Shown here: positions 1 to 64,000 of the stretch, one piece after another | Numbering within the stretch: the stretch's first letter is position 1 | How the letters are laid out: the number at the start of each line of letters is the position of its first letter | Assembly: GCA_017518185.1 (NCBI GenBank) | Contig: JAFWWB010000069.1 | Coordinates: 16,826 to 80,825, forward strand | From: Lachnospiraceae bacterium | GTDB taxonomy: Bacteria; Bacillota; Clostridia; Lachnospirales; Lachnospiraceae | DNA length: 64,000 nucleotides | Reading direction: 5' to 3' | Position numbers and translations under genes: made by a program | Notes under the pieces: generated by a model | Databases searched by the model: none | What the model saw: the letters and a program-made list of their open reading frames with translations, nothing else | What the model was told of the DNA's origin: nothing

Positions 1-2033
1 AAAATTCCACCGTTACCTATTCGGTAGGCGGCCTTATCCTCTCAAACTCCGGCGCCGTAACTGCAAATTACTGGCTTTCCGAGATCTACGACAGCGAGAT
101 CGCGGAGGCACACAGGAATGCCGATATACATATACATGACCTGGCAATGCTCACGGGCTACTGCGCAGGCTGGTCTCTGAAGCAGCTTATACAGGAGGGC
201 CTCGGCGGCATCACCGGAAAGATCACCTCGGCGCCTGCGGCTCACCTTTCCGTGCTCTGCAACCAGATGGTGAACTTCCTGGGCATAATGCAGAACGAAT
301 GGGCAGGAGCGCAGGCATTCTCCTCCTTCGATACATATCTCGCGCCTTTTGTGAAGGTGGACAATTTAAGCTACAAAGAGGTCAAGAAGTGCATCGAGAC
401 CTTCATCTACGGAGTGAACACCCCTTCCCGCTGGGGCACCCAGGCGCCCTTCTCCAACATCACCCTTGACTGGACCGTTCCCGCCGACCTGGCAGAGCTT
501 CCGGCCATCGTGGGCGGTAAGGAGATGGATTTCAAGTATAAGGACTGCAAGGAAGAGATGGATATGGTGAACAAGGCCTTCATAGAGGTCATGATCGAGG
601 GCGACGCCAACGGCCGCGGCTTCCAGTATCCCATCCCTACCTATTCCATAACCTCCGACTTTGACTGGTCGGATACCGAGAATAACAGGCTGCTCTTTGA
701 GATGACTTCAAAGTACGGCACGCCTTATTTCTCAAACTACATCAATTCGGACATGGAGCCCAGCGACGTGCGAAGCATGTGCTGCCGCCTGAGGCTGGAT
801 CTCCGTGAGCTGCGCAAAAAGACCGGCGGCTTCTTCGGCTCAGGCGAGAGCACCGGTTCCGTGGGCGTGGTCACGATAAACATGCCCCGCATAGCTTATC
901 TTTCGGCCAACGAGGACGAGTTCTTCAAGCGTCTGAACCGCATGATGGACATTGCGGCAAGGAGCCTCAAGGTCAAGAGGGGCGTCATCACCAGGCTTCT
1001 GGACGAGGGCCTCTATCCCTACACAAAGAGATATCTGGGAACCTTCGACAATCATTTCTCCACCATCGGTCTCGTGGGCATGAACGAAGTGGGCCTCAAT
1101 GCCAACTGGCTCAGGGCTGACATGACCAGCAGGAAGACCCAGGAGTTTACCAAGAAGGTACTTAACCATATGAGAGAGCGTCTCTCCGATTATCAGGAGA
1201 AGTACGGCGATCTTTACAACCTGGAGGCTACTCCCGCAGAGAGCACTTCCTACAGGCTCGCAAAGCACGACAAGGCAAAGTGGCCCGCAATAAAGACTGC
1301 CGGCCACGAGGGAGATACCCCTTATTACACCAACTCATCGCATCTGCCCGTGGATTTCACTGCGGATATCTTCGATGCGCTGGATATACAGGATGAGCTC
1401 CAGACACTCTATACTTCGGGAACCGTGTTCCACGCCTTCCTGGGTGAGAAGCTGCCCGACTGGAAGGCCGCTGCTAAGCTTGTAAAGACCATAGCTGAGA
1501 ATTACAAGCTGCCTTACTACACACTTTCACCCACCTACTCCATCTGCCGCGAGCACGGCTATCTTGCCGGAGAGGTGAAGACCTGCCCTCACTGCGGAAA
1601 GAATACCGAGGTGTATTCCCGTATCACGGGCTACTACCGTCCGGTGCAGAACTGGAACGACGGAAAACTCCAGGAATATAAGAATCGCGTGGAGTATGAT
1701 ATAGAGAAGTCAGAACTGAAGATGCCTGCGGCAGCGGCAGCAGTCACGGTAGGCAGCATGGGAAGCGACGGGGAGTTCACCTTCTCACAGCCCGAAGAGG
1801 TGCGCTATCTCTTCACCACGAAGAAGTGCCCCAACTGCAAGCTGGCAAAGGAATACTTAAAGGACATCCCCTATGTGGTGATGGACGCCGAGGAGAATCC
1901 GGAGCTTGCCCTTAAGTACAAGGTGATGCAGGCGCCTACCCTGGTGATAGTCAACAGGGACAAGGTATATAAATACGCAAACGCATCAAATATCAGGAAG
2001 TTCGCGGAAGAGAACGCGCTTGTGAACGCATAA
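1..2033 (+). CDS. nrdD: Anaerobic ribonucleoside-triphosphate reductase with C-terminal thioredoxin-like domain (5' end outside window)
   Basis: Class III (glycyl-radical) ribonucleotide reductase, which makes dNTPs without oxygen. The frame is open to the left edge, so the N-terminus is missing and 676 residues are visible. The glycyl radical motif RITGYY is encoded near 1620-1637, preceded by a zinc-site CPHC. The last ~80 residues form a separate thioredoxin/glutaredoxin-like domain with a CPNC active site (near 1827-1838) and the cis-Pro motif APTL. Formate-independent NrdD types are known to use thiol reductants, so the fused domain is probably the electron donor (inference). The activase nrdG is not seen. 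pyrF follows 15 bases downstream. Confidence 0.95.
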   Translation, partial: NSTVTYSVGGLILSNSGAVTANYWLSEIYDSEIAEAHRNADIHIHDLAMLTGYCAGWSLKQLIQEGLGGITGKITSAPAAHLSVLCNQMVNFLGIMQNEWAGAQAFSSFDTYLAPFVKVDNLSYKEVKKCIETFIYGVNTPSRWGTQAPFSNITLDWTVPADLAELPAIVGGKEMDFKYKDCKEEMDMVNKAFIEVMIEGDANGRGFQYPIPTYSITSDFDWSDTENNRLLFEMTSKYGTPYFSNYINSDMEPSDVRSMCCRLRLDLRELRKKTGGFFGSGESTGSVGVVTINMPRIAYLSANEDEFFKRLNRMMDIAARSLKVKRGVITRLLDEGLYPYTKRYLGTFDNHFSTIGLVGMNEVGLNANWLRADMTSRKTQEFTKKVLNHMRERLSDYQEKYGDLYNLEATPAESTSYRLAKHDKAKWPAIKTAGHEGDTPYYTNSSHLPVDFTADIFDALDIQDELQTLYTSGTVFHAFLGEKLPDWKAAAKLVKTIAENYKLPYYTLSPTYSICREHGYLAGEVKTCPHCGKNTEVYSRITGYYRPVQNWNDGKLQEYKNRVEYDIEKSELKMPAAAAAVTVGSMGSDGEFTFSQPEEVRYLFTTKKCPNCKLAKEYLKDIPYVVMDAEENPELALKYKVMQAPTLVIVNRDKVYKYANASNIRKFAEENALVNA

Positions 2034-2048
2034 AGAGAGGCTCATATC

Positions 2049-2978
2049 ATGATCATCGACAGGCTCATAGACGGTATAAAGGCAAAGAACGCGCCCATAG
2101 TTGTGGGACTGGATCCTACAGCTGCACTGGTGCCGGAGTTCCTTCAGAAGAAATACTACAAGGAAATGGGAGAGACTCCCGAAGCCATGGCCGAGGCCAT
2201 AGTCGAATACAACAGGGGGCTTACGGATGCGATAGCAGATCTTGTGCCTGCAGTGAAGCCCCAGATAGCCATGTATGAAGCACTGGGGCTGCCCGGAATG
2301 TCGGCCTTTGAGCGGACGGTCAGCTACTGCAGGGAAAAAGGCCTGGTGGTCATCGGTGATGTAAAGAGAGGTGACATAGGTTCTACCTCTGAAGCATACG
2401 CCCAGGGGCATCTCGGATATTTTGAGATCGGAGGAAAGAAGTTCCCGGGCTTTGACGAGGATTTTGCAACGGTCAACCCCTATCTCGGAAGCGACGGCGT
2501 AAAGCCTTTTATAAAGGTATGCGCAGAGAATGACAGAGGCATCTTCGTGCTGGTGAAGACCTCAAACCCCTCCAGCGGCGAGTTCCAGGACAGGACTATA
2601 GAGGGCAGGCCTCTATACGAGCTGGTGGGAGAGAAGGTGGCCGAATGGGGCGCGGAGCTTACCGGTGAGCACGGCTACTCTGCAGTGGGAGCCGTGGTCG
2701 GAGCCACCTATCCCGAACAGGGAAGCATCTTAAGAAAGCTGATGCCGAAGAATTACATACTGGTACCCGGCTACGGTGCCCAGGGAGGAAAGGGAGCCGA
2801 TCTGGTGAACTTCTTCAATGAGGACGGGCTGGGGGCCATAGTCAATTCCTCCAGAGGCATAATCGGCGCATATAAGCAGGAAAAGTACGCGTCCTACGGA
2901 CCGGAGGGCTATGCGGACGCCGCAAGGGCCGCAGTCATCGATATGCGGGAGGATATAGCATCGGCGCTGGCGGGATAA
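2049..2978 (+). CDS. pyrF: Orotidine 5'-phosphate decarboxylase
   Basis: Converts OMP to UMP, the last step of de novo pyrimidine synthesis, in the cytoplasm. At 309 aa it is the longer type-2 form rather than the ~230-aa form. The catalytic Asp-Lys-Asp motif appears as GDVKRGDIG near residues 97-105, and the phosphate-binding end is seen in IVNSSRGII. The start has an AAGAGAGG ribosome site 9 bases upstream. It lies behind nrdD and ahead of pyrE, a nucleotide-synthesis group on one strand. The 132 bases before pyrE hold a dispersed repeat and no other gene. Confidence 0.95.
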   Translation: MIIDRLIDGIKAKNAPIVVGLDPTAALVPEFLQKKYYKEMGETPEAMAEAIVEYNRGLTDAIADLVPAVKPQIAMYEALGLPGMSAFERTVSYCREKGLVVIGDVKRGDIGSTSEAYAQGHLGYFEIGGKKFPGFDEDFATVNPYLGSDGVKPFIKVCAENDRGIFVLVKTSNPSSGEFQDRTIEGRPLYELVGEKVAEWGAELTGEHGYSAVGAVVGATYPEQGSILRKLMPKNYILVPGYGAQGGKGADLVNFFNEDGLGAIVNSSRGIIGAYKQEKYASYGPEGYADAARAAVIDMREDIASALAG

Positions 2979-3036
2979 GAGCCGGTCTTGAAAAAAATAA
3001 TAGAATATGTTAAAGTGCCTTTGGCTGCATAGAGAA

Positions 3037-3064
3037 GATCCCTCGACTGCGCTCGGGATGACAG
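3037..3064 (-). repeat. Dispersed repeat, single inverted copy
   Basis: Read on the minus strand this is CTGTCATCCCGAGCG followed by CAGTCGAGGGATC. It is the same family as the triple repeat at 6837-6965 (GTCATTCCGAGCG ... GTCGAGGAATC) but shorter and oppositely oriented. The ends ATCCC/GGGAT are complementary, so it can fold. Such GTCATTCCGAGCG-like intergenic repeats are common in many bacterial genomes; function is unknown. Confidence 0.6.
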
Positions 3065-3110
3065 TGAGAGGGCGGGGGTGCGGCGATCACGAATTTTACA
3101 GGAGAACGAT

Positions 3111-3788
3111 ATGGAAGCCTATAAGCAGGGATTCATAGAATTCATGGTGGAGGCCGGGGTGCTTAAATTCGGGGACTTCACCTTAAAGAGCGGCAGAAAG
3201 TCCCCTTTTTTCATGAATGCGGGGGCTTATGTGACCGGTTCCCAGTTAAAGAAACTCGGTGAGTATTACGCAAGGGCCATCAATGACAGCTTCGGCCTGG
3301 ATTTCGATGTGCTCTTCGGGCCTGCCTACAAGGGCATACCCTTAAGCGTTGCTACGGCCATGGCCATCAGCGAGCTGTACGGAAAGGATGTGCGCTACGC
3401 CTCCAACCGTAAGGAGATCAAGGATCACGGCGATACGGGCATCATGCTTGGCAGCAGCCTGAAGGACGGCGACCGCGTGGTGATGATAGAGGATGTGACC
3501 ACCTCCGGCAAGTCCATAGAGGAGACCCATCCCATTCTGATGAGCCAGGGAAAGGTGGAGATAAAAGGCCTTGTGGTATCCCTGGACCGCTGCGAGAAGG
3601 GAAAGGGAGAGCAGAGCGCGCTGAAGGAGATCAGTGAGCTGTACGGCTTCCCCACCGCTTCGATAGTGAGCATGAAGGAAGTGACCGAATACCTTTACGG
3701 ACGGGAGATCGGCGGGAGCGTGCTGATCGATGAGGAGAGAAAGGCTGCCATAGACACATATTACGAAGCCTATGGAGCAAAAGGATAA
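3111..3788 (+). CDS. pyrE: Orotate phosphoribosyltransferase
   Basis: Makes OMP from orotate and PRPP, the step before PyrF. The PRPP-binding motif VVMIEDVTTSGKS is seen near residues 122-134, with the usual acidic pair. A longer reading from GTG at 3078 is possible, but ATG 3111 has AGGAG at 3100-3104 with good spacing and gives a 225-aa protein of normal length. It starts with MEAYKQGFIEFMVEAGVL, typical of the family. The gene follows pyrF and is probably co-transcribed; no clear promoter was found in the gap. Confidence 0.94.
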   Translation: MEAYKQGFIEFMVEAGVLKFGDFTLKSGRKSPFFMNAGAYVTGSQLKKLGEYYARAINDSFGLDFDVLFGPAYKGIPLSVATAMAISELYGKDVRYASNRKEIKDHGDTGIMLGSSLKDGDRVVMIEDVTTSGKSIEETHPILMSQGKVEIKGLVVSLDRCEKGKGEQSALKEISELYGFPTASIVSMKEVTEYLYGREIGGSVLIDEERKAAIDTYYEAYGAKG

Positions 3789-3811
3789 AGCGTACTGATA
3801 GGAGTAACCTG

Positions 3812-3964
3812 ATGGAAGAAAGAGCATATACGGTGATGAAGCGCACCGGCGGCTGGAATATCGCCCTGGGTATCGTTACCATGGTAGTGGGGCTGAGCGC
3901 GGGAGTGCTTCTCATTATAGGGGGAGCGAAGCTTCTTTCAAACAAGTCCAATATCATGTTCTGA
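3812..3964 (+). CDS. Small membrane protein, 50 aa, unrecognised
   Basis: A 50-codon ORF starting MEERAYTVMKRTGGWN, with AGGAG at 3800-3804 ahead of ATG 3812. After a short charged N-terminus comes one hydrophobic segment (IALGIVTMVVGLSAGVLLII, about residues 17-36) and a short polar tail KLLSNKSNIMF. It stops 3 bases before the next small membrane protein, so the two are very likely translated together. I do not recognise a family. The clean ribosome site, tight spacing and membrane segment are the reasons to call it real. Confidence 0.6.
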   Translation: MEERAYTVMKRTGGWNIALGIVTMVVGLSAGVLLIIGGAKLLSNKSNIMF

Positions 3965-3967
3965 AGA

Positions 3968-4285
3968 ATGGGCTTTTTAGAAAAATATAAGTTCACAAAC
4001 AAAAGGCATCCCGTGAAATCGATTATGGGTGTTAATCTGGCACTCATATCGATCTGTGCCCAGGCGGCGGTCATAAGCTCTGCAAGCCGTTCGGGGGCGA
4101 AGGTGCCTCTTTCCCATGCTGCGGCCGGTGTGCTGGCCATTATCATGGCTGCGGTGGGCATGGGTTTATGCATTGCGGCCAGGCTTGAGCATGACCGCTA
4201 TTATCTGTTCCCGAATATCGGGATAGTGCTGAACCTTGCGGCCTTTCTTGCGGGAGGCGGCATATTCATCATGGGGGTAAGATGA
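3968..4285 (+). CDS. Small multi-pass membrane protein, 105 aa
   Basis: Unrecognised 105-residue protein with about three hydrophobic segments: SIMGVNLALISICAQAAVI (about 18-36), AAAGVLAIIMAAVGMGLCIA (about 51-70) and IVLNLAAFLAGGGIFIMGV (about 86-104). It begins 3 bases after the 50-aa membrane protein, and its stop overlaps the ATG of the M29 aminopeptidase (ATGA at 4282-4285). The tight packing suggests one translational unit. No enzyme motif is visible. The two small proteins may work together in the membrane, but nothing in the sequence says how. Confidence 0.65.
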   Translation: MGFLEKYKFTNKRHPVKSIMGVNLALISICAQAAVISSASRSGAKVPLSHAAAGVLAIIMAAVGMGLCIAARLEHDRYYLFPNIGIVLNLAAFLAGGGIFIMGVR

Positions 4286-6318
4286 TAGGACAGGCTGATA
4301 TAGAGGAGCGTTATGAACTGGCGAGCCAGCGCATAGCCTCTTTTACCGGAAATGAGGATGAATCCCTGCCGGCTGAGTGGCAGCAGTATTTTGCGGCCCA
4401 GGCGGAGCTTTTTGCGTTGATGGAAAAGGCAGGGGAGGATCCCGGAAATAAGGAGCTGAACGCAGAGCTCTATAAGGATATTGTCCCGGAGAACTACGGC
4501 AGCAGTTTCTGTGATCCCGCATATGCGGTGAAGCTTTTCGGAAAGGAGAGCGGCAGGATCTTAAGCTGCGCGGCAGCGGAGATGAGGAGTGCCATCCCCT
4601 TTGTATTCGAAAAGGACAGGCATGCCCTGCTCATAAGGATGGAGCTTCTTCTGGAGCTGCATACGGCGGCGGCTGCGGCTTTCGCCGAAGGCGGAGCACC
4701 CGGGGCAGAGGAGCTCAAGGAGATCCTCAAGTGCTTTGTCAGTGATTATTATGAGACGGAGTGTGAGGCAAGAGTGGCTTCCATCGTGGATACCACAAGG
4801 AGCTTCGCTGCGGATATAGTAAGGAACGCGGATCTTTCCTCCGCGGATTACCTTTTCCTCTACGGGGAATATGTCACGGATAACGAGATAAGGCTGGCGG
4901 AGCATGTGAACTCCCTGCCTGAAGATAAGATCGCCATTATGGCGGATACCTGGAGCGAAGGCTACCGTAAGGGCTTCGAGCTGGCAGGCAAGGATCTGTC
5001 AAAGAAGAAGAGCGTGGACGTGCGGTATCCCATCGGCTTTGAGCGGGTGGTAAGGAAGGCCCTTGAGAATTTTGAAAAGCTTGGGCTGAAGCCTGTCATA
5101 TACAGATCAAGGGACAGCATATTCTTCGGAAGGAGCGTCCAGAAGAACGGTTTTTACGGTGCCAATCCCAATCCCCAGTATGATTATGACCACAGGGAGG
5201 ATGCGGCCCTTGTCATGGACGGCCAGCTGGTGAGCAGGAAGCTGGAGTGCATGAAGGCAGCCTTTGAAGAGCATAAGGAAGAGGCACGTGTTCATGCGGG
5301 CCCCGCGGTCATGGAGGATTTCGGAGGAAAGCCCTTCGTGCCGGCGGAAAAGGAGGAAGTCTGCCGCCTGAGCGCTGAACAGCGTGAGCTGGACGTGCGC
5401 CAGAGGACAGAGAACGTCAGGATAACCTACAGCTATATACCGGGAGAGGAGAGGAGCTTTACGATAATAGCCTTCCCCGTGCCGGATATAGGTGGGGATT
5501 TTGAAGAGATTTTTGATGCGGTGATACGCATAAATACCCTGGATTATGAGAAGTACAGCGCCATACAGATGCATATCATCGATGCTCTGAACGGGGCTGA
5601 AAAGCTGCATGTGAAGGGAAAGGACGGCAACAGGACGGATCTTTACGTGTCGTTAAAGAAGCTTTCCGATCCTTCAAAGCAGGCCATATTCGAAAACTGC
5701 GCAGCGGACGTGAACATCCCCCTGGGAGAGGTGTTTACCACCCCGGTGCTCGAAGGCACGAAGGGCGAGCTCTATGTAAGCCGTGTCTTCTTAAACGGGC
5801 TGGAGTTCAGGGAGCTGTCCCTTATATTTGAGGACGGTTTTGTTACGGAATACGGCTGCGGTAATTTCGGCGACGCCGATGCCGGCAGAAAGTATATAGA
5901 GGACAATATACTTTTCCATCATAAGAGGCTGCCCATGGGCGAAGCCGCAATAGGCACCAACACCCTGGCTTACGTCATGGGAAGAAAGTACGGCATAGAG
6001 GACAGGCTGCCCATACTGATAGCCGAGAAGACAGGCCCCCACTTTGCGGTGGGAGATACCTGCTATTCCCATGCCGAGGACGTGGCGGTATACAATCCGG
6101 ACGGAAAAGAGATAGTGGCAAGGGATAACGAGGTCTCGCTCCTGAGGAAGACCGAGCCGGAGAAGGCTTATTTCGGCTGTCACACCGATATCACCATACC
6201 CTACGAGGAGCTCGGGCTCATCGAAGGTATAGCCGGAGACGGCAGCAGCATAAAGATAATAGAAAACGGACGATTTGTGCTCCCGGGAACGGAAGAGCTG
6301 AATAAGGCGTTCGGATAA
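4282..6318 (+). CDS. M29-family (AmpS-like) aminopeptidase
   Basis: A 678-residue metallo-aminopeptidase-like protein. The C-terminal two thirds carry the family M29 metal-site pattern in order: GEVFTTP (about 479), GEAAIGTN (about 553), HFAVGDTC (about 587) and HTDI (about 634). Classical AmpS/AmpT proteins are ~410 aa, so about 250 N-terminal residues are extra and have no motif I recognise. It is translationally coupled (ATGA) to the small membrane protein before it and precedes purE by 17 bases. It likely trims peptides in the cytoplasm; there is no signal peptide. Confidence 0.8.
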   Translation: MIGQADIEERYELASQRIASFTGNEDESLPAEWQQYFAAQAELFALMEKAGEDPGNKELNAELYKDIVPENYGSSFCDPAYAVKLFGKESGRILSCAAAEMRSAIPFVFEKDRHALLIRMELLLELHTAAAAAFAEGGAPGAEELKEILKCFVSDYYETECEARVASIVDTTRSFAADIVRNADLSSADYLFLYGEYVTDNEIRLAEHVNSLPEDKIAIMADTWSEGYRKGFELAGKDLSKKKSVDVRYPIGFERVVRKALENFEKLGLKPVIYRSRDSIFFGRSVQKNGFYGANPNPQYDYDHREDAALVMDGQLVSRKLECMKAAFEEHKEEARVHAGPAVMEDFGGKPFVPAEKEEVCRLSAEQRELDVRQRTENVRITYSYIPGEERSFTIIAFPVPDIGGDFEEIFDAVIRINTLDYEKYSAIQMHIIDALNGAEKLHVKGKDGNRTDLYVSLKKLSDPSKQAIFENCAADVNIPLGEVFTTPVLEGTKGELYVSRVFLNGLEFRELSLIFEDGFVTEYGCGNFGDADAGRKYIEDNILFHHKRLPMGEAAIGTNTLAYVMGRKYGIEDRLPILIAEKTGPHFAVGDTCYSHAEDVAVYNPDGKEIVARDNEVSLLRKTEPEKAYFGCHTDITIPYEELGLIEGIAGDGSSIKIIENGRFVLPGTEELNKAFG

Positions 6319-6335
6319 AACAGGAGGTAAGGGTA

Positions 6336-6836
6336 ATGGCTCTGGTGAGCATAGTTATGGGAAGCGATTCCGACATGCCTGTAATGAAGAAGGCGGCGGA
6401 TGTACTTAAGGAACTCGGCGTGGAGAGTGAGATGCGCATAATCTCGGCCCACAGGGAGCCGGACATATTCTTTGAATATGCGAAGAGCTGTGAGGAGAGG
6501 GGCGTAAAGGTGATCATCGCCGGCGCGGGGATGGCGGCCCATCTTCCCGGCATGTGCGCGGCCATCTTTCCCATGCCCGTCATAGGCATACCCATGCACA
6601 CCACTTCACTGGGAGGAAGGGATTCCCTCTATTCCATAGTGCAGATGCCTTCGGGGATCCCGGTGGCAACGGTGGCGATAAACGGCGGCGCCAATGCGGG
6701 GCTGCTGGCGGCCAAGATACTGGCGGTGGGCGACAGCGCGCTGCTGGAGAAGCTGAAGGCCTATTCGGAGAAGCAGAAGAAGGCCGTCGAGGAGAAGGAC
6801 GCAAGGCTGCAGGAAGTGGGTTACGAGGAATACTAA
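6336..6836 (+). CDS. purE: N5-carboxyaminoimidazole ribonucleotide mutase
   Basis: Purine synthesis enzyme that converts N5-CAIR to CAIR (class I PurE), 166 aa. The family signature GSDSDMPVM is at residues 8-16 and SAHREPD at about 38-44. The Gly-Ala rich substrate loop IAGAGMAAHLPG follows near 59-70. A strong CAGGAGG lies at 6321-6327. No purK is adjacent, so N5-CAIR must be supplied from elsewhere. purM, purN and purD follow after a repeat array. Confidence 0.95.
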   Translation: MALVSIVMGSDSDMPVMKKAADVLKELGVESEMRIISAHREPDIFFEYAKSCEERGVKVIIAGAGMAAHLPGMCAAIFPMPVIGIPMHTTSLGGRDSLYSIVQMPSGIPVATVAINGGANAGLLAAKILAVGDSALLEKLKAYSEKQKKAVEEKDARLQEVGYEEY

Positions 6837-6965
6837 AGTAACGCATTGTCATTCCGAGCGAAGGGAGCAAAGCGACCGGAGTAACGCATTGTCATTCCGA
6901 GCGAAGGGAGCAAAGCGACCGGAGTAACGCATTGTCATTCCGAGCGAAGGGAGCAAAGCGACCGG
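6837..6965 (+). repeat. Three exact tandem copies of a 43-bp intergenic repeat
   Basis: Copies at 6837-6879, 6880-6922 and 6923-6965 are identical. Each runs AGTAACGCATTGTCATTCCG then AGCGAAGGGAGCAAAGCGACCGG. The array starts at the purE stop codon. It ends in AGTCGAGGAATCA (6966-6978), the tail that completes the usual dispersed unit, so two internal units lack that tail. It separates purE from purM and sits just before the purM ribosome site. It is not a CRISPR array, because there are no spacers. Confidence 0.9.
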
Positions 6966-6997
6966 AGTCGAGGAATCATAAATCAGGAGGATCAAAA

Positions 6998-8023
6998 ATG
7001 GATTACAAAAACGCGGGAGTGGACATTGAAGCGGGCTACCGTTCAGTGGAGCTCATGAAGCAGTATGTGGCCAAGACGGCGAGGAGCGAGGTCATGGGCG
7101 GTATCGGCGGCTTTGCGGGAGCTTTTTCCCTGGGCGCCATAAAGAATATGGAGAAGCCCGTGCTCATCTCCGGCACCGACGGAGTCGGCACCAAGATCAA
7201 GCTGGCCTTCCTGCTTGACAAACACGACACCGTGGGTATAGACTGCGTGGCGATGTGCGTCAATGATATAGCATGCGTGGGAGCAGAGCCGCTCTTCTTC
7301 CTGGATTACATAGCCTGCGGCAGGAACATACCGGAAAAGATCGCCATGATAGTCAAGGGCGTTTCCGAGGGCTGCGTACAGGCGGGCTGCGCCCTGGTAG
7401 GCGGAGAGACTGCGGAGCATCCGGGACTCATGCCCGAGGAGGAGTATGACCTGGCGGGCTTTGCCGTAGGCGTGGTGGATGAGAAGGATATGACGGATCC
7501 CTCCTGCATAGGAGCGGGGGACGTGCTTGTAGGCATAGCCTCCAGCGGCGTTCATTCCAACGGCTTCTCTCTGGTGAGAAAGGTGTTCACCATGAACAGA
7601 GACACTCTCATCAGATACAATAACGAGCTGGGGCAGCCTCTGGGAGAGGCGCTTCTGACCCCTACAAAGATCTATGTGAAGGCTCTTAAAGCCGTGCGTG
7701 ACGGCGGTGTTAAGATAAAGGGCTGCAGCCACATTACCGGAGGCGGTTTTTATGAGAACATACCCCGTATGTTCCCCGAGGGCATAGGCGCCAGGATAAA
7801 GAAGGACAGTTACGAGGTGCCTGCCATATTCAAACTCATCCAGAAGACCGGCGGAATAGACGAGCATGTTATGTACAATACCTACAACATGGGTATAGGC
7901 ATGGTGCTGGCGGTGGCTCCCGATGAGGCTGATGCCTGCATAAAGCTCCTAAAGGAGGCAGGTGAGAACGCTTATATCATAGGCGAGACCGTATCCGGCG
8001 CAAAGGAGGCAGTGTTATGCTGA
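6998..8023 (+). CDS. purM: Phosphoribosylformylglycinamidine cyclo-ligase (AIR synthetase)
   Basis: ATP-dependent ring closure of FGAM to AIR in purine synthesis. The 341-aa protein starts at ATG 6998 behind TCAGGAGG (6984-6991). The same frame is open upstream through the repeat, but that extension has no ribosome site and would translate the repeat. Motifs visible: KNAGVDIEAGY at the N-terminus, GTDGVGTKIKLA (about 61-72), the DCVAMCVNDI region and GGGFYENIPR (about 249-258). The stop overlaps the purN start by 7 bases. Confidence 0.95.
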   Translation: MDYKNAGVDIEAGYRSVELMKQYVAKTARSEVMGGIGGFAGAFSLGAIKNMEKPVLISGTDGVGTKIKLAFLLDKHDTVGIDCVAMCVNDIACVGAEPLFFLDYIACGRNIPEKIAMIVKGVSEGCVQAGCALVGGETAEHPGLMPEEEYDLAGFAVGVVDEKDMTDPSCIGAGDVLVGIASSGVHSNGFSLVRKVFTMNRDTLIRYNNELGQPLGEALLTPTKIYVKALKAVRDGGVKIKGCSHITGGGFYENIPRMFPEGIGARIKKDSYEVPAIFKLIQKTGGIDEHVMYNTYNMGIGMVLAVAPDEADACIKLLKEAGENAYIIGETVSGAKEAVLC

Positions 8024-8625
8024 AAGCAGCGGTACTGGTATCCGGCGGCGGCACAAACCTGCAGGCCATACTGGATGCGCTGGAGGACGGCCGCATCCAC
8101 GATACGGAGATAGTACGCGTTATCTCCAATAAAAAGGATGCCTATGCGCTGGAGAGGGCGGCAAAGCACGGAGTGGCCACGGAATGCCTGGAGCTTAAGG
8201 ATTTCGACAGCAGGGAGAGCTTTGATGAAGCCCTGCTCGGGGCCATCGAAGCCGCGGATCCCGATATCATCGTGCTGGCAGGCTTCATGCATGTGCTCTC
8301 ATCGGAGATCATAAGGGCATACGCAGGACGCATCATAAACATACACCCTTCCCTGATACCTTCCTTCTGCGGCAAGGGCTATTACGGACTGAAGGTGCAT
8401 GAGGCAGCCCTTAAGAGGGGCGTGAAGGTCAGCGGCGCAACCGTACATTTTGTGGATGAGGGCACCGATACGGGGCCCATAATCTGTCAGAAAGCCGTGG
8501 AGGTGCTTCCGGGAGACACTCCCGAGATATTGCAGAAACGCATCATGGAGCAGGCCGAGTGGGAGCTTCTTCCCCGGACCATAGATGACATTGCCTGCGG
8601 CAGGATCAGGATAGGAAAAGAGTAA
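8017..8625 (+). CDS. purN: Phosphoribosylglycinamide formyltransferase
   Basis: Transfers a formyl group from 10-formyl-THF to GAR, 202 aa. The glycine-rich N-terminus VLVSGGGTNLQAI binds the substrate phosphate. The catalytic Asn-His pair lies in INIHPSLIPSF (about 107-117), and the catalytic Asp in DEGTDTGPI (about 147-155). It starts inside the 3' end of purM, an arrangement that usually couples translation. purD follows 12 bases after the stop. Confidence 0.94.
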   Translation: MLKAAVLVSGGGTNLQAILDALEDGRIHDTEIVRVISNKKDAYALERAAKHGVATECLELKDFDSRESFDEALLGAIEAADPDIIVLAGFMHVLSSEIIRAYAGRIINIHPSLIPSFCGKGYYGLKVHEAALKRGVKVSGATVHFVDEGTDTGPIICQKAVEVLPGDTPEILQKRIMEQAEWELLPRTIDDIACGRIRIGKE

Positions 8626-8637
8626 ACGGAGGTTGAG

Positions 8638-9909
8638 ATGAAAGTTCTTCTTGTAGGCGGGGGCGGCAGAGAGCATGCCATTGCGCGTTCCCTGAAAATG
8701 AGCCCGGACTGCGAAAAACTCTACTGCGCTCCGGGCAACGCCGGCATAGCGCAACTTGCGGAGTGCGTGGATATAGGCGTGATGGAGTTCGATAAGCTTA
8801 AGGATTTCGCCCTTGAAAAGGGCATAGACTTTGCGGTGGTCGCACCGGACGATCCGCTTTACGGAGGCCTGGTGGATGTATTTGAAGAGGCCGGCATAAA
8901 GGCCTTCGGGCCCAACAAAGCTGCGGCTGTCCTGGAGGGCAGCAAGGCCTTCGCAAAGGACCTTATGAGAAAATACGGCATCCCTACGGCTGCCTATACC
9001 TGTTATGACGACGCGGAATACGCGCTAAAGCAGCTTGAGCTGGCAAAATATCCCCTGGTGATCAAGGCTGACGGCCTGGCTCTGGGAAAGGGCGTTATCA
9101 TCTGCATGAATTATGATGACGCGAAGGACGCCGTTAAGGAGATAATGCAGGATAAGAAATTCGGCGACGCGGGCAGGCGCATAGTGGTGGAAGAGTATAT
9201 GACGGGGCGTGAGGTTTCCGTGCTCACCTTTACCGACGGTAAGACCATCAGGATAATGTCCAGCGCCCAGGATCATAAACGCGCCGGCGACTGGGATACG
9301 GGCCTCAATACCGGAGGCATGGGCACCTTTTCGCCCAGTCCCTTCTACACCCCGGAGATAAACGACTGGTGCCTGGAGCATATCTTCAAGCCTACCGTTG
9401 AGGCTATGAACAGCGAAGGAAGGCCCTTTAAAGGCGTGATCTTCTTCGGTCTCATGCTCACGGAGGACGGCCCCAGGGTGCTGGAGTACAATGCGCGCTT
9501 CGGGGATCCGGAAGCCCAGGTGGTGCTCCCGAGGATGAAGAACGATCTGCTTGAGGTCATGCTTGCCTGCCGCGAGGGTACTCTGGACAAGATCGATCTG
9601 GAGTTTGAGGACAATGCGGCGGTCTGCGTGGTACTGGCCTCCAGAGGCTATCCCCTTCAGTATGATAAGGGCAAGGAGATAAAGGGACTGGAGCGTTTCG
9701 AAGGCGATGAGAGCCATTTCTGCTTCCATGCCGGGACTAAGTTCGCAGACGGAAAGGTGGTCAGCAACGGCGGAAGAGTTCTGGGCATTACCGCGAAGGG
9801 CAGTACCCTTAAGGAAGCCAGGAAGGAGGCTTATGAAGCCACCACCTGGGTGGAATTCGAAAACAAGTACCTGCGCAGCGACATAGGCAGGGCCATAGAC
9901 GAAGCCTGA
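8638..9909 (+). CDS. purD: Phosphoribosylamine-glycine ligase (GAR synthetase)
   Basis: ATP-grasp enzyme joining phosphoribosylamine and glycine, 423 aa. The N-terminal VLLVGGGGREHAIA is diagnostic, as are the ATP-binding KADGLALGKGV (about 142-152), NTGGMGTFSPSP (about 224-235) and EYNARFGDPEAQ (about 282-293). ACGGAGGTTGAG precedes ATG 8638. It ends the purE-M-N-D run. A new promoter lies 14 bases past its stop, so transcription of the next gene can start independently. Confidence 0.95.
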   Translation: MKVLLVGGGGREHAIARSLKMSPDCEKLYCAPGNAGIAQLAECVDIGVMEFDKLKDFALEKGIDFAVVAPDDPLYGGLVDVFEEAGIKAFGPNKAAAVLEGSKAFAKDLMRKYGIPTAAYTCYDDAEYALKQLELAKYPLVIKADGLALGKGVIICMNYDDAKDAVKEIMQDKKFGDAGRRIVVEEYMTGREVSVLTFTDGKTIRIMSSAQDHKRAGDWDTGLNTGGMGTFSPSPFYTPEINDWCLEHIFKPTVEAMNSEGRPFKGVIFFGLMLTEDGPRVLEYNARFGDPEAQVVLPRMKNDLLEVMLACREGTLDKIDLEFEDNAAVCVVLASRGYPLQYDKGKEIKGLERFEGDESHFCFHAGTKFADGKVVSNGGRVLGITAKGSTLKEARKEAYEATTWVEFENKYLRSDIGRAIDEA

Positions 9910-9922
9910 AAAAAATAAATAG

Positions 9923-9951
9923 TGGAAATTTTTCTGAGGCTTTGGTATAAT
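9923..9951 (+). promoter_or_regulatory. Sigma-A-type promoter with extended -10 for the SH3 membrane protein
   Basis: TGGAAA (9923-9928), a 17-bp spacer, then TATAAT (9946-9951) preceded by TGG, an extended -10. It lies between purD and the gene starting at 9996. Confidence 0.65.
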
Positions 9952-9995
9952 GTGGTATTGAGGATATTATGATTTTATCCGGAAGGGAGAATGAG

Positions 9996-11186
9996 ATGAA
10001 AAAGGTAACAGAGGCTAGAACGGGAAGGGTAATACTGAGAGCAGTGCTGGCAGTTCTGCTCTTTATGGTGCTGCGCATGTCCGCATTCGCAACAGAGGAC
10101 GATGTGACCGGAGGCACCGCTACCGTTAAAGCAGGAAAGAAGGACATCAGGGTAAGGGCAACCGCCGTTGACGGAAAAGAAGTCACCAAGGTAAAGGGCG
10201 GCGACAGCTTTACCATAGTTTCCAGCACACAGGGAAGCGACGGTTATACCTGGTATGAGATAAGCGGCACCGTGGGCGGCGCCAATATCACCGGCTTTGT
10301 CCGCAGTGATTTCGTGGATGTGACCGCTCCCGAGCCCACAGAGACGGAAGAGCCTGAAGAGACCGACGCACCACCGGCAGATGACGGGGGAAGTACGGAT
10401 ACTTCGTCCTCCGACAACAGCGGCGCTGCCAACACTACCATGGGAAGCATCCTGGCTATGGATCCCCCCATGGATGAGGCAGGCAATGCACAGCAGCCCC
10501 CCGTGCTGCCCGAAGGTTTCTATGATACCCGCATAAGAGTGGGCGACCGTGAGGTACAGGCATGGACCAACGATACCTTCTACATCTTCTATGCTACATC
10601 TCCTTCGGGAAATGTGGGCTGGTATCTGTATGATTCTGCTGAGGGAAGATGGGTCCGTTACATGGATTTCCTTCTGAACTCCGCAGCTACCGCGCCTGCC
10701 GAGACTACTGAGGGCGGCGGCAGCAGCGTGCTCACCATAATACTTATCGTAGTCATACTTGTACTGGGCGTGGCCTGCGGCTTTATGGCACTTAAGCTCT
10801 TCGGCGGATCCAGGGACGACGATGACTATGTTGATGATGACGATGATGACGACGATTACAGGCCGGTACGCCGCCAGCAGAGCAGCAGCCGCCAGAACGT
10901 GAGCCCTTCAAGAGGCAGCTCCCAGGGCGTACAGCAGAGAAGTGCAGCTCCCTCCAGGGCAGCGCAGCCTACCAATGTCAGGACAGTGACTCCCCAGAGC
11001 GCTTCCAGACCCGCACAGCCCCAGGGCAGCGGACAGGTAGTACGCCGTCAGGGCGGCAGCGCACAGCCTGTCACCAGAAGAAGCCCTCAGGGCGGCGCAG
11101 GCCGTGCTCCCCAGGGAATGCAGGGTTCACGCAGCCAGGGCGTGCGTCAGAGCAGACCGTCCATGAACGATGAAGACGAGGATTGA
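9996..11186 (+). CDS. Membrane-anchored SH3-like protein with Asp-rich and Gln/Ser/Arg-rich tail
   Basis: A 396-aa protein starting at ATG 9996 (GGAAGGGA seven bases upstream; ATG 9969 is in frame but too close to the promoter). A hydrophobic N-terminal segment ending ...MSAFA looks like a signal peptide or anchor. Residues ~30-110 resemble a bacterial SH3 domain (VRATAVDGKEV...WYEISG...GFVRSDFVDV). A Thr/Glu/Pro-rich linker follows, then a second globular part and a membrane segment (VLTIILIVVILVLGVACGF, about 244-262). The tail is very acidic (runs of Asp) and then Ser/Gln/Arg-rich and probably disordered. It is likely a cell-envelope protein; its function is unknown. Confidence 0.75.
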   Translation: MKKVTEARTGRVILRAVLAVLLFMVLRMSAFATEDDVTGGTATVKAGKKDIRVRATAVDGKEVTKVKGGDSFTIVSSTQGSDGYTWYEISGTVGGANITGFVRSDFVDVTAPEPTETEEPEETDAPPADDGGSTDTSSSDNSGAANTTMGSILAMDPPMDEAGNAQQPPVLPEGFYDTRIRVGDREVQAWTNDTFYIFYATSPSGNVGWYLYDSAEGRWVRYMDFLLNSAATAPAETTEGGGSSVLTIILIVVILVLGVACGFMALKLFGGSRDDDDYVDDDDDDDDYRPVRRQQSSSRQNVSPSRGSSQGVQQRSAAPSRAAQPTNVRTVTPQSASRPAQPQGSGQVVRRQGGSAQPVTRRSPQGGAGRAPQGMQGSRSQGVRQSRPSMNDEDED

Positions 11187-11206
11187 TATTTTGACAGGGA
11201 TGCTTT

Positions 11207-13654
11207 ATGCCTGCTGAATTTACTGAAAAGGCAAGGACCGCATTGGCGCTTGCTGAAAGATTTTCTTCCGAGATGCACTCAGGATATGTCGGTACCGAAC
11301 ATATCCTGGTGGGTCTCATAAGAGAAGGCACCGGGGTTGCGGCATCGGTGCTTTTTGACAATCAGATTTATGAGAGCCGCATAGTGGAGCTGATGCGGGA
11401 TGTGATCACACCCGGCGGAGGCACGCTCATCAAGGAGCGGAGGGAACTGTCCCTCAAAGGCGCGGAGCTCCTGCGCCGTTCCCACCAGATAGCAAAAGAA
11501 AGCCATGCCGGAGCCACCGGTACCGAGCATATATTGCTGGGTATTTTTTCACTGCAGGACTGTGTCGCCCTGCGGCTTCTGAGCGCCTGCGGCATGGACG
11601 AGAACCGCTTCTACAGGGATATCGTCCGCTATATGGGCGAGGAAGGGGCGGCATATGTCAAAAAGGCCCTGAGGCTGAAGGGACGGAAGCACAGCGGTGA
11701 GTCCACTCCCATGCTGGATCAGTTCGGAAAGGATCTTACCCAGCTGGCAAGGGACGGGAGACTGGATCCGGTCATAGGCCGCAGCGGCGAGATACAGCGG
11801 GTGATACAGATACTCAGCCGCAGGACCAAGAACAATCCCTGCCTGGTGGGTGAACCCGGAGTGGGCAAGACGGCCATAGTCGAAGGAATAGCAAATATGA
11901 TCGCCGCAGGGGCTGTGCCCGATACCGTAAAGAACAAGAGACTCATCACCATGGACCTTTCGGGCATGGTGGCGGGAAGCAGATACAGGGGTGAATTTGA
12001 GGAAAGGCTCAAGCGCCTCATGGCCGAGGTCATGGAGTGCGGCGATGTCATACTTTTTCTCGACGAGATACATACGGTGATAGGCGCAGGAGGCGCCGAG
12101 GGCTCCATTGATGCGTCCAACATAATGAAGCCCGCCCTTGCCAGGGGGGAGATACATCTCATCGGAGCCACCACGATCACGGAGTACAGAAAATATCTTT
12201 CAAAGGATGCAGCCCTGGAACGGAGGTTCCAGCCCGTTAACGTGGAGGAGCCTTCCATAGAAGAGGCCATAGACATACTGAAGGGCGTTGCCTGCAGATA
12301 TGAGGAGCACCACGGCCTTAAGATACTTCCCGAGGCCATAGAGGCTGCGGTAAGGCTTTCGGAAAGATACATAAACGACAGATACCTTCCGGATAAGGCC
12401 ATAGACCTGATAGACGAGGCGGCTGCAGCCAGGAGGCTCAAGGGCGTAAGCTGTCCGCCTAAGATAGAAGAACTCAAGGAAGAGATACGGAAGAAGGACG
12501 ACCAGATAGACCGTTCCATAAGGATGGAGGCCTACGGTCAGGCGGGAGAGCTTAAGAGAGAACAGGAAAAGCTGAAGGTAAGGCTTAAGAAGCTCCTGGA
12601 GGACCAGGAGAAAAAGGGCAGTTCCGTGGAGCTGGCTGTGGATGAGGAAGCCATCGAAGAGGTGGTGAGCATCTGGACAAAGATCCCGGTAAAGAAGCTG
12701 GCAGAGAAGGAGAGCGAGAGGCTCCTTAAACTGGAGGACGAGCTCCATAAGAGGGTCGTGGGCCAGGAGGAAGCGGTCAGCGCCGTGGCAAGAGCCATAA
12801 GGCGCGGACGTGTAGGTCTCCAGGATCCGAGACGTCCCATAGGCTCATTCCTTTTCCTGGGTCCCACGGGCGTTGGCAAGACCGAGCTTTCCAAGGCGCT
12901 GGCGGAGCTGGTGTTCGGTTCCGAGGATGCCATGATAAGGGTGGACATGTCCGAATATATGGAACAGCATTCAGTGTCCAAGCTCATAGGCTCGCCCCCG
13001 GGATATGTGGGCTTTGAGGAGGGAGGACAGCTGTCCGAGAAGGTAAGGCAGAATCCCTACAGCGTGGTGCTCTTTGACGAGGTTGAGAAGGCCCATCCCG
13101 ATGTGTTCAACGTTCTGCTCCAGGTGCTGGACGACGGTCACATCACGGATGCCCAGGGTAGGAAGGTCTCCTTTAAGAACACCATACTGATCATGACCTC
13201 CAATGCCGGAGCACAGCGCATAATAGCCCCGAAGAATCTGGGCTTCACGGCAAAGGCCGATGAAAAGCTGGATTATGCCAGGATGAAGGACGGAGTGATG
13301 GAGGAGGTGCGGAGGCTCTTTAAGCCCGAGTTCATCAACCGTATTGATGAGATACAGGTGTTCCATCCCCTTAACAGGGCGGATCTGAAACGGATCTGCG
13401 CCATACTCTGCAAAGATCTGGCCAGCCGGAGCAAGGACCAGCTGGGCATTAAGCTGGGGATCTCCGCAGGCGTAAAGGATATGCTGATAGAGAAGCATAC
13501 GGATCTCAAGATGGGAGCAAGACCGCTGAAACGCGCGATACAGACTGAACTGGAGGATCCTCTTGCAGAGGAACTCCTTAAGGGAAGCTTCCAAAGCGGC
13601 GATACGGTGAATGCCGTTATCAAAGGCGGGAGCATAGCATTTATCAAAAAATGA
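11207..13654 (+). CDS. clpC: ATP-dependent Clp protease ATP-binding subunit ClpC
   Basis: Hsp100 unfoldase that feeds substrates to ClpP, 815 aa. In order: two N-domain repeats (about 1-145, with GTEHILVGL and GTEHILLGI), AAA+ D1 with Walker A GEPGVGKTA (about 217), a coiled-coil M domain with a UVR-like stretch (about 420-460), and AAA+ D2 with GPTGVGKTE (about 553) and LFDEVEKAH. The M domain and N repeats favour ClpC over ClpA or ClpB. The usual ctsR-mcsA-mcsB partners of Bacilli are not next to it. Confidence 0.93.
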   Translation: MPAEFTEKARTALALAERFSSEMHSGYVGTEHILVGLIREGTGVAASVLFDNQIYESRIVELMRDVITPGGGTLIKERRELSLKGAELLRRSHQIAKESHAGATGTEHILLGIFSLQDCVALRLLSACGMDENRFYRDIVRYMGEEGAAYVKKALRLKGRKHSGESTPMLDQFGKDLTQLARDGRLDPVIGRSGEIQRVIQILSRRTKNNPCLVGEPGVGKTAIVEGIANMIAAGAVPDTVKNKRLITMDLSGMVAGSRYRGEFEERLKRLMAEVMECGDVILFLDEIHTVIGAGGAEGSIDASNIMKPALARGEIHLIGATTITEYRKYLSKDAALERRFQPVNVEEPSIEEAIDILKGVACRYEEHHGLKILPEAIEAAVRLSERYINDRYLPDKAIDLIDEAAAARRLKGVSCPPKIEELKEEIRKKDDQIDRSIRMEAYGQAGELKREQEKLKVRLKKLLEDQEKKGSSVELAVDEEAIEEVVSIWTKIPVKKLAEKESERLLKLEDELHKRVVGQEEAVSAVARAIRRGRVGLQDPRRPIGSFLFLGPTGVGKTELSKALAELVFGSEDAMIRVDMSEYMEQHSVSKLIGSPPGYVGFEEGGQLSEKVRQNPYSVVLFDEVEKAHPDVFNVLLQVLDDGHITDAQGRKVSFKNTILIMTSNAGAQRIIAPKNLGFTAKADEKLDYARMKDGVMEEVRRLFKPEFINRIDEIQVFHPLNRADLKRICAILCKDLASRSKDQLGIKLGISAGVKDMLIEKHTDLKMGARPLKRAIQTELEDPLAEELLKGSFQSGDTVNAVIKGGSIAFIKK

Positions 13655-13669
13655 TCGGAGGTAAAAGAG

Positions 13670-14083
13670 ATGGCTGTTGTCAAGGAACTGCTGCGTGCGG
13701 AGGAGAGCGGGAGCATCAGCTTCGGCGACTATACCCTTGCAAGCAAGTCAAAGCTTGAGGATTTCAAACACGGCGGGGATCTCCTGAAGGTGAAGACCTT
13801 TGCTGAGATCACCAGACTGGAGAAGAACGGCATGGTGCTCTATGAGTCCGTTCCCGGCACATCCGTTACGGATTTCACCGAGACTGCGGAGGGCATCTCC
13901 TTTACGGTGGAGGGCCCCGAGGATGCACAGATCACCCTGGGCCTTGCTGAGGATAAGGAGTACAGCGTAAAGGTTAATGGAGAGGATGCCGGCACCATGA
14001 GGACCAACCTGGGAGGCAAGCTTGCCATGTCAGTGGAGCTTTCCGGAGCAGGGGAAGTGAAGGTGGAAGTAAGGCAGCTCTGA
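13670..14083 (+). CDS. Conserved 137-aa protein of unknown function upstream of radA
   Basis: A soluble 137-residue protein with GGAGGTAAAAG before its ATG. It starts MAVVKELLRAEESGSISFGD and looks all-beta by its alternating pattern, ending in a repeated V-E-V strand pattern. It has no Cys, no signal peptide and no catalytic motif I can name. I recall similar proteins in Lachnospiraceae being labelled endosialidase, but nothing here supports such an activity. It is packed between clpC (15 bases) and radA (1 base), so it is probably co-expressed with protein and DNA quality-control genes. Confidence 0.75.
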   Translation: MAVVKELLRAEESGSISFGDYTLASKSKLEDFKHGGDLLKVKTFAEITRLEKNGMVLYESVPGTSVTDFTETAEGISFTVEGPEDAQITLGLAEDKEYSVKVNGEDAGTMRTNLGGKLAMSVELSGAGEVKVEVRQL

Positions 14084-14084
14084 T

Positions 14085-15449
14085 ATGGTTAAGACAAAGA
14101 CCGTCTTTTTCTGCAAAGAATGCGGCTTTGAGAGCGCCAAGTGGAGCGGACAGTGTCCTTCCTGCCGCAGCTGGAACACCATGACGGAGGCAGAGGTCTC
14201 CGCCTCGCCTAAAAAGGAACGCGCCAGGGCAGCCCTGACCGGTTCAAAGCCCACCAGCTTAAAGGAGATAAGTCTTGACCGGGAAGACAGGATCAGCACA
14301 GGCATAGGAGAGCTTGACCGTGTGCTGGGAGGAGGCATAGTCCCCGGCTCCATGATACTTGTGGGAGGCGACCCCGGCATAGGAAAGTCCACCCTGCTGC
14401 TCCAGGCCTGCAGGGAGCTGAGCGCCAGAGGCGTGAGCGTGCTCTATATCTCGGGGGAGGAATCCTTAAAGCAGATACGCATGCGTGCCGACAGGCTGGG
14501 GGTCTTTTCGGGAGATCTGAAGCTCTTATGTGAGACGGATCTCACGGCGATAGGCGACATACTCCGGAACGAAAAACCGGAGGCGGTGGTCATCGATTCC
14601 ATACAGACCATGTACAATGAGGATGTCAGCGGTACCCCGGGCAGCGTGTCCCAGGTAAGGGAATCCACTGCAGTGCTGCTGCAACTGTCCAAATCCCTGG
14701 GCATCTCCGTGTTCATAGTGGGACATGTGACCAAGGAGGGAACGGTGGCCGGACCCAGGATACTGGAGCATATGGTCGATACCGTGCTCTACTTCGAGGG
14801 AGACCGGCACGCATCCTACCGTATACTCAGAGGCGTGAAGAACCGCTTCGGTTCCACAAACGAGATAGGCGTTTTCGAGATGGGAGAGCAGGGACTATCC
14901 GAAGTCGAGAACCCTTCGGAATTCCTTCTGAGCGGAAGACCGCAGGGAGCAAGCGGAACGGTCACAGCCTGCACCATGGAGGGCACGAGGCCGGTGCTTC
15001 TGGAGATACAGGCCCTGGTGTGCCAGACCAGCTTCGGTCTGCCGAGAAGGCAGGCGTCGGGAGCCGATCTGAACAGGATAAACCTGCTGATGGCCGTGCT
15101 GGAAAAGCGGCTGGGACTTAAGCTGGGACAGTGTGATGCCTATGTGAACGTGGCAGGAGGCATGCGCATAAACGAACCTGCCGTGGATCTGGCCATAGCG
15201 ATGGCTGTGGTATCCAGCTTTCTGAACATCCCCGTTGACGAGGGGATCATGGCAGTGGGAGAGATAGGCCTCTCCGGTGAAGTAAGATCCGTAAGCCAGG
15301 TACAGCAGCGGATAAGCGAGGCGGCCAAGCTGGGTTACAGCACCTGCGTGCTGCCTAAGGTAAACGCCGAAAAGGCGGAAAAAGTAAAAGGGATAAAACT
15401 CGTGGCTGTGGAATCCGTAAGGGATGCCATAGCCCTGATAAAAAAGTGA
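14085..15449 (+). CDS. radA: DNA repair protein RadA/Sms
   Basis: RecA-like helicase that promotes branch migration in recombination repair, 454 aa. It has an N-terminal C4 zinc finger (CKECGFESAKW...CPSC, residues 8-27), Walker A GGDPGIGKST (about 94-103), the RadA-specific KNRFG motif (about 250) and a C-terminal Lon-protease-like domain with GEIGLSGEVR. The start is one base after the upstream stop, so translation is probably coupled. The length is standard for the family. Confidence 0.95.
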   Translation: MVKTKTVFFCKECGFESAKWSGQCPSCRSWNTMTEAEVSASPKKERARAALTGSKPTSLKEISLDREDRISTGIGELDRVLGGGIVPGSMILVGGDPGIGKSTLLLQACRELSARGVSVLYISGEESLKQIRMRADRLGVFSGDLKLLCETDLTAIGDILRNEKPEAVVIDSIQTMYNEDVSGTPGSVSQVRESTAVLLQLSKSLGISVFIVGHVTKEGTVAGPRILEHMVDTVLYFEGDRHASYRILRGVKNRFGSTNEIGVFEMGEQGLSEVENPSEFLLSGRPQGASGTVTACTMEGTRPVLLEIQALVCQTSFGLPRRQASGADLNRINLLMAVLEKRLGLKLGQCDAYVNVAGGMRINEPAVDLAIAMAVVSSFLNIPVDEGIMAVGEIGLSGEVRSVSQVQQRISEAAKLGYSTCVLPKVNAEKAEKVKGIKLVAVESVRDAIALIKK

Positions 15450-15470
15450 TAAAGGAGGCGTAAGCTTAAA

Positions 15471-15983
15471 ATGGCACTTATGGACAAGTGGCGGGCCATG
15501 GCCTATGACACAAAGAACAACGACAGGGGAAAGATGCAGAAGCTCTGGGATGATTATTTCAAGGAGGAGAAGCGGGTATATTCCGAGATCCTCAAGAATC
15601 CCGATGAAGAGATCAAGGGCACCGTGGCAGAGCTGGCGGAGCGCTTCGGTCTTTCGGTCATGTACATGACCGCTTTCCTGGAGGGAATAAACGAGAGCCT
15701 CAAGAAGGAGAATCCCATCGAGGAGATGGAAGAGGACACCGAGGTATCCCTGGCTTATGATAAGGAGCTGCTCTATAAGAATATGGTGGATGCAAAGGCG
15801 GACTGGCTCTACAATCTGCCCGAGTGGGACGCCATCTTCGATAAGGCAAAGAGGGATGAGCTGTATAAGGAGGCAAAACAGGCCGGTACGGTGAAGCACG
15901 AAGCTCCCAAGATCTATCCCAACGATCCCTGCCCCTGCGGCAGCGGAAAGAAATATAAGAAATGCTGCGGAAAGGCAGGCTGA
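15471..15983 (+). CDS. SEC-C motif protein, 170 aa
   Basis: Small cytoplasmic protein whose last ~20 residues are a SEC-C zinc-binding motif ([15 protein letters not shown]), as found at the end of SecA and in many otherwise unrelated proteins. The first 150 residues are mostly helical and acidic, with no known domain that I can recognise. AAAGGAGGCG lies ahead of ATG 15471. It sits between radA and a zinc-type G3E GTPase 7 bases downstream, which fits a zinc-dependent protein but does not prove a link. Confidence 0.75.
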
Positions 15984-15990
15984 TGCAGAG

Positions 15991-17127
15991 ATGACGAAGA
16001 TTGATGTTATTTCAGGTTTTCTGGGGGCGGGAAAGACCACCCTTATAAAGAAGCTTCTTAAGGAAGCTTGGAAGGATGAGCAGGTAGTGCTCATAGAGAA
16101 CGAGTTCGGAGAGATAGGCATTGACGGAGGCTTCCTTAAGGAAGCGGGAGTGGAGATCACCGAGATGAATTCCGGCTGTATCTGCTGCTCTCTGGTGGGG
16201 GATTTCGGCACGGCCCTTAAGGACGTTATGAAGCGCTTTACCCCTGACCGCATAGTCATTGAGCCTTCGGGAGTGGGCAAACTCTCCGATGTGGTAAGGG
16301 CCATAGAGAGCGCCGGCCTCGGAGATGACGTGGTGCTGAATTCCGCGGTCACCGTGGCTGATGCCTCAAAGACCAGGCTTTATATCAAAAATTTCGGCGA
16401 GTTCTACATCAACCAGATAGAGCACGCCGGCACCATAATACTGAGCCGCACGGGCAATATCAGCGAGGATAAGCTGAAGACCGCGCTGGAGCTCATAAAG
16501 CAGCACAATGACAAGGCCACGGTTGTCACCACTCCCTGGGACCAGCTGGACGGCATGTCCATAAAGGAGACCATAGAGGGCTCCGATCTTCTGGATGAAC
16601 TGCTCCACGAGGTGATGGAGCATCATCACGATGAGGATGAATGCGACGATCCGGAGTGCGAATGCCATCACCATCATCACCACCATGAGGATGGTGAGTG
16701 CGACGATCCGGAGTGTGAGTGCCATCACCACCATCATCACGACCATGATGAGGATGAGCATGAGCACCACCATCATGACCACGATCATGAGGAGCATGAA
16801 CATCATCATCACGATCATGACCACGAACATCACCACCACCATCATCACGCGGATGAGGTCTTCGTAAGCTGGGGCATGGAGACTGCTTCAAAGTATACGA
16901 AGGAGGAGATAGAGGGCTTCCTTGCAAAGCTTTCCGACGCCGTGACCTACGGCGTGGTGCTCCGTGCCAAGGGCATGGTGGAGGATGCGTCCGGGGGCTG
17001 GATCTATTTCGACTATGTGCCCGGGGAGAGCAATGTGAGAGAAGGCGCGGCACAGCCTACCGGCAGGTTCTGCGTCATAGGATCGAAGCTTAACGAGGAA
17101 GAGCTTAAGGAGCTTTTTGAGAAATGA
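15991..17127 (+). CDS. G3E-family (CobW/YjiA-like) GTPase with His-rich metal-binding stretch
   Basis: COG0523-type metallochaperone GTPase, 378 aa. It shows Walker A GFLGAGKTT (residues 9-17), the switch region ENEFGEIGID and the metal-binding CxCC motif (CICC, about 64-67). Residues ~210-288 are extraordinary: about 38 His in tracts of up to seven, separated by Asp/Glu, including a duplicated ECDDPECECHHHHHH unit. The CobW C-terminal domain follows. Such proteins supply Zn, Co or Ni to clients; Zn is likeliest here, by inference. Its 3' end overlaps a second G3E protein by 4 bases (ATGA). Confidence 0.88.
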   Translation: MTKIDVISGFLGAGKTTLIKKLLKEAWKDEQVVLIENEFGEIGIDGGFLKEAGVEITEMNSGCICCSLVGDFGTALKDVMKRFTPDRIVIEPSGVGKLSDVVRAIESAGLGDDVVLNSAVTVADASKTRLYIKNFGEFYINQIEHAGTIILSRTGNISEDKLKTALELIKQHNDKATVVTTPWDQLDGMSIKETIEGSDLLDELLHEVMEHHHDEDECDDPECECHHHHHHHEDGECDDPECECHHHHHHDHDEDEHEHHHHDHDHEEHEHHHHDHDHEHHHHHHHADEVFVSWGMETASKYTKEEIEGFLAKLSDAVTYGVVLRAKGMVEDASGGWIYFDYVPGESNVREGAAQPTGRFCVIGSKLNEEELKELFEK

Positions 17128-18053
17128 AACCGGTATATCTTATAAACGGATTCCTGGACAGCGGCAAGACCTCCTTCATAAAGTTCACCATTCAGCAGCC
17201 CTATTTCCAGATAAAGGGAAAGACCCTGCTTTTGCTCTGCGAAGAGGGTGAGGAGGAATATGACGAGAAGGTGCTGGCCGCTTCAAAGACTGTGGTGAAG
17301 GTGCTGGAGGACGAGGAAGAGTTCACGCCTGCCAACCTTATAGCCATAGAAAAAGACTACCAACCGGAGCGGATCATCATCGAGTACAACGGCATGTGGA
17401 ACATGAAGGGGCTGGCTCTGCCCTTCCACTGGAACATGGAGCAGCAGATCACCTGTGTGGATGCTTCCACCTTCCCTTCCTATTACACCAACATGAAATC
17501 CATGGTGGCGGAGATGGTGAGAAAATCCGAGCTCATCATCTTCAACCGCTGCGATACTGTGATGGATAACCTGGGAAGCTACAGGCGCAACATCAAGGCT
17601 GTTAATGCCACTGCGGATGTAATATTCGAGAACGCGGAGGGTGAGATAAACGAGATCTTCGAAGAAGACCTGCCTTATGACCTGAAGTCCGAAAAGGTGG
17701 TGCTGGATGATAAGTCCTACGGCATATGGTATATGGATGTGATGGACCATCCCGAGCGTTATAAAGATAAGATCATCGAATACGTGGGGCTCGTGATGAG
17801 ACCCGACAAGTTCCCTGCCGGCTGCTTCGTGCCCGGACGCTACGCCATGACCTGCTGTGCGGAGGACATGGCATTCCTGGGCTTCGTGTGCAAGTACGAG
17901 GGAGCGGAGAAGCTTAAGAACCGCAGCTGGGTAAAGGTCAGCGCCACCGTTAAGATGGAGTTCTGGCAGGACTACAAGGGTGTAGGCCCGGTACTCTATG
18001 CAAAAGAGGTGACGGAGACCGAAAAGCCAGCCAACGAGATAATAGGTTTCTAA
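17124..18053 (+). CDS. Second G3E-type GTPase fused to a TIGR03943/DUF1980-like domain
   Basis: A 309-aa protein starting at the ATGA overlap with the His-rich GTPase. The N-terminus has a Walker A loop GFLDSGKTS (residues 8-16), but the CxCC motif is absent. The C-terminal ~110 residues (YVGLVMRPDKFPAGCFVPGR ... CCAEDMAFLGFVC) resemble the C-terminal domain of TIGR03943 proteins, which are usually encoded beside a permease and a CobW-like gene. Here the two parts are joined. It is probably a partner of the preceding metallochaperone in metal handling. Its stop overlaps the convergent pyrI stop by 4 bases. Confidence 0.75.
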   Translation: MKPVYLINGFLDSGKTSFIKFTIQQPYFQIKGKTLLLLCEEGEEEYDEKVLAASKTVVKVLEDEEEFTPANLIAIEKDYQPERIIIEYNGMWNMKGLALPFHWNMEQQITCVDASTFPSYYTNMKSMVAEMVRKSELIIFNRCDTVMDNLGSYRRNIKAVNATADVIFENAEGEINEIFEEDLPYDLKSEKVVLDDKSYGIWYMDVMDHPERYKDKIIEYVGLVMRPDKFPAGCFVPGRYAMTCCAEDMAFLGFVCKYEGAEKLKNRSWVKVSATVKMEFWQDYKGVGPVLYAKEVTETEKPANEIIGF

Positions 18054-18481
18054 AAGCGCTCTGAGTTTTTCTCGTCACAATACCTGCAGCGGTATAATTC
18101 CCTTCCGGGATCGGAGAGATAAAAGATATGCGGCAGCTCCTGCTCGATAGACGTGATGCAGCGGGGGTTGCGGCATTTCATTATACCCTTCAGTTCCAGG
18201 GGCAGCTCAAGCACACGCTTTTCAACTATCTCACCGTCTTTTATGACGTTGACGGTTATGGTATGGTCGATGACCGCCAGGACATCCAGGTTAAGGGTGT
18301 TGATGTCGCATTCCACCTTTATGATGTCCTTCTTGCCCATAACTTCGGAACGGGCATTTTTTATTATGGCCACGGTGCAGTCCAGCTTGTCCAGTCCCAG
18401 ATGGTAGTATATGGACATGCTCTTCCCTGCGGGGATATGGTCAAGCACGAAGCCTTCTTCGATCTTTCCTACGTTAAGCAT
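18050..18481 (-). CDS. pyrI: Aspartate carbamoyltransferase regulatory chain
   Basis: Regulatory subunit of ATCase that binds nucleotide effectors and zinc, 143 aa. The zinc-site cysteines are at CRNPRC (about 108-113) and CRYC near the C-terminus (about 136-139). AGGAGG lies 7-8 bases before the start on the minus strand. It follows pyrB in the same direction, as in E. coli pyrBI. There is no room for a separate terminator before the convergent gene, because the two stop codons overlap. Confidence 0.94.
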   Translation of the reverse strand: MLNVGKIEEGFVLDHIPAGKSMSIYYHLGLDKLDCTVAIIKNARSEVMGKKDIIKVECDINTLNLDVLAVIDHTITVNVIKDGEIVEKRVLELPLELKGIMKCRNPRCITSIEQELPHIFYLSDPGRELYRCRYCDEKNSERF

Positions 18482-18515
18482 AACAAACCTCCTTTATCTG
18501 ACTCAGGCAACTTCT

Positions 18516-19427
18516 TTATACCAGTTCAAGCAGCGTAAGTATCAGGGCCATGCGGACGTATACCCCGTACTGTACCTGTTTGAAATATACTGCCCGGGGA
18601 TCGTCATCCACCTCCACGGAGATCTCGTTCACGCGGGGGAGGGGATGGAGCACCAGCATGTCCTCCCTGGCTCTTTCCATCTTTTCTTTGGTCAGTACGT
18701 AGAAATCCTTGAGTCTTACGTAATCCTCTTCGTTAAAGAAGCGCTCTCGCTGTACCCTGGTCATGTAGAGCAGGTCGAGCCTGGGCATCACATCCTCCAG
18801 CCTTATGACCTCTTCGAAGGAAAGGGCCTTGTCCCAGAGCATTTCCCTTAAATATGAAGGGATGCGGAGTTCTTCGGGAGAGATAAAGACGAAATGCACC
18901 TTGTCATAGCGGGCCAGGGCGTTCACCAGGGAGTGGACGGTGCGGCCGAACTTCAGGTCGCCGCAGATGCCAATGGTGAAGTTGTCCAGGCGGCCCTTCA
19001 GTGAACGTATGGTCAGAAGATCCGTCAGTGTCTGGGTGGGATGCTGGTGACCGCCGTCACCGGCGTTTATCACGGGAATCCCGGAACGGGAGGCTGCCAC
19101 CATGGGAGCACCCTCCTTGGGATGGCGCATGGCGCAGATATCGGCGAAGCAGGAGATGACCCTGATGGTGTCGGAGACGCTCTCACCCTTTGCGGCCGAA
19201 GAGGAGCCCGCATCGGAGAAGCCTATGACCGAGCCGCCCAGGTTTATCATGGCGGATTCGAAGCTTAGCCTCGTCCTGGTGCTGGGTTCATAGAAGCAGG
19301 TAGCCAGCTTTTTGCCCTCGCACATGTGGGCATACTTTTTAGGATCCTTTTCGATGTCTGCCGCCAGATCGAAAAGCTTATCCAGTTCTTCCACGGAAAA
19401 GTCCATGGGGTTCATGAGATGTCGCAT
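18516..19427 (-). CDS. pyrB: Aspartate carbamoyltransferase catalytic chain
   Basis: Forms carbamoyl-aspartate, the committed step of pyrimidine synthesis, 303 aa. Carbamoyl-phosphate site [11 protein letters not shown] is at about residues 48-58, and [12 protein letters not shown] (about 127-138) and LHPLPRV (about 260) are also typical. The start ATG 19427 follows AAAGAGGAAAAAC. Only about 24 bases separate the start from the terminator hairpin behind the nitroreductase gene, so the hairpin may act as an attenuator for pyrBI. Other pyrimidine genes (pyrF, pyrE) lie 15 kb upstream on the opposite strand. Confidence 0.95.
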
Positions 19428-19450
19428 GTTTTTCCTCTTTTCTTCTTTGC

Positions 19451-19482
19451 TGAAAAAAGGAGAAGCTTTATGCTTCTCCTTT
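19451..19482 (-). terminator. Intrinsic terminator / possible pyrBI attenuator
   Basis: On the minus strand an 11-bp perfect stem (AAAGGAGAAGC / GCTTCTCCTTT) closes a 5-base loop and is followed by a U-run. It lies between the nitroreductase stop and the pyrB start. A second inverted repeat, GTTAACG-N10-CGTTAAC (19485-19508), lies just upstream in the transcript. Confidence 0.75.
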
Positions 19483-19492
19483 GGGTTAACGG

Positions 19493-20035
19493 TTATTTGA
19501 TCGTTAACAGATCATCTACGGCTTTACGTCTGGGAGCGGCAGGTTCTTCAGCTGCATATCCCAGGGGGATGAGCGCCACCACTTTCTGTCCTTCGGGAAC
19601 CTCAAGAAGGGATGTCACCGTATCGATATCGAAGAGACCGAGGATAACGCTGCCGAGGCCGTGTTCATAAGCTGCGAGGCAGAGGGTCTGGGATGCGATA
19701 CCGGTATCGAAGAATTCCCAGCGGTCTTCCCTTTCGGTGGAAAAGGAACCGTCACGCTCGAAGCCCGAACGTTTTTCAACGGCGCATACTGCCATGAGCA
19801 CCGGAGCCTGGCGGATGATGTCACCGTTGCCGGGCCAGATGGTGGTGCCCTCGGAAGCTATCTTTTCCTTAAGGGCCTTATCGGTGACTGCGATGTATCT
19901 GGTTATCTGTGTGTGCTTCCAGCTGGGGGAATAGGATGCCTCCTCCACGATCTCACGGAGCACTGCTTCGTCAACGGGCTTATCGGAGTATTTACGGATG
20001 CTCCGTCTGCCAAGGATCATTTCTTTTCCTGTCAT
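19493..20035 (-). CDS. Nitroreductase-family FMN oxidoreductase
   Basis: A 180-aa flavoprotein of the nitroreductase superfamily. The FMN-binding start [12 protein letters not shown] (about residues 10-21) and the [10 protein letters not shown] segment (about 127-136) are typical; the substrate is unknown. ATG 20035 is chosen because GGAGG lies 5-6 bases upstream; the in-frame reading from 20116 would overlap the promoter. It is transcribed divergently from hisS from its own promoter and followed by an intrinsic terminator. Confidence 0.85.
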
Positions 20036-20060
20036 AGCCACCTCCTGAACTTTTCCCATT

Positions 20061-20089
20061 ATCATAGCATAATAGCTTATCCCGGTCAA
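20061..20089 (-). promoter_or_regulatory. Promoter of the nitroreductase gene
   Basis: On the minus strand: TTGACC (20089-20084), a 17-bp spacer, then TATGAT (20066-20061). It lies 26 bases upstream of the ATG and back to back with the hisS promoter. Confidence 0.75.
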
Positions 20090-20109
20090 TGAATATGAAG
20101 GTAAAAAAG

Positions 20110-20138
20110 TTGACAAAAGGCGGACGTAAAGCTATGAT
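20110..20138 (+). promoter_or_regulatory. Promoter of hisS-aspS
   Basis: A consensus TTGACA (20110-20115), 17-bp spacer, TATGAT (20133-20138). The start point would fall near 20145, leaving a very short leader, so there is no space for a T-box. It also shows that the hisS start is 20164, not the in-frame ATG at 20089. Confidence 0.8.
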
Positions 20139-20163
20139 ATATTGTTGTCTGGAGGATGGAAGA

Positions 20164-21426
20164 ATGCTGAATAAAAAGCCTGTAAAGGGCATGAAGGATA
20201 TACTTCCCGAGGAGATGAGGCTCCGCAATTACGTCAGCGGTCTCATCAGGGAGACCTATTCCTCATACGGCTTTACGCAGATAGAGACCCCGGCGGTGGA
20301 GCACATAGAGAACCTCTGCAGCAGCCAGGGCGGTGAAAACGAAAAACTCATATTTAAGATAATGAAGAGAGGGGAGAAGCTGGATCTTCAGAACGCGAAG
20401 TCGGATTCGGATCTTACGGATTCCGGCCTGCGCTATGACCTGACCCTGCCTCTGAGCAGGTTCTATGCCCAGCACTCCGCAGAGCTCCCCAGTCCTTTCA
20501 AGGCGCTGCAGACCGGCAGCGTATGGAGGGCAGACCAGCCCCAGCGAGGGCGTTTCAGGCAGTTCACCCAGTGCGACATAGACATACTGGGAGAGCCGAC
20601 CAATCTGGCGGAGATCGAGCTCATACTTGCCATGAGCACCCTGCTCTCAAAGCTTGATTTCAAAGACTTTAATATAAGGATAAACGACAGGCGGATGCTC
20701 AAGGCCATGGCAGCCTTTGCCGGCTTTGAGGAAAAGGATTATGACGGAGTATTCGTCATCCTCGACAAGCTGGATAAGATAGGCACCGACGGAGTAAAGA
20801 GCGAGCTTAAGGAGGCGGGCTTTGACGCCGCCGCAGCCGATAAGTACCTGGCCATCTTTGAAAAGCTCGCGGGAAAGAACGGGGCGGAAGCACTGGCAGT
20901 CCTTAAGGATGAGCTGGGAGATGCCCTTCCCGATGAATGCCGTAAAAATATGGAAGAGATCTTCTCGGCGGTGAACGCTGCAAAGACCGCAGACTTCGAG
21001 CTGGTCTTTGATCCTTCCCTTGTACGCGGCATGGGCTATTACACCGGTCCCATCTTCGAGGTGGAGCTGAAGGAGTTCAATTCCTCCTGCGGCGGCGGCG
21101 GAAGATATGACGAGATGGTGGGCCGTTTTACGGGACAGAGCGTTCCCGCCTGCGGTTTCTCCATAGGCTTCGAGCGCATCATCACCATACTGCTGGAGAA
21201 CGGCTATAAGATCCCGGTGGAGGAGAAAAAGGTCTGCTTCCTGCTTGAGAAGGGACTGGACAGCGCAGGCCGGGATAAGGCATTTAAGGAAGCGGAGGCT
21301 CTCCGCAGGGAGGGGAATACAGTCCTCATCCTTAAGATGGCAAAGAACAAGAAGTTTCAGAAGGAACAGCTTTCCGGCGAAGGCTATACCGATATAAGAG
21401 AAATATTTAAGAAGGCGGGTGAATAA
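20164..21426 (+). CDS. hisS: Histidine-tRNA ligase
   Basis: Class II aminoacyl-tRNA synthetase for histidine, 420 aa from ATG 20164 (GGAGG at 20151-20155). Motif 1 region KGMKDILPEEM is at the N-terminus, motif 2 RFRQFTQCDID at about 126, the histidine-specific loop LVRGMGYYTGP at about 288 and motif 3 GFSIGFERI at about 338. GGGGRYDEMVGRF also fits HisRS rather than the paralogue HisZ. In the His loop, Gly replaces the usual Asp of RGLDYYTG, as in one clostridial subgroup (from memory). aspS follows immediately, a common pairing. Confidence 0.92.
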   Translation: MLNKKPVKGMKDILPEEMRLRNYVSGLIRETYSSYGFTQIETPAVEHIENLCSSQGGENEKLIFKIMKRGEKLDLQNAKSDSDLTDSGLRYDLTLPLSRFYAQHSAELPSPFKALQTGSVWRADQPQRGRFRQFTQCDIDILGEPTNLAEIELILAMSTLLSKLDFKDFNIRINDRRMLKAMAAFAGFEEKDYDGVFVILDKLDKIGTDGVKSELKEAGFDAAAADKYLAIFEKLAGKNGAEALAVLKDELGDALPDECRKNMEEIFSAVNAAKTADFELVFDPSLVRGMGYYTGPIFEVELKEFNSSCGGGGRYDEMVGRFTGQSVPACGFSIGFERIITILLENGYKIPVEEKKVCFLLEKGLDSAGRDKAFKEAEALRREGNTVLILKMAKNKKFQKEQLSGEGYTDIREIFKKAGE

Positions 21427-21430
21427 AAAA

Positions 21431-23233
21431 ATGGCCGGATCTATGAAAGGACTTAAAAGGAGCTGCCGCTGTGCGGAAGTCACGGAGGAAATGCTCGGAA
21501 AAAGGATCACCCTTATGGGCTGGGTGCAGAAGAGCAGGAACAAGGGAGGCATAATCTTTGTGGATCTCCGGGACCGTTCCGGCATAATGCAGATCATATT
21601 CGAGAACGGTGAGGGCGAGCGCTTCATCGACGAAAAGGGCTTTGAAGCAGCCGAAAGCTTAAGGAGCGAGTTCGTGATCGCAGTCACCGGTGTGCTGGAG
21701 AAGCGTGCCGGAGGCGTGAACGAGGGACTGGTGACCGGAGACAGGGAGCTCCGCGCCGAGTCGCTGACCATACTTTCCGAGGCGGATACACCTCCTTTCC
21801 CCATCGAGGCGGATTCAAAGACCAGGGAGGAGCTGAGGCTCAAATACCGTTATCTGGACCTCCGCCGTCCGGATCTTACACGTAACCTGATGTTTAGGAG
21901 CGCCGTGGCGGGAAGCATAAGGCATTTCCTGCTGGAGGAGGGCTTCCTGGAGATAGAGACTCCAATACTCAACAAGTCCACTCCCGAAGGAGCCAGGGAT
22001 TATCTGGTGCCCAGCAGGATCCATCCCGGGACCTTCTATGCGCTGCCCCAGTCACCCCAGCTCTTTAAGCAGATACTCATGTGCTCGGGCTATGACAGGT
22101 ATTTCCAGATAGCCAAGTGCTTCAGGGATGAGGATCTCCGGGCCGACCGTCAGCCGGAGTTCACCCAGGTGGATATGGAGCTTTCCTTCGTGGATGTGGA
22201 TGATGTCATCGAAGTGAACGAGAGACTGCTCAAGTATGTATTTAAGGAAAATCTCGGAATGGATATACAGCTGCCCATGCAGCGCATCACCTGGCAGGAG
22301 GCCATGGACAGATACGGCTCCGACAAGCCCGACGTGCGTTTCGGCATGGAGCTTAAGGATGTATCCAAAACCGTGAAGGATTCTGAATTCGCCGTGTTTA
22401 AGAACGCTCTTGAGGCAGGCGGTTCCGTAAGGGGCATAAATGTCAAGGGACAGGCCGGCATGCCCAGGAAGAAGATAGACCATTATACCGAGTTCGTAAA
22501 GGATTACGGCGCAAAGGGTCTGGCATATCTGGCAGTGCAGGAGGACGGCAGCATAAAGTCTTCCTTTACCAAGTTCCTCACCGAGGAGCAGACTGCCGCG
22601 CTGGTGGCGGCAATGGAGGGAGAGAAGGGAGACCTGCTCTTCTTTGCGGCGGATAAGAACAAGGTGGTATGGGATGCGCTTGGTAATCTCAGGGTTAAGC
22701 TGGGAGCAGACCTGGAGCTTTATGATAAGAATGAGTTCCGTTTCCTCTGGGTGACCGAGTTCCCTCTTCTTGAGTGGGACGATGAGGAAAACAGATATGT
22801 GGCTGTCCATCATCCCTTCACCATGCCTATGGACGAGGATATCGCGCTGCTTGACAGCGATCCCGGAAAGGTACGGGCGAAGGCTTATGACTGCGTATTG
22901 AACGGCGTGGAGCTGGGCGGCGGTTCCGTCCGTATCCATCAGGGAGATATACAGGAGAAGATGTTCGACCAGCTGGGTATCAGCAGGGAGGATGCGCACG
23001 AGAAGTTCGGCTTCCTTCTGGATGCCTTCAGATACGGCGTACCCCCTCACGCGGGTCTGGCCTTCGGCTTTGACCGTATGGTCATGCTGATGCTGGGCTG
23101 CGATAATATCAGAGAGGTGATAGCATTCCCCAAGGTGAAGGATGCTTCCTGCCTTATGAGCGAGGCACCCAGTGTGGTGGAGCCTTCACAGCTTGAGGAG
23201 CTTGGCATAGCCATCGTAAAGAGCGAGGAATAG
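21431..23233 (+). CDS. aspS: Aspartate-tRNA ligase
   Basis: Class II synthetase, 600 aa, of the bacterial type with an OB-fold (ITLMGWVQKSRNKGG, about 28-42), a catalytic core (FRDEDLRADRQPEFTQ, about 218-233), a GAD insertion and motif 3 GLAFGFDRMVML. The start is uncertain: a GTG at 21419 overlaps the hisS stop, but MAGSMKGLKRSCRC from ATG 21431 matches the usual N-terminus. Whether it is discriminating or also charges tRNA-Asn cannot be told here. Confidence 0.93.
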   Translation: MAGSMKGLKRSCRCAEVTEEMLGKRITLMGWVQKSRNKGGIIFVDLRDRSGIMQIIFENGEGERFIDEKGFEAAESLRSEFVIAVTGVLEKRAGGVNEGLVTGDRELRAESLTILSEADTPPFPIEADSKTREELRLKYRYLDLRRPDLTRNLMFRSAVAGSIRHFLLEEGFLEIETPILNKSTPEGARDYLVPSRIHPGTFYALPQSPQLFKQILMCSGYDRYFQIAKCFRDEDLRADRQPEFTQVDMELSFVDVDDVIEVNERLLKYVFKENLGMDIQLPMQRITWQEAMDRYGSDKPDVRFGMELKDVSKTVKDSEFAVFKNALEAGGSVRGINVKGQAGMPRKKIDHYTEFVKDYGAKGLAYLAVQEDGSIKSSFTKFLTEEQTAALVAAMEGEKGDLLFFAADKNKVVWDALGNLRVKLGADLELYDKNEFRFLWVTEFPLLEWDDEENRYVAVHHPFTMPMDEDIALLDSDPGKVRAKAYDCVLNGVELGGGSVRIHQGDIQEKMFDQLGISREDAHEKFGFLLDAFRYGVPPHAGLAFGFDRMVMLMLGCDNIREVIAFPKVKDASCLMSEAPSVVEPSQLEELGIAIVKSEE

Positions 23234-23237
23234 GCCT

Positions 23238-23882
23238 ATGGCACAGATATATCTTTCGGAAGTAAAGCTTCTGGAAAATGAAAGGAACGCAAAGGAAGCC
23301 CTGGACGGGGTGGATCCTCTCCGCAGGGAGGAAGCGGCAAAGGTAAAGGATGTGAAGAAAAAAGCACAGATCCTTACCGCAGGCCTCCTGCTCCAGCACG
23401 GAGCCAGGGAATTCCTGGGTGATAAGGCGCCCGCGGGTATATACAACGTGGCGGTGGAAGAGGGCGGAAAGCCTTATTTCACCGATATCGAGGGTGTGTA
23501 TTTTTCCATTTCGCATTCGGCGGATATGGCCCTCTGCGCCATCTCGGATGTAAGGGTCGGAGCGGATATACAGCAGAGAAGGGAGATACGCAGCGATATA
23601 GCCGGCCGTTTCTTCCATCCGGATGAGACAGAGTTTCTGCGCAAGCTCAGCGTCAACGAGTCGGAGAAGGCCTTCTTCGATCTCTGGTGCCTTAAGGAAA
23701 GCTATGTTAAATTTACCGGCGGCGGTCTGTCACAGGGACTGGATGAGCTTGATTTCACCCCTGTGCTGGGAGGCGGCTTTGCCGTTTTTGAATTCACCGA
23801 GAACGGGAGCAGGATAAGGGCGGAGCTGGTTGACGCTCCCCACGGATACTCCGCTGCGGTGATAGAGGAGGTACGATCATGA
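23238..23882 (+). CDS. 4'-phosphopantetheinyl transferase (Sfp-type)
   Basis: Transfers phosphopantetheine from CoA to carrier proteins, 214 aa. The two signature motifs are present: VGADIQ (about 111-116) and WCLKESYVKFTG (about 152-163), with the Mg-binding Asp and Glu residues. The two-domain length fits the Sfp/AcpT class rather than the ~120-aa AcpS type. No polyketide or peptide synthetase genes lie in the window, so its carrier protein is unknown. The stop codon lies inside a nested inverted repeat. Confidence 0.88.
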   Translation: MAQIYLSEVKLLENERNAKEALDGVDPLRREEAAKVKDVKKKAQILTAGLLLQHGAREFLGDKAPAGIYNVAVEEGGKPYFTDIEGVYFSISHSADMALCAISDVRVGADIQQRREIRSDIAGRFFHPDETEFLRKLSVNESEKAFFDLWCLKESYVKFTGGGLSQGLDELDFTPVLGGGFAVFEFTENGSRIRAELVDAPHGYSAAVIEEVRS

Positions 23883-23907
23883 CGAAGTCATGATTCTGCA
23901 TCGTACC
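23870..23907 (+). other. Nested inverted repeat over the phosphopantetheinyl transferase stop codon
   Basis: ATCATGAC-GAA-GTCATGAT (23876-23894) is a perfect 8-bp stem with a 3-base loop. It is flanked by an outer pair GGTACG (23870-23875) and CGTACC (23902-23907). There is no U-run, so it is not an ordinary terminator; it may be an RNA processing or stability element or a protein site. Confidence 0.5.
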
Positions 23908-23966
23908 GACGACTGGCCGCCGACCGAAAGGGAGGGGGCGATACCTATTATAAAGGAGGTGCGATC

Positions 23967-24296
23967 TTGATCGATAATATGATGACCAGGGTCAAGGTCA
24001 ATAATGAGATAGATCTTTGTGAGATAATCGCCGGAAAGACGAAGAAGGTTGAGGAGATACGCCACAGGATAGAGGCGGCGCTCCAGTATGAGCGGATCTC
24101 CTATTTCATAAGATGGCAGGAGCCCGGCTTTTTTTCAAAGCTTTTCATGCAGCAGAGGCCCAGGGTGGTGTTCTGCGTGAATTCCGCGCAGCTGGATGAT
24201 GCCCTCAGGGTTTTTGACGATCTGCAGCTTACGGAGTCCGAGGTTCACATGCTCGGAGGCAGATCAAAAAATAAATATGTATATTCTGATCATTAA
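23967..24296 (+). CDS. Unrecognised 109-aa protein, TTG start
   Basis: Begins with TTG 23967, placed six bases after a very strong AAAGGAGGTG (23952-23961); the next ATG, 23979, is too far from it. The 109-residue product is soluble, starts MIDNMMTRVKVNNEIDLCEI, and has a helix rich in Lys/Glu/Arg followed by beta-like segments (RPRVVFCVNSAQLDDALRVF). I see no known motif. It is the last gene before the tRNA pair, and its stop is only 3 bases from the tRNA promoter. Confidence 0.6.
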   Translation: MIDNMMTRVKVNNEIDLCEIIAGKTKKVEEIRHRIEAALQYERISYFIRWQEPGFFSKLFMQQRPRVVFCVNSAQLDDALRVFDDLQLTESEVHMLGGRSKNKYVYSDH

Positions 24297-24299
24297 GTG

Positions 24300-24328
24300 T
24301 TGACAAAAGTTTTTGAATGTGGTAGACT
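24300..24328 (+). promoter_or_regulatory. Promoter of the tRNA pair
   Basis: TTGACA (24300-24305), 17-bp spacer, TAGACT (24323-24328), 18 bases before the tRNA-Thr 5' end. Confidence 0.7.
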
Positions 24329-24346
24329 CATTTCTCGGTGAATGTT

Positions 24347-24419
24347 GCTGCCTTGGCGCAGCTGGTAGCGCGCATCCTTGGTAAGGATGAGGTCGGCAGT
24401 TCAAATCTGCTAGGCAGCT
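24347..24419 (+). tRNA. tRNA-Thr (GGT)
   Basis: A complete 73-nt cloverleaf: acceptor GCTGCCT/AGGCAGC, anticodon stem CATCC/GGATG, loop TTGGTAA with anticodon GGT at 24380-24382, and T-arm with TTCAAAT. It reads ACC and ACU. No CCA is encoded, so the tail must be added after transcription. Confidence 0.95.
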
Positions 24420-24429
24420 TTCATCACTT

Positions 24430-24504
24430 CGAGGTGTGGCTCAGTTTGGCTAGAGCACCGTGTTAGGGACGCGGGGGCCGCTGGTTCGAATCCAGTCACC
24501 TCGA
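24430..24504 (+). tRNA. tRNA-Pro (AGG)
   Basis: A 75-nt cloverleaf: acceptor CGAGGTG/CACCTCG, D stem GCTC/GAGC, anticodon stem CCGTG/CGCGG, loop TTAGGGA, T arm GCTGG-TTCGAAT-CCAGT. The anticodon at 24465-24467 is AGG. C1-G72, A73, G35 and G36 are proline identity elements. No CCA is encoded. A34 in a bacterial tRNA other than Arg(ACG) is uncommon. Confidence 0.92.
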
Positions 24505-24531
24505 CGATAATGGTTCGATACGAACCGAATG

Positions 24532-24563
24532 AACCCCCCGGTTTATCGGGGGGTTATTTTTTC
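24532..24563 (+). terminator. Intrinsic terminator after the tRNA pair
   Basis: AACCCCCCG (24532-24540), loop GTTTAT, CGGGGGGTT (24547-24555), then ATTTTTTC. A 9-bp perfect stem with a U-run. Confidence 0.9.
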
Positions 24564-24580
24564 AGGAGGTCCACGGACGC

Positions 24581-25300
24581 ATGGATATACTTTATATCGT
24601 AATGCCGGCGTATAACGAAGAAGCCAATATCGAAAAAGTCGTCCGTGAATGGGCAGCGCAGCTTGAGGGAAAGGATCCTGCCTCAAGGCTGGTGGTGGCC
24701 GATGCGGGCTCCACCGATCACACCCATGAGATACTGGAGGGGCTTAAGAAGGAGCTTACGCAGCTTGAGATACTCGGGGATACGGAGAAGCAGCACGGTC
24801 CCAAGCTCATGTCCCTTTATTCATATGCCTGCAAAAGCAGAGCGGACTATGTGTTCCAGACGGATTCCGACGGGCAGACGGATCCGGAGGAGTTTGAGGC
24901 TTTCTGGCGCAAGCGCAGGAAATATGAGGCGCTGATCGGAAGAAGGCCCGTCAGGGGCGACGGCGCTTCCAGGGCTATGGTTGAAAAAGTGGTATGTCTT
25001 CTGCTGTTCTTTATCTTCGGCGTCAAGGTGCCGGATGCGAACGCGCCCTTCAGGCTCATGAGGAGCAGCCTTCTGGAAAGATATCTGGACAGGCTTCCGG
25101 ACGATTATGCGATACCCAATATAATGTTTACGGCGTATTTCGCCTTTTACCGCGAGAACATAGCCTTCAGGGCCATAAGCTTTAAGGAGCGAAGCGGCGG
25201 AGAAAACTCCATCAACATACCGAAGATCTTCGTGATGGGCGTAAGGGCACTGAAGGAATTTGCCGTTTTCAGGTCAAAGATGAAGCGGCCTCGCGGTTGA
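24581..25300 (+). CDS. Family 2 glycosyltransferase
   Basis: A 239-aa GT-A fold enzyme resembling dolichol-phosphate-mannose/polyprenyl-phosphate sugar transferases. It has the N-terminal IVMPAYNEEANIEKVV (about 6-21), then DAGSTDHT and the DxD-containing QTDSDGQTD (about 91-99). One hydrophobic patch is near residue 135; there are no C-terminal membrane helices. AGGAGG lies 12 bases before the ATG, a slightly long gap. It probably attaches a sugar to a lipid carrier, by family inference. It stands alone, and the promoter of yicC overlaps its stop codon. Confidence 0.85.
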   Translation: MDILYIVMPAYNEEANIEKVVREWAAQLEGKDPASRLVVADAGSTDHTHEILEGLKKELTQLEILGDTEKQHGPKLMSLYSYACKSRADYVFQTDSDGQTDPEEFEAFWRKRRKYEALIGRRPVRGDGASRAMVEKVVCLLLFFIFGVKVPDANAPFRLMRSSLLERYLDRLPDDYAIPNIMFTAYFAFYRENIAFRAISFKERSGGENSINIPKIFVMGVRALKEFAVFRSKMKRPRG

Positions 25301-25325
25301 CGTAAAAGGCTGCGTACCCTATAAT
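25297..25325 (+). promoter_or_regulatory. Promoter of the yicC-remA-gmk-rpoZ run
   Basis: TTGACG (25297-25302), 17-bp spacer, TATAAT (25320-25325). The -35 element overlaps the stop codon of the glycosyltransferase gene. Confidence 0.8.
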
Positions 25326-25366
25326 ATAAAGGATACGTTTTTCTTGTGGGAAAATGGGGGAATGAT

Positions 25367-26245
25367 ATGATAAGGAGCATGACAGGTTACGGCAGGTGTG
25401 AGAAGGAGCTTCACGGAAGACGGCTTTCGGTGGAGATCAAATCCGTGAACCACCGCTATCTGGATGTGAGCATAAAGCTGCCGCGGCGTTTTAACGCCTT
25501 CGACGGCATGCTGAGGAGCCTTCTGAAGGAATATACCGAGAGAGGAAAGGCCGATATATATGTGAGCTGCGAGGAGCTTTCCGGCGGCGCAGGCAGTCTT
25601 AAATATGACAGCGCCCTTGCAGGGGAATACATGAAGTACCTGAAGCAGATGGCCGGGGATTTCGGCATCGAGGGCGAGGTGAGCCTGGGTCTGCTGGCCC
25701 GCTTTCCCGATGTTTTCACCACCGGGGATGAAGAAGCGGACGAGGAAGAGCTGAAGGCAGATCTGGAGGAGGTCTTCCGCGAGGCTGCTTCGGCTTTCAG
25801 CGAATGCCGCAGGGCAGAGGGCGAAAATCTGGCAAAGGACATGCTGGATAAGCTTGACTACATGGAAGAGACGGTGGCGCAGATAGTGGAGCGTTCGCCG
25901 CAGCTGGTGGGAGAATACAGGAAAAAGCTGGAAGATAAGATACGCGAGGTCATAGGGGATGCGTCGATAGATGAAGCAAGGCTCATGACCGAGCTTACCA
26001 TATATGCGGACAGGGTCTGCGTGGATGAGGAGATGGTGAGGCTTAAGAGCCACATCACAGCCATGCGGAGCGAACTTAAGAGTGGCGGCGCCGTGGGCAG
26101 AAAGCTTGATTTCATTGCGCAGGAGATGAACAGGGAAGCCAATACCACCCTGTCGAAGATGAACGATCCCTCCATCACTGATGCGGCCATAGGACTGAAG
26201 ACCTGCATCGAAAAGATAAGGGAGCAGGTACAGAATCTGGAGTAA
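25367..26245 (+). CDS. yicC: YicC-family endoribonuclease
   Basis: Member of the YicC/YloC family, some of which cleave RNA; 292 aa. The N-terminal MIRSMTGYGR (residues 1-10) is the family hallmark and fixes the start at ATG 25367; the GTG 25346 reading is longer but lacks a ribosome site. KSVNHRYLDVSIKLPR follows at about 26-41. The conserved C-terminal block GRKLDFIAQEMNREANTT (about 245-262) contains the proposed metal or RNA-binding Glu residues. Its stop overlaps the remA start by one base. Confidence 0.92.
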   Translation: MIRSMTGYGRCEKELHGRRLSVEIKSVNHRYLDVSIKLPRRFNAFDGMLRSLLKEYTERGKADIYVSCEELSGGAGSLKYDSALAGEYMKYLKQMAGDFGIEGEVSLGLLARFPDVFTTGDEEADEEELKADLEEVFREAASAFSECRRAEGENLAKDMLDKLDYMEETVAQIVERSPQLVGEYRKKLEDKIREVIGDASIDEARLMTELTIYADRVCVDEEMVRLKSHITAMRSELKSGGAVGRKLDFIAQEMNREANTTLSKMNDPSITDAAIGLKTCIEKIREQVQNLE

Positions 26246-26514
26246 TGGGAAGACTGATAAACATCGGCTTCGGCAATGTGGTGAATGAGGACAAGATCAT
26301 AGCCATAGTCCATCCCGAAGCGGCCCCGGTAAAACGCATGGTGGCCCATGCAAAAGAAGAGCACATGACAGTGGATGCCACCCAGGGGCGCAGGACCAAA
26401 GCCGTTATAGTTATGGAAGGTCATCAGATAGTGCTCTCCGCGCTCATGCCGGAGACCATTTTTGCCAGGGCCGGAGGCCGGGGGGCAAGAGAGGAGGCTG
26501 CCGATGAAACGTGA
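26245..26514 (+). CDS. remA: RemA/DUF370 family DNA-binding regulator
   Basis: Small DNA-binding protein related to B. subtilis RemA, an activator of extracellular matrix genes; 89 aa. It starts MGRLINIGFGNVV and contains VHPEAAPVKRM and DATQGRRTKAVIVM, all typical of DUF370. It overlaps the yicC stop (TAATG) and shares its last 11 bases with gmk. The same order yicC-remA-gmk-rpoZ is widespread in Firmicutes. The regulated genes here are unknown; polysaccharide genes start 4 kb downstream. Confidence 0.93.
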   Translation: MGRLINIGFGNVVNEDKIIAIVHPEAAPVKRMVAHAKEEHMTVDATQGRRTKAVIVMEGHQIVLSALMPETIFARAGGRGAREEAADET

Positions 26515-27142
26515 CGGGATACTTGTTGTGATATCAGGTTTTGCGGGAGCCGGAAAGGGAACCGTGGTCAAAGGCCTGATGGAGAGACATGAGGGCTATG
26601 CCCTTTCGGTATCAATGACCACCAGGGCACCCAGACCCGGCGAAAAAGAAGGGGTCTCCTATTTCTTCACCGATAAAGAGCATTTTGAAAAGACCATAGC
26701 GGAAAACGGGCTTGTGGAGTATGCTCAGTACTGCGGTAACTATTACGGGACTCCCAGGGCCTATGTGGAGGAGAAGCTTTCAGAAGGCCTGGATGTCATA
26801 CTGGAGATAGAGATCCAGGGAGCCATGAAGATAAAGAAGCTCTTCCCCGATTCGCTGCTGCTCTTTGTGATGCCGCCTTCAGCGCAGATACTTAAGGAAA
26901 GGCTCACGGGCCGGGGAACCGAGACTCCCGAGGTCATCAAGCAGCGCATGGACAGGGCTGCGGGTGAGTCCGAAGGGATTGAGGATTACGATTACATACT
27001 GATAAACGATACAGTAGACAGATGTGTGGAAGAAGCCCATGCCGTTATCACCGCATCCCATGCCAGACCGAAGCGGAACCTGGCGCTGATAGAGCAGATG
27101 CGCGCCGATCTTAAAAAAATGGCAGAGGAAAAAGATATTTAA
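26504..27142 (+). CDS. gmk: Guanylate kinase
   Basis: Phosphorylates GMP to GDP, 212 aa. The start is ATG 26504 with GAGGAGG at 26491-26497, inside the 3' end of remA; the in-frame 26462 start is less likely. The P-loop reads SGFAGAGKGTVV (about 9-20), slightly unlike the common GPSGVGKST. The GMP-binding segment SMTTRAPRPGEKEGVSYFF (about 34-52) is typical. Confidence 0.94.
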   Translation: MKRDGILVVISGFAGAGKGTVVKGLMERHEGYALSVSMTTRAPRPGEKEGVSYFFTDKEHFEKTIAENGLVEYAQYCGNYYGTPRAYVEEKLSEGLDVILEIEIQGAMKIKKLFPDSLLLFVMPPSAQILKERLTGRGTETPEVIKQRMDRAAGESEGIEDYDYILINDTVDRCVEEAHAVITASHARPKRNLALIEQMRADLKKMAEEKDI

Positions 27143-27155
27143 GGAGGATACTACT

Positions 27156-27398
27156 ATGATGCTGCATCCGTCATATACCGATCTGATGGAGGTCGTGAAC
27201 AGCCAGGCTGAGGGCGCAGACGGGGATAATCCCGTGGTCAGCTCCCGTTATTCCATAGTCATGGCTACCGCTAAGAGGGCAAGACAGATCATCGACGGCG
27301 ATGAGCCCATGGTGCATGCAAAGGGCAAGAAGCCCTTATCCATCGCGGTGGAGGAGCTGGCAAAGTCCAGGATAAGAATACTCGGGGACGAGGAATAA
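27156..27398 (+). CDS. rpoZ: DNA-directed RNA polymerase omega subunit
   Basis: An 80-aa subunit that helps assembly of RNA polymerase. It starts MMLHPSYTDLMEVV, and the conserved core SRYSIVMATAKRARQI (about 29-44) and KPLSIAVEELAKSRI match the omega family. AAGGAGG lies ahead of the ATG. Its position right after gmk is the normal one. Confidence 0.92.
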   Translation: MMLHPSYTDLMEVVNSQAEGADGDNPVVSSRYSIVMATAKRARQIIDGDEPMVHAKGKKPLSIAVEELAKSRIRILGDEE

Positions 27399-27420
27399 AT
27401 TGCCGTCTGAAGGCAGACAA

Positions 27421-28767
27421 ATGAAACTGATGCTCCTGTCCCTGGGCTGCGACAAGAACCTGGTGGATTCGGAGATGATGACAGCCGCCCTGTCGGAAGC
27501 GGGCTTTGAGCTCACGGATGAGGCGTCGGAGGCAGAGGTCATCGTTGTGAACACCTGCAGCTTTATCATGGACGCAAAAGAGGAGAGCATAAACGCCCTC
27601 ATCGAATGCGGAAGGATGAAGGAGGAGGGTGTATGCCGCGTACTCATTGCGGCGGGCTGTCTGGCCCAGCGTTACGCGGCGGAGATAAAAGAAGAACTTC
27701 CTGAGGTGGATGCCCTGGTGGGTACCGCCTCCTTTGACAGGATAGTTGAGGTGGCGGAGGCAGCCCTTAAGGGACAGCCCTTCGATGCCATGGAAGATAT
27801 GAACCGTCTGGTGTGCGGGAAGCGCAGGCTCCTTTCCACAGGCGGTCATTATGCGTATCTGAAGATAGCAGAGGGCTGCGACAAGCGCTGCAGCTACTGC
27901 GCGATCCCTTCCTTCAGGGGAAGATACCGTTCGGTGCCGGAAGAGATACTGGTCTCGGAGGCGGAGACCCTTGCGGCGGGAGGCGTATCGGAGCTCATAG
28001 TGGTGGCCCAGGAGACCACTGTCTACGGCGCGGATCTCTACGGAAAGCCCTCACTGCCCAGGCTTCTTAAGAAGCTTGCCGCAGTGGACGGTCTTAACTG
28101 GATACGTATACTTTACGCCTATCCCGAAGATATCGATGATGAGCTCATAGAGCTGATGGCAACGGAAAAGAAGATATGTCCGTATCTGGATCTGCCCATA
28201 CAGCACTGTGAGGACCGTATCCTTAAGGAGATGGGAAGGCGCAGCCGCAAGGAAGAGCTGTGCGCCCTTATAGAAAAGCTCAGGAACAGGATACCGGGCA
28301 TAGCCTTAAGGACTTCCCTCATAACCGGTTTTCCCGGGGAGACGGAGGAAGAGTTTGAGGCGCTGAAAAGCTTTGTTTCGGAAATGCGTTTTGACAGGCT
28401 GGGGGCCTTTGCCTATTCCGCTGAGGAGGGCACGAAGGCAGCCCTTATGCCGGGGCAGATACCGGAAGAGCTCAGGGCAGAGCGCCGGGATGAGATAATG
28501 CGCATCCAGAGCGGCATAGCGGAGGAGATATCCCGGGGACTTGTGGGAAAGAAGCTTCGCTGCATCGTAGAGGGCAGATTACCCGAGGACGATACCCTGG
28601 TACTCCGGAGCTACAGGGATGCGCCTGACGTTGACGGATATGTTTTTGCCCGGTGCGGGCGGGACATAATGAGCGGAACGCCTGTGGAAGTCAGGATCAC
28701 CGGCTGCGACGGTTATGATCTGACAGGCGTCATAGAGGACGGAGGGGATGATGAACCTTCCCAATAG
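27421..28767 (+). CDS. rimO: Ribosomal protein S12 methylthiotransferase RimO
   Basis: Radical-SAM enzyme that methylthiolates an Asp of ribosomal protein S12, 448 aa. The UPF0004 domain has LSLGCDKNLVDSE (about 5-17), VNTCSF and GCLAQRY, with three Cys for one cluster. The radical-SAM CDKRCSYCAIP motif (about 152-162) holds the second cluster, and a TRAM-like domain ends the protein. GCDKNLVDSE separates RimO from MiaB (GCQMN). ATG 27421 with GAAGG is preferred over TTG 27400. Confidence 0.94.
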   Translation: MKLMLLSLGCDKNLVDSEMMTAALSEAGFELTDEASEAEVIVVNTCSFIMDAKEESINALIECGRMKEEGVCRVLIAAGCLAQRYAAEIKEELPEVDALVGTASFDRIVEVAEAALKGQPFDAMEDMNRLVCGKRRLLSTGGHYAYLKIAEGCDKRCSYCAIPSFRGRYRSVPEEILVSEAETLAAGGVSELIVVAQETTVYGADLYGKPSLPRLLKKLAAVDGLNWIRILYAYPEDIDDELIELMATEKKICPYLDLPIQHCEDRILKEMGRRSRKEELCALIEKLRNRIPGIALRTSLITGFPGETEEEFEALKSFVSEMRFDRLGAFAYSAEEGTKAALMPGQIPEELRAERRDEIMRIQSGIAEEISRGLVGKKLRCIVEGRLPEDDTLVLRSYRDAPDVDGYVFARCGRDIMSGTPVEVRITGCDGYDLTGVIEDGGDDEPSQ

Positions 28768-29305
28768 ATTAACGACTTTAAGGGTAATACTGATACCGTT
28801 TTTCATAGTTTTTCTTATGACCGGTCTTGCGGGGGAGGCTTCCCGCTGGATCGCTCTCGGCATTTTCGCCGCTGCTTCGTTTACCGATTTCCTTGACGGC
28901 TATATAGCCAGAAAAAAGGGACTCATAACCAATTTCGGAAAATTCATGGATCCGCTGGCAGACAAGCTGCTGGTGTGTTCAGCCATGGTCTGTTTTGTTG
29001 AGCTCGGGCGCATGCCTGCCTGGATAGTGGTGATCATCATTGCCAGGGAGTTCATAATAAGCGGCTTCAGGCTGGTGGCGGCCGAGCAGGGCCGTGTCAT
29101 CGCCGCGGGCTGGTGGGGCAAGTTCAAGACAGCCTTTACCATGATCATGGAGATCTTCATGATAATGAACATCGAAAAGCTTCAGCTTGTGACGGATATA
29201 CTGATGTACATATCCCTGGCGCTCACGCTCATATCCCTTGCGGATTATCTGGTGAGGAACAGGGATGTGCTCAAAGAGGATAAAGAGATAAAAAAGGAGA
29301 AGTGA
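28748..29305 (+). CDS. pgsA: CDP-diacylglycerol-glycerol-3-phosphate 3-phosphatidyltransferase
   Basis: Membrane enzyme for phosphatidylglycerol synthesis, 185 aa. The CDP-alcohol phosphotransferase motif DFLDGYIARKKG...GKFMDPLADK (about 38-66) is complete. Several hydrophobic segments fit a polytopic membrane protein. GGAGGGG precedes the ATG. It overlaps the rimO 3' end by 20 bases and is followed one base later by cinA. Confidence 0.94.
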   Translation: MMNLPNRLTTLRVILIPFFIVFLMTGLAGEASRWIALGIFAAASFTDFLDGYIARKKGLITNFGKFMDPLADKLLVCSAMVCFVELGRMPAWIVVIIIAREFIISGFRLVAAEQGRVIAAGWWGKFKTAFTMIMEIFMIMNIEKLQLVTDILMYISLALTLISLADYLVRNRDVLKEDKEIKKEK

Positions 29306-29306
29306 T

Positions 29307-30614
29307 ATGACTGCGGAGACCGTATGTGTAGGAACCGAGATACTGCTGGGAAATATTGTAAACACCAATGCGGCCTATCTTGCCGGACAGTATGCGGCTC
29401 TGGGCATAGCTTCCTATTACCAGACCGCAGTGGGTGACAACGAGGAGCGTATCATGGCTGCCATAGGCGCCGCCCTTTCAAGAGGCAGCGACCTGGTGGT
29501 GATAAACGGCGGACTGGGGCCCACCCAGGACGATATAACGAAGGACTGCACCGCAAAGCTGCTTGGCAGGACTCTCTATGAGGACGCCGAGAGTTTTTCC
29601 AGGATCAAGGAGTTCTTCGGAAAGAGGGGCAGCAGCATGTCAGCGAACAATGCCCGTCAGGCTCTGGTGGTCAAGGGTTCGGAGATACTGCCCAATGATA
29701 ACGGTCTGGCTCCCGGCATGTTCATAGAACTCAAGAAGGCCGAGAGCAAAAAATTCGGATCGGAGAAAAAGCAGTATCTGATGCTCCTGCCCGGTCCTCC
29801 CGAAGAGCTCAGGATAATGTGGGAAAAGTATTCCGTTCCCATCTTAAGGAAGCTCACGGGCAGCGTGATCTATTCCGCCATGGTGAAGGTCTGCGGACGT
29901 TCCGAGAGCGAGGTGGCGGATATACTGGACGACCTTATCACAAACAGCAAAGAGGTAACGGTGGCGCCCTATGCGAAGACAGGAGAGGTGCACCTCCGTG
30001 TCACTGCTGCAGCCTCAGATGAAAAGGATGCGAAGAAGCTGGTGAAGCCGGTGGTGAAGGAGATCAAAAGCCGGCTGGGAGACAGCGTATATACCACCCA
30101 TGAAGAGACCAGCCTGGAGCAGTCGGTGGTGGATCTTTTACTTGCGAACAAGCTTACCGTGACCACGGCGGAATCCTGTACCGGCGGCCTGGTGGCGGGA
30201 AGGCTCATCAATGTGCCGGGTGTTTCCGAGATCTTCAAATCCGGCTATATCACCTATTCCAACAAGGCAAAAAGAAAGATAATAGGCGTTAAGAAGAAGA
30301 CGCTCCAGAAATTCGGTGCGGTAAGCGCTGAAGTAGTCAAGGAGATGGCAGAGGGCGTGGCCTTCTACTCCAGGGCTGATGTTTCCGTGGCGGTATCCGG
30401 CATAGCGGGACCTGACGGAGGTTCGGAGGAAAAGCCCGTGGGGCTTGTGTATATAGGCGTTAACGTCTGCGGACATGTAACGGTAAAGGAGTATCATTTC
30501 TCCGGCAACAGGGAAAAGATCAGGAATAATTCGGTGGCGCATGCGCTGATACTCATGAGACAGTGCATACTGGAGTATTACAGCAGGCTCACCTTCGGCG
30601 AGGCAGAGCAATGA
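29307..30614 (+). CDS. cinA: CinA-like competence/damage-inducible protein
   Basis: 435 aa with an N-terminal MoCF-like domain (VGTEILLGNIVNTNAAYLA, about 7-25; GGLGPTQDDITKD, about 67-79) and a C-terminal CinA domain (TTAESCTGGLVAGRL, about 287-301; VSGIAGPDGG). The C-terminal domain is known as a nicotinamide-mononucleotide deamidase in other species. recA, its frequent neighbour, is not here. The stop overlaps the start of rfbF (ATGA), coupling this housekeeping gene to the polysaccharide cluster. Confidence 0.92.
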   Translation: MTAETVCVGTEILLGNIVNTNAAYLAGQYAALGIASYYQTAVGDNEERIMAAIGAALSRGSDLVVINGGLGPTQDDITKDCTAKLLGRTLYEDAESFSRIKEFFGKRGSSMSANNARQALVVKGSEILPNDNGLAPGMFIELKKAESKKFGSEKKQYLMLLPGPPEELRIMWEKYSVPILRKLTGSVIYSAMVKVCGRSESEVADILDDLITNSKEVTVAPYAKTGEVHLRVTAAASDEKDAKKLVKPVVKEIKSRLGDSVYTTHEETSLEQSVVDLLLANKLTVTTAESCTGGLVAGRLINVPGVSEIFKSGYITYSNKAKRKIIGVKKKTLQKFGAVSAEVVKEMAEGVAFYSRADVSVAVSGIAGPDGGSEEKPVGLVYIGVNVCGHVTVKEYHFSGNREKIRNNSVAHALILMRQCILEYYSRLTFGEAEQ

Positions 30615-31390
30615 AGACGGTGATACTGGCGGGAGGCTACGGCACCCGCATAAGCGAGGAAAGCCATCTGAAGCCCAAGCCCATGATAGAGATAGGCGGC
30701 AAGCCCATACTCTGGCATATAATGAAGGAGTATTCCTATTACGGCTTCAATGATTTCGTGATCTGCGCAGGCTACAAGCAGCAGGTCATAAAGGAGTGGT
30801 TCGCCAACTATTATCTCCATAACAGCGATGTCACCTTTGATTTCACGGACGGGGGGAAGATGCAGGTCCACAGCAATGCCTCCGAGCCCTGGAAGGTGAC
30901 CATAGTGGACACCGGCCTGGACACCATGACCGGCGGCCGTATCAGGCGCATAAGACCCTATGTGGGGGATGAGACCTTCTTCATGACCTACGGCGACGGG
31001 GTCAGCGACCTGAACATAAAGGACCTTCTGGAATTCCACAAGAAGCACGGAAAGATCGCAACCCTTACGGCGGTGGCGGTGGGCCAGCGCTTCGGCGTGC
31101 TGGACATAGAAGAGGAGAGCAGCCTTGTAAGCTCCTTCCGTGAAAAAGATGTGGAGGATTCCAGCCGTATAAATGTGGGCTACATGGTATTTGAGCCCGG
31201 CATATTTGATTATCTGGACGGTGACGGGACCGTGCTTGAAAAGGACACACTGAACAGGCTGGCCACTGCCGGCGAACTGGCAGCCTACCGCTACGACGGC
31301 TTCTGGGGCTGCATGGACACCAAGAGGGAAAAGGACAAGCTGGACAGTCTGGTGCTGCAGGGAGCGGCGCCCTGGATGAGATGGGAGTGA
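30611..31390 (+). CDS. rfbF: Glucose-1-phosphate cytidylyltransferase
   Basis: Makes CDP-glucose from glucose 1-phosphate and CTP, 259 aa. It starts MKTVILAGGYGTRISEES; the nucleotidyltransferase loop GGYGTRI is at residues 8-14, KPKPMIEIGGKPILWHIM follows at about 22-39, and the metal-site YGDGVSD is near 129-135. ATG 30611 overlaps the cinA stop. CDP-glucose normally feeds a CDP-glucose 4,6-dehydratase (rfbG), which is not found in this cluster. Confidence 0.93.
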   Translation: MKTVILAGGYGTRISEESHLKPKPMIEIGGKPILWHIMKEYSYYGFNDFVICAGYKQQVIKEWFANYYLHNSDVTFDFTDGGKMQVHSNASEPWKVTIVDTGLDTMTGGRIRRIRPYVGDETFFMTYGDGVSDLNIKDLLEFHKKHGKIATLTAVAVGQRFGVLDIEEESSLVSSFREKDVEDSSRINVGYMVFEPGIFDYLDGDGTVLEKDTLNRLATAGELAAYRYDGFWGCMDTKREKDKLDSLVLQGAAPWMRWE

Positions 31391-31393
31391 GAT

Positions 31394-33262
31394 ATGAAAA
31401 AAAGGATAGCTGATATCGCAGCTGATTTTCTTGTAGAGAAGGGAATAAGCGACTGTTTCATGGTGGTGGGCGGAGGAGCCATGCATCTGAATGACGCCCT
31501 GGGCCACAAGGAAGGACTGCGGTGCATATTCCAGCATCATGAGCAGGCCAGCGCCATTGCGGCGGAGGGCTATGCCAGGCTTGAGAACAGGCCGGCGCTC
31601 TTATGCGTTACCACCGGACCGGGGGGAACGAACGCCATCACCGGAGTGGTGGGAGCCTGGCTGGATTCCATACCCATGTTCGTTCTGTCGGGGCAGGTGC
31701 GCTATGATACGACCTCCAGGTACTGTGAGGGCTTTACCGGAGGCATGAAGCTCAGGGCAGTAGGCGACCAGGAGTACGACATAACCGAGTCCGTGGCCAA
31801 TATGTGCAAGTATGCCGTCATGCTGGAGAAGCCGGAGGATATACTCTATCATCTCGAGAGGGCCTGGTATCTTATGAAAACGGGCCGTCCCGGACCTGTA
31901 TGGCTGGACATACCCGTGAACTTCCAGGGCATGGAGATCGAGACCGAAGGCCTTAAGGAGTACGATCCCGCTGAGGATAAGGGACTGCAGGATATGCCCG
32001 GTGAGCTTTCCGAAGACACGGTACGGGAGATACTGGAGCTGATAAAGGATGCGAAACGGCCCGTGTTCTATGCAGGCTGGGGGATACGTCTCTCAGGCGC
32101 CTACGATACCTTCCGCAGGGTGGCGGATAAACTGGGCATACCCGTATGTACTTACTGGGATGCCATCGACCTTATAGAAACCGAACATCCCCTGTACTGC
32201 GGACGTGCCGGGAACATGGGAGACCGAGCGGGAAACTTTGCCGTGCAGAACGCGGATGTGATACTGGCGGTGGGAAACCGTCTGCCCATACGTGTTACGG
32301 GCTATAATTTCAATACCTGGGCCAGGGAGGCAAAGGTGATAATGGTTGACATAGATGCGGCCGAGCTTAAGAAGCCCACCATCCATGTGGAGAAGCCCGT
32401 GCATGCGGATGCCGCGGATTTCCTGGCAAAGCTTGAAAAACTCCTGGATGCATCGGAGAGCCTGCCGGCCTTTAAGGCTAAGGACGGACTTGACTGGTGT
32501 GAGATATGCCGCGGGTGGAAGCGGGATTATCCCGTGGCCCACGAAGGACATAAGAAAGGACAGGAGGGCTTTGCAAATGCCTATGCGGCCTTTGACCGTA
32601 TCAGCAGGAGCCTTCCGGAGGGGAGCGTCACTGTGACCAGCAACGGTACCTGCTGCGTGGCGGGACACCAGAGCTGGTTCATAAAGAAGGGCAGCAGGTT
32701 CTTCAACAATAATGCCATTGCAAGCATGGGCTACGGCCTTCCGGCTGCGATCGGCGCCTGCTATGCAAACGGCTGCAGGGAGGTGATTTGCCTCGAGGGT
32801 GACGGCAGCATCATGATGAACCTGCAGGAACTGCAGACCATTGTGACCTATAAGCTTCCCGTGAAGATATATCTGATAAACAATGCGGGCTACCATTCCA
32901 TAAGGCAGACCCAGACCAACCTGTTCGGGCATCATACAAAGGTCGGCATAGGCCCCGAGAGCGGGGATCTTTCCTTCCCTTCCTTTGAGAAGCTTTCCGC
33001 TGCTTTCGGTATCCCCTATATGGCTGTGCATGACAATGACGGGGTGGAGGGCGGCATAGCCTTTATGGAAAAGGAGGCAGGTCCGGCCCTGTGCGAGATA
33101 TTCGTATCGCCGGAGCTTTTCTTCGAGCCCAAGAATTCCGCCAGAAAGACTGCCGAAGGAAAGATCGTCAGTCCGCCTCTGGAGGATCTGGCTCCCTTCC
33201 TTCCCAGGGAGGAGTTCCTGAAGAACATGTATATAGAACCCCTTAAGGAATGCAGGGAATAA
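31394..33262 (+). CDS. Thiamine-diphosphate-dependent enzyme (acetolactate-synthase-like)
   Basis: A 622-aa enzyme with the three-domain ThDP fold. The catalytic Glu lies in FQHHEQASAIAAEGYAR (about 45-61), and the ThDP/Mg motif runs from GDGSIMMN to INNAGY (about 473-502). It resembles acetolactate synthase, but its place right after rfbF suggests a sugar-modifying role. YerE of Yersinia, which adds a two-carbon branch to a CDP-keto-sugar, is a known relative in this setting. The true substrate is not shown by sequence. Confidence 0.8.
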   Translation: MKKRIADIAADFLVEKGISDCFMVVGGGAMHLNDALGHKEGLRCIFQHHEQASAIAAEGYARLENRPALLCVTTGPGGTNAITGVVGAWLDSIPMFVLSGQVRYDTTSRYCEGFTGGMKLRAVGDQEYDITESVANMCKYAVMLEKPEDILYHLERAWYLMKTGRPGPVWLDIPVNFQGMEIETEGLKEYDPAEDKGLQDMPGELSEDTVREILELIKDAKRPVFYAGWGIRLSGAYDTFRRVADKLGIPVCTYWDAIDLIETEHPLYCGRAGNMGDRAGNFAVQNADVILAVGNRLPIRVTGYNFNTWAREAKVIMVDIDAAELKKPTIHVEKPVHADAADFLAKLEKLLDASESLPAFKAKDGLDWCEICRGWKRDYPVAHEGHKKGQEGFANAYAAFDRISRSLPEGSVTVTSNGTCCVAGHQSWFIKKGSRFFNNNAIASMGYGLPAAIGACYANGCREVICLEGDGSIMMNLQELQTIVTYKLPVKIYLINNAGYHSIRQTQTNLFGHHTKVGIGPESGDLSFPSFEKLSAAFGIPYMAVHDNDGVEGGIAFMEKEAGPALCEIFVSPELFFEPKNSARKTAEGKIVSPPLEDLAPFLPREEFLKNMYIEPLKECRE

Positions 33263-33280
33263 AGGAAGAGGTTTTTAGTG

Positions 33281-34306
33281 ATGAACAGACTGGACGTGCT
33301 CTATGCGGCAGACGATAATTATGCTCCCTTTCTGGGAGTATCACTCATGTCGCTGCTTGAGAACAACAGGGATATAGAGGAAATACGTATATATGCGGTC
33401 CTGGACAACGTTTCGGAGAAGAACCGCGGCAGGCTTGAAAAGACCGTGGAGAGCTTCGGACGGGACTTGAGGATCACGGATGCAAAGGATTTCAACCGGC
33501 TGATGGAGGAACTGGGGGTTCCCAAATACAGGGGCTCCTACGCTACACATTACCGGAAATTCTTTCACCTTATCATAGATGAGGATGTGGAGAGACTGCT
33601 CTACATCGATTCCGATACGATAGTTGACGGCTCCTTAAAGGAGCTGCTGAGCCTTGATATGGGCGATGCCTGCGTAGGCGTGGTGCTGGACGTGCTGGGG
33701 ACAAAGTACAAGAAGCTTCTGGGCTTCGGCGACGATGAGACCTACTTCAACGCCGGCGTGACACTTATCGATGTTAACAACTGGAAGAAGAACGACTGCA
33801 CCAATGCGATGATGGAGCATATACGGAAGGTCCGTGCGAAATACTGCAATCCCGACCAGGATCTCTTTAATGTCGTACTGCGGGGAAAGACCATGGTCCT
33901 GCCGCCGGAGTACAACTACATGCCGATCCACGAAGCCTATTCGGACGACATGTACGAAAAGAACTACGGCTTTGCGCATTATTACAGCAGGGAAGAGGTG
34001 GAGAAGGCCAGGAAGGCGCCGGTGATCATCCATATGTTCCGTTTTCTCGGGGAGTTCCCCTGGCATAAGGGAAATCTCCATCCCAACACGGAGCTCTTCG
34101 ATTCTTATCTCAAACGTTCCCTATGGGCGGATTATGAGAAAAAGCCTTCCGGCAACCAGACGGCTCTCTTTAAGATCGAACGCCTGCTTTACCGCATGCT
34201 CCCCCGCGGGTTGTTTTTGAAGATCTTCCGCATACAGCATTACCGTTCATTCTACAAGAGGGAGATGGCATACCGTAAGGAAACGGAAGGCATGGTGTCG
34301 AAATGA
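33281..34306 (+). CDS. Family 8 glycosyltransferase
   Basis: A 341-aa LgtC-like retaining transferase. It begins MNRLDVLYAADDNYAPFLGV, with the DxD motif YIDSDTIVDG (about 108-117) and the C-terminal HMFRFLGEFPWHKG metal-site His (about 255-268). A GTG three bases upstream (33278) is an alternative start; GGAAGAGG lies ahead. No membrane segment. It probably adds glucose or galactose to the repeat unit. The stop overlaps the next gene by 4 bases. Confidence 0.88.
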   Translation: MNRLDVLYAADDNYAPFLGVSLMSLLENNRDIEEIRIYAVLDNVSEKNRGRLEKTVESFGRDLRITDAKDFNRLMEELGVPKYRGSYATHYRKFFHLIIDEDVERLLYIDSDTIVDGSLKELLSLDMGDACVGVVLDVLGTKYKKLLGFGDDETYFNAGVTLIDVNNWKKNDCTNAMMEHIRKVRAKYCNPDQDLFNVVLRGKTMVLPPEYNYMPIHEAYSDDMYEKNYGFAHYYSREEVEKARKAPVIIHMFRFLGEFPWHKGNLHPNTELFDSYLKRSLWADYEKKPSGNQTALFKIERLLYRMLPRGLFLKIFRIQHYRSFYKREMAYRKETEGMVSK

Positions 34307-35205
34307 AGAACGGACTGGATGATCTGGCATGTTCCCTTAAGAGATCCCTTCCGAAGTCTTTTTACCGCCCTTACGTGCGGCATCAGTACAAACGTTATTT
34401 CGGGGTGTATCCCGATCTGGACGATCCGAAGAAGTACAGTGAAAAGATACAGTGGGTGAAGCTGTACGGCAACACGCCGCTGAAGACAAAGCTGGCCGAC
34501 AAGCTGGCGGTGCGTGACTGGATCAGGGAAAGGATAGGAGAGGAATACCTCGTTCCCATAGTGGGAGGCCCGTGGAAGAGCGCAAAGGAGATCGGCTTTG
34601 ACAGTCTTCCGGAGCGTTATGTGCTAAAGACCAATCACGGCAGCGGCAGCGTCATAGTCGTGGACGGAAGGAAGCCCCTTGACCGTAAGGAGGCCGTGAA
34701 AAAGCTGGACCGCTGGCTTCATACCAACTATGCTTTTTACAGCTTTGAGCTTCAGTACAGGGATATCGAACCCTTTGCATATGCGGAGGAATACCTTGAG
34801 GACGAGGTGCTTGCTGAGCTGCCCGATTACAAGTTCTTCTGCTTTGACGGTCATGTTTACTGCTGCTACCTGATCTTCGGGCGGCGCAGCCATGACGAAA
34901 AGAGCCGCAGAGGCTTTCTGGACCGGGATTTTAAGGTCCTGCCGTTTCAGAGAAAAGGCTACCATCCTCTCGGGGAGGATGTGGAGCGCCCGGAGAATTA
35001 CGATGAGATGGTAAAGCTCGCCGAAAAGCTTTCGGAAGGATTTTCCCATGTGCGTGTGGATCTGTACAGCGTGAAAGGGAAGATCTATTTCGGTGAGATG
35101 ACCTTTACGGGCTCTTCCGGGTTCTGGCGGCTGGAGCCTGAGGATTATGACAGGGTACTGGGGGATCAGTGGGATCTGCATACAGAGCAGCGCATGCCTC
35201 TGTGA
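34303..35205 (+). CDS. TupA-like ATP-grasp ligase (first copy)
   Basis: A 300-aa ATP-grasp protein of the TupA (teichuronopeptide) family. Typical pieces are DDPKKYSEKIQWVKLYGNTP (about 37-56), ERYVLKTNHGSGSVIVV (about 105-121), the DYKFFCFDG segment (about 175-183) and FGEMTFTGSSGFW near the C-terminus (about 265-277). The start overlaps the GT8 stop (ATGA). ATP-grasp enzymes make amide or ester bonds; in this context an amino-acid or peptide is probably joined to a sugar polymer, by inference. A paralogue is at 36738. Confidence 0.82.
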   Translation: MKNGLDDLACSLKRSLPKSFYRPYVRHQYKRYFGVYPDLDDPKKYSEKIQWVKLYGNTPLKTKLADKLAVRDWIRERIGEEYLVPIVGGPWKSAKEIGFDSLPERYVLKTNHGSGSVIVVDGRKPLDRKEAVKKLDRWLHTNYAFYSFELQYRDIEPFAYAEEYLEDEVLAELPDYKFFCFDGHVYCCYLIFGRRSHDEKSRRGFLDRDFKVLPFQRKGYHPLGEDVERPENYDEMVKLAEKLSEGFSHVRVDLYSVKGKIYFGEMTFTGSSGFWRLEPEDYDRVLGDQWDLHTEQRMPL

Positions 35206-35217
35206 CAGTCGGGAAAT

Positions 35218-36726
35218 ATGAATGTAGCTCAGAACGCAAGGCGTAATATGATATTCGGTGTGATCAACCGTATCGTGCTGATCGCCTGCCCTTTTATAAA
35301 CAGAACAGTGCTGCAGAGGGTCCTCGGGGAGGAGTATCTCGGACTGGACAGTGTTTTTGTTTCGATACTCCGTGTGCTGAGCCTTTCCGAACTTGGACTT
35401 GGGGCGGCCATCGTCTACAGCATGTACAAGCCGGTGGCGGAAAACGACACGCCCATGGTGGAGGCGCTGCTGGCCTTTTACAAAAAAGTCTACCGCCTCA
35501 TCGGACTGGCGATACTGCTCATAGGTACAGCCATTCTGCCGCTGCTCCCTTTTCTGATAAAGGAAGAGATCCCGGGGGATGTGAGTCTTCCGGTATTGTA
35601 TATGGTCGTTCTGATCGACACCTCGCTGAGCTACTTCCTCTATGCATATCTTTCGTCGCTGATCATCGTTTACCAGAGGGATGATTACAGCAGCAAGATT
35701 AGCATAGTCATCAGTGTGCTGATGACCGCGAGCCAGGTGATCGTTCTGGTGCTTAGCCGGAACTATCTGTACACCATACTGGTAAAGCTGGTCTTTACGG
35801 TGCTCTCCAATCTGCTTACTGCAGCCGTGGTGAAAAAGAAGCTGCCTTCCTACCGCTGCAGGGGCAGCGTGCCGAAGGAGATGCTTAAGGATATAGCCGA
35901 AAAGGTCAGCGGCAGCGTTGTGGTCAAGGTGAGCAAGGTCAGCAGGAATGCCATCGACAGCCTCTGCATCACGGCCTTTATCAGTCTGGCCATGACGGCT
36001 AAATACAATAACTATTATGTGATCATGAACGGGGTGATAACCATACTGACCGTGGTCTCCGCCGCATTTAAGGGCGGTGTGGGGAATCACACGGTGACCT
36101 TAAGCCGCGAAAAGAATTACAGTGAACTTAAGAAGCTGGATTTCGTATATATGCTGATCACCGGCTGGTGCGCCTGTTTTCTGCTCTGCCTTTCCCAGCC
36201 CTTCATGGAACTGTGGATGGGAAAGAAGATGCTTTTGCCCGAAGGATTCGTGTATCTCCTCGTGACATATTTCTATATCCTTGCGATAGGGGACATGAGG
36301 AGCATCTATTCCGAGGTGCTGGGGCACTGGTATCATCAGCGCTGGAGGGCAGTGATAGAGTCAGTGGCCAATGTGTTCCTGAATGTGGTGCTGGGCAGGC
36401 TGTGGGGCGTATACGGCATCATGCTGGCAACCATAATCAGCATGTTTGTTTTTCATATCATATGGTCTTCCCGCATTACCTTCCGTGAGTTCTTCGGAAT
36501 GGAGCATATGAAGGATTATTACCTTTATCATCTGCTTTATGCGGCTGTATCGGCGGGAGTGGTGGTGATCTGCTATATGCTGAGCGGGATGCTGTCAGAG
36601 TACCCGGCATTGCTCCGTCTGGGCGCTTCGGCCGGGATCTGCCTGATCGTGCCACTTGTCTGGTACCTGCTGGTCTACGGCAGGACAGAACGTTTCCGTG
36701 AGATGATGGCATTTATCAGACATTAG
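35218..36726 (+). CDS. Polysaccharide flippase (Wzx-like, MOP superfamily)
   Basis: A 502-aa protein with about 12-14 hydrophobic segments spread evenly over its length. It starts MNVAQNARRNMIFGVINR; the N-terminal pattern with LQRVLGEEYLGLDSVF is common in Wzx-type exporters. It should move lipid-linked repeat units across the cytoplasmic membrane. It sits between two TupA-like ligases. No Wzy polymerase is recognised in the window, so polymerisation must depend on genes elsewhere or not occur. Confidence 0.85.
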   Translation: MNVAQNARRNMIFGVINRIVLIACPFINRTVLQRVLGEEYLGLDSVFVSILRVLSLSELGLGAAIVYSMYKPVAENDTPMVEALLAFYKKVYRLIGLAILLIGTAILPLLPFLIKEEIPGDVSLPVLYMVVLIDTSLSYFLYAYLSSLIIVYQRDDYSSKISIVISVLMTASQVIVLVLSRNYLYTILVKLVFTVLSNLLTAAVVKKKLPSYRCRGSVPKEMLKDIAEKVSGSVVVKVSKVSRNAIDSLCITAFISLAMTAKYNNYYVIMNGVITILTVVSAAFKGGVGNHTVTLSREKNYSELKKLDFVYMLITGWCACFLLCLSQPFMELWMGKKMLLPEGFVYLLVTYFYILAIGDMRSIYSEVLGHWYHQRWRAVIESVANVFLNVVLGRLWGVYGIMLATIISMFVFHIIWSSRITFREFFGMEHMKDYYLYHLLYAAVSAGVVVICYMLSGMLSEYPALLRLGASAGICLIVPLVWYLLVYGRTERFREMMAFIRH

Positions 36727-36737
36727 GAGGAGAGGAA

Positions 36738-37595
36738 TTGGGCTTTGTTGGACAGGCGGGGCGCATCCTGCCGGACAGGCTTTATATCACACTGGCGTTC
36801 CTGGCGAGGCTTCACAGCCTCCCGGATCTTAAGCATCCGAAGACCTTCAACGAGAAGCTTCAGTGGCTGAAGCTGAACGACAGGAGAGAGGTCTACAAGA
36901 CCATGGTCGATAAGGCGGAGGTGAAGGCTTATGTGGCGGAACGCATAGGGGAAGAGTATATCATCCCCACGCTGGGCATATGGGGGGATGCGGAAAGCAT
37001 CGATACGGATAAGCTGCCGGAGCGTTTCGTTCTGAAGTGCACCCATGATTCAGGATCGACCTTTGTGATAAGTGACAAAGCCGCTGCGGACTGGCCGTCG
37101 GTGAAGGCCGGGCTTACAAAGTGCCTTAAGAGCAACTATTATATACTCGGAAGGGAATGGCCTTATAAGGACTGTGTCCCGCGCATCATCGCCGAGGAGT
37201 ACATAGGTGACGGGGAGGATCTGACGGATTACAAGTTTATGTGCTTTAACGGAAAAGTGAAGTGTACCTTTGTATGTACGGAGCGCTTCGCGGAAGACGG
37301 GGTAAAGATAAACGTGTATGACAGGGACTGGGAGCTGCTCCCCTTTGAGAGGGATCATCCCAGGAGCAGCCGTCAGATACCGAGACCGGAGGCTTATGAA
37401 GAGATGATAGGTCTGGCTGAGAAGCTTGCCGGAGATATCCCCTTTGTGCGGATAGATTTTTACAATGTGGGGAGCAGGGTCTGTTTCGGTGAGATAACCC
37501 TTTACCCGGGGGCGGGGTTCCTCCCGTTTTATCCGGCGGAATGGGACGGCATACTCGGCAGCTGGCTAACCCTCCCGGATAAAGCCGGAGCGTAA
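36738..37595 (+). CDS. TupA-like ATP-grasp ligase (second copy, TTG start)
   Basis: A 285-aa paralogue of the ligase at 34303, with HPKTFNEKLQWLKLNDRRE (about 33-51), ERFVLKCTHDSGSTFVI (about 95-111), DYKFMCFNGKV and FGEITLYPGAG (about 250-260). The start is TTG 36738 behind AGGAGGAGAGG (36725-36735); no ATG fits. Two copies around the flippase suggest two different ligation steps, or different acceptors, in the same surface polymer. Confidence 0.82.
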   Translation: MGFVGQAGRILPDRLYITLAFLARLHSLPDLKHPKTFNEKLQWLKLNDRREVYKTMVDKAEVKAYVAERIGEEYIIPTLGIWGDAESIDTDKLPERFVLKCTHDSGSTFVISDKAAADWPSVKAGLTKCLKSNYYILGREWPYKDCVPRIIAEEYIGDGEDLTDYKFMCFNGKVKCTFVCTERFAEDGVKINVYDRDWELLPFERDHPRSSRQIPRPEAYEEMIGLAEKLAGDIPFVRIDFYNVGSRVCFGEITLYPGAGFLPFYPAEWDGILGSWLTLPDKAGA

Positions 37596-37612
37596 GTTTT
37601 AAGAGGTTTTAC

Positions 37613-38572
37613 ATGAGAGATGAGATGAAGGGCATACGTTACAGCGTGATCATACCGCATTACGATGATGTGGAGTCCCTTGCGCTGCTCCTTAAGAGCA
37701 TACCGGAGCGGGAAGATATACAGAAGATCGTTGTTGATGACAATACCTACGGTGACCGCAGCACCTTCCCGCGAAAGCTTAAGGAGCTTTATGACGGAGA
37801 GGTGGAGCTTTATAAGAATCCCTCTTCGAGACATTCTGCGGGCAGCTGCAGGAACGTGGGGCTGAAATACGCCTGCGGGGAATGGCTGCTTTTCGCGGAT
37901 GCGGACGACCTGTTCACGGAGGGAGCCTTTGACTGCTTTGACCGTTATGCCGACAGTGATCTGGATATGATACTTTTTACGCCGACTTCTGTGGTGCTTC
38001 CGGAAGGGAAGCCCGGGGTAAGGCATATAAGCTTTGAGGAGATCATAGACCGCTATCTGAAGGACCCTTCCGAAGAGACGGAGCTGCGCTACCAGTTCAT
38101 AGCGCCCTGGTCAAGGATGGTGCGCCGGAGCGTGGTAGAGGAGAACGGGATACGCTTTAAGGAGACTCTGGTAGGCAATGACCGGCTGTTTTCGGTAAAG
38201 TGCGGTTATTATGCGAAAAAGATCGGCGCTTCGAAGGAGGTCGTTTACTGCGTGACCAGGAAGGAAGGTACTCTTTCCTCGGCCCGCAATGAAAAGAAGC
38301 GGCGGGCGGGGATAGATGCCTATATCTCAGATTATGTCTTTCTGAAGAGCGTGCTGGACAGGAAGACCTTCCTGAAAGCCATCGACTGGCCGGGGGGCAG
38401 GGTGATACGCGCGCTGTGCGAGGGCTATGGCCTGTCCATGGTCAGGTACATACTGTACCGCTACCGGCAGAACGGGGTGAGCCTTCTTGACGTGGATCCC
38501 GCAAGCTATATAAGAAGATCAGCCAGGTTTGTCAGGACCAAACTGCGCGATTCCAAGGTCAGGCGGGTATAA
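37613..38572 (+). CDS. Family 2 glycosyltransferase
   Basis: A 319-aa GT-A transferase. The opening RYSVIIPHYDDVESLALLLK (about 8-27) and DDNTYGDRS are the nucleotide-binding part, followed by SAGSCRNVGLKYACGEWLLF (about 78-97) and the metal-binding ADADDL (about 98-103). It is soluble apart from one amphipathic patch. It follows the second TupA-like gene by 17 bases. The sugar and linkage cannot be read from the sequence. Confidence 0.87.
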   Translation: MRDEMKGIRYSVIIPHYDDVESLALLLKSIPEREDIQKIVVDDNTYGDRSTFPRKLKELYDGEVELYKNPSSRHSAGSCRNVGLKYACGEWLLFADADDLFTEGAFDCFDRYADSDLDMILFTPTSVVLPEGKPGVRHISFEEIIDRYLKDPSEETELRYQFIAPWSRMVRRSVVEENGIRFKETLVGNDRLFSVKCGYYAKKIGASKEVVYCVTRKEGTLSSARNEKKRRAGIDAYISDYVFLKSVLDRKTFLKAIDWPGGRVIRALCEGYGLSMVRYILYRYRQNGVSLLDVDPASYIRRSARFVRTKLRDSKVRRV

Positions 38573-38605
38573 CGTCCGGAATGCGGCGGTGTGAGGTGAC
38601 GGATA

Positions 38606-39634
38606 TTGTCGTTAAGCGGTAAGATACGGTATGTGAACAAGTGCATAAGGGAGTTTTTTGCCGGCGGCGGCAGCGAGCACTGCTGGAAAAAGATGATGGC
38701 GGAGATAAAGCCGGATGCCGGCTTCTTCTGGCGTCTTACCCATTATCCGGACATGCTTTTGGCGTCACTGTACTGTCCGGGGCTTGATACCATGGATTAT
38801 CTGTTATACCATTTTCCGGAGATCGGCAGAAAAGAGAGGAAGCTCTTTATCACCGAGGGAGGACTGAGGGAGATGGTAGTCCATTTTAACGGCATACCCC
38901 AGTCCGGGCCATGGAAGGTGCTGGAGGATAAGACGGAGTTTAACCGGACCTTCTCGGACCTCCTTGGAAGAGGCTGGATCACCGGGGATGCGGATGATGA
39001 GAGCTTTGCCGGATTCTGCAGGGATAAAAAACTGATCGTGAAGCCGGTGGACGGAGGACAGGGAAAGGGCATATTTACTGCTTCCCCGGTAAGCGATGAA
39101 GAATGTCTTGAGCTTAAGCGCTCCCTGGGAGACGGAAGATACATCATAGAAGAGCTGCTCCGCCAGCATTCCCGGATGGCAGAGCTAAATCCTTCCTCCG
39201 TGAATACCGTGCGTATCTATACTGTGCTGGATAAGGACGGCGTTACCGTGCACCTGACGGGAGCGGTGCTCCGTATCGGCAGGGCAGGGAACGCCGTGGA
39301 CAACTGGCATTCGGGAGGCATCGCCGCAGAGGTTGATACGGGGACAGGGACCGTCATAAGCGATGCCGTGGACGGAAAGGGAAACTTGTATTCCGCACAT
39401 CCGGACAGCAGGATCGTGCTGAAGGGCTTTCGGATACCGGAGTGGGATAAGGCTGTTGAAACCGTCATAAAGGCTCATAAGAGAACAAAAGGGCTCCGTT
39501 ACGTGGGCTGGGATATAGCCTTCTGTGAGGACGGAGGCATAGCCGTGCTTGAGGGAAATCCCTTCGGAGGCGTGCATCTGCAGCAGCAGCCGGGAAGAAA
39601 AGGCAAAAAAGAGGAATACGCGAAACTGTGGTGA
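38606..39634 (+). CDS. Sugar-transfer-associated ATP-grasp protein (TTG start)
   Basis: A 342-aa member of the ATP-grasp subfamily seen in exopolysaccharide loci. ATP-binding KPVDGGQGKGIF (about 151-162), YIIEELLRQH (about 187-196), the characteristic NPSSVNTVRIYT (about 204-215) and the metal-site VLEGNPFGG (about 314-322) are visible. TTG 38606 is the likely start, with GAGGTGA upstream; no nearby ATG is in frame. This is the third ATP-grasp enzyme of the cluster and its last gene. Confidence 0.82.
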   Translation: MSLSGKIRYVNKCIREFFAGGGSEHCWKKMMAEIKPDAGFFWRLTHYPDMLLASLYCPGLDTMDYLLYHFPEIGRKERKLFITEGGLREMVVHFNGIPQSGPWKVLEDKTEFNRTFSDLLGRGWITGDADDESFAGFCRDKKLIVKPVDGGQGKGIFTASPVSDEECLELKRSLGDGRYIIEELLRQHSRMAELNPSSVNTVRIYTVLDKDGVTVHLTGAVLRIGRAGNAVDNWHSGGIAAEVDTGTGTVISDAVDGKGNLYSAHPDSRIVLKGFRIPEWDKAVETVIKAHKRTKGLRYVGWDIAFCEDGGIAVLEGNPFGGVHLQQQPGRKGKKEEYAKLW

Positions 39635-39651
39635 GCGTGTGAGGTGTTTTC

Positions 39652-40209
39652 ATGAGAGATCTTAAAGATATAAGAAGCGAGCTGGATCAGGTGGATAAGG
39701 ATATGGCGGAGCTGTTCAACAGAAGGATGAAGCTCTGCGAGGAAGTGGCGGAATACAAGGCAAAGAGCGGCAAGGCTGTGTATGACCGTCAGAGGGAAGA
39801 GGAGAAGCTTGAGGCCATAGGCGCCTACGCAGGGGACGAACTGGCCGAAAAGGGCATGAAGGAGCTGCTGGCACAGCTTATGAGCTTCAGCCGGGAGCTG
39901 CAGTACAGGAAGCTGACCGAAGTGCAGGAGAAGGGTCCCGCAAAAGCCGGAGATGCCGGAGGTGAGAGCGGCAGGATAGCCCTCTATATGGACATAAGGG
40001 ACGAGAGCGGGGCCCTCTACCGCATCATGCCCCATTTCGTGTATAATGAGCTGAAGGTCACGAGCATAGAGGGCAGCAGCGATCTCGCCGGAGACGGGAA
40101 GTTTCGGCTGTTTGCGGAATTTGAGGGGCATATGGAGGATAAGGCGGTGCAGAACGCCTTAAGAGGCCTTAAGGAAGAGTGCGAGTGCCTTAAGATACTG
40201 GGAAAGTAA
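39652..40209 (+). CDS. Chorismate mutase (AroQ type) fused to an ACT-like domain
   Basis: A 185-aa protein. Residues 1-85 are a helical AroQ mutase (LDQVDKDMAELFNRRMKL...VYDRQREEEKL). Residues ~105-185 look like the ACT regulatory domain of bifunctional P-proteins (GALYRIMPHF...FAEFEGHMEDKAVQNALRGL...LKILG). The prephenate dehydratase domain that normally lies between them is missing, replaced by a ~20-residue linker rich in Lys, Gly and Ala. It likely makes prephenate, perhaps under Phe control. It sits between the polysaccharide cluster and malic enzyme; no other aromatic-pathway genes are near. Confidence 0.82.
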   Translation: MRDLKDIRSELDQVDKDMAELFNRRMKLCEEVAEYKAKSGKAVYDRQREEEKLEAIGAYAGDELAEKGMKELLAQLMSFSRELQYRKLTEVQEKGPAKAGDAGGESGRIALYMDIRDESGALYRIMPHFVYNELKVTSIEGSSDLAGDGKFRLFAEFEGHMEDKAVQNALRGLKEECECLKILGK

Positions 40210-40260
40210 AGGACCGGGTACCGTGAGGATCCGGATAATTAAGAGATAAGGAGAGATATC

Positions 40261-41433
40261 ATGGATTACGGAAAGATAGCAATGGAGAAGCATGCTGAGT
40301 GGAAGGGCAAGCTGGAGATCAAATGCAGGGCGGCTGTGGACAGCTCCGAGGCCCTGAGCATAGCCTATACCCCGGGAGTGGCGCAGCCCTGCCTGGAGAT
40401 ACAGAAGGATATCAACAAGAGCTATGAGCTCACAAGGCGCTGGAATACCGTGGCAGTGGTCACCGACGGTACCGCCGTGCTGGGGCTCGGCGACATAGGC
40501 CCCGAGGCCGGCATGCCGGTAATGGAAGGCAAGTGCGTGCTCTTCAAGGCTTTCGGCGATGTGGATGCCATTCCCTTATGCGTGCGCAGCAAGGATGTGG
40601 ACGAGATAGTGAACACCGTGCGCCTGCTGGCAGGATCCTTCGGCGGAGTCAATCTTGAGGACATCTCCGCGCCCCGCTGCTTCGAGATAGAGAAGAGGCT
40701 TAAGGAATGCTGCGACATCCCCATCTTCCACGACGACCAGCACGGCACTGCCGTCATCACCCTGGCAGGCCTTATGAACGCCCTGAAGGTGGTGGGAAAG
40801 AAGATAGAGGATGTGAAGATCGTGACCTCGGGAGCCGGCGCCGCAGGCATCGCCATCATAAAGCTGCTTATGGCTATGGGACTGAAGAACGTCATCATGA
40901 CGGACCGTCAGGGGGCCATCTATGAAGGCAGGGAAGGCCTGAACCCCGTTAAGGAGGAGATGGCGAAGATCACCAATTTCGGAAAAGAGAGCGGCAGCCT
41001 TGCGGATGTCATAAAGGGGGCTGATGTGTTCATCGGCGTATCCGCGCCGGGCACCCTTACACAGGATATGGTCCGCAGCATGGCAAAGGATCCCATCGTT
41101 TTCGCCTGCGCAAATCCCACACCGGAGATCTTCCCGGATGAGGCAAAGGCTGCGGGAGCTGCAGTGGTATCCACCGGCAGGAGCGACTATCCCAACCAGG
41201 TCAACAACGTGCTCTGCTTCCCCGGCATATTCAGGGGGGCGCTGGATGTGAGAGCCAGCGATATAAACGACGAGATGAAGATAGCGGCTGCTAAGGCCCT
41301 GGCGTCTCTTATCCCCGAGGAGGAGCTTTCGGCGGAGAACATACTGCCCAAGGCTTTTGATCCAAGGGTTAAAGACGCTGTTGCAAAGGCTGCGGCCCAG
41401 GCTGCCATCGACAGCGGAGTGGCAAGGATCTGA
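40261..41433 (+). CDS. NAD(P)-dependent malic enzyme
   Basis: Decarboxylates malate to pyruvate, 390 aa, the short bacterial form without a phosphotransacetylase domain. Key pieces: YTPGVAQPCLEI (about 39-50), the substrate/metal region FEIEKRLKE...PIFHDDQHGTAV (about 140-167) and NAD-binding GAGAAGIAI (about 196-204). AAGGAGAG precedes ATG 40261. The cofactor choice cannot be read safely. Confidence 0.92.
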   Translation: MDYGKIAMEKHAEWKGKLEIKCRAAVDSSEALSIAYTPGVAQPCLEIQKDINKSYELTRRWNTVAVVTDGTAVLGLGDIGPEAGMPVMEGKCVLFKAFGDVDAIPLCVRSKDVDEIVNTVRLLAGSFGGVNLEDISAPRCFEIEKRLKECCDIPIFHDDQHGTAVITLAGLMNALKVVGKKIEDVKIVTSGAGAAGIAIIKLLMAMGLKNVIMTDRQGAIYEGREGLNPVKEEMAKITNFGKESGSLADVIKGADVFIGVSAPGTLTQDMVRSMAKDPIVFACANPTPEIFPDEAKAAGAAVVSTGRSDYPNQVNNVLCFPGIFRGALDVRASDINDEMKIAAAKALASLIPEEELSAENILPKAFDPRVKDAVAKAAAQAAIDSGVARI

Positions 41434-41511
41434 GCGGAAAAGGAGCAGAGGAGGAACGGGCGGGAAGCATGATCGTTCGTGCCCCATAAATGCCGTTTGG
41501 TACGGATATGC

Positions 41512-41540
41512 TTGACCTTATTATAAGTATAAATTATAAT
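41512..41540 (+). promoter_or_regulatory. Promoter of the GGDEF-EAL gene
   Basis: TTGACC (41512-41517), 17-bp spacer, TATAAT (41535-41540). The start point near 41547 lies past the ATG at 41542, so the real start codon is 41599. Confidence 0.8.
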
Positions 41541-41598
41541 TATGCTTTCAGAGAAAATGATTTTCTGCATAAGGAGGAAGGATCCTCGGGGGGTGTAT

Positions 41599-43335
41599 AT
41601 GTCCAAAAAGGATGATGCTCTGAGAAAGAGCGGGAACATGGATAAGATGCTGGAGTCGCTGACAAAGCGAATGGAGGTACCGAAGAGTGCCTATATTCTG
41701 ATACTCCTGCTTTATTTTCTCGCTTCCTTCATTGTAAGCTCATCCGCCCGCAGCGCCGGACAGATGTTGAACATCATGGGACAGCAGGTTCCCGCCACTG
41801 CCCTTATGGGTGTATTTTCAGCGCTTTCCAACATATGCACCATTTTCCTGGTGGTGTTCTTTCACAAGGTCGGGTTTATCACTTCCCTGGTGCTGGTCTG
41901 CGTACAGTTCCCGATGATCATCATGACGATACTGCGCGCTCCCGAAGGCATCAACAGCGCGGCGGGTATCTTCAGCAATATCTTTGCCCTGACTGCCAGC
42001 TTTATAATCTTTCTGAATGACCAGAGGATAGAGAAGTATCAGAAGAGGATGCGGGACCAGGCTGTTACGGATAACCTGACCGGCCTGCCCAACCGTTTTG
42101 CCAGCAGTGAGTTCATGGAGGATCTCATCCGGCGGGATGTGCACTTTGCTCTGGTGTCCTGTGACTTTAACAATTTCAAGAGCATAAACGATACCATGGG
42201 TCATGTTGTGGGCAATCAGGTGCTGATAGAGATAGCTTCACGCTGGAAGAAACTGGCCGAATCCTACGAGTCCGGGACCGTTGATTTCGTGGCCCGCCTC
42301 GGAGGAGATGAGTTCGCCATAGTTATCAGGGGAGGCCGTACCGATGAGGATGTGCTTGAGACCATCCACGCCTATGAGGACGAGCTGGAAAAGTGCATCA
42401 CCGTGGATGACTGTGATTATTTCATGACGGCCAGCTTCGGATATGCCGAGTATCCCGCGGACGGGAATACCGTGGGCGTGCTCTTCTCCGGCGCCGATGC
42501 CGCCATGCATGAGGCTATGAAGCAGGGCAGCGGCAGCCGTGTAAAGCATTTCACCGGTGACCTGCTTGAAGCCGAACATGCCATGGAGATCGAGCGCAAG
42601 CTCCGCCTGGCGCTGGAGAGCAACCATATACTCTGTTATCTTCAGCCCCAGTATGATATGGATCATAAGCTCAGGGGTTTCGAATCCCTTGCGCGTATGA
42701 AGGACATGGAAGGCAAGCTGGTGTCTCCCGGGGAGTTCATCCCCGTGGCGGAAAAGACAGGCCTTATCGATAAGGTGGATATCTGCGTGTTCAAAAAGGC
42801 GGCGGCTTTCTTCGGAGAACTGGTAAAGAAGGGCAGGACTGACCTTATCCTCAGCATCAACATTTCCGTGCGTCACCTTATGAAGAACAACTTCCTGGAT
42901 GAGATCAGGGATATAATTGATAAGAACGGCGTTCCCGCAAACCAGCTGGAGATAGAGATAACCGAATCCATCATGATCGATTCCGCCGAGAAGGCGCTGA
43001 AGTGCATCGACAGCATCAAGGATCTGGGCATAAGGGTGGCCATAGATGATTTCGGAACAGGCTATTCCTCACTTAGCTACTTAAACAGCTTCCCTGCCGA
43101 TCTTCTTAAGATCGACAAATCCTTTATCGATGTCATGAACAACAGCGAGCGTTCAAGGCAGTATGTGGCCTCCATCGTATCCATAGGTCATATCTTAAGG
43201 CTTGAGGTCATCGCGGAAGGCGTTGAAGCGGAAGAGCAGCTGAACACTCTTAAAGAGACGGGCTGCGATCTTATACAGGGCTTTGTATGGGGACGTCCCA
43301 TGCCACTGGATGAAGCGGCCAAGCTGGTCGGATAA
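41599..43335 (+). CDS. Membrane GGDEF-EAL protein (cyclic-di-GMP turnover)
   Basis: A 578-aa membrane protein. About four hydrophobic segments lie in residues 28-135, followed by a GGDEF domain with an intact RLGGDEFAIVI (about 231-241) and an EAL domain with ESLAR (ExLxR), EITES, DDFGTGYSSLSYL and EGVEAEEQ. Both active-site sets look complete, so synthesis and breakdown of c-di-GMP are both possible. No RxxD inhibitory site is seen before GGDEF. GGGGGGTG (41588-41595) supports the start at 41599. It is convergent with the next gene, 15 bases apart. Confidence 0.9.
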   Translation: MSKKDDALRKSGNMDKMLESLTKRMEVPKSAYILILLLYFLASFIVSSSARSAGQMLNIMGQQVPATALMGVFSALSNICTIFLVVFFHKVGFITSLVLVCVQFPMIIMTILRAPEGINSAAGIFSNIFALTASFIIFLNDQRIEKYQKRMRDQAVTDNLTGLPNRFASSEFMEDLIRRDVHFALVSCDFNNFKSINDTMGHVVGNQVLIEIASRWKKLAESYESGTVDFVARLGGDEFAIVIRGGRTDEDVLETIHAYEDELEKCITVDDCDYFMTASFGYAEYPADGNTVGVLFSGADAAMHEAMKQGSGSRVKHFTGDLLEAEHAMEIERKLRLALESNHILCYLQPQYDMDHKLRGFESLARMKDMEGKLVSPGEFIPVAEKTGLIDKVDICVFKKAAAFFGELVKKGRTDLILSINISVRHLMKNNFLDEIRDIIDKNGVPANQLEIEITESIMIDSAEKALKCIDSIKDLGIRVAIDDFGTGYSSLSYLNSFPADLLKIDKSFIDVMNNSERSRQYVASIVSIGHILRLEVIAEGVEAEEQLNTLKETGCDLIQGFVWGRPMPLDEAAKLVG

Positions 43336-43350
43336 AAGAAAACAGCAGCG

Positions 43351-44961
43351 TTACAGATAGCTCATCAGTCCATCCAGTCCCTGCTCGTTGTAGATATCCT
43401 TATAGAACGCAACCTCTTTACGGATGATGCCGTCTATGGCTCTCATACCCAGAAGCTCTACGGGAGCTTTATCATCGGTAAGTATCAGATTTCCGGCCTC
43501 ATATGTTTCCAGACCTTCAGCCACTTTTTTCATCATACGGTAAAGATCCCTGTCCTCCTCGGCTTCCCGGCCCTCTTCAAAGGTCTTTAACATGTTTTTG
43601 TTATCGGAAGCGAAGAGCTCCCGGTTGGTATTGTTGCTGACATCTACGGTCACCACCTCCGAAAAGACCGAGGCTATGGTATCGGAAAGGTATTCGTTTA
43701 TCCCTTCTTCACCGTCTGAGCGCATGTTCATATTAACTACCATGACCCCGTCATCCTTAAGACTGTCCTTTACGAGACGGAAGAATTCCACTGAAGACAT
43801 CTGGAAGGGGATGGTTATATCCTGATAGGCATCCACCATGATGACGTCGTAAAGCGTCCTGTCTTTTTCGGCGTTCAGGGCCTGAAGATAGGCCCGGCCG
43901 TCGTAAGTGGTGACCTTGAGGTATTCGGGCAGTTCGAAATACTTATGGGCCAGCTCGGTTATGCTGCCGTCTATCTCCACACCTTCAAGACTGACATTGT
44001 CGAAATAGCGGCTGCACTGGGTGGCATAGGTCCCGGTGCCCATGCCCAGGATCAGTATGTCGCAGCTGTCCTTATCCTTTATCCCCGCCATATAGGGAGC
44101 AGCCATGGCGTAATCGTAATACATGCCCGTCAGGGCTTTTTCTTTACGGTATACGGACTGTACCCCGAAGAGCACGTTGGTGGAGAGTATGACGTTATTG
44201 TCGTTCTCGTAGACCTGCAGGTAATTATATATGGATTCACCCTCATAGGTCAGGTCATCCTGCCAGAAGGCGAAGGAATTGTTATGGCCGAAGATACAGG
44301 CCGGGATGAAGAGCAGTATCCCGACTATTGAGCTGACTGACTTCTTCTTTCCCGAAACGAAATAGATAAGGGCCAGCAGCAGCAGTATGCCTGCGAAGAT
44401 CAGGAAGGTAACGGAGGTGCCTACTGCCGGTATGCTGACGAAGGTGGGAACGAAGGTGCCGATGATGCTTCCTATGGTGTTTGAGGCGTTGAGATAACCC
44501 ACCACCTTTCCGCTGTCGTCAAGACTGTCCACGGTGTACTTCACAAGGGAAGGGGTCACTGTGCCAAGCAGGAACAGGGGAAAGACGAAGACCGCCATAC
44601 AGGCTGCGAAGGCGGCTATGATCAGGAAATTGGTGCTGACCGTAAAGATCAGCAGCGCGGATATGCCAAGTATGATGTATTTACCCGCAACGGGTATAAG
44701 GGCGATCCATACAGCCGCGATGATGATACGGCGGTAGAGCTTATCCGGGTTGGGATCCTTATCCGCCCAGCGGCCTCCGCAGATATTTCCCAGTGCCATG
44801 GCTATCATTATCGTTCCTATGATGATGGTCCAGACTATCTGGGATGAGCTGAAGTAGGGGGCCAGCAGGCGGCTTGCGCCAAGCTCCACAGCCATGACGG
44901 ACATTCCGGCAAAGAATTCCGTGAGATACAGATACAGTTTGTTTTTCAATATGTTTTTCAT
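43351..44961 (-). CDS. Membrane spermidine-synthase-like protein
   Basis: A 536-aa protein with an N-terminal membrane region of about seven segments (1-215) and a C-terminal SAM/aminopropyltransferase-like domain (ILGMGTGTYATQCSRYF, about 308-324; VEIDGSITELAHKYF; VIMVDAYQDITIPFQ). This architecture is often annotated as fused MFS/spermidine synthase. Whether it makes polyamines is uncertain: the catalytic Asp of GGGDG-type enzymes is not obvious, and here GMGTGTY stands at that place. A candidate promoter places the transcript start at the ATG itself. Confidence 0.8.
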   Translation of the reverse strand: MKNILKNKLYLYLTEFFAGMSVMAVELGASRLLAPYFSSSQIVWTIIIGTIMIAMALGNICGGRWADKDPNPDKLYRRIIIAAVWIALIPVAGKYIILGISALLIFTVSTNFLIIAAFAACMAVFVFPLFLLGTVTPSLVKYTVDSLDDSGKVVGYLNASNTIGSIIGTFVPTFVSIPAVGTSVTFLIFAGILLLLALIYFVSGKKKSVSSIVGILLFIPACIFGHNNSFAFWQDDLTYEGESIYNYLQVYENDNNVILSTNVLFGVQSVYRKEKALTGMYYDYAMAAPYMAGIKDKDSCDILILGMGTGTYATQCSRYFDNVSLEGVEIDGSITELAHKYFELPEYLKVTTYDGRAYLQALNAEKDRTLYDVIMVDAYQDITIPFQMSSVEFFRLVKDSLKDDGVMVVNMNMRSDGEEGINEYLSDTIASVFSEVVTVDVSNNTNRELFASDNKNMLKTFEEGREAEEDRDLYRMMKKVAEGLETYEAGNLILTDDKAPVELLGMRAIDGIIRKEVAFYKDIYNEQGLDGLMSYL

Positions 44962-44967
44962 AGGGCT

Positions 44968-44996
44968 ATTCTAATAAGATAAAGCTCCTCTGGCAA
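44968..44996 (-). promoter_or_regulatory. Candidate promoter of the spermidine-synthase-like gene
   Basis: On the minus strand: TTGCCA (44996-44991), 17-bp spacer, TAGAAT (44973-44968). The predicted start point coincides with the ATG at 44961, implying a leaderless mRNA if it is used. Confidence 0.5.
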
Positions 44997-45030
44997 GCTT
45001 TTTTTCGCGGATGCCAAAACGGTGATCCTG

Positions 45031-45039
45031 TGGTATTAT
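45031..45039 (+). promoter_or_regulatory. Extended -10 promoter of fdhD
   Basis: TGG followed by TATTAT (45034-45039), 22 bases before the ATG. No good -35 is seen, as is common with extended -10 promoters. Confidence 0.45.
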
Positions 45040-45060
45040 ATAGAGAGAGGAGATCCCGGC

Positions 45061-45864
45061 ATGAACATATCGGATAATTTCAGAGAATATGATACCACGG
45101 CGGAGCAGGCTTTCCTGCTTTTTTCAAGGGACGGGAAGCGCAGGGAAGTGCGTGAAAGTCTCATACATGAGCATTTTACGGAGATCAGCGTAAACTGCAC
45201 CCCGGTGCTTAAGCTTGCCTGCACGGGGGATCATCTTAAGGAGCTGGTCATCGGCAGGCTTTATACCGAAGGCATGATAGACGGCACTGGGGAGGTGGAG
45301 AGGCTCTTCATCTGCGGACAGGGCCTTAATGCGGAGGTCAGCCTGAAGAAAAAAGTTGAGTTCGGCGCAGTGACGGAACGGGAGCCCAGCTGCTGTACAG
45401 GAAATAAAATGCTGGCTTCGGTGGTTGGTGGACGGAAGATGAAGCCCCTTCCGGAGACGGAGCCGGATGAGAAAGCGGTATTTGCCCTGGCAGACAGGTT
45501 TAAGGAGGATTCCGCCCTTCACCGGGCCACCTTCGGGACCCACAGCTGTTATATATATCTGCCGGATGGAAGTATTGAGTGTTTTGAAGATATCAGCCGG
45601 CATAACGCCATGGACAAGGCCGTGGGCTATGCCCTTTTAAATGATATAAAGCTTTCGGAATGCATGCTCTATACTACAGGGCGTGTGCCTGAGGATATGG
45701 TGAGGAAGGCGGTCATGGCCGGAGTCCCGGTGCTCATCAGCAAGGCGGTGCCTACGGATGCCTCCGTAAGGCTGGCAGCGGAGTACGGTCTGACCCTTAT
45801 ATGCAGTGCATGGCCCGACAGCTTTAAGCTCTGCCTTTGTACGGAGTCCGGAGAGGAGAGCTGA
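45061..45864 (+). CDS. fdhD: Formate dehydrogenase accessory sulfurtransferase FdhD
   Basis: Delivers sulfur from IscS to the molybdenum cofactor of formate dehydrogenase, 267 aa. Family features: FGTHSCYIYL (about 159-168), DISRHNAMDKAVGYAL (about 178-193), TTGRVPEDMVRKAVMAGVPVL region (about 206-226). The reactive Cys loop reads SCCTGNKM (about 115-122) rather than the CxxC of E. coli. ATG 45061 with AGGAG (45048-45052) is the start. No formate dehydrogenase or molybdopterin genes are in the window. Confidence 0.9.
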   Translation: MNISDNFREYDTTAEQAFLLFSRDGKRREVRESLIHEHFTEISVNCTPVLKLACTGDHLKELVIGRLYTEGMIDGTGEVERLFICGQGLNAEVSLKKKVEFGAVTEREPSCCTGNKMLASVVGGRKMKPLPETEPDEKAVFALADRFKEDSALHRATFGTHSCYIYLPDGSIECFEDISRHNAMDKAVGYALLNDIKLSECMLYTTGRVPEDMVRKAVMAGVPVLISKAVPTDASVRLAAEYGLTLICSAWPDSFKLCLCTESGEES

Positions 45865-48497
45865 TGGGATACCTTCTTAAGCTTTCATTCCGTTACATAC
45901 GAAAGAACCCTGCCCGCACGGCCTATTCCGTGCTGGGCATATGTCTCACTGCCATCATGTGCTTTGGCCTGATGACAGCCTTTTATTCCGCCTGGGATTA
46001 CAGCTGTCTGGCTGAGTACAGGCAGTTTCCCTATGAGCTTTCCGTCCCCTTTGGCGAGGAAAACTGGACCAGGGAGATGGTGAGGGCAGCATTGGCCATG
46101 CAGAAGGATGAGGCAGTTAAGGAGCTTACCATAAGGCTGCGGGATCCCTATTCAGGAAGGGGCAGCAGGACCGTGTTGCCGGTACAGATGAAGGAGGGGG
46201 AAAGATACGCGCTCTGGATAAAGCTGAATGACACGGAGAAGCTGCAGGCTTCCGCAGATGCCCTGGCAGAAAAGTATCATTTTGATGTGCGGGTAAACAG
46301 CGCCGCCGCCTTTTATTTCAGGCAGGATGATTCCGGCAGCATGGCCATGCTGAACCTGATGCTGAGCCTGGCGCTCATGATCTTCGGAAGCTTTTTTGTG
46401 GCCATAATAAGAAATACCATGCTCATTGCCGTTACGGAACGGGTACGTGATCACGGGCTTCTGCGCTGTGTGGGCATGAGCGAAGGGCAGCTGCGCATCC
46501 TGCTTTCGGCGGAGGGTCTCCTCATGAGCCTTGCAGCCTCATTTCTTGGGATAATGCTGGGCTACAGCGGCATGTGGCTTCTGGAACCCTGGATAAGGGA
46601 GACACTGGGGCTGGAAGCCTTTTTCCATTTCGGTTTTTATCCCGTTGCCGTGATCTGTACCACCATCCTTGTGGCGGGGGTCACGCTCTTTGCACTTATC
46701 GAACCTTCAAGACAGGCCGGAGCGCTGTCCCCTCTTGATGCCCTTCACGGCATATACAGCAGCACACAGAAAAGAAAAAAGAAGAAGCTGCCCTCCGGAG
46801 GATGGGAGGAAAAGCTCTTCGGTGCGGCCGGCTTTTATGCCAGGCGGAATTACAAAAGGGGCAGGGGACACCAGTGGGCGGTTTTTACGGCCATGTTCTT
46901 CAGCATGGCATTCCTTCTCACGGTGCTGGCCTTCTGCAACACTTTTACCGCCACCACCAAAAAACAGATGAAGCTGGACTCGGAGGGCAGCTCGCTGTAC
47001 CGCGAGGCCCTGTCCCGTACCGGCGGTACCGGACCAGCCTGGGCGGGATCCGTAATTGAGCAAGGTGATATCGAGAATCTGAAGAAGGAGCTGGAGGCCC
47101 GCGAAGATGTGACGGATACGGTAACTGTGGCATATGCAGTAAACTCTGCCAGGGGATCGGGGTTAGTGCTGGAGGATCCGAAGCTCCGTTCCCTGCTGAA
47201 GGATAAGACTGTAAATATCATCTATGAACTGGCCTATGACCGGGAAGGGTTCGAAATGGAAAAGGAGTATCTTCTGGAGGGCAGCGCGGATCATGATGAG
47301 CTGCTTGAAAAGAAGGGGATACTCATATGCGATATGGCTGCAGACGGAAAACGCCACACGGACTATAAGTGCGGGGATACGATAAAGATGCTGACCCCCG
47401 ATGCTGCGGCGGAAGCTCTTAAAAAATACTGCGCCGCATTGGCAGTGGTATCCGGGAAGCATGACATGCCTGCGTGGTCCGACTACAGCGGACAGTATGT
47501 TTACTTTGAGAACGGTGAGGAAAAGAGAATGAGGCCGGATCCCGGGAACAGATCCGAGTGCCTGGCCTACCGCGTAAAGAATGGCGTGGAGGATACGGAA
47601 TTTACGGAGCTTAAGGAGGATATCCTGGATGCGCTTTCGGCGCAGGGGACAGATCTGGACCGGGCTGAGCTTGCAGACAGCATATCGATCCTGGATATCC
47701 TTCATGCCCTGGAGTCGGCGGAGCTTGAAGCAGGAGGATATGAGAGCTTTGAGATCTGCGGCATACTCTCGGATGATTTTTATATGAGGGTGGGAGATCA
47801 TGAGAACCCGGCGGGCAGACTTAACGGATTAAGGATCATATATCCCATGGAAACGGCAGCCGGGCTCATTGAGGCTTCGAGGGAAGCTTCCGAAGCAGCA
47901 GGCTTTCCGCAGCCCGAAAAGGGAATGTACCTGAATGGAATACAGGTTTTTGCCTTCGGCCGGGGCTGCAATATCCAGATAGGGATACGCAGGGATATGG
48001 AGCTGCTGGATCCGGGGATCAGAAAGCTTGCGGCAAAGCTTTCCGGCTGGGAATACTATAACAGGCTCTGGGATACGGCGGGAGACGGTTACTTTGAAGC
48101 GGTGCAGCAGATGAAGGTATTAAGACTTGTCGTGATGCTTCTGGGTGGCTTCATCATGACCATATGCCTGGTGCAGGTGATCAATACCCTGCAGGCCAAC
48201 ATACGTTTGAGGAGAAAGGAACTGTGGCTTTATGATGTAGTGGGAATGAGTCCCGCACAGCGCTTTAAGATGCAGCTGGTGGAGCACGGCATGAGCGCCA
48301 TTGCCGGCATGGGGCTGGGTATGCTGGCAAGCTTTGTCTTCAGTTATGTATATATAGAAAAGCTTCTGGACTGGTCCGGCAGCGGCTTTGAGTACCGCTG
48401 GCCCTGGTCCGTGGCACTGATCATGACTGCAGCGGTATGCGGGATACTCTTTCTGGTGAATCATGTGGAGCTTAAACGTTCGGCTGTTTACCGCTGA
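45864..48497 (+). CDS. FtsX-like ABC transporter permease
   Basis: An 877-aa membrane protein with two FtsX-type units. An N-terminal helix (about 18-42) and a three-helix block (about 173-300) are followed by a second N-terminal-like helix (about 345-370), a ~380-residue extracellular part and a last three-helix block (about 755-870). ATG 45864 overlaps the fdhD stop. Its ATPase partner follows at 48535. Such pairs export peptides or lipids, or form antimicrobial-peptide resistance pumps; the substrate is unknown, and no two-component system is adjacent. Confidence 0.85.
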   Translation: MGYLLKLSFRYIRKNPARTAYSVLGICLTAIMCFGLMTAFYSAWDYSCLAEYRQFPYELSVPFGEENWTREMVRAALAMQKDEAVKELTIRLRDPYSGRGSRTVLPVQMKEGERYALWIKLNDTEKLQASADALAEKYHFDVRVNSAAAFYFRQDDSGSMAMLNLMLSLALMIFGSFFVAIIRNTMLIAVTERVRDHGLLRCVGMSEGQLRILLSAEGLLMSLAASFLGIMLGYSGMWLLEPWIRETLGLEAFFHFGFYPVAVICTTILVAGVTLFALIEPSRQAGALSPLDALHGIYSSTQKRKKKKLPSGGWEEKLFGAAGFYARRNYKRGRGHQWAVFTAMFFSMAFLLTVLAFCNTFTATTKKQMKLDSEGSSLYREALSRTGGTGPAWAGSVIEQGDIENLKKELEAREDVTDTVTVAYAVNSARGSGLVLEDPKLRSLLKDKTVNIIYELAYDREGFEMEKEYLLEGSADHDELLEKKGILICDMAADGKRHTDYKCGDTIKMLTPDAAAEALKKYCAALAVVSGKHDMPAWSDYSGQYVYFENGEEKRMRPDPGNRSECLAYRVKNGVEDTEFTELKEDILDALSAQGTDLDRAELADSISILDILHALESAELEAGGYESFEICGILSDDFYMRVGDHENPAGRLNGLRIIYPMETAAGLIEASREASEAAGFPQPEKGMYLNGIQVFAFGRGCNIQIGIRRDMELLDPGIRKLAAKLSGWEYYNRLWDTAGDGYFEAVQQMKVLRLVVMLLGGFIMTICLVQVINTLQANIRLRRKELWLYDVVGMSPAQRFKMQLVEHGMSAIAGMGLGMLASFVFSYVYIEKLLDWSGSGFEYRWPWSVALIMTAAVCGILFLVNHVELKRSAVYR

Positions 48498-48534
48498 ACG
48501 CCGCTCATCGTGTCTTGTCTGATAAGGAGGGAGC

Positions 48535-49203
48535 ATGAGCTTTCTTGAGGTTAAGGGACTTACAAAGGTATACGGCAGCGAGGAGACGAAGGTGGTGGCA
48601 CTGGACAATGTGAACTTCTCCGTGGAGAAGGGAGAGTTCGTGGCGGTGACCGGGGCCAGCGGCTCGGGAAAATCCACGCTGCTCTCAATGCTCGGGGGAG
48701 TGGACCGGCCCAGCTTCGGCGAAGTGATACTGGACGGGGAAAATGTCCATGCCATGAAAGGGCGGAGGCGCGCGGAATTCCGCAGGCGCAAGATTGGCTT
48801 CATCTTCCAGGAGTATAATCTCATACCCGTACTGAACGTGGAGGAGAACATAGAGATCCCGGTGCGTCTGGACGGTATCAGGATGAAGCCGGAGAACATG
48901 ACGAAGCTCCTTAACATGCTGGGGCTGGAGAGCAGGCGCTATCACCTGCCTGAGGAGCTGTCCGGAGGGCAGAAGCAGAGGGTGGCCATAGGCAGGGCCT
49001 ATGCGCATCATCCCGCCCTTATCCTGGCGGATGAGCCTACGGGAAACCTGGATAAGGCTAACGGCATGGAGATCATGAAGATACTGACGGAGTCTGCAAA
49101 GAAGCTGGAGCAGACCCTGATACTGGTGACCCATGACGAAAGCATAGCCGCCATGGCCGACCGCATCATAACTATATCTGATGGGAAGATAGTGAGCGCG
49201 TAA
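48535..49203 (+). CDS. ABC transporter ATP-binding protein (LolD/MacB-like)
   Basis: 222-aa ATPase partner of the preceding FtsX-like permease. Walker A GASGSGKST (about 39-47), Q-loop FQEYNLIP, signature LSGGQKQRVAIG (about 142-153) and Walker B LILADEPTGNLD (about 163-174) are intact. A strong AAGGAGGGAGC precedes the ATG. The length and the EPTGNLD motif match the MacB/LolD subgroup that works with FtsX-type permeases. Confidence 0.92.
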   Translation: MSFLEVKGLTKVYGSEETKVVALDNVNFSVEKGEFVAVTGASGSGKSTLLSMLGGVDRPSFGEVILDGENVHAMKGRRRAEFRRRKIGFIFQEYNLIPVLNVEENIEIPVRLDGIRMKPENMTKLLNMLGLESRRYHLPEELSGGQKQRVAIGRAYAHHPALILADEPTGNLDKANGMEIMKILTESAKKLEQTLILVTHDESIAAMADRIITISDGKIVSA

Positions 49204-49229
49204 GTTATATTCACGTTTTTTTGCGCTCA

Positions 49230-49267
49230 TTGACACAAAGTACATCCTGGTGTATACTATGTATACA
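49230..49267 (+). promoter_or_regulatory. mazEF promoter with palindromic operator over the -10
   Basis: TTGACA (49230-49235), 17-bp spacer, TATACT (49253-49258). A perfect inverted repeat TGTATAC-TAT-GTATACA (49251-49267) covers the -10 and the start point. AbrB/MazE antitoxins normally repress their own operon at such palindromes. Confidence 0.8.
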
Positions 49268-49281
49268 CGGAGGGCTCCGAT

Positions 49282-49527
49282 ATGACTGTTAAACTCAGAT
49301 CAGTTGGGAACAGTATGACTATTACCATTCCCAGGGATGTCGTAAAACTATATAATCTGACCCAGGGATCAGAAGTATCTATTGAAGCTGTGAATGATGG
49401 TATTCTGGTAAAACCGGTAGAGCATCATCAGGATGTTACTGTGCGTTCTTTGTTTGCCGGGTATACAGGTGACTATAAGCCGACTGAAGTAGACTGGGGA
49501 GACAAAAGAGGTAATGAGATATGGTAA
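49282..49527 (+). CDS. AbrB/MazE-family antitoxin
   Basis: An 81-aa SpoVT/AbrB swapped-hairpin protein, with VKLRSVGNSMTITIPRDVVK (residues 2-21) as the DNA-binding beta part and an acidic C-terminal tail that should bind the toxin. It lies upstream of and overlaps the toxin gene by 7 bases, the standard antitoxin-first order. It is visibly more AT-rich than its neighbours, which suggests transfer. Confidence 0.88.
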   Translation: MTVKLRSVGNSMTITIPRDVVKLYNLTQGSEVSIEAVNDGILVKPVEHHQDVTVRSLFAGYTGDYKPTEVDWGDKRGNEIW

Positions 49528-49868
49528 GACAAGGAGATATCATTCTTATTGATTTTGGTCCGGTGATAGGGCATGAAGAAGATAAATACAGACCCGGCCT
49601 TGTAGTCAGTAATGATGATTATAACGATTATTGCGGAGGTATTGTTTTGGTGTGCCCTATCTCTCATTCGAAAGATTTTCCGCTCCATATCGATCTGCCG
49701 GAAGGATTGAAAACCGATGGAAAAGTATTATGTGAGCATATACGTTCATTAGATATAAATGCAGGGAAATACAAGTATGTGGAAACTGTACCGGGATTTT
49801 TTACGGATACCATTTCTGATATATTAAAAGCCTGTGTGGATGTTAATGTAAAAGCAAGTGATGTTTAG
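49521..49868 (+). CDS. MazF/PemK-family toxin (mRNA endoribonuclease)
   Basis: A 115-aa member of the MazF fold, with RQGDIILIDFGPVIGHEEDK (about 3-22), YRPGLVVSN (about 23-31) and a conserved GKVLCEHIRSLD block (about 72-83). It should cleave mRNA when free and be blocked by the preceding antitoxin. An intrinsic terminator follows 20 bases past the stop. The pair is a self-contained, AT-rich cassette between an ABC exporter and an amino-acid uptake operon. Confidence 0.88.
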   Translation: MVRQGDIILIDFGPVIGHEEDKYRPGLVVSNDDYNDYCGGIVLVCPISHSKDFPLHIDLPEGLKTDGKVLCEHIRSLDINAGKYKYVETVPGFFTDTISDILKACVDVNVKASDV

Positions 49869-49888
49869 CCTTATTATGGCGCATTATT

Positions 49889-49916
49889 GCCCTCCCCCCT
49901 TGGGGAGGGCTTTTTA
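49889..49916 (+). terminator. Intrinsic terminator after the toxin gene
   Basis: GCCCTCCCC (49889-49897), loop CCTT, GGGGAGGGC (49902-49910), then TTTTT. A perfect 9-bp stem. Confidence 0.92.
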
Positions 49917-49944
49917 ATGTCGAAAAAAATATTTATAAAACCTA

Positions 49945-49973
49945 TTGACATAGTAGGTATATGGTGGTATAGT
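49945..49973 (+). promoter_or_regulatory. Promoter of the amino-acid uptake operon and its leader peptide
   Basis: TTGACA (49945-49950), 17-bp spacer, TATAGT (49968-49973). The start point would be near 49980, giving a ~230-nt leader before the lipoprotein gene. Confidence 0.8.
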
Positions 49974-50007
49974 ACGTAACATCAAAGATGAGAGGAGGAA
50001 AACTGAA

Positions 50008-50112
50008 GTGAAGCGTACCAGCAGAGAACTGATGTGTATGTGTATGTGTCATAAGTGTTTCTCCCGGGCGCGATGCAGGACCGGGGAGACGGCTCGAATG
50101 TCGTGTCCCTGA
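50008..50112 (+). CDS. Cys/Met-rich leader peptide (34 aa)
   Basis: A short ORF with GTG start at 50008 and AGAGGAGG at 49991-49998. It begins MKRTSRELMCMCMCHKC; six of the 34 residues are Cys (positions 10, 12, 14, 17, 23, 33) and Met alternates with Cys at 9, 11 and 13. It ends at TGA 50110-50112, inside a leader with mutually exclusive hairpins and a terminator. This is the layout of ribosome-mediated attenuation sensing charged tRNA-Cys and perhaps tRNA-Met. The downstream genes encode amino-acid uptake, matching that role. Confidence 0.7.
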   Translation: MKRTSRELMCMCMCHKCFSRARCRTGETARMSCP

Positions 50113-50171
50113 ACATGTTGAAGAAAGATAACATGTTGTCATGAGCCCGGGGTTATGCCCGGATTTTTTTT
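50060..50171 (+). promoter_or_regulatory. Attenuator hairpins and terminator of the uptake operon
   Basis: Hairpin 1 pairs TCTCCCGG (50060-50067) with CCGGGGAGA (50081-50089), with one bulged G. Hairpin 2 is AACATGTT (50112-50119) with AACATGTT (50130-50137). Hairpin 3 is CCGGG (50147-50151) with CCCGG (50158-50162) followed by eight T, a terminator. CCCGGGC at 50063-50069 can instead pair over 7 bp with GCCCGGG (50145-50151), and CCGGG at 50081-50085 with CCCGG at 50146-50150. Arms 1 and 2 both lie within the leader ORF, so ribosome position can choose between folds. Confidence 0.65.
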
Positions 50172-50207
50172 GCCAAAAATAAAACATATACACGGAGGAA
50201 AAAGATT

Positions 50208-51899
50208 ATGAAAAAGAAGAATATTTTGGAAGGAATACTTGCACTGGGACTCGGAGCGGCACTGCTCACCGGATGCTCAAATGCACAGGCCGCCGATGCG
50301 GAGCCTTCGAAGGCTCCCGAAAGCGGCTCCCGCATCTACAGGACGGTGGATGAGATCAAGGCAGCCGGCAGCGTGAACATCGGCGTGTTCTCCGACAAGA
50401 ACCCTTTCGGTTACGTTGACGAGAACGGAGAATATCAGGGCTATGATGTTTACTTCGCAGAGCGCATAGGCCGGGATCTGGGAGTGGATATCAACTACGT
50501 ATCCACGGAGGCCGCCAGCAGGGTGGAATACCTGGAGACCGGTAAGGTGGATATAGTGCTCGCCAACTTCACGGTTACCGAAGAGAGGGCACAGAAGGTA
50601 GATTTCGCACTTCCCTATATGAATGTGGCACTGGGAGTTGTTTCAAAGGAAGATCATGTGATCAGCGACCTGAGCGAGATAGGTGCGGACGAGCAGGTGA
50701 TAGTCATCTCCGGAACCACCGCAGAGACCTACCTTGAGCAGAACAACCCGGAGATAAAGCTGCAGAAGTTCGATACCTATGCGGCAGCCAAGACCTCTTT
50801 TGAGAACGGCAGCGGCGTGGCATGGGCAAACGATAATACCGAAGTCATCGCATATGCGCTGGAGAATCCCGGATATGTGGTGGGCATCCCTTCGCTGGGC
50901 AGCCAGGACACCATTGCCCCCGCAGTATCCAAGGGCAATGAAAGCCTTCTTAACTGGCTCAATGACGAGATCAGGACCCTGGGAGATGAGAATTTCTTCC
51001 ATGCTGATTATGAAGCAACCCTGCTTGATACCTACGGCGCAGATTATGAGGATACCCTTGTTGTGGAAGGCGGTGTGACCGCTGGCGGCACAGCTGTAGA
51101 GACCGGAGCAGCCGGGAACGAAGCACCCGCAGCTGAGGGCGGCCTGGATATCCCTCAGGGTAACGGCGAAGTCATAAAGATCGCAGCATCCCCCATACCT
51201 CACGCAGAGATCCTTGAGAAGGCAGCGGACATACTGGACGACTACGGTTACGAACTGGATATCGTGGAGTTTGAGGATTATGTACAGCCCAACCTGGTAG
51301 TGGAATCCGGCGAGTTCGATGCAAACTATGTGGAGCATGTGCCTTACCTCAACAGCTTTAACGAGGAGCAGGGAACCCATCTTGTAAATGCAGGCGGCAT
51401 CCACTATGAGCCCTTCGGTATCTATCCCGGAACAAAGAACAGCCTTGCCGATATCGCAGACGGCGACCATATCGCAGTACCCAATGATACGACAAACGAG
51501 GCACGCGCCCTTCTCCTTCTCCAGGACAACGGGCTGCTGACCCTGAAGGAAGGGGCAGGCCTTACCGCCACCATAAACGATATCGTGGAGAACCCTTACA
51601 ACATCGAGTTCGTTGAGCTGGAGGCAGCACAGGTGGCAAGAGTGGTGAGCGAAGTTGAGTATGTGGTGCTGAACGGCAACTACGCACTGGAGGCAGGCTA
51701 CTCCGTAGGAAGGGATTCCATAGCATATGAGTCCACGGATTCGGTGGCCGCACAGACCTACGTAAACATCATAGCCGTATATGAGGGCAATGAGAACAGC
51801 GATAAGATAAAGGCGCTGGTCAGCGTTCTCAGATCCGAAGAGATCGAGAAGTTTATCACGGATACCTACGACGGAGCGGTGGTATTCTACAAGAACTGA
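50208..51899 (+). CDS. Lipoprotein with two fused solute-binding domains (family 3 + NlpA/MetQ)
   Basis: A 563-aa surface lipoprotein. The lipobox LTGC puts the lipid-modified Cys at about residue 22. Residues ~42-285 are a family-3 amino-acid-binding domain (GVFSDKNPFGYVDENGEYQG, YDVYFAERIG). A Gly/Ala/Glu-rich linker follows (~286-320). Residues ~322-563 are an NlpA/MetQ domain (KIAASPIPHAEIL, DANYVEHVPYLNSF, GIYPGT). The first family includes cystine binders and the second methionine binders; both specificities here are inferred. It heads an operon with two ABC sets, one matching each domain. I know of no common precedent for this fusion. Confidence 0.88.
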   Translation: MKKKNILEGILALGLGAALLTGCSNAQAADAEPSKAPESGSRIYRTVDEIKAAGSVNIGVFSDKNPFGYVDENGEYQGYDVYFAERIGRDLGVDINYVSTEAASRVEYLETGKVDIVLANFTVTEERAQKVDFALPYMNVALGVVSKEDHVISDLSEIGADEQVIVISGTTAETYLEQNNPEIKLQKFDTYAAAKTSFENGSGVAWANDNTEVIAYALENPGYVVGIPSLGSQDTIAPAVSKGNESLLNWLNDEIRTLGDENFFHADYEATLLDTYGADYEDTLVVEGGVTAGGTAVETGAAGNEAPAAEGGLDIPQGNGEVIKIAASPIPHAEILEKAADILDDYGYELDIVEFEDYVQPNLVVESGEFDANYVEHVPYLNSFNEEQGTHLVNAGGIHYEPFGIYPGTKNSLADIADGDHIAVPNDTTNEARALLLLQDNGLLTLKEGAGLTATINDIVENPYNIEFVELEAAQVARVVSEVEYVVLNGNYALEAGYSVGRDSIAYESTDSVAAQTYVNIIAVYEGNENSDKIKALVSVLRSEEIEKFITDTYDGAVVFYKN

Positions 51900-51912
51900 G
51901 TACAGATCATCT

Positions 51913-51932
51913 GAGGGCCCTTCGGGGCCCTC
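51913..51932 (+). other. UUCG-capped hairpin between lipoprotein and transporter genes
   Basis: GAGGGCCC-TTCG-GGGCCCTC is a perfect 8-bp stem with a stable TTCG tetraloop, 13 bases past the lipoprotein stop. No U-run follows. It probably stabilises the upstream mRNA 3' end or reduces downstream expression, so that the binding protein is made in excess. Confidence 0.7.
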
Positions 51933-51953
51933 TTGCAGGCGAAGGAGAACACA

Positions 51954-52739
51954 ATGGGCAGGATAGAGATCAGACATCTGACAAAGAGATTCGAGACGCA
52001 GGAGGATAGCCTGACCGCGCTGGATGATGTGAACCTTATCATAGAGGAAGGCAGCATCTACGGCATAATAGGAATGAGCGGTGCCGGAAAGAGCACCCTG
52101 GTGCGTTCCATAAACCATCTGGAAAAGCCCACGGAAGGACAGGTCCTCATCGACGGAGTGGACCTGGGCAGCCTTTCGGAGAAGGAGCTTCGGGCGGAGC
52201 GCAGAAAGATAGGAATGATATTCCAGGGCTTCAATCTCCTGGAGCAGAAGAACGTTCTGGATAATGTATGTTTTCCCATGCTGATCGCGGGGATAAAGAA
52301 AAAGGATGCAAGACAGAAGGCAGAGGGACTGCTTGAGAGCGTAGGTCTGAAGGATAAGATGAAGGAGTATCCCTCCCGTCTTTCCGGAGGCCAGAAGCAG
52401 CGGGTAGCGATAGCAAGGGCCCTGGCCATGGAACCGAAGATACTGCTCTGTGATGAGGCCACCAGCGCGCTGGATCCCAGGACCGCCGGTGCCATACTGG
52501 AGCTTTTAAAGGATATAAACAAAAGACTTTCCATCACCATAGTGGTGATCACCCACCAGATGAACGTGGTAACGGAGATCTGCGACAGGGTGGCTGTAGT
52601 AGAAGACGGAAGGGTCATAGAGGAAGGCCCTGTGGACAGGATCTTTGAGGATGCGGAGCCGGGACACACCGGGGGCGCGGTTTTCGGAGGAAGAGAGAAC
52701 ATACGCTTTAAGCTTAAGGAGGTGAAAAGATATGCCTGA
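51954..52739 (+). CDS. metN: MetN-like ABC ATPase lacking the C-terminal NIL domain
   Basis: A 261-aa ATPase. Walker A GMSGAGKSTLVR (about 38-49), signature LSGGQKQRVAIARAL (about 143-157) and Walker B ILLCDEATSALDP (about 163-175) are intact. It groups with MetN by its partner, the MetI-like permease that overlaps its end by 8 bases. Canonical MetN is ~340 aa with a NIL/ACT-like domain that senses internal methionine; here the protein stops soon after the ATPase fold. ATG 51954 with GAAGGAG is the start, not the in-frame TTG at 51933. Confidence 0.82.
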   Translation: MGRIEIRHLTKRFETQEDSLTALDDVNLIIEEGSIYGIIGMSGAGKSTLVRSINHLEKPTEGQVLIDGVDLGSLSEKELRAERRKIGMIFQGFNLLEQKNVLDNVCFPMLIAGIKKKDARQKAEGLLESVGLKDKMKEYPSRLSGGQKQRVAIARALAMEPKILLCDEATSALDPRTAGAILELLKDINKRLSITIVVITHQMNVVTEICDRVAVVEDGRVIEEGPVDRIFEDAEPGHTGGAVFGGRENIRFKLKEVKRYA

Positions 52740-53394
52740 TGAGAAAACGGTACAGATGCTGCTTGAAGGAATAAGGGATACCCTTTATATGACCCTTACT
52801 TCCACAGCCCTGGCTTACCTGCTGGGCCTTCCCTTAGGCATATTGCTCACCCTCAGCCGTAAGGACGGCCTTAAGCCCAACCGCGTCATCTACGGCATAC
52901 TGGGCACTGTCTGCAACACGGTAAGGAGCGTGCCCTTCCTTATACTGCTCATAGTGCTGATACCCTTTACCAGGGCTCTGGTGGGCAGAAGCTATGGCTC
53001 CACCGCCACCATAGTACCGCTGGTGATCTGCGCCGCACCCTATGTGGCAAGAGTGGTGGAGGCGTCTCTGAATGAAGTGGATCCCGGAGTCATCGAGGCG
53101 GCCAGGGCCATGGGGGCATCCAACCTTCAGATAGTATTCAGGGTGCTGCTGGTGGAGGGCAAGACCTCCCTGCTGGCAGGGGCGACCATAACCACAGGCA
53201 TACTGCTGGGTTATTCCGCAATGTCCGGAACAGTGGGCGGCGGCGGCCTCGGAGACATCGCCGTGCGCTACGGTTATTACCGCTGGCAGACGGATATCAT
53301 GGTAATAACGGTGGTTTTGCTGATAGTGATCTTCCAGCTTATACAGAGCTTCGGGAACGGCATAGTTAAGCTTACTGATCACAGGAAGAGGTAG
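52732..53394 (+). CDS. metI: MetI-like ABC permease
   Basis: A 220-aa permease with five hydrophobic segments. It matches MetI by the opening LLEGIRDTLYMTLTSTALAY (about 10-29) and the conserved GTVGGGGLGDIAVRYGYYRW region (about 166-185). The EAA loop is seen in EAARAMGASNLQIVFRVLL. It should form the membrane channel with the MetN-like ATPase and take substrate from the NlpA/MetQ domain of the fused lipoprotein. It starts within the 3' end of the ATPase gene. Confidence 0.87.
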   Translation: MPDEKTVQMLLEGIRDTLYMTLTSTALAYLLGLPLGILLTLSRKDGLKPNRVIYGILGTVCNTVRSVPFLILLIVLIPFTRALVGRSYGSTATIVPLVICAAPYVARVVEASLNEVDPGVIEAARAMGASNLQIVFRVLLVEGKTSLLAGATITTGILLGYSAMSGTVGGGGLGDIAVRYGYYRWQTDIMVITVVLLIVIFQLIQSFGNGIVKLTDHRKR

Positions 53395-53403
53395 GAGGCC
53401 CGG

Positions 53404-54063
53404 ATGGATACGGAAGCCATAAGGGAATATCTGCCGCGCTTTGCAGAGGCCTTTCTCCTTACCGTGAGGATTGGCTGGATGGGGATAGGTCTGTCCCTGG
53501 TCATCGGTATAGCCGGGGCCTTTATCCTGCATTACCGCGTCCCCGTCCTGAAGGGACTGACGAAGGGCTATATCGAGCTGTTCAGGAATACGCCTCTTCT
53601 TGTGCAGCTCTTCTTTATCTATTTCGGGCTGCCGAAGCTGGGAGTGATGATATCCCCTGAGGTCTGCGGCTTTGTGGGACTGGGGCTTCTCGGAGGCAGT
53701 TATATGGCCGAGAGCTTCAGGAGCGGTCTGGAAGCAGTGCCCGGCATTCAGAGCGAGAGCGCCTTGAGCCTGGGTATGAACAGAAGGCAGATCTTCTTCT
53801 ATGTGGTGCTTCCCCAGGCCTTTGCTGTCAGTTCGCCTTCCGTGGTGGCTAACGTCATCTTTCTCCTTAAGGAGACCAGTGTTTTTTCAGCCATAAGCCT
53901 TATGGATCTGATGTTTACGGCTAAGGACCTTATCGGTCTATACTACAGGACCACGGAATGCCTGACGCTGCTTGTGGTATTTTATGTGATAATGCTGCTA
54001 CCCGTGTCGATAGTGGGTAGAGTCCTTGAAAAGAAAGTCAGGAGCGGGTACAGTCATGGGTGA
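53404..54063 (+). CDS. Polar amino-acid ABC permease (HisM/GlnP type), subunit 1
   Basis: A 219-aa permease of the family that imports polar amino acids and cystine. FLLTVRIGWMGIGLSLVIGI (about 18-37) and FRNTPLLVQLFFIYFGLPKL (about 60-79) are characteristic, with an EAA-like loop ESALSLGMNRRQIFFYVVLPQ (about 118-138, minus its ends). AGGAGG precedes the ATG. The second permease overlaps its end by 8 bases, suggesting a heterodimeric channel. Confidence 0.87.
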   Translation: MDTEAIREYLPRFAEAFLLTVRIGWMGIGLSLVIGIAGAFILHYRVPVLKGLTKGYIELFRNTPLLVQLFFIYFGLPKLGVMISPEVCGFVGLGLLGGSYMAESFRSGLEAVPGIQSESALSLGMNRRQIFFYVVLPQAFAVSSPSVVANVIFLLKETSVFSAISLMDLMFTAKDLIGLYYRTTECLTLLVVFYVIMLLPVSIVGRVLEKKVRSGYSHG

Positions 54064-54742
54064 TGTGATAACAGGGCTTGGATTTGACGTATTATGGAAA
54101 GGCAGCAACTGGCTGCGTCTTCTCGGTGGCCTTCTGACCGCCCTTGAGATCAGCCTGTTTTCGGTACTCATAAGCCTGGCGGCGGGAAGCCTGCTGGGAG
54201 TGCTCATGTCCCTGAATAAAAAGGCAATAGACATTTTTTCAAAGCTGTATCTGGAGATCATACGCATCATGCCCCAGATGGTGCTGCTCTTTATCGTATA
54301 TTTCGGGGCGGCAAGAGCCTGGGGGCTGAACTTCTCCCCTGAGACGGCTTCTGTCATCGTCTTCTCCCTCTGGGGAACGGCAGAGATGTCGGATCTGGTC
54401 AGGGGCTCGCTTCAGAGCATACCGAAGGCCCAGTACGAGAGCAGCGCTGCCCTGGGCATGAGCACGGCAAAGACGTACATATACGTGATAATACCCCAGA
54501 TGATACGCAGGACCCTGCCGGGCACCATAAATCTCATCACCAGGATGATAAAGACTACCAGTCTTGTGATGATGATAGGCATCGTGGAGGTGCTGAAGGT
54601 AGGGCAGCAGATAATAGAGGCAAACCGTAAGAGCTCGCCAAATGCGGCATTCGGCGTGTTTGCCACCATATTCCTTTTGTATTTTCTGGCATGCTGGCCC
54701 ATAAGCTGCCTGTCAAGATATCTGGAGAAAAAGGCGGTGTGA
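54056..54742 (+). CDS. Polar amino-acid ABC permease (HisM/GlnP type), subunit 2
   Basis: A 228-aa permease homologous to the preceding one, with LLGGLLTALEISLFSVLISL (about 22-41), LEIIRIMPQMVLLFIVYFG (about 65-83) and ESSAALGMSTAKTYIYVIIP (about 127-146). ATG 54056 has AGGAG 11 bases upstream; the longer in-frame reading from 54026 lacks a site. Together with subunit 1 and the ATPase it forms a complete importer whose binding protein is most likely the first domain of the fused lipoprotein. Confidence 0.86.
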   Translation: MGDVITGLGFDVLWKGSNWLRLLGGLLTALEISLFSVLISLAAGSLLGVLMSLNKKAIDIFSKLYLEIIRIMPQMVLLFIVYFGAARAWGLNFSPETASVIVFSLWGTAEMSDLVRGSLQSIPKAQYESSAALGMSTAKTYIYVIIPQMIRRTLPGTINLITRMIKTTSLVMMIGIVEVLKVGQQIIEANRKSSPNAAFGVFATIFLLYFLACWPISCLSRYLEKKAV

Positions 54743-54743
54743 G

Positions 54744-55484
54744 ATGGACAAGAGAGAACTCCTTTCGGCAGAACATGTTTATAAATATTTTGATGGTACT
54801 CCCATACTTCAGGATATAAACCTGAAGATAAAGAGCGGCGAGGTGGTGGTGATCATAGGGCCCTCGGGCTGCGGCAAGAGCACACTGCTGCGCTGCCTGA
54901 ACGGACTGGAAAAGATCGCTGAAGGCAAGATAGAGCTTGACGGGGATATGGTGGATCCTGCATCAAAAGAGATCTGCAGGCTGCGGGAGCGCATAGGTAT
55001 GGTGTTCCAGAGCTATGAGCTCTTTCCGCACAAGACCATACTGGACAATATCACCCTGGCACCCATAAAGGTGCAGAAGAGGAAGCGCACAGAGGCGGAG
55101 GAAGAGGCCCTTAAGCTTCTTGAAAGGATAGGCTTAAGCGCCCATAAGGATAAGCGTCCTTCACAGCTATCTGGAGGCCAGAAGCAGCGTGTAGCCATTG
55201 CCCGGGCGCTCATCATGCATCCCGAGCTGCTGCTTTTGGATGAGATCACCGCAGCGCTGGATCCGGAAATGGTCCGGGAGGTGCTGGAGGTGGTGCTGGA
55301 TCTGGCAAAAGAAGGGCGTACCATGCTGATCGTCACCCATGAGATGGCTTTCGCAAGAGCGGTGGCGGACCGCATCATCTTTATGGACGAGGGCCGTATC
55401 ATAGAAGAAGGCACTCCGGAGCGGATCTTCGAAGCCCCGGAAACGGAGCGGCTTCAGAGATTCCTGGATAATATGAGCTTCTGA
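54744..55484 (+). CDS. Polar amino-acid ABC ATPase (GlnQ type)
   Basis: A 246-aa ATPase. Walker A GPSGCGKSTLLR (about 37-48), FQSYELFPHKTILDN (Q-loop, about 87-101), signature LSGGQKQRVAIARAL (about 138-152) and Walker B LLLDEITAALDP (about 159-170) are complete. The Walker B stretch reads DEITAALD where most relatives have DEPTSALD. It is the last gene of the uptake operon; 153 bases with a new promoter separate it from feoA. Confidence 0.9.
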   Translation: MDKRELLSAEHVYKYFDGTPILQDINLKIKSGEVVVIIGPSGCGKSTLLRCLNGLEKIAEGKIELDGDMVDPASKEICRLRERIGMVFQSYELFPHKTILDNITLAPIKVQKRKRTEAEEEALKLLERIGLSAHKDKRPSQLSGGQKQRVAIARALIMHPELLLLDEITAALDPEMVREVLEVVLDLAKEGRTMLIVTHEMAFARAVADRIIFMDEGRIIEEGTPERIFEAPETERLQRFLDNMSF

Positions 55485-55541
55485 CAGCGCCGGTACCCAT
55501 ACCGCAAAAAATGACACATCAAAAATAAAAAATTAAAGGTA

Positions 55542-55591
55542 TTGACTTTTCCGGAATATGTATTATGATGTTTCTGTAAGCAGAAGCTAAC
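55542..55591 (+). promoter_or_regulatory. feoA promoter with candidate metal-regulator operator
   Basis: TTGACT (55542-55547), 16-bp spacer, TATGAT (55564-55569). Immediately downstream is TAAGC-AGAA-GCTAA (55577-55590), one mismatch from the perfect TTAGC-N4-GCTAA seen before feoB and at 58397. A further inverted repeat AACCATG...CATGGTT follows in the leader. Confidence 0.6.
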
Positions 55592-55637
55592 CATGTTCCG
55601 CGGTTAAGGCTGTCATGGTTTTACCGGAGGAGATAAG

Positions 55638-55850
55638 ATGACGCTCAACGATGCGGAGCTCGGAAAAGAATACGAGATAAAAGAACTTATCCTGGACGGG
55701 GATGAGGAGCTGGAGTCTTTCCTTTTTACACTGGGATGCTACAGCGGAGAGAAGATCACGGTGGTGGACAAAAAGAAAAACCTGGTAGTCTCCATCAAGG
55801 ATGCACGTTATAATATCGATCCCGAACTGGCGGAAGTCATAAGGATCTGA
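55638..55850 (+). CDS. feoA: FeoA iron-transport accessory protein
   Basis: A 70-aa SH3-like protein needed for full FeoB activity. It starts MTLNDAELGKEYEIKELI and has the typical FTLGCYSGEKITVV turn (about 30-43) and a C-terminal ARYNIDPELAEVI. GGAGGAG precedes the ATG. A 7-bp hairpin (TGCCTTC/GAAGGCA, 55858-55877) after the stop may be a weak terminator. Confidence 0.92.
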   Translation: MTLNDAELGKEYEIKELILDGDEELESFLFTLGCYSGEKITVVDKKKNLVVSIKDARYNIDPELAEVIRI

Positions 55851-55894
55851 ATGTAAATGCCTTCTGAAAGGAAGGCAATAATTTTGGACTATAG

Positions 55895-55910
55895 GTTAGC
55901 GTAAGCTAAT
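55895..55910 (+). promoter_or_regulatory. Candidate metal-regulator operator upstream of feoB
   Basis: G-TTAGC-GTAA-GCTAA-T, a perfect 5-bp inverted repeat directly before a TATAGT -10-like element (55911-55916). The same half-sites and spacing recur at 58397-58412 and, with one mismatch, before feoA. Confidence 0.6.
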
Positions 55911-55962
55911 TATAGTATACAATTCAAAATCAGGACCATGCAAAAAAGGGAGGAGAAAAAGC

Positions 55963-57960
55963 ATGAGGATCGCATTGACGGGTAATCCGAACAGCGGAAA
56001 AACAACGATGTTCAATGCACTGACCGGCCGCAGTGAAAAGATCGGCAACTGGGCGGGTGTTACGGTGGACAAGAAGGAGAGCCCTATCAAAAAGAATTAC
56101 AATCAGGGCGGGCAGGAGCTTATAGCCGTTGACCTGCCCGGGGCATACTCGATGTCGCCCTTCACTTCGGAGGAGAGCATCACCAGCGGCTATGTAAAGC
56201 ATGAGCATCCCGACGCCATAATCAACATAGTGGATGCCAGCAATCTCAGCCGCAGCCTCTTCTTTACCACGCAGCTCCTGGAGCTGGGGATCCCGGTTGT
56301 GGTTGCCCTGAATAAAAGCGATGTTAACGATAAGAAGGGCAACAAGGTTGATGCAAAGAAGCTTTCCGAGAAGCTGGGCTGCCCTGTTATAGAGACGGTG
56401 TCCACCGAGGGAAAGGGTCTTGCAGAAGTGGTGAGTAGAGCCGCAGAGCTTAAGGGCAGCGGGCAGAAGGCACCCTATGATGAGGGAAACGTGGACCTCA
56501 CCGACAAGGTTTCCGTGGAAGCTGCCGACCGTAAGCGCTTTGAATTCGTAAATAAGATCGTTTCCGAGGTCGAAGTACGTAAGACTCTCACAAAGGATAA
56601 GACAAAGGGAGATGCCCTTGATAAGGTCCTTACACATCCGGTATTCGGACTTGTGATCTTTGCGGGCATCATGTTCCTGGTATTCTATATCTCACAGACT
56701 ACTGTAGGCACCTGGGTTGCGGATATACTGGCGGGTGCCATAGATTCCTTCAAGGAATGGGTTGGAGAGAAGATGGCAGATGCGAACCCCCTGCTTTATG
56801 CTCTGTTGGTGGACGGCATCATCGGCGGCGTGGGAGCCGTTGTGGGCTTCCTGCCGCTTGTCATGGTGATGTACTTCCTGATCGCGCTGCTTGAGGATTG
56901 CGGATACATGTCACGTGCTACCGTAGTGCTGGATCCCATCTTCAAGCGCGTGGGTCTCTCCGGAAAATCCGTGATCCCTATGATCATCGGTACCGGCTGC
57001 GGCATTCCTGCCATTATGGCCTGCCGTACAATACGTAACGAAAGGGAGAGAAGGGCCACCGCGATGCTGGCGACCTTCATGCCCTGCGGCGCAAAGCTTC
57101 CGGTCATCGCGCTTTTTTCGGGAGCCTTCTTCCCTGAGGCTACCTGGGTGAGCTTCGTATGTTATATGCTCGGTATCGTGCTGATCCTTCTCGGAGCGCT
57201 GCTCATCAAGGCCATCACGGGGATGAAATACAGAAAGAGTTTCTTTATAATAGAGCTGCCCGAGTATAAGGCACCCAGCCTCGTCTTCGCACTCAAGTCC
57301 ATGCTGGAGCGCGGTAAGGCGTACATCGTAAAGGCCGGAACAGTCATCCTTGTCTGCAACACCGTGGTCCAGATAATGCAGGCCTTCAATTGGAACTTTG
57401 AAGTGGTTGAAGAGGGCATGGAGGACACCTCCATCCTGGCATCCATTGCCGGTCCCTTCTCTGTGCTTCTGGTGCCTGTCGTGGGTGTGGCTGCATGGCA
57501 GCTGGCAGCAGCGGCTATCACCGGCTTTATCGCAAAGGAAAATGTCGTGGGTACCATAGCAACGGTTTATGCCATCACCAATCTTGTGGATCCCGAGGAG
57601 CTGGAGCTCGTGGGAGAAGGCACCTCTGTGGCGGCAGTTATCGGCATCACAAAGGTGGCTGCCCTTGCATACCTTATGTTCAATCTTTATACGCCTCCCT
57701 GCTTCGCGGCTCTCGGCGCTATGAATTCCGAGATGAAATCCGCCAAATGGCTGTGGGGAGCTATAGGGCTTCAGCTGGCAACGGGCTTTACCGTAGGCTT
57801 CCTGGTATATCAGTTCGGAACCCTCTTTACCACAGGCAGCTTCGGCGCAGGCTTTGCAGGCGGCCTTATCGCGATACTGGCGTTCGCAGCGATCATCACA
57901 GGTATCATCCTCAATAACCGCAGCAGGATGGTGACGGAATACAGTCTTAAGGCAAATTAA
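55963..57960 (+). CDS. feoB: FeoB ferrous iron transporter
   Basis: A 665-aa membrane GTPase importing Fe(II). G1 GNPNSGKTT (residues 7-15), the switch GNWAGVTVDKKE (about 27-38), DLPGAYS (G3) and NKSD (G4) form the G domain. The Gly-rich core with Gate motifs includes GTGCGIPAIMACRTI (about 344-358) and a Cys-containing LATFMPCGAKLP (about 367-378). GGGAGGAG precedes the ATG. It follows feoA and is followed by a small HMA membrane protein. Confidence 0.95.
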   Translation: MRIALTGNPNSGKTTMFNALTGRSEKIGNWAGVTVDKKESPIKKNYNQGGQELIAVDLPGAYSMSPFTSEESITSGYVKHEHPDAIINIVDASNLSRSLFFTTQLLELGIPVVVALNKSDVNDKKGNKVDAKKLSEKLGCPVIETVSTEGKGLAEVVSRAAELKGSGQKAPYDEGNVDLTDKVSVEAADRKRFEFVNKIVSEVEVRKTLTKDKTKGDALDKVLTHPVFGLVIFAGIMFLVFYISQTTVGTWVADILAGAIDSFKEWVGEKMADANPLLYALLVDGIIGGVGAVVGFLPLVMVMYFLIALLEDCGYMSRATVVLDPIFKRVGLSGKSVIPMIIGTGCGIPAIMACRTIRNERERRATAMLATFMPCGAKLPVIALFSGAFFPEATWVSFVCYMLGIVLILLGALLIKAITGMKYRKSFFIIELPEYKAPSLVFALKSMLERGKAYIVKAGTVILVCNTVVQIMQAFNWNFEVVEEGMEDTSILASIAGPFSVLLVPVVGVAAWQLAAAAITGFIAKENVVGTIATVYAITNLVDPEELELVGEGTSVAAVIGITKVAALAYLMFNLYTPPCFAALGAMNSEMKSAKWLWGAIGLQLATGFTVGFLVYQFGTLFTTGSFGAGFAGGLIAILAFAAIITGIILNNRSRMVTEYSLKAN

Positions 57961-58012
57961 GGCTTACACTTATTATGGCGCCGGATGTGGCCCGCGAAGG
58001 AAGGATATCCCC

Positions 58013-58378
58013 ATGACTAATGTGATCATAATCCTGACAGTGGCAGTATTGATGGGGCTTGGTATAAGACATATATACCGCTCCGTAAGATACGGAAGCT
58101 CCTGCTGCGGCAGCGGCAGTGCGATGGACAAAAAGATCAGGGTCAGCGACAGGAATAAGGCAAATTATCCTTTTTCCTATAAGCTCAGGGTTGACGGCAT
58201 GGTATGTGCCGGATGCGTGAGGAAGGTAGAGAATGCCTTAAACTCTGATGGGGAACTGTGGGCCACGGTCGATGCCGATGATAAAATAGTCAGGGTACTG
58301 GCTAAAAGAGAGATGAAAAAAGATGATTTTCTTGAACTGCTGAAGGAGACGCCGTATACATTGCTGGAAGTGGAATGA
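58013..58378 (+). CDS. Small membrane protein with Cys-rich segment and HMA domain
   Basis: A 121-aa protein: one N-terminal membrane helix (IIILTVAVLMGLGI, about 4-17), a short YGSSCCGSGSA segment like that of FeoB-associated Cys-rich proteins (about 28-38), and a C-terminal heavy-metal-associated domain with GMVCAGCVRKV (about 63-73). It lies 52 bases after feoB. It may bind Fe or Cu at the membrane next to FeoB, or link the iron genes to the copA system downstream; both are inference. Confidence 0.8.
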   Translation: MTNVIIILTVAVLMGLGIRHIYRSVRYGSSCCGSGSAMDKKIRVSDRNKANYPFSYKLRVDGMVCAGCVRKVENALNSDGELWATVDADDKIVRVLAKREMKKDDFLELLKETPYTLLEVE

Positions 58379-58396
58379 TATTTTTTTGATATGACA

Positions 58397-58412
58397 GTTA
58401 GCGATTGCTAAT
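58397..58412 (+). promoter_or_regulatory. Third candidate metal-regulator operator
   Basis: G-TTAGC-GATT-GCTAA-T, same half-sites and 4-base spacing as the feoB site, 24 bases before the start codon at 58436. It should control the short ORFs that follow. Confidence 0.6.
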
Positions 58413-58435
58413 AGATCATAAAGGGAGGAGAAGTA

Positions 58436-58562
58436 ATGAGTCTGAATGAAGTGTTCGGAGTGCGCAATGCACTCCGGCACCGCGCCGTGTAAAGGCTGTC
58501 TTCCGGAGAACGGCTTTAAAAATATGGGGGAAATGTGGGAGGTAGTAAAGCCCAAAGACTGA
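58436..58562 (+). CDS. Possible small CxxC protein in two overlapping frames
   Basis: ATG 58436 with GGGAGGAG opens an 18-codon ORF (MSLNEVFGVRN...). ATG 58467, one frame over and with GGAG six bases upstream, opens a 31-codon ORF MHSGTAPCKGCLPENGFKNM... ending at 58562 with ...EVVKPKD. The second has a CKGC pair and a protein-like composition. Either two coupled peptides are made, or a single ~40-aa protein is split by a frameshift. I do not recognise the family. Its place under the feo-type operator suggests a metal-responsive role. Confidence 0.4.
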
Positions 58563-58599
58563 TAAAAGCAGCATTCATTGACATTATGTGGTACAATAC

Positions 58600-58704
58600 A
58601 GAGTGCTGACGGAGGTGGCGATGATGTCGGGCTTTAACAGGGTATTCCGGGAAGAAAAGGGTATGGCGCCGGGCGAGTACAGGGCGCTGTTCGTGAAAAA
58701 GTGA
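58600..58704 (+). pseudogene. Remnant of an AraC-family regulator C-terminus
   Basis: The frame reads RVLTEVAMMSGFNRVFREEK then GMAPGEYRALFVKK and stop. It matches the second helix-turn-helix of AraC regulators, but the part normally between SGF and NRVF is deleted and there is no N-terminal domain. It also has GGAGGTGG before ATG 58621, so a ~27-aa peptide could be made, but a functional regulator is unlikely. Confidence 0.6.
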
Positions 58705-58725
58705 AAATGCAGAACTGTGTGACTG

Positions 58726-58755
58726 AAAGCTTCCCTTAAGGAGGGAAGCTTTTGG
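58726..58755 (+). terminator. Hairpin upstream of copA, terminator-like
   Basis: AAAGCTTCCC (58726-58735), loop TTAAGGA, GGGAAGCTTT (58743-58752) is a perfect 10-bp stem; only a short T tract follows. It ends 17 bases before the copA ATG, so it may separate copA from the iron genes or attenuate it. Confidence 0.55.
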
Positions 58756-58769
58756 TATAAAGGTGGTTT

Positions 58770-61316
58770 ATGGTACGTTATAATGTGACGGGGATGAGCT
58801 GCGCGGCCTGCCAGGCAAGGGTGGAGAAGGCAGTAGGCGCCGTGGAAGGCGTGGAGAGCTGCGCTGTGAGCCTGCTCACGAATTCCATGGGAGTGGAAGG
58901 CAGCGCAGCTCCGGAAAAGGTGATCAGGGCAGTGGAAGCTGCCGGATACGGGGCAAGTCTTCAGACTGCAGGACCGCGCGGAACGGAGGCGTATGAAGAT
59001 ACGCTTAAGGACAGCGAAACGCCGGTACTTAAAAGGCGTCTGACCGCTTCGGCGATACTGCTGATCCCATTGATGTATGTATCTATGGGACATATGCTCT
59101 GGGACTGGCCTCTGCCTGCATTTATGGACGGCAACCATGTGGCGATGGGCTTGTATGAACTGCTGCTTGCCGGCCTGATAATGGTGATCAACCGGAAGTT
59201 CTTTGTGAGCGGGTTTATGGGGCTGATCCGTCTGGCACCCAATATGGATACCCTGGTGGCCCTGGGCGCGACGGCATCTTATGCCTACAGTGTGTACGCG
59301 CTTTTTGCGATGACGTCTGCAGTGGCAGCGGGTGATACTGAGCTGGTCATGTACTATATGGATCAGTTTTATTTTGAGTCTGCCGCAACGATACTCACGC
59401 TGATCACGGTGGGAAAGACCCTGGAAGCCGGGGCCAAAGGAAAGACCACGGATGCGCTTAAGTCCCTGATGAGGATGGCCCCTAAGACCGCACATGTCAT
59501 AAGGGACGGCAGAGAGGAGACGGCTGCTGTTGAAGAAGTAAAGGTGGGAGACCGCTTTGCCGTGCGTCCGGGAGAGAGCATACCTGTGGATGGTATCGTA
59601 ACGGAAGGCGAAAGCGCGGTCAACGAATCGGCCCTGACGGGAGAGAGCATACCCGTAGAGAAGCAGGCGGGAGACCGAGTATCGGCAGCGACGATAAACA
59701 CCTCGGGCTATATGGTCTGTGAAGCGACAAGAGTGGGCGAAGATACCACCCTTGCCGGTATCATACGGATGGTGAGCGATGCGGCGGCGACCAAGGCGCC
59801 GATAGCGAAGATCGCAGACAGGGTTTCGGGAGTGTTCGTGCCTGTTGTGATAGGGATAGCGCTCGTCACCTTTACTGTATGGCTATTGACGGGACAGAGC
59901 ACCGGTTATGCCATGGCAAGAGCGGTCTCGGTGCTGGTCATAAGCTGTCCATGCGCACTGGGGCTGGCTACGCCGGTTGCCATCATGGTAGGGAACGGCG
60001 TCGGCGCAAGGACAGGCGTACTGTTCAAAACGGCCGCTGTGCAGGAGCTGGCAGGCAGGACTCAGATCGTGGCCCTGGATAAGACAGGAACGGTCACCAC
60101 CGGCAATATGTCCGTGACGGATATCCTTCCTGCAGAGGGATACAGTAAGGAGCAGCTGCTGGAAGCGGCATATGCTCTGGAGGCAAAAAGCGAACATCCT
60201 GTGGCAAAGGCCATTGCCGCATATGCGGAAGAACAGGGAGTGAGGCTGTCCGATACCACCGGATTCGAAGCTTTATCCGGAAACGGACTGAAAGCGGAGA
60301 TAGCCGGCGTCACGTATCTCGGTGGAAGTATAAGGTTTATCTCTAAGGCCGTAGGAGATATTTCGGCCGGGCATAAAAGCTCGCTTGAAAATTGGGCGGA
60401 GCAGGGAAAGACGCCCACAGCCTTTGCGGGGGATAACAGGCTCATCGGTATGATCGCGGTGGCGGATACGATAAAAGAGGATTCCGCTGATGCGGTCAGA
60501 GAGCTTAAGAATATGGGCATCCACGTTGTTATGATCACCGGAGATAATGAAAAAACTGCGGCAGCGATAGCAGGTCAGGCCGGTGTGGATGAAGTGGTGG
60601 CGGGTGTGCTGCCGGACGGCAAGGAAGCTGTCGTGCAGGAGCTGATGAAACACGGAAAGGTTGCCATGGTGGGAGACGGGATCAACGACGCTCCGGCGCT
60701 TACCCGTGCGGATATCGGCATCGCTATCGGAGCAGGAACGGATATCGCGATCGATGCGGCGGATATCGTACTGATGAAGGGCAGCATCCGGGATGTGGCG
60801 GCAGCTATACGTATATCCAGGGCAACGATAAGAAATATCCACGAGAACCTGTTCTGGGCATTTTTCTATAACGTGATAGGCATACCACTTGCGGCAGGCT
60901 GCTATGTGGCGGCCTTCGGCTGGACACTGAATCCCTTGTTCGGAGCTGCGGCTATGGGGCTGTCCAGCTTCTGTGTGGTATCCAATGCACTGCGGCTCAA
61001 TCTGCTCAGGCCTTATGACGGAGGAAGGGATAGGAAGATAAAACAGGCTGTAACGGAAAAGATATTATTAAAGGAAAAGAAGGATACGTATCAAAAGGAG
61101 GATAACAAAATGCAGATCAAAGTAAACGGGATGATGTGTGCGCACTGCGAGGCTCATGTGAAGAAGGCGCTGGAAGCGATCGACGGCGTTGAGAGCGCGG
61201 TGGCTTCACATGAGCAGAACAGTGTGACTATTTCCGCAACTAAGGAGCTTGATGAAGAGCTTATCAAAAAAGCGGTCATCGATGCGGGCTATGAATACGA
61301 AGGGATAATGGGCTGA
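58770..61316 (+). CDS. copA: Copper-exporting P1B-type ATPase with N- and C-terminal HMA domains
   Basis: An 848-aa heavy-metal pump. The N-terminal HMA domain has [11 protein letters not shown] (residues 7-17). Membrane helices begin near residue 90. The CPC metal site [11 protein letters not shown] is at about 393-403, the phosphorylation site DKTGTVTTG at about 437-445, and [10 protein letters not shown] at about 636-645. A second HMA domain, [11 protein letters not shown], occupies the last ~68 residues after a Lys-rich linker. P1B ATPases rarely carry an HMA domain at the C-terminus. An internal ribosome site may also release this domain separately. No csoR or copY is adjacent. Confidence 0.93.
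61110..61316 (+). CDS. copZ: CopZ-like copper chaperone from an internal start in copA
   Basis: Inside copA, AAAGGAGG (61094-61101) lies eight bases before an in-frame ATG at 61110. Translation from it gives a 68-aa protein [20 protein letters not shown]..., the size and fold of the free copper chaperone CopZ. The upstream codons ([11 protein letters not shown]) look like a former intergenic sequence that became open reading frame. If used, the gene makes both a long pump and a free chaperone. E. coli copA also makes a CopZ-like product, but by frameshifting. Confidence 0.6.
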
Positions 61317-61331
61317 CGCTCGGTACCGGCA

Positions 61332-62327
61332 TTAGTTTGCGGCAGAGGAAGCGGCCGAATTGGCGGCGGCTATAGTCATGAGCATCATCAGGACTATCTC
61401 TTCCGCGATGAGGATGGCAACTGCGCCGCCCAGCGCTGTGGAAGTGCTGCCGTATTTGTCGGCAGCATGGTCTTCAGCCACAAGGAGAGCGGCAAACATG
61501 GCTCTGGTTTCCTTTCCGAGGCTGAAGTTGCCGAAGCCCTTATGTTTTTTCAGAAGATCGGAGGCTTCTTCGATCTCCTTTGCCATCAGTGCGGGATCAA
61601 TATCCACATCCACAAGGGCGCCGAGGGCGGCCAGCTCAGTGGACTTGCCGTATTTTATCCCTTCTTTCTTAAGAGCATCAAAGATATCCGAGGCCTTCTT
61701 GCATTTGTCCTCGCCGGCCATATTGCTGAGAGTGAGCACCTGGCAGAGGCCCTGTACGGAGTCCTTATGAAAGGGGAATTTCTTCTTCAGTACATCGAAG
61801 CATTCCTCCATATCTGCTATGAGCTTTGATTCCTCCGTGGGCATCATGGCCATAAGGGTGGCGAAAGGGATATCCTCACTGCCGGTCAGGATAGGGTGTT
61901 CCTTTTTCATGAGTTTTATTATCTTTTTGGTCTTTTCTATGATCTCCTCAGCCTGCAGGGCTTTACGCTGGTCGCAGATGATCATCGCGGAGAGCACCAT
62001 GTAGTCTGTGGTGAAGATCTTTCCTTTTTTGATCTTGCCGTATACGTTTATAACCTCATCCAGATAATTCTCCGGAACGGAGGAAACAGCCATCTTGGCG
62101 AGGAGTGCGAGTTCAACTGTACCGCGGAGATCAGAAAAGATACTCTGCTTTTCCTTGAGGATGCGTTTGCAATCCTTCATCTTCTGGATATCGGCTTTCA
62201 TGCCGGCATTGGTGTAGATGCTGGCAGCCACGATATTCATGATATCGTATTCCCACTTGAAGTCATTGTGGATAAGGGTATAATTGTCTGCAAACAGTTC
62301 GCATTTTGCCTTCAGTGTTACGTTCAT
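61332..62327 (-). CDS. DUF4003-family protein
   Basis: A 331-aa mostly helical protein, with SDLRGTVELALLAKMAVSS (about 65-83) and IDPALMAKEIEEASDLLKKH (about 238-257) in the pattern of the DUF4003 family. It ends in an Ala/Ser-rich hydrophobic tail (AILIAEEIVLMMLMTIAAAN, about 304-323) that could anchor it in the membrane. AAGGAGGG lies before ATG 62327. Function unknown. It is convergent with copA and has its own promoter. Confidence 0.8.
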   Translation of the reverse strand: MNVTLKAKCELFADNYTLIHNDFKWEYDIMNIVAASIYTNAGMKADIQKMKDCKRILKEKQSIFSDLRGTVELALLAKMAVSSVPENYLDEVINVYGKIKKGKIFTTDYMVLSAMIICDQRKALQAEEIIEKTKKIIKLMKKEHPILTGSEDIPFATLMAMMPTEESKLIADMEECFDVLKKKFPFHKDSVQGLCQVLTLSNMAGEDKCKKASDIFDALKKEGIKYGKSTELAALGALVDVDIDPALMAKEIEEASDLLKKHKGFGNFSLGKETRAMFAALLVAEDHAADKYGSTSTALGGAVAILIAEEIVLMMLMTIAAANSAASSAAN

Positions 62328-62368
62328 GGGATCCCTCCTTAAGAAAAAGGTTTATGACTACGGGAAAT

Positions 62369-62397
62369 ATTCTATCACAGGATGAGAGATATTGCAA
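62369..62397 (-). promoter_or_regulatory. Promoter of the DUF4003 gene
   Basis: On the minus strand: TTGCAA (62397-62392), 17-bp spacer, TAGAAT (62374-62369), 42 bases before the ATG. Confidence 0.7.
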
Positions 62398-62505
62398 AAA
62401 ATACCGGCTGTTATTGAGCACTTTTGAGCGGCAGGAATGACGCCGGACGATGACTCTACTTTCCGTACGTTGAAGAGGGCAGTCGCTGTGAATGCGGCTA
62501 CGTTT

Positions 62506-62575
62506 TTTGTCCAACAGATTGATTATTCGTCCAAATTCGACTATAATTGGACGAAAAGAGAGACGCTGGACGAAA
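62506..62575 (+). promoter_or_regulatory. fic promoter and palindromic operator
   Basis: TTGATT (62519-62524), 17-bp spacer, TATAAT (62542-62547). The perfect inverted repeat TTCGTCCAA (62526-62534) / TTGGACGAA (62547-62555) covers spacer and -10. Extra half-sites TTTGTCCAA (62506-62514) and TGGACGAAA (62567-62575) flank it. Half-site starts are 21 bp apart, two helical turns. Confidence 0.8.
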
Positions 62576-62584
62576 GGAGTTCTA

Positions 62585-63646
62585 ATGAGATCGTTTGATT
62601 ATAGCAGACTATATGACAAAGCATGGGATACAGATATTTTGAACCTTGTTGCGAAGATTCACGAGTGCAAAGGAAGACAGGATTTATTCATCCGTCAAAA
62701 GCCTGTGGAGTTGGATCGCCTTGTTGAGATTGCCAAAATACAGAGTACAGAGGCATCCAATAAGATAGAAGGCATCGTCACAACCAGTACTCGTATGAAG
62801 CAGCTTTTTGAGGATAAAACTACTCCAAGAAACAGGAATGAAGATGAAATTATGGGTTACCGGGACGTTCTGAACACGATTCATGAGAGCAATGAATATA
62901 TCCCGATCCGTCCTTCATACATTCTACAGCTTCACCGAGATCTTCTTAAAAGGGCAGGGTTCTCATACGGAGGACATTTTAAGAATGTGCAGAACTACAT
63001 CAATGAAACAAAACCTGACGGAACCGTTGTAACCAGATTCACGCCGATTGCGCCTTATGACACACCAGATGCTGTGGAGAATCTGTGCAATGCCTATGAA
63101 CAGGCTATCGCAAACGAGAAAATAGATTCCCTGATTCTTATTCCGACATTTATCTGCGATTTCATATGCATCCATCCGTTTAATGATGGCAATGGAAGGA
63201 TGAGCAGACTGCTAACGCTGCTCCTTCTGTATAAAAACGGCTATAGCGTTGGGAAATATATCAGTATTGAAAAGCAGATAGAGAAAACGAAAGATCGTTA
63301 TTACGATACTCTTGAAGAATCCGATGCAAGATGGCATGAAGAAGAAAATGATCCGACACCGTTTATAAGATATATGCTGCAGGCAATTCTGGCCTGTTAT
63401 ACAGAATTTGAAGAACGGGTCGGATTAATGACTGAAAGGGGAAACGGCAGTACAGCATACGACATTGTCAAAAAGTACACCGAAGAAAAAATCGGCAAGT
63501 TTACGGGGGCGGATGTTGTGGCTCACTGTCCGAGCATAGGAAGATCATCTGCGCTGGCAGCATTAAAGAAACTAACTGAGGAAGGACTTATCATCAGAGA
63601 AGGTTCGGGCAGAAGCACATTTTATGTTCGTGCGGACAGCAAATAG
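62585..63646 (+). CDS. Fic-domain protein with C-terminal winged helix
   Basis: A 353-aa Fic protein. The catalytic HPFNDGNGRMSR motif (about 199-210) is intact, so AMP transfer to a target Tyr/Ser/Thr is expected. Near the N-terminus TEASNKIEGI (about 54-63) fits the inhibitory-helix motif [S/T]xxxE[G/N], placing it in the self-inhibited class. The last ~70 residues form a winged-helix-like domain (IGRSSALAALKKLTEEGLII). ATG 62585 with AAAGGAG is the start; the open frame from 62492 runs through the operator. The gene is AT-rich and flanked by identical operators. Confidence 0.9.
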   Translation: MRSFDYSRLYDKAWDTDILNLVAKIHECKGRQDLFIRQKPVELDRLVEIAKIQSTEASNKIEGIVTTSTRMKQLFEDKTTPRNRNEDEIMGYRDVLNTIHESNEYIPIRPSYILQLHRDLLKRAGFSYGGHFKNVQNYINETKPDGTVVTRFTPIAPYDTPDAVENLCNAYEQAIANEKIDSLILIPTFICDFICIHPFNDGNGRMSRLLTLLLLYKNGYSVGKYISIEKQIEKTKDRYYDTLEESDARWHEEENDPTPFIRYMLQAILACYTEFEERVGLMTERGNGSTAYDIVKKYTEEKIGKFTGADVVAHCPSIGRSSALAALKKLTEEGLIIREGSGRSTFYVRADSK

Positions 63647-63648
63647 CT

Positions 63649-63680
63649 TTTCGTCCAAAAAACAGCCAATTTGGACGAAA
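63649..63680 (+). promoter_or_regulatory. Second copy of the fic operator, downstream of the gene
   Basis: TTTCGTCCAAA (63649-63659), 10-base spacer, TTTGGACGAAA (63670-63680): perfect 11-bp arms. Core half-sites are again 21 bp apart, as in the upstream operator. It starts 3 bases after the fic stop. It could also fold as an RNA hairpin but lacks a U-run. Confidence 0.75.
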
Positions 63681-63710
63681 TAAATGGATGTTGGATGATC
63701 GGTCACAGAG

Positions 63711-63866
63711 CTGATCTCAGGCAATACCATTCATAATGCGAACGTATCCGCCAATATGCTGCGGTCAAAGTTTTATGTCTGCCCGGTCTGCGGAAACGTG
63801 GTCCACAGCATGGGTGAGGCGGAGATCCACTGTCACGGCATACGGCTTACGCCTTTAGAGGCGGAA
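63711..63866 (+). pseudogene. Remnant of a MerR-family regulator C-terminal region
   Basis: The frame reads KFYVCPVCGNVVHSMGEAEI then HCHGIRLTPLEAE, the Cys-rich C-terminal segment often found in MerR-type regulators of Lachnospiraceae (from memory). The N-terminal helix-turn-helix is absent, there is no start codon or ribosome site, and after PLEAE the frame no longer resembles the family. It looks like debris left by an insertion or deletion. Confidence 0.5.
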
Positions 63867-64000
63867 GCGACAGCCTTGATGCTTTCGATGCGATTGTTCT
63901 TCAGGAGCAGGAAGGTATCTGTGTAGAGCTTCATCCGCCGCTCCGAAAGAAGATATTCGATATCCCGTTTGACCCCGGGATCATTCAACAGCTCGGGCAG
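63833..64000 (-). CDS. Unrecognised protein, C-terminal end only
   Basis: A minus-strand frame open from the right edge to TGA at 63835-63833, 55 residues. It reads LPELLNDPGVKRDIEYLLSE then RRMKLYTDTFLLLKNNRIES and a short tail. It is helical and charged; I do not recognise it. Its last ~12 codons are the antisense of the MerR remnant, so its natural C-terminus was probably altered at the junction. Confidence 0.4.
   Translation of the reverse strand: MPELLNDPGVKRDIEYLLSERRMKLYTDTFLLLKNNRIESIKAVASASKGVSRMP

What the first reader, a model, noticed from the sequence alone, without database searches (positions are those of the whole stretch)
50208..55484. One lipoprotein fusing a family-3 and an NlpA/MetQ binding domain, with two matching ABC importers in one operon
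Seen: one 563-aa lipoprotein has two unrelated solute-binding folds in tandem, followed by a MetNI-like ATPase and permease and then two HisM-type permeases and a GlnQ-type ATPase. Known: family-3 domains serve HisM/GlnP importers (including cystine systems), and NlpA/MetQ domains serve MetNI. Each domain therefore has a matching channel. Inference: this is a combined sulfur-amino-acid importer with linked capture of two ligands, consistent with the Cys/Met leader. The alternative, that one set is a relic, is less likely because all motifs look intact.
Basis: partly seen in the sequence, partly recalled or inferred. Interest (0 to 1): 0.82.

Follow-up and report, generated by a model that had tools for sequence, protein, structure and literature searches.

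The report
Fused cysteine-methionine receptor serving two importers
A gut bacterium makes one membrane-tethered protein with two different nutrient-catching heads, probably one for cysteine and one for methionine, next to a matching import pump for each, and all of it sits behind an RNA switch that appears to sense shortage of these amino acids.

Summary
Window 50208-51899 encodes one 563-aa lipoprotein with an SBP_bac_3 domain and an NlpA/MetQ domain, followed by MetN, MetI, two HisM-type permeases and a GlnQ-type ATPase. It is no assembly join: at least 20 of 397 family genomes have it, and the 80 best-scoring loci kept from named genomes are all fused. In unfused relatives the halves belong to two complete importers (SBP3-HisM-HisM-GlnQ; MetN-MetI-NlpA). 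In two genomes the fusion stays with one importer while the other, without a recognisable SBP, lies on another contig, so the fusion probably serves both. The front domain is closest to solved L-cysteine receptors, the rear to MetQ. Trees show that fusion, fission or domain exchange happened more than once. Its model finds 60 sites in 45 of 397 family genomes; 48 of the 60 precede genes of cysteine or methionine uptake or metabolism. Rfam has no gathering-level match at the window site. I call it a new variant of known parts. Ligands, coupling and regulation are inferred, not assayed. One correction: this MetN lacks the NIL domain.

The parts
49945..49973 (+). promoter-like site TTGACA-17-TATAGT
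   Evidence: 11 of 12 matches; 1 found, shuffles mean 0.6; consensus match only
50008..50112 (+). leader peptide ORF (GTG start), 34 aa, with MCMCMC run
   Evidence: a leader of this kind found by regex upstream of 54 of 93 fused genes (window included) whose upstream was read
50061..50069 (+). antiterminator 5' arm CTCCCGGGC, inside the leader ORF
   Evidence: alignment A2 cols 32-40
50145..50153 (+). antiterminator 3' arm, overlapping the terminator's 5' arm
   Evidence: alignment A2 cols 147-155; 98.8% of 342 cells paired, 22 cells changed on both sides, 0 of 500 shuffles as high
50147..50171 (+). intrinsic terminator CCGGGGTTATGCCCGG plus U run
50208..51899 (+). fused lipoprotein: lipobox Cys23, SBP_bac_3 domain (res. 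57-258), linker (33 aa), NlpA/MetQ domain (res. 323-559)
51954..52739 (+). MetN-like ATPase, 261 aa, no NIL domain
52732..53394 (+). MetI-like permease
   Evidence: NCBIfam NF008049 over cut-off
53404..54063 (+). HisM/EhuC-type permease 1
54059..54742 (+). HisM/GlnP-type permease 2
54744..55484 (+). GlnQ-type ATPase

Best explanation
Two complete ABC importers, a cysteine-type PAAT importer (SBP3 + HisM1 + HisM2 + GlnQ) and a methionine MetNIQ importer, have been merged into one operon and their receptors fused head to tail on a single lipid anchor. Each head binds its own amino acid (probably L-cysteine in front, methionine at the back), and the flexible linker lets the heads dock on their own permeases, so one lipoprotein supplies both pumps in a fixed 1:1 ratio. 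Expression is set by a ribosome-mediated transcription attenuator: when charged tRNA-Cys (and perhaps tRNA-Met) is scarce, the ribosome stalls in the Cys/Met codon run. The downstream leader segment CUCCCGGGC then pairs with the terminator's 5' arm and transcription continues; otherwise the ribosome covers that segment and the terminator forms. Shown by sequence: fusion, operon, conservation, unlinked relatives, alternative RNA helices with covariation. Inferred: ligands, docking, fixed ratio, stalling.
For: Domains and operon. Fusions in at least 20 of 397 family genomes and in 80 of 80 kept named loci. Gene order FUS-MetN-MetI-HisM1-HisM2-GlnQ in 78 of 99 fused loci (at least ten loci occur twice because two collections overlap). 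Unfused relatives carry the two importers as separate complete operons, or adjacent but unfused in L057 and L058. In G195 the fusion sits with MetN-MetI while HisM1-HisM2-GlnQ lies on another contig with no match to either SBP query in the 9 kb fetched; the fusion is that genome's only PF03180 protein and only close SBP3 (332 bits; next best 42). In G399 the reverse: fusion with HisM1-HisM2-GlnQ, MetN-MetI on another 7.2-kb contig without an SBP match, fusion the only PF03180 protein. Closest solved chains: 2yjp (L-cysteine receptor) and 1xt8 (cysteine-binding protein) for the front, 4ib2 and MetQ chains for the rear. Positions of the methionine contacts Y81, H100, Y103, R156 and N238 of N. 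meningitidis MetQ (PMC6739813, passages), carried over by residue spacing and an alignment with E. coli MetQ, are Y358, H377, Y380, R433 and N520, invariant wherever covered; N213 falls at N489 or N491, both invariant. Attenuator: antiterminator helix 98.8% paired with covariation; the window RNA folds into it, z -4.2. The leader class precedes Cys/Met genes at 48 of 60 sites in 45 of 397 genomes.
Against: No binding, transport or expression data. 39 of 93 fused upstream regions failed the leader regex, 30 of 80 named fused loci gave no R1 match upstream (a few of these have little upstream sequence), and only 4 of 26 unfused loci searched have it. The window's MetN lacks NIL. G398 also has a stand-alone NlpA, G233 a complete second MetNI-NlpA, and G397 no MetI match, so those genomes do not show service in trans. 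Two of the six cysteine contacts docked in E. coli FliY (Y51, K182) are not conserved, and D192 aligns with V204, five residues from invariant D209. Position 375 (F98 of NmMetQ) is Val in the window. For NmMetQ the lipid anchor was needed for full stimulation of MetNI (PMC8416018, passages); here the MetQ domain lacks its own. With the terminator included, the window RNA still folds best into the long-range antiterminator, so the equilibrium fold alone does not show termination as the default. The AlphaFold2 model is weak (mean pLDDT 67.5, pTM 0.41).
Confidence: 0.72

Rival explanations
1. The fusion is a neutral by-product of operon merging: two neighbouring SBP genes lost the stop between them, and the heads work exactly as they did apart. 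The fusion confers nothing beyond co-expression.
For: L057 and L058 show the two operons side by side but unfused; the linker is short and variable, 13-42 aa in the 90 of 99 fused loci in which it could be measured; unfused genes nest among fused ones in the SBP3 tree.
Against: The fusion is kept at 60-88% identity across 19 other family genomes and survives operon splitting in G195 and G399. A fusion also occurs in another family (G537, L242: front half 79%, rear half 45% identical to the window). The last may be an independent fusion, but the NlpA tree does not reject one clade (p-AU 0.17). Recurrence would suggest a benefit, not prove one.
Confidence: 0.4
2. The NlpA half, or the MetNI half of the operon, is degrading; only the cysteine importer matters.
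For: MetNI is absent between fusion and HisM1 in 4 of 99 fused loci (L042, L111, L132, L150); in L044 MetN is split into two frames; window MetN has lost NIL.
Against: Y358, H377, Y380, R433, N489 and N491 are invariant in 20 of 20 aligned fused proteins and N520 in the 18 that cover it; 78 of 99 loci keep MetN-MetI and the HisM set together; MetN-MetI is found elsewhere in three of the four genomes that lack it in the operon.
Confidence: 0.08
3. The front domain binds another amino acid (for example arginine, glutamine or cystine) rather than cysteine.
For: NCBIfam models of Lys/Arg/Orn, cystine and Arg receptors all match below their cut-offs; not all cysteine contacts docked in FliY are kept.
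Against: Cysteine receptors 2yjp and 1xt8 score 225 and 214 bits, against 124 bits or less for every other SBP_bac_3-type chain among the 60 listed; the leader class serves Cys/Met genes.
Confidence: 0.15

Closest known systems
MetNIQ methionine uptake transporter (E. coli, N. meningitidis)
   Same: NlpA/MetQ receptor, MetN-type ATPase, MetI permease in one operon; ligand residues conserved
   Different: The receptor is the C-terminal half of a two-headed lipoprotein without its own anchor; MetN here lacks NIL
Cysteine importer receptors NGO2014 (2yjp) and C. jejuni cysteine-binding protein (1xt8), PAAT family
   Same: Front domain is 50% and 44-45% identical in the structure alignment; HisM/GlnQ partners
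   Different: Fused to a receptor of another family; among the PDB hits listed each covers one domain, apart from the GlnPQ tandem
GlnPQ-type tandem substrate-binding domains (6h30)
   Same: Two receptors in series on one chain
   Different: As recalled, GlnPQ heads share one fold and are fused to the permease of a single transporter; here two receptor families feed two transporters and no permease is fused
Ribosome-mediated Cys leaders: uORFC-8-2 upstream of cysS in Rhodobacterales (PMC8632094) and cys leaders in Mycobacterium, P. acnes, B. longum (PMC1262725)
   Same: Short ORF with Cys codons upstream of cysteine genes (passages read)
   Different: Other lineages; here mixed Cys/Met codons, a conserved TGTCGAATG core, and an antiterminator whose 5' arm lies in the leader ORF; the mycobacterial cys leaders lack an obvious terminator

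Membership tests
MetNIQ methionine importer | MetI-type permease | tested here: met
   NF008049 214.6 bits, cut-off 212
MetNIQ methionine importer | MetQ/NlpA receptor with methionine-site residues | tested here: met
   PF03180 262 bits; EcMetQ N229 = N520; Y358, H377, Y380, R433 invariant, F98 equivalent Val; NCBIfam MetQ models match below their cut-offs
MetNIQ methionine importer | MetN with C-terminal NIL domain | tested here: not met
   NIL in relatives L038 and L039, absent in the window and L051; TIGR02314 317 bits, below cut-off 499.7
MetNIQ methionine importer | Methionine binding and transport | not testable with these tools
   needs protein
PAAT-type cysteine importer | SBP_bac_3 receptor nearest to cysteine receptors | tested here: met
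   2yjp 225 bits, 1xt8 214 bits
PAAT-type cysteine importer | HisM-type permease pair and GlnQ-type ATPase | tested here: met
   TIGR01726 over cut-off for both permeases; GlnQ best model for the ATPase, below its equivalog cut-off
PAAT-type cysteine importer | Cysteine contacts as docked in FliY | tested here: inconclusive
   T122, R127, T170 kept; Y51, K182 equivalents not; D192 aligns with V204 near invariant D209
GlnPQ-type tandem-receptor transporter | Tandem same-fold receptors fused to a permease | tested here: not met
   two different Pfam families, no permease domain in the protein
Ribosome-mediated transcription attenuator | Leader ORF with regulatory codons | tested here: met
   Cys 42% and Met 25% of 9 codons before the core in 48 fused leaders; 1.0% and 3.2% in ten window genes (the Cys share is inflated by the selection rule)
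Ribosome-mediated transcription attenuator | Mutually exclusive antiterminator and terminator | tested here: met
   shared arm at cols 147-155; both helices exceed slid controls; against shuffles the terminator helix is only moderately better (13 of 500 reach its pairing)
Ribosome-mediated transcription attenuator | Read-through rises on amino-acid starvation | not testable with these tools
   needs reporter assays

The most novel reading that the evidence does not exclude
A two-nutrient supply unit: one tethered receptor with two unrelated heads serves two different ABC importers, even from split loci, under a lineage-specific attenuator that reads the charging of both tRNA-Cys and tRNA-Met in one alternating codon run, so that uptake of both sulfur amino acids is set by one switch and one protein.
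Probability: 0.33. Interest if true: 0.78.

Novelty: new variant of a known kind. Interest (0 to 1): 0.66.

Why it matters
Receptors of ABC importers are usually dedicated to one transporter (general knowledge). A fused pair that is kept even when the operon is split gives a natural system to test whether one tethered protein can feed two pumps, and whether coupling uptake of two nutrients is selected for. The attenuator class appears to control cysteine and methionine genes in many Lachnospiraceae; the paper searches turned up no description of such a leader in this group, and it predicts a testable regulon. In 21 related loci scanned with Rfam at gathering thresholds no SAM riboswitch or T-box was found.

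Tried and rejected
Assembly join: rejected, full-length fusions of 59-88% identity in many genomes. Rfam match for the leader: none in the window at that place; gathering-level matches in 21 related loci were a THF riboswitch in L061 and a c-di-GMP-I riboswitch in L084, neither at the operon. Single unbroken history of the fusion: for the SBP3 domain one clade of all fused rows is rejected (p-AU 3e-54; without L242 3e-65), for the NlpA domain it is not (p-AU 0.17; without L242 0.19). These are quick trees, and the groups were tested after the tree was seen. L243 (G758) was labelled 'separate' in the NlpA tree by my ORF caller but is an N-terminally broken fusion, which can add one change to that tree's count; L243 and L212 were left out of the tests. 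Leader regex misses variant leaders; of 100 fused genes it was run on 93 (3 dropped for an unusual start motif, 4 because the fusion is not first in the operon). The covariance model was used for the other counts; one search used the stricter filters and scored few candidates per genome, so its counts are lower bounds. Of the 50 named fused loci with an upstream R1 match, 29 are in the model's training set and at least 4 more are copies of training rows; the 50 non-fusion sites are independent of training. The codon counts dropped 2 of 50 fused leaders; of the 50 non-fusion sites 14 failed the motif, leaving 20 labelled PLP and 16 labelled other, and two of the latter (L235, L239) proved to be PLP enzymes. 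R1 was not tested on unrelated genomes as a specificity control. The AlphaFold2 model from 20 sequences is too weak to judge head-to-head contacts. Literature: the searches listed no paper that by title, abstract start or passages read describes an SBP_bac_3-NlpA fusion or a Lachnospiraceae Cys/Met leader; only open-licence PMC papers are held, most hits were seen as listings only, and six papers were read in passages. Not done: a phylum-wide search for fusions and a Foldseek search per domain.
Full report
WHAT IS THERE. The window (contig C49 of a 3.3-Mb, 92-contig genome) holds one open frame of 563 aa at 50208-51899 with a lipobox at Cys23. Pfam places SBP_bac_3 at residues 57-258 and Lipoprotein_9 (NlpA/MetQ) at 323-559, both well over cut-off. 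The linker is 33 aa, low in complexity and free of Cys in the 20 aligned fused proteins; in the 90 of 99 fused loci where both borders could be found it is 13-42 aa, median 26. The next five genes follow with gaps of at most about 55 bases: MetN-like, MetI-like, two HisM-type permeases, GlnQ-type ATPase. Upstream lies a MazE/MazF-type pair.

NOT AN ARTEFACT. In named genomes, 317 of 380 candidate stretches encode a relative; the best 80 were kept and all 80 are fused. Titles name Lachnospiraceae from rumen, other gut sites and faeces for the most part: Butyrivibrio sp. NC2002 and YAB3001, Lachnospiraceae NC2008 and XBB2008, Acetatifactor, Candidatus Blautia equi and many metagenome-assembled genomes. 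Gene orders over 99 fused loci (19, 80; at least ten loci are in both sets, judged by equal contig lengths): 78 FUS-MetN-MetI-HisM1-HisM2-GlnQ. Of the other 21, ten are cut by a contig end on the side where genes are missing; L044 and its copy L146 have MetN split into two frames, which broke the chain in my script although the later genes are there; in L088 no GlnQ was found; four have FUS-HisM1-HisM2-GlnQ without MetNI; three have HisM1-HisM2-GlnQ-FUS-MetN-MetI; and L056 has FUS-MetN-MetI only.

EACH HEAD HAS ITS OWN PUMP. In unfused relatives the front domain sits with HisM1-HisM2-GlnQ and the rear domain with MetN-MetI, as separate complete importers; in L057 and L058 the two stand side by side, unfused. 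This is the strongest argument for the pairing. A second argument comes from split operons. In G195 (98% complete) the fusion lies with MetN-MetI on one contig, and HisM1-HisM2-GlnQ lies on another with no match to either SBP query in the 9 kb fetched; the fusion is the only PF03180 protein there and the only close SBP3 (332 bits; next best 42). In G399 the fusion lies with HisM1-HisM2-GlnQ, and MetN with a 78%-identical MetI lies on another 7.2-kb contig without an SBP match; again the fusion is the only PF03180 protein. G398 is ambiguous (a second NlpA exists), G233 has a complete second MetNI-NlpA operon, G397 gave no MetI. So in two genomes the simplest reading is that the fused receptor serves a pump in trans; both are drafts and G399's completeness is not given.

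LIGANDS. For the front domain, the L-cysteine receptor 2yjp (225 bits) and the C. jejuni cysteine-binding protein 1xt8 (214 bits) stand far above every other SBP_bac_3-type chain among the 60 listed (124 bits or less) (titles). T122, R127, T170 and D209 are invariant in 20 fused proteins; the first three align with contacts docked in E. coli FliY (PMC7170509, passages), but Y51 and K182 equivalents differ and D192 aligns with V204. For the rear domain, positions equivalent to Y81, H100, Y103, R156 and N238 of N. meningitidis MetQ (PMC6739813, passages) were carried over by spacing and by an alignment with E. coli MetQ, and hold the same residues; E. coli N229 aligns with N520, and N489/N491 stand where N213 is expected. 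F98 is Val375 in the window. I assign cysteine and methionine, the second with more confidence. No assay was possible.

NOT ONE FROZEN HISTORY. Trees of 41 front and 39 rear domains need at least 8 and 4 changes of the fused label; well-supported branches alone force 3 and 2, and one change of the rear tree may come from the mislabelled L243. One clade of all fused front domains is rejected (p-AU 3e-54); for rear domains it is not (p-AU 0.17). In the class-wide draw (391 genomes, matches at E <= 1e-60) full-length fusions were listed in G000, G180 and, in another family, G537: its front half is 79% and its rear half only 45% identical to the window, and its order is HisM1-HisM2-GlnQ-FUS-MetN-MetI. 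Fusion, fission or domain exchange has therefore happened more than once; an independent fusion in G537 is likely but not statistically shown.

THE LEADER. A TTGACA-17-TATAGT promoter-like site precedes a 34-codon leader ORF (50008-50112) with the run MCMCMC, followed by a terminator. An attenuator needs an alternative helix, and there is one: CTCCCGGGC inside the leader ORF pairs with the 5' arm of the terminator. In 38 aligned leaders (A2) this 9-bp helix is paired in 98.8% of 342 cells, 4 pairs change on both sides, 22 cells do so, and 0 of 500 shuffles reach this; sliding the partner by one base drops pairing to 52.3 or 60.5%. The terminator helix also stands out from slid controls but only moderately from shuffles (13 of 500 reach its pairing). 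At one position the leader codon switches between CAG and CGG (Gln or Arg) together with the terminator base (18 A-U and 19 G-C of 38), so the RNA pairing, not the peptide, is kept. The window RNA up to the terminator loop folds into the antiterminator (z -4.2); with the terminator included the long-range fold is still preferred at equilibrium, so default termination would have to be kinetic or ribosome-driven. In 48 fused leaders the nine codons before the core are 42% Cys and 25% Met, against 1.0% and 3.2% in ten window genes; Cys is TGT in 147 of 181, against 11 of 45 in those genes. The Cys figure is inflated by the selection rule; the Met figure much less so.

A SULFUR AMINO-ACID LEADER CLASS. 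A covariance model built from the fused leaders (R1) matches the window's own genome once, at this site, and 45 of 397 family genomes at 60 sites. I looked at the downstream gene at all 60: 10 fusions; 2 unfused SBP3 of this kind; 2 MetN; 2 NlpA; 1 HisM1; 29 PLP enzymes of Cys/Met metabolism, grouped by BLAST (one representative is over the NCBIfam cut-off for O-acetylhomoserine aminocarboxypropyltransferase; another matches cystathionine gamma-lyase/synthase models below their cut-offs); 1 cysteine synthase and 1 methionine adenosyltransferase (both over cut-off); 5 of a GST_C-domain group; 1 other SBP3-like lipoprotein; 6 others (PFL-like and cyclase by Pfam; LysR-, HD-, SDR- and peptidase-like by eye, as was the SBP3-like one). 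That is 48 of 60 in cysteine or methionine uptake or metabolism. In five fused loci (L105, L111, L116, L121, L148) a second copy stands before a gene of the O-acetylhomoserine sulfhydrylase type nearby; a sixth second copy (L132) runs off the contig. Of 80 named fused loci, 50 have the element upstream (29 in the training set, at least 4 more copies of it) and 30 do not, among them a few with little upstream sequence. Of 26 unfused loci searched, 4 have it, one weakly; the other-family fusion L242 has it as well. Rfam at gathering thresholds gives nothing at this site. Cysteine leaders are known from Rhodobacterales cysS (PMC8632094, passages) and from actinobacteria (PMC1262725, passages); a His leader peptide in bacilli was described in PMC2965389 (passages).

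A SMALL OBSERVATION ON CODONS. Leaders of separate cysteine importers have few Met codons (L068: ACWCRM; L210: NLCCCRM; L241: NMCCCRM), while those of two MetN-first operons have more (L061: MTMMYMCMFRM; L209: MKMMKVNCMCCMDRM); the fused leaders have both. The numbers are tiny and L212 and L219 (NlpA first: GMCCRM, MMCCCRM) do not fit well; this is a lead, not a result.

HOW IT PROBABLY WORKS. Shortage of charged tRNA-Cys, and possibly tRNA-Met, stalls the leader ribosome before the CUCCCGGGC segment; this segment captures the terminator arm and the six genes are made. The receptor is anchored once, at the front head; each head delivers to its own permease pair. Fusion fixes the ratio of the two heads and keeps both near the membrane. 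Loss of NIL in this genome's MetN (present in relatives L038 and L039, also absent in L051) may relieve inhibition by internal methionine; that role of NIL is recalled, not from a call. A caution: for N. meningitidis MetQ the lipid anchor was needed for full stimulation (PMC8416018, passages), and here that anchor is one domain away.

VERDICT. The parts are known; the combination of two receptor folds on one anchor for two importers, kept across a lineage, and its attenuator class are a new variant. The searches, which cover open-licence PMC papers only, showed me no paper on either.

Noticed in passing
45 of 397 family genomes; L195-L241: The Cys/Met leader class precedes O-acetylhomoserine sulfhydrylase-type and cystathionine-type enzymes, cysK, metK and a GST_C-domain gene: a candidate lineage-wide sulfur regulon.
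   Followed up: partly
window 51954-52739: MetN is 261 aa and lacks the NIL domain; 77 of 89 relatives' MetN frames measured are 330 aa or longer, and NIL was confirmed in the two tested.
   Followed up: partly
L153 and L154: Two fused proteins (Candidatus Blautia equi and an uncultured relative) showed no lipobox Cys by my pattern, so they may be secreted or differently anchored.
   Followed up: no
L218, L222, L228, L231, L240: Five leader sites precede a GST_C-domain group protein of about 400 aa; its link to sulfur metabolism is unclear.
   Followed up: no
G000:C72:82877-83893 (L002, L005): The same genome has a 771-aa open frame with two SBP_bac_3 matches in tandem, a same-fold tandem to compare with the mixed-fold fusion.
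   Followed up: no
window 49282-49868: MazE/MazF-type toxin-antitoxin pair directly upstream of the operon's promoter, followed by a terminator-like site at 49889-49910.
   Followed up: no
L243 (G758): A relative of the other-family fusion appears broken: residues before about 178 are replaced by unrelated sequence.
   Followed up: partly
window 23863-23949: Rfam GA-cis RNA (89.8 bits), followed by two tRNA genes at 24347 and 24430.
   Followed up: no
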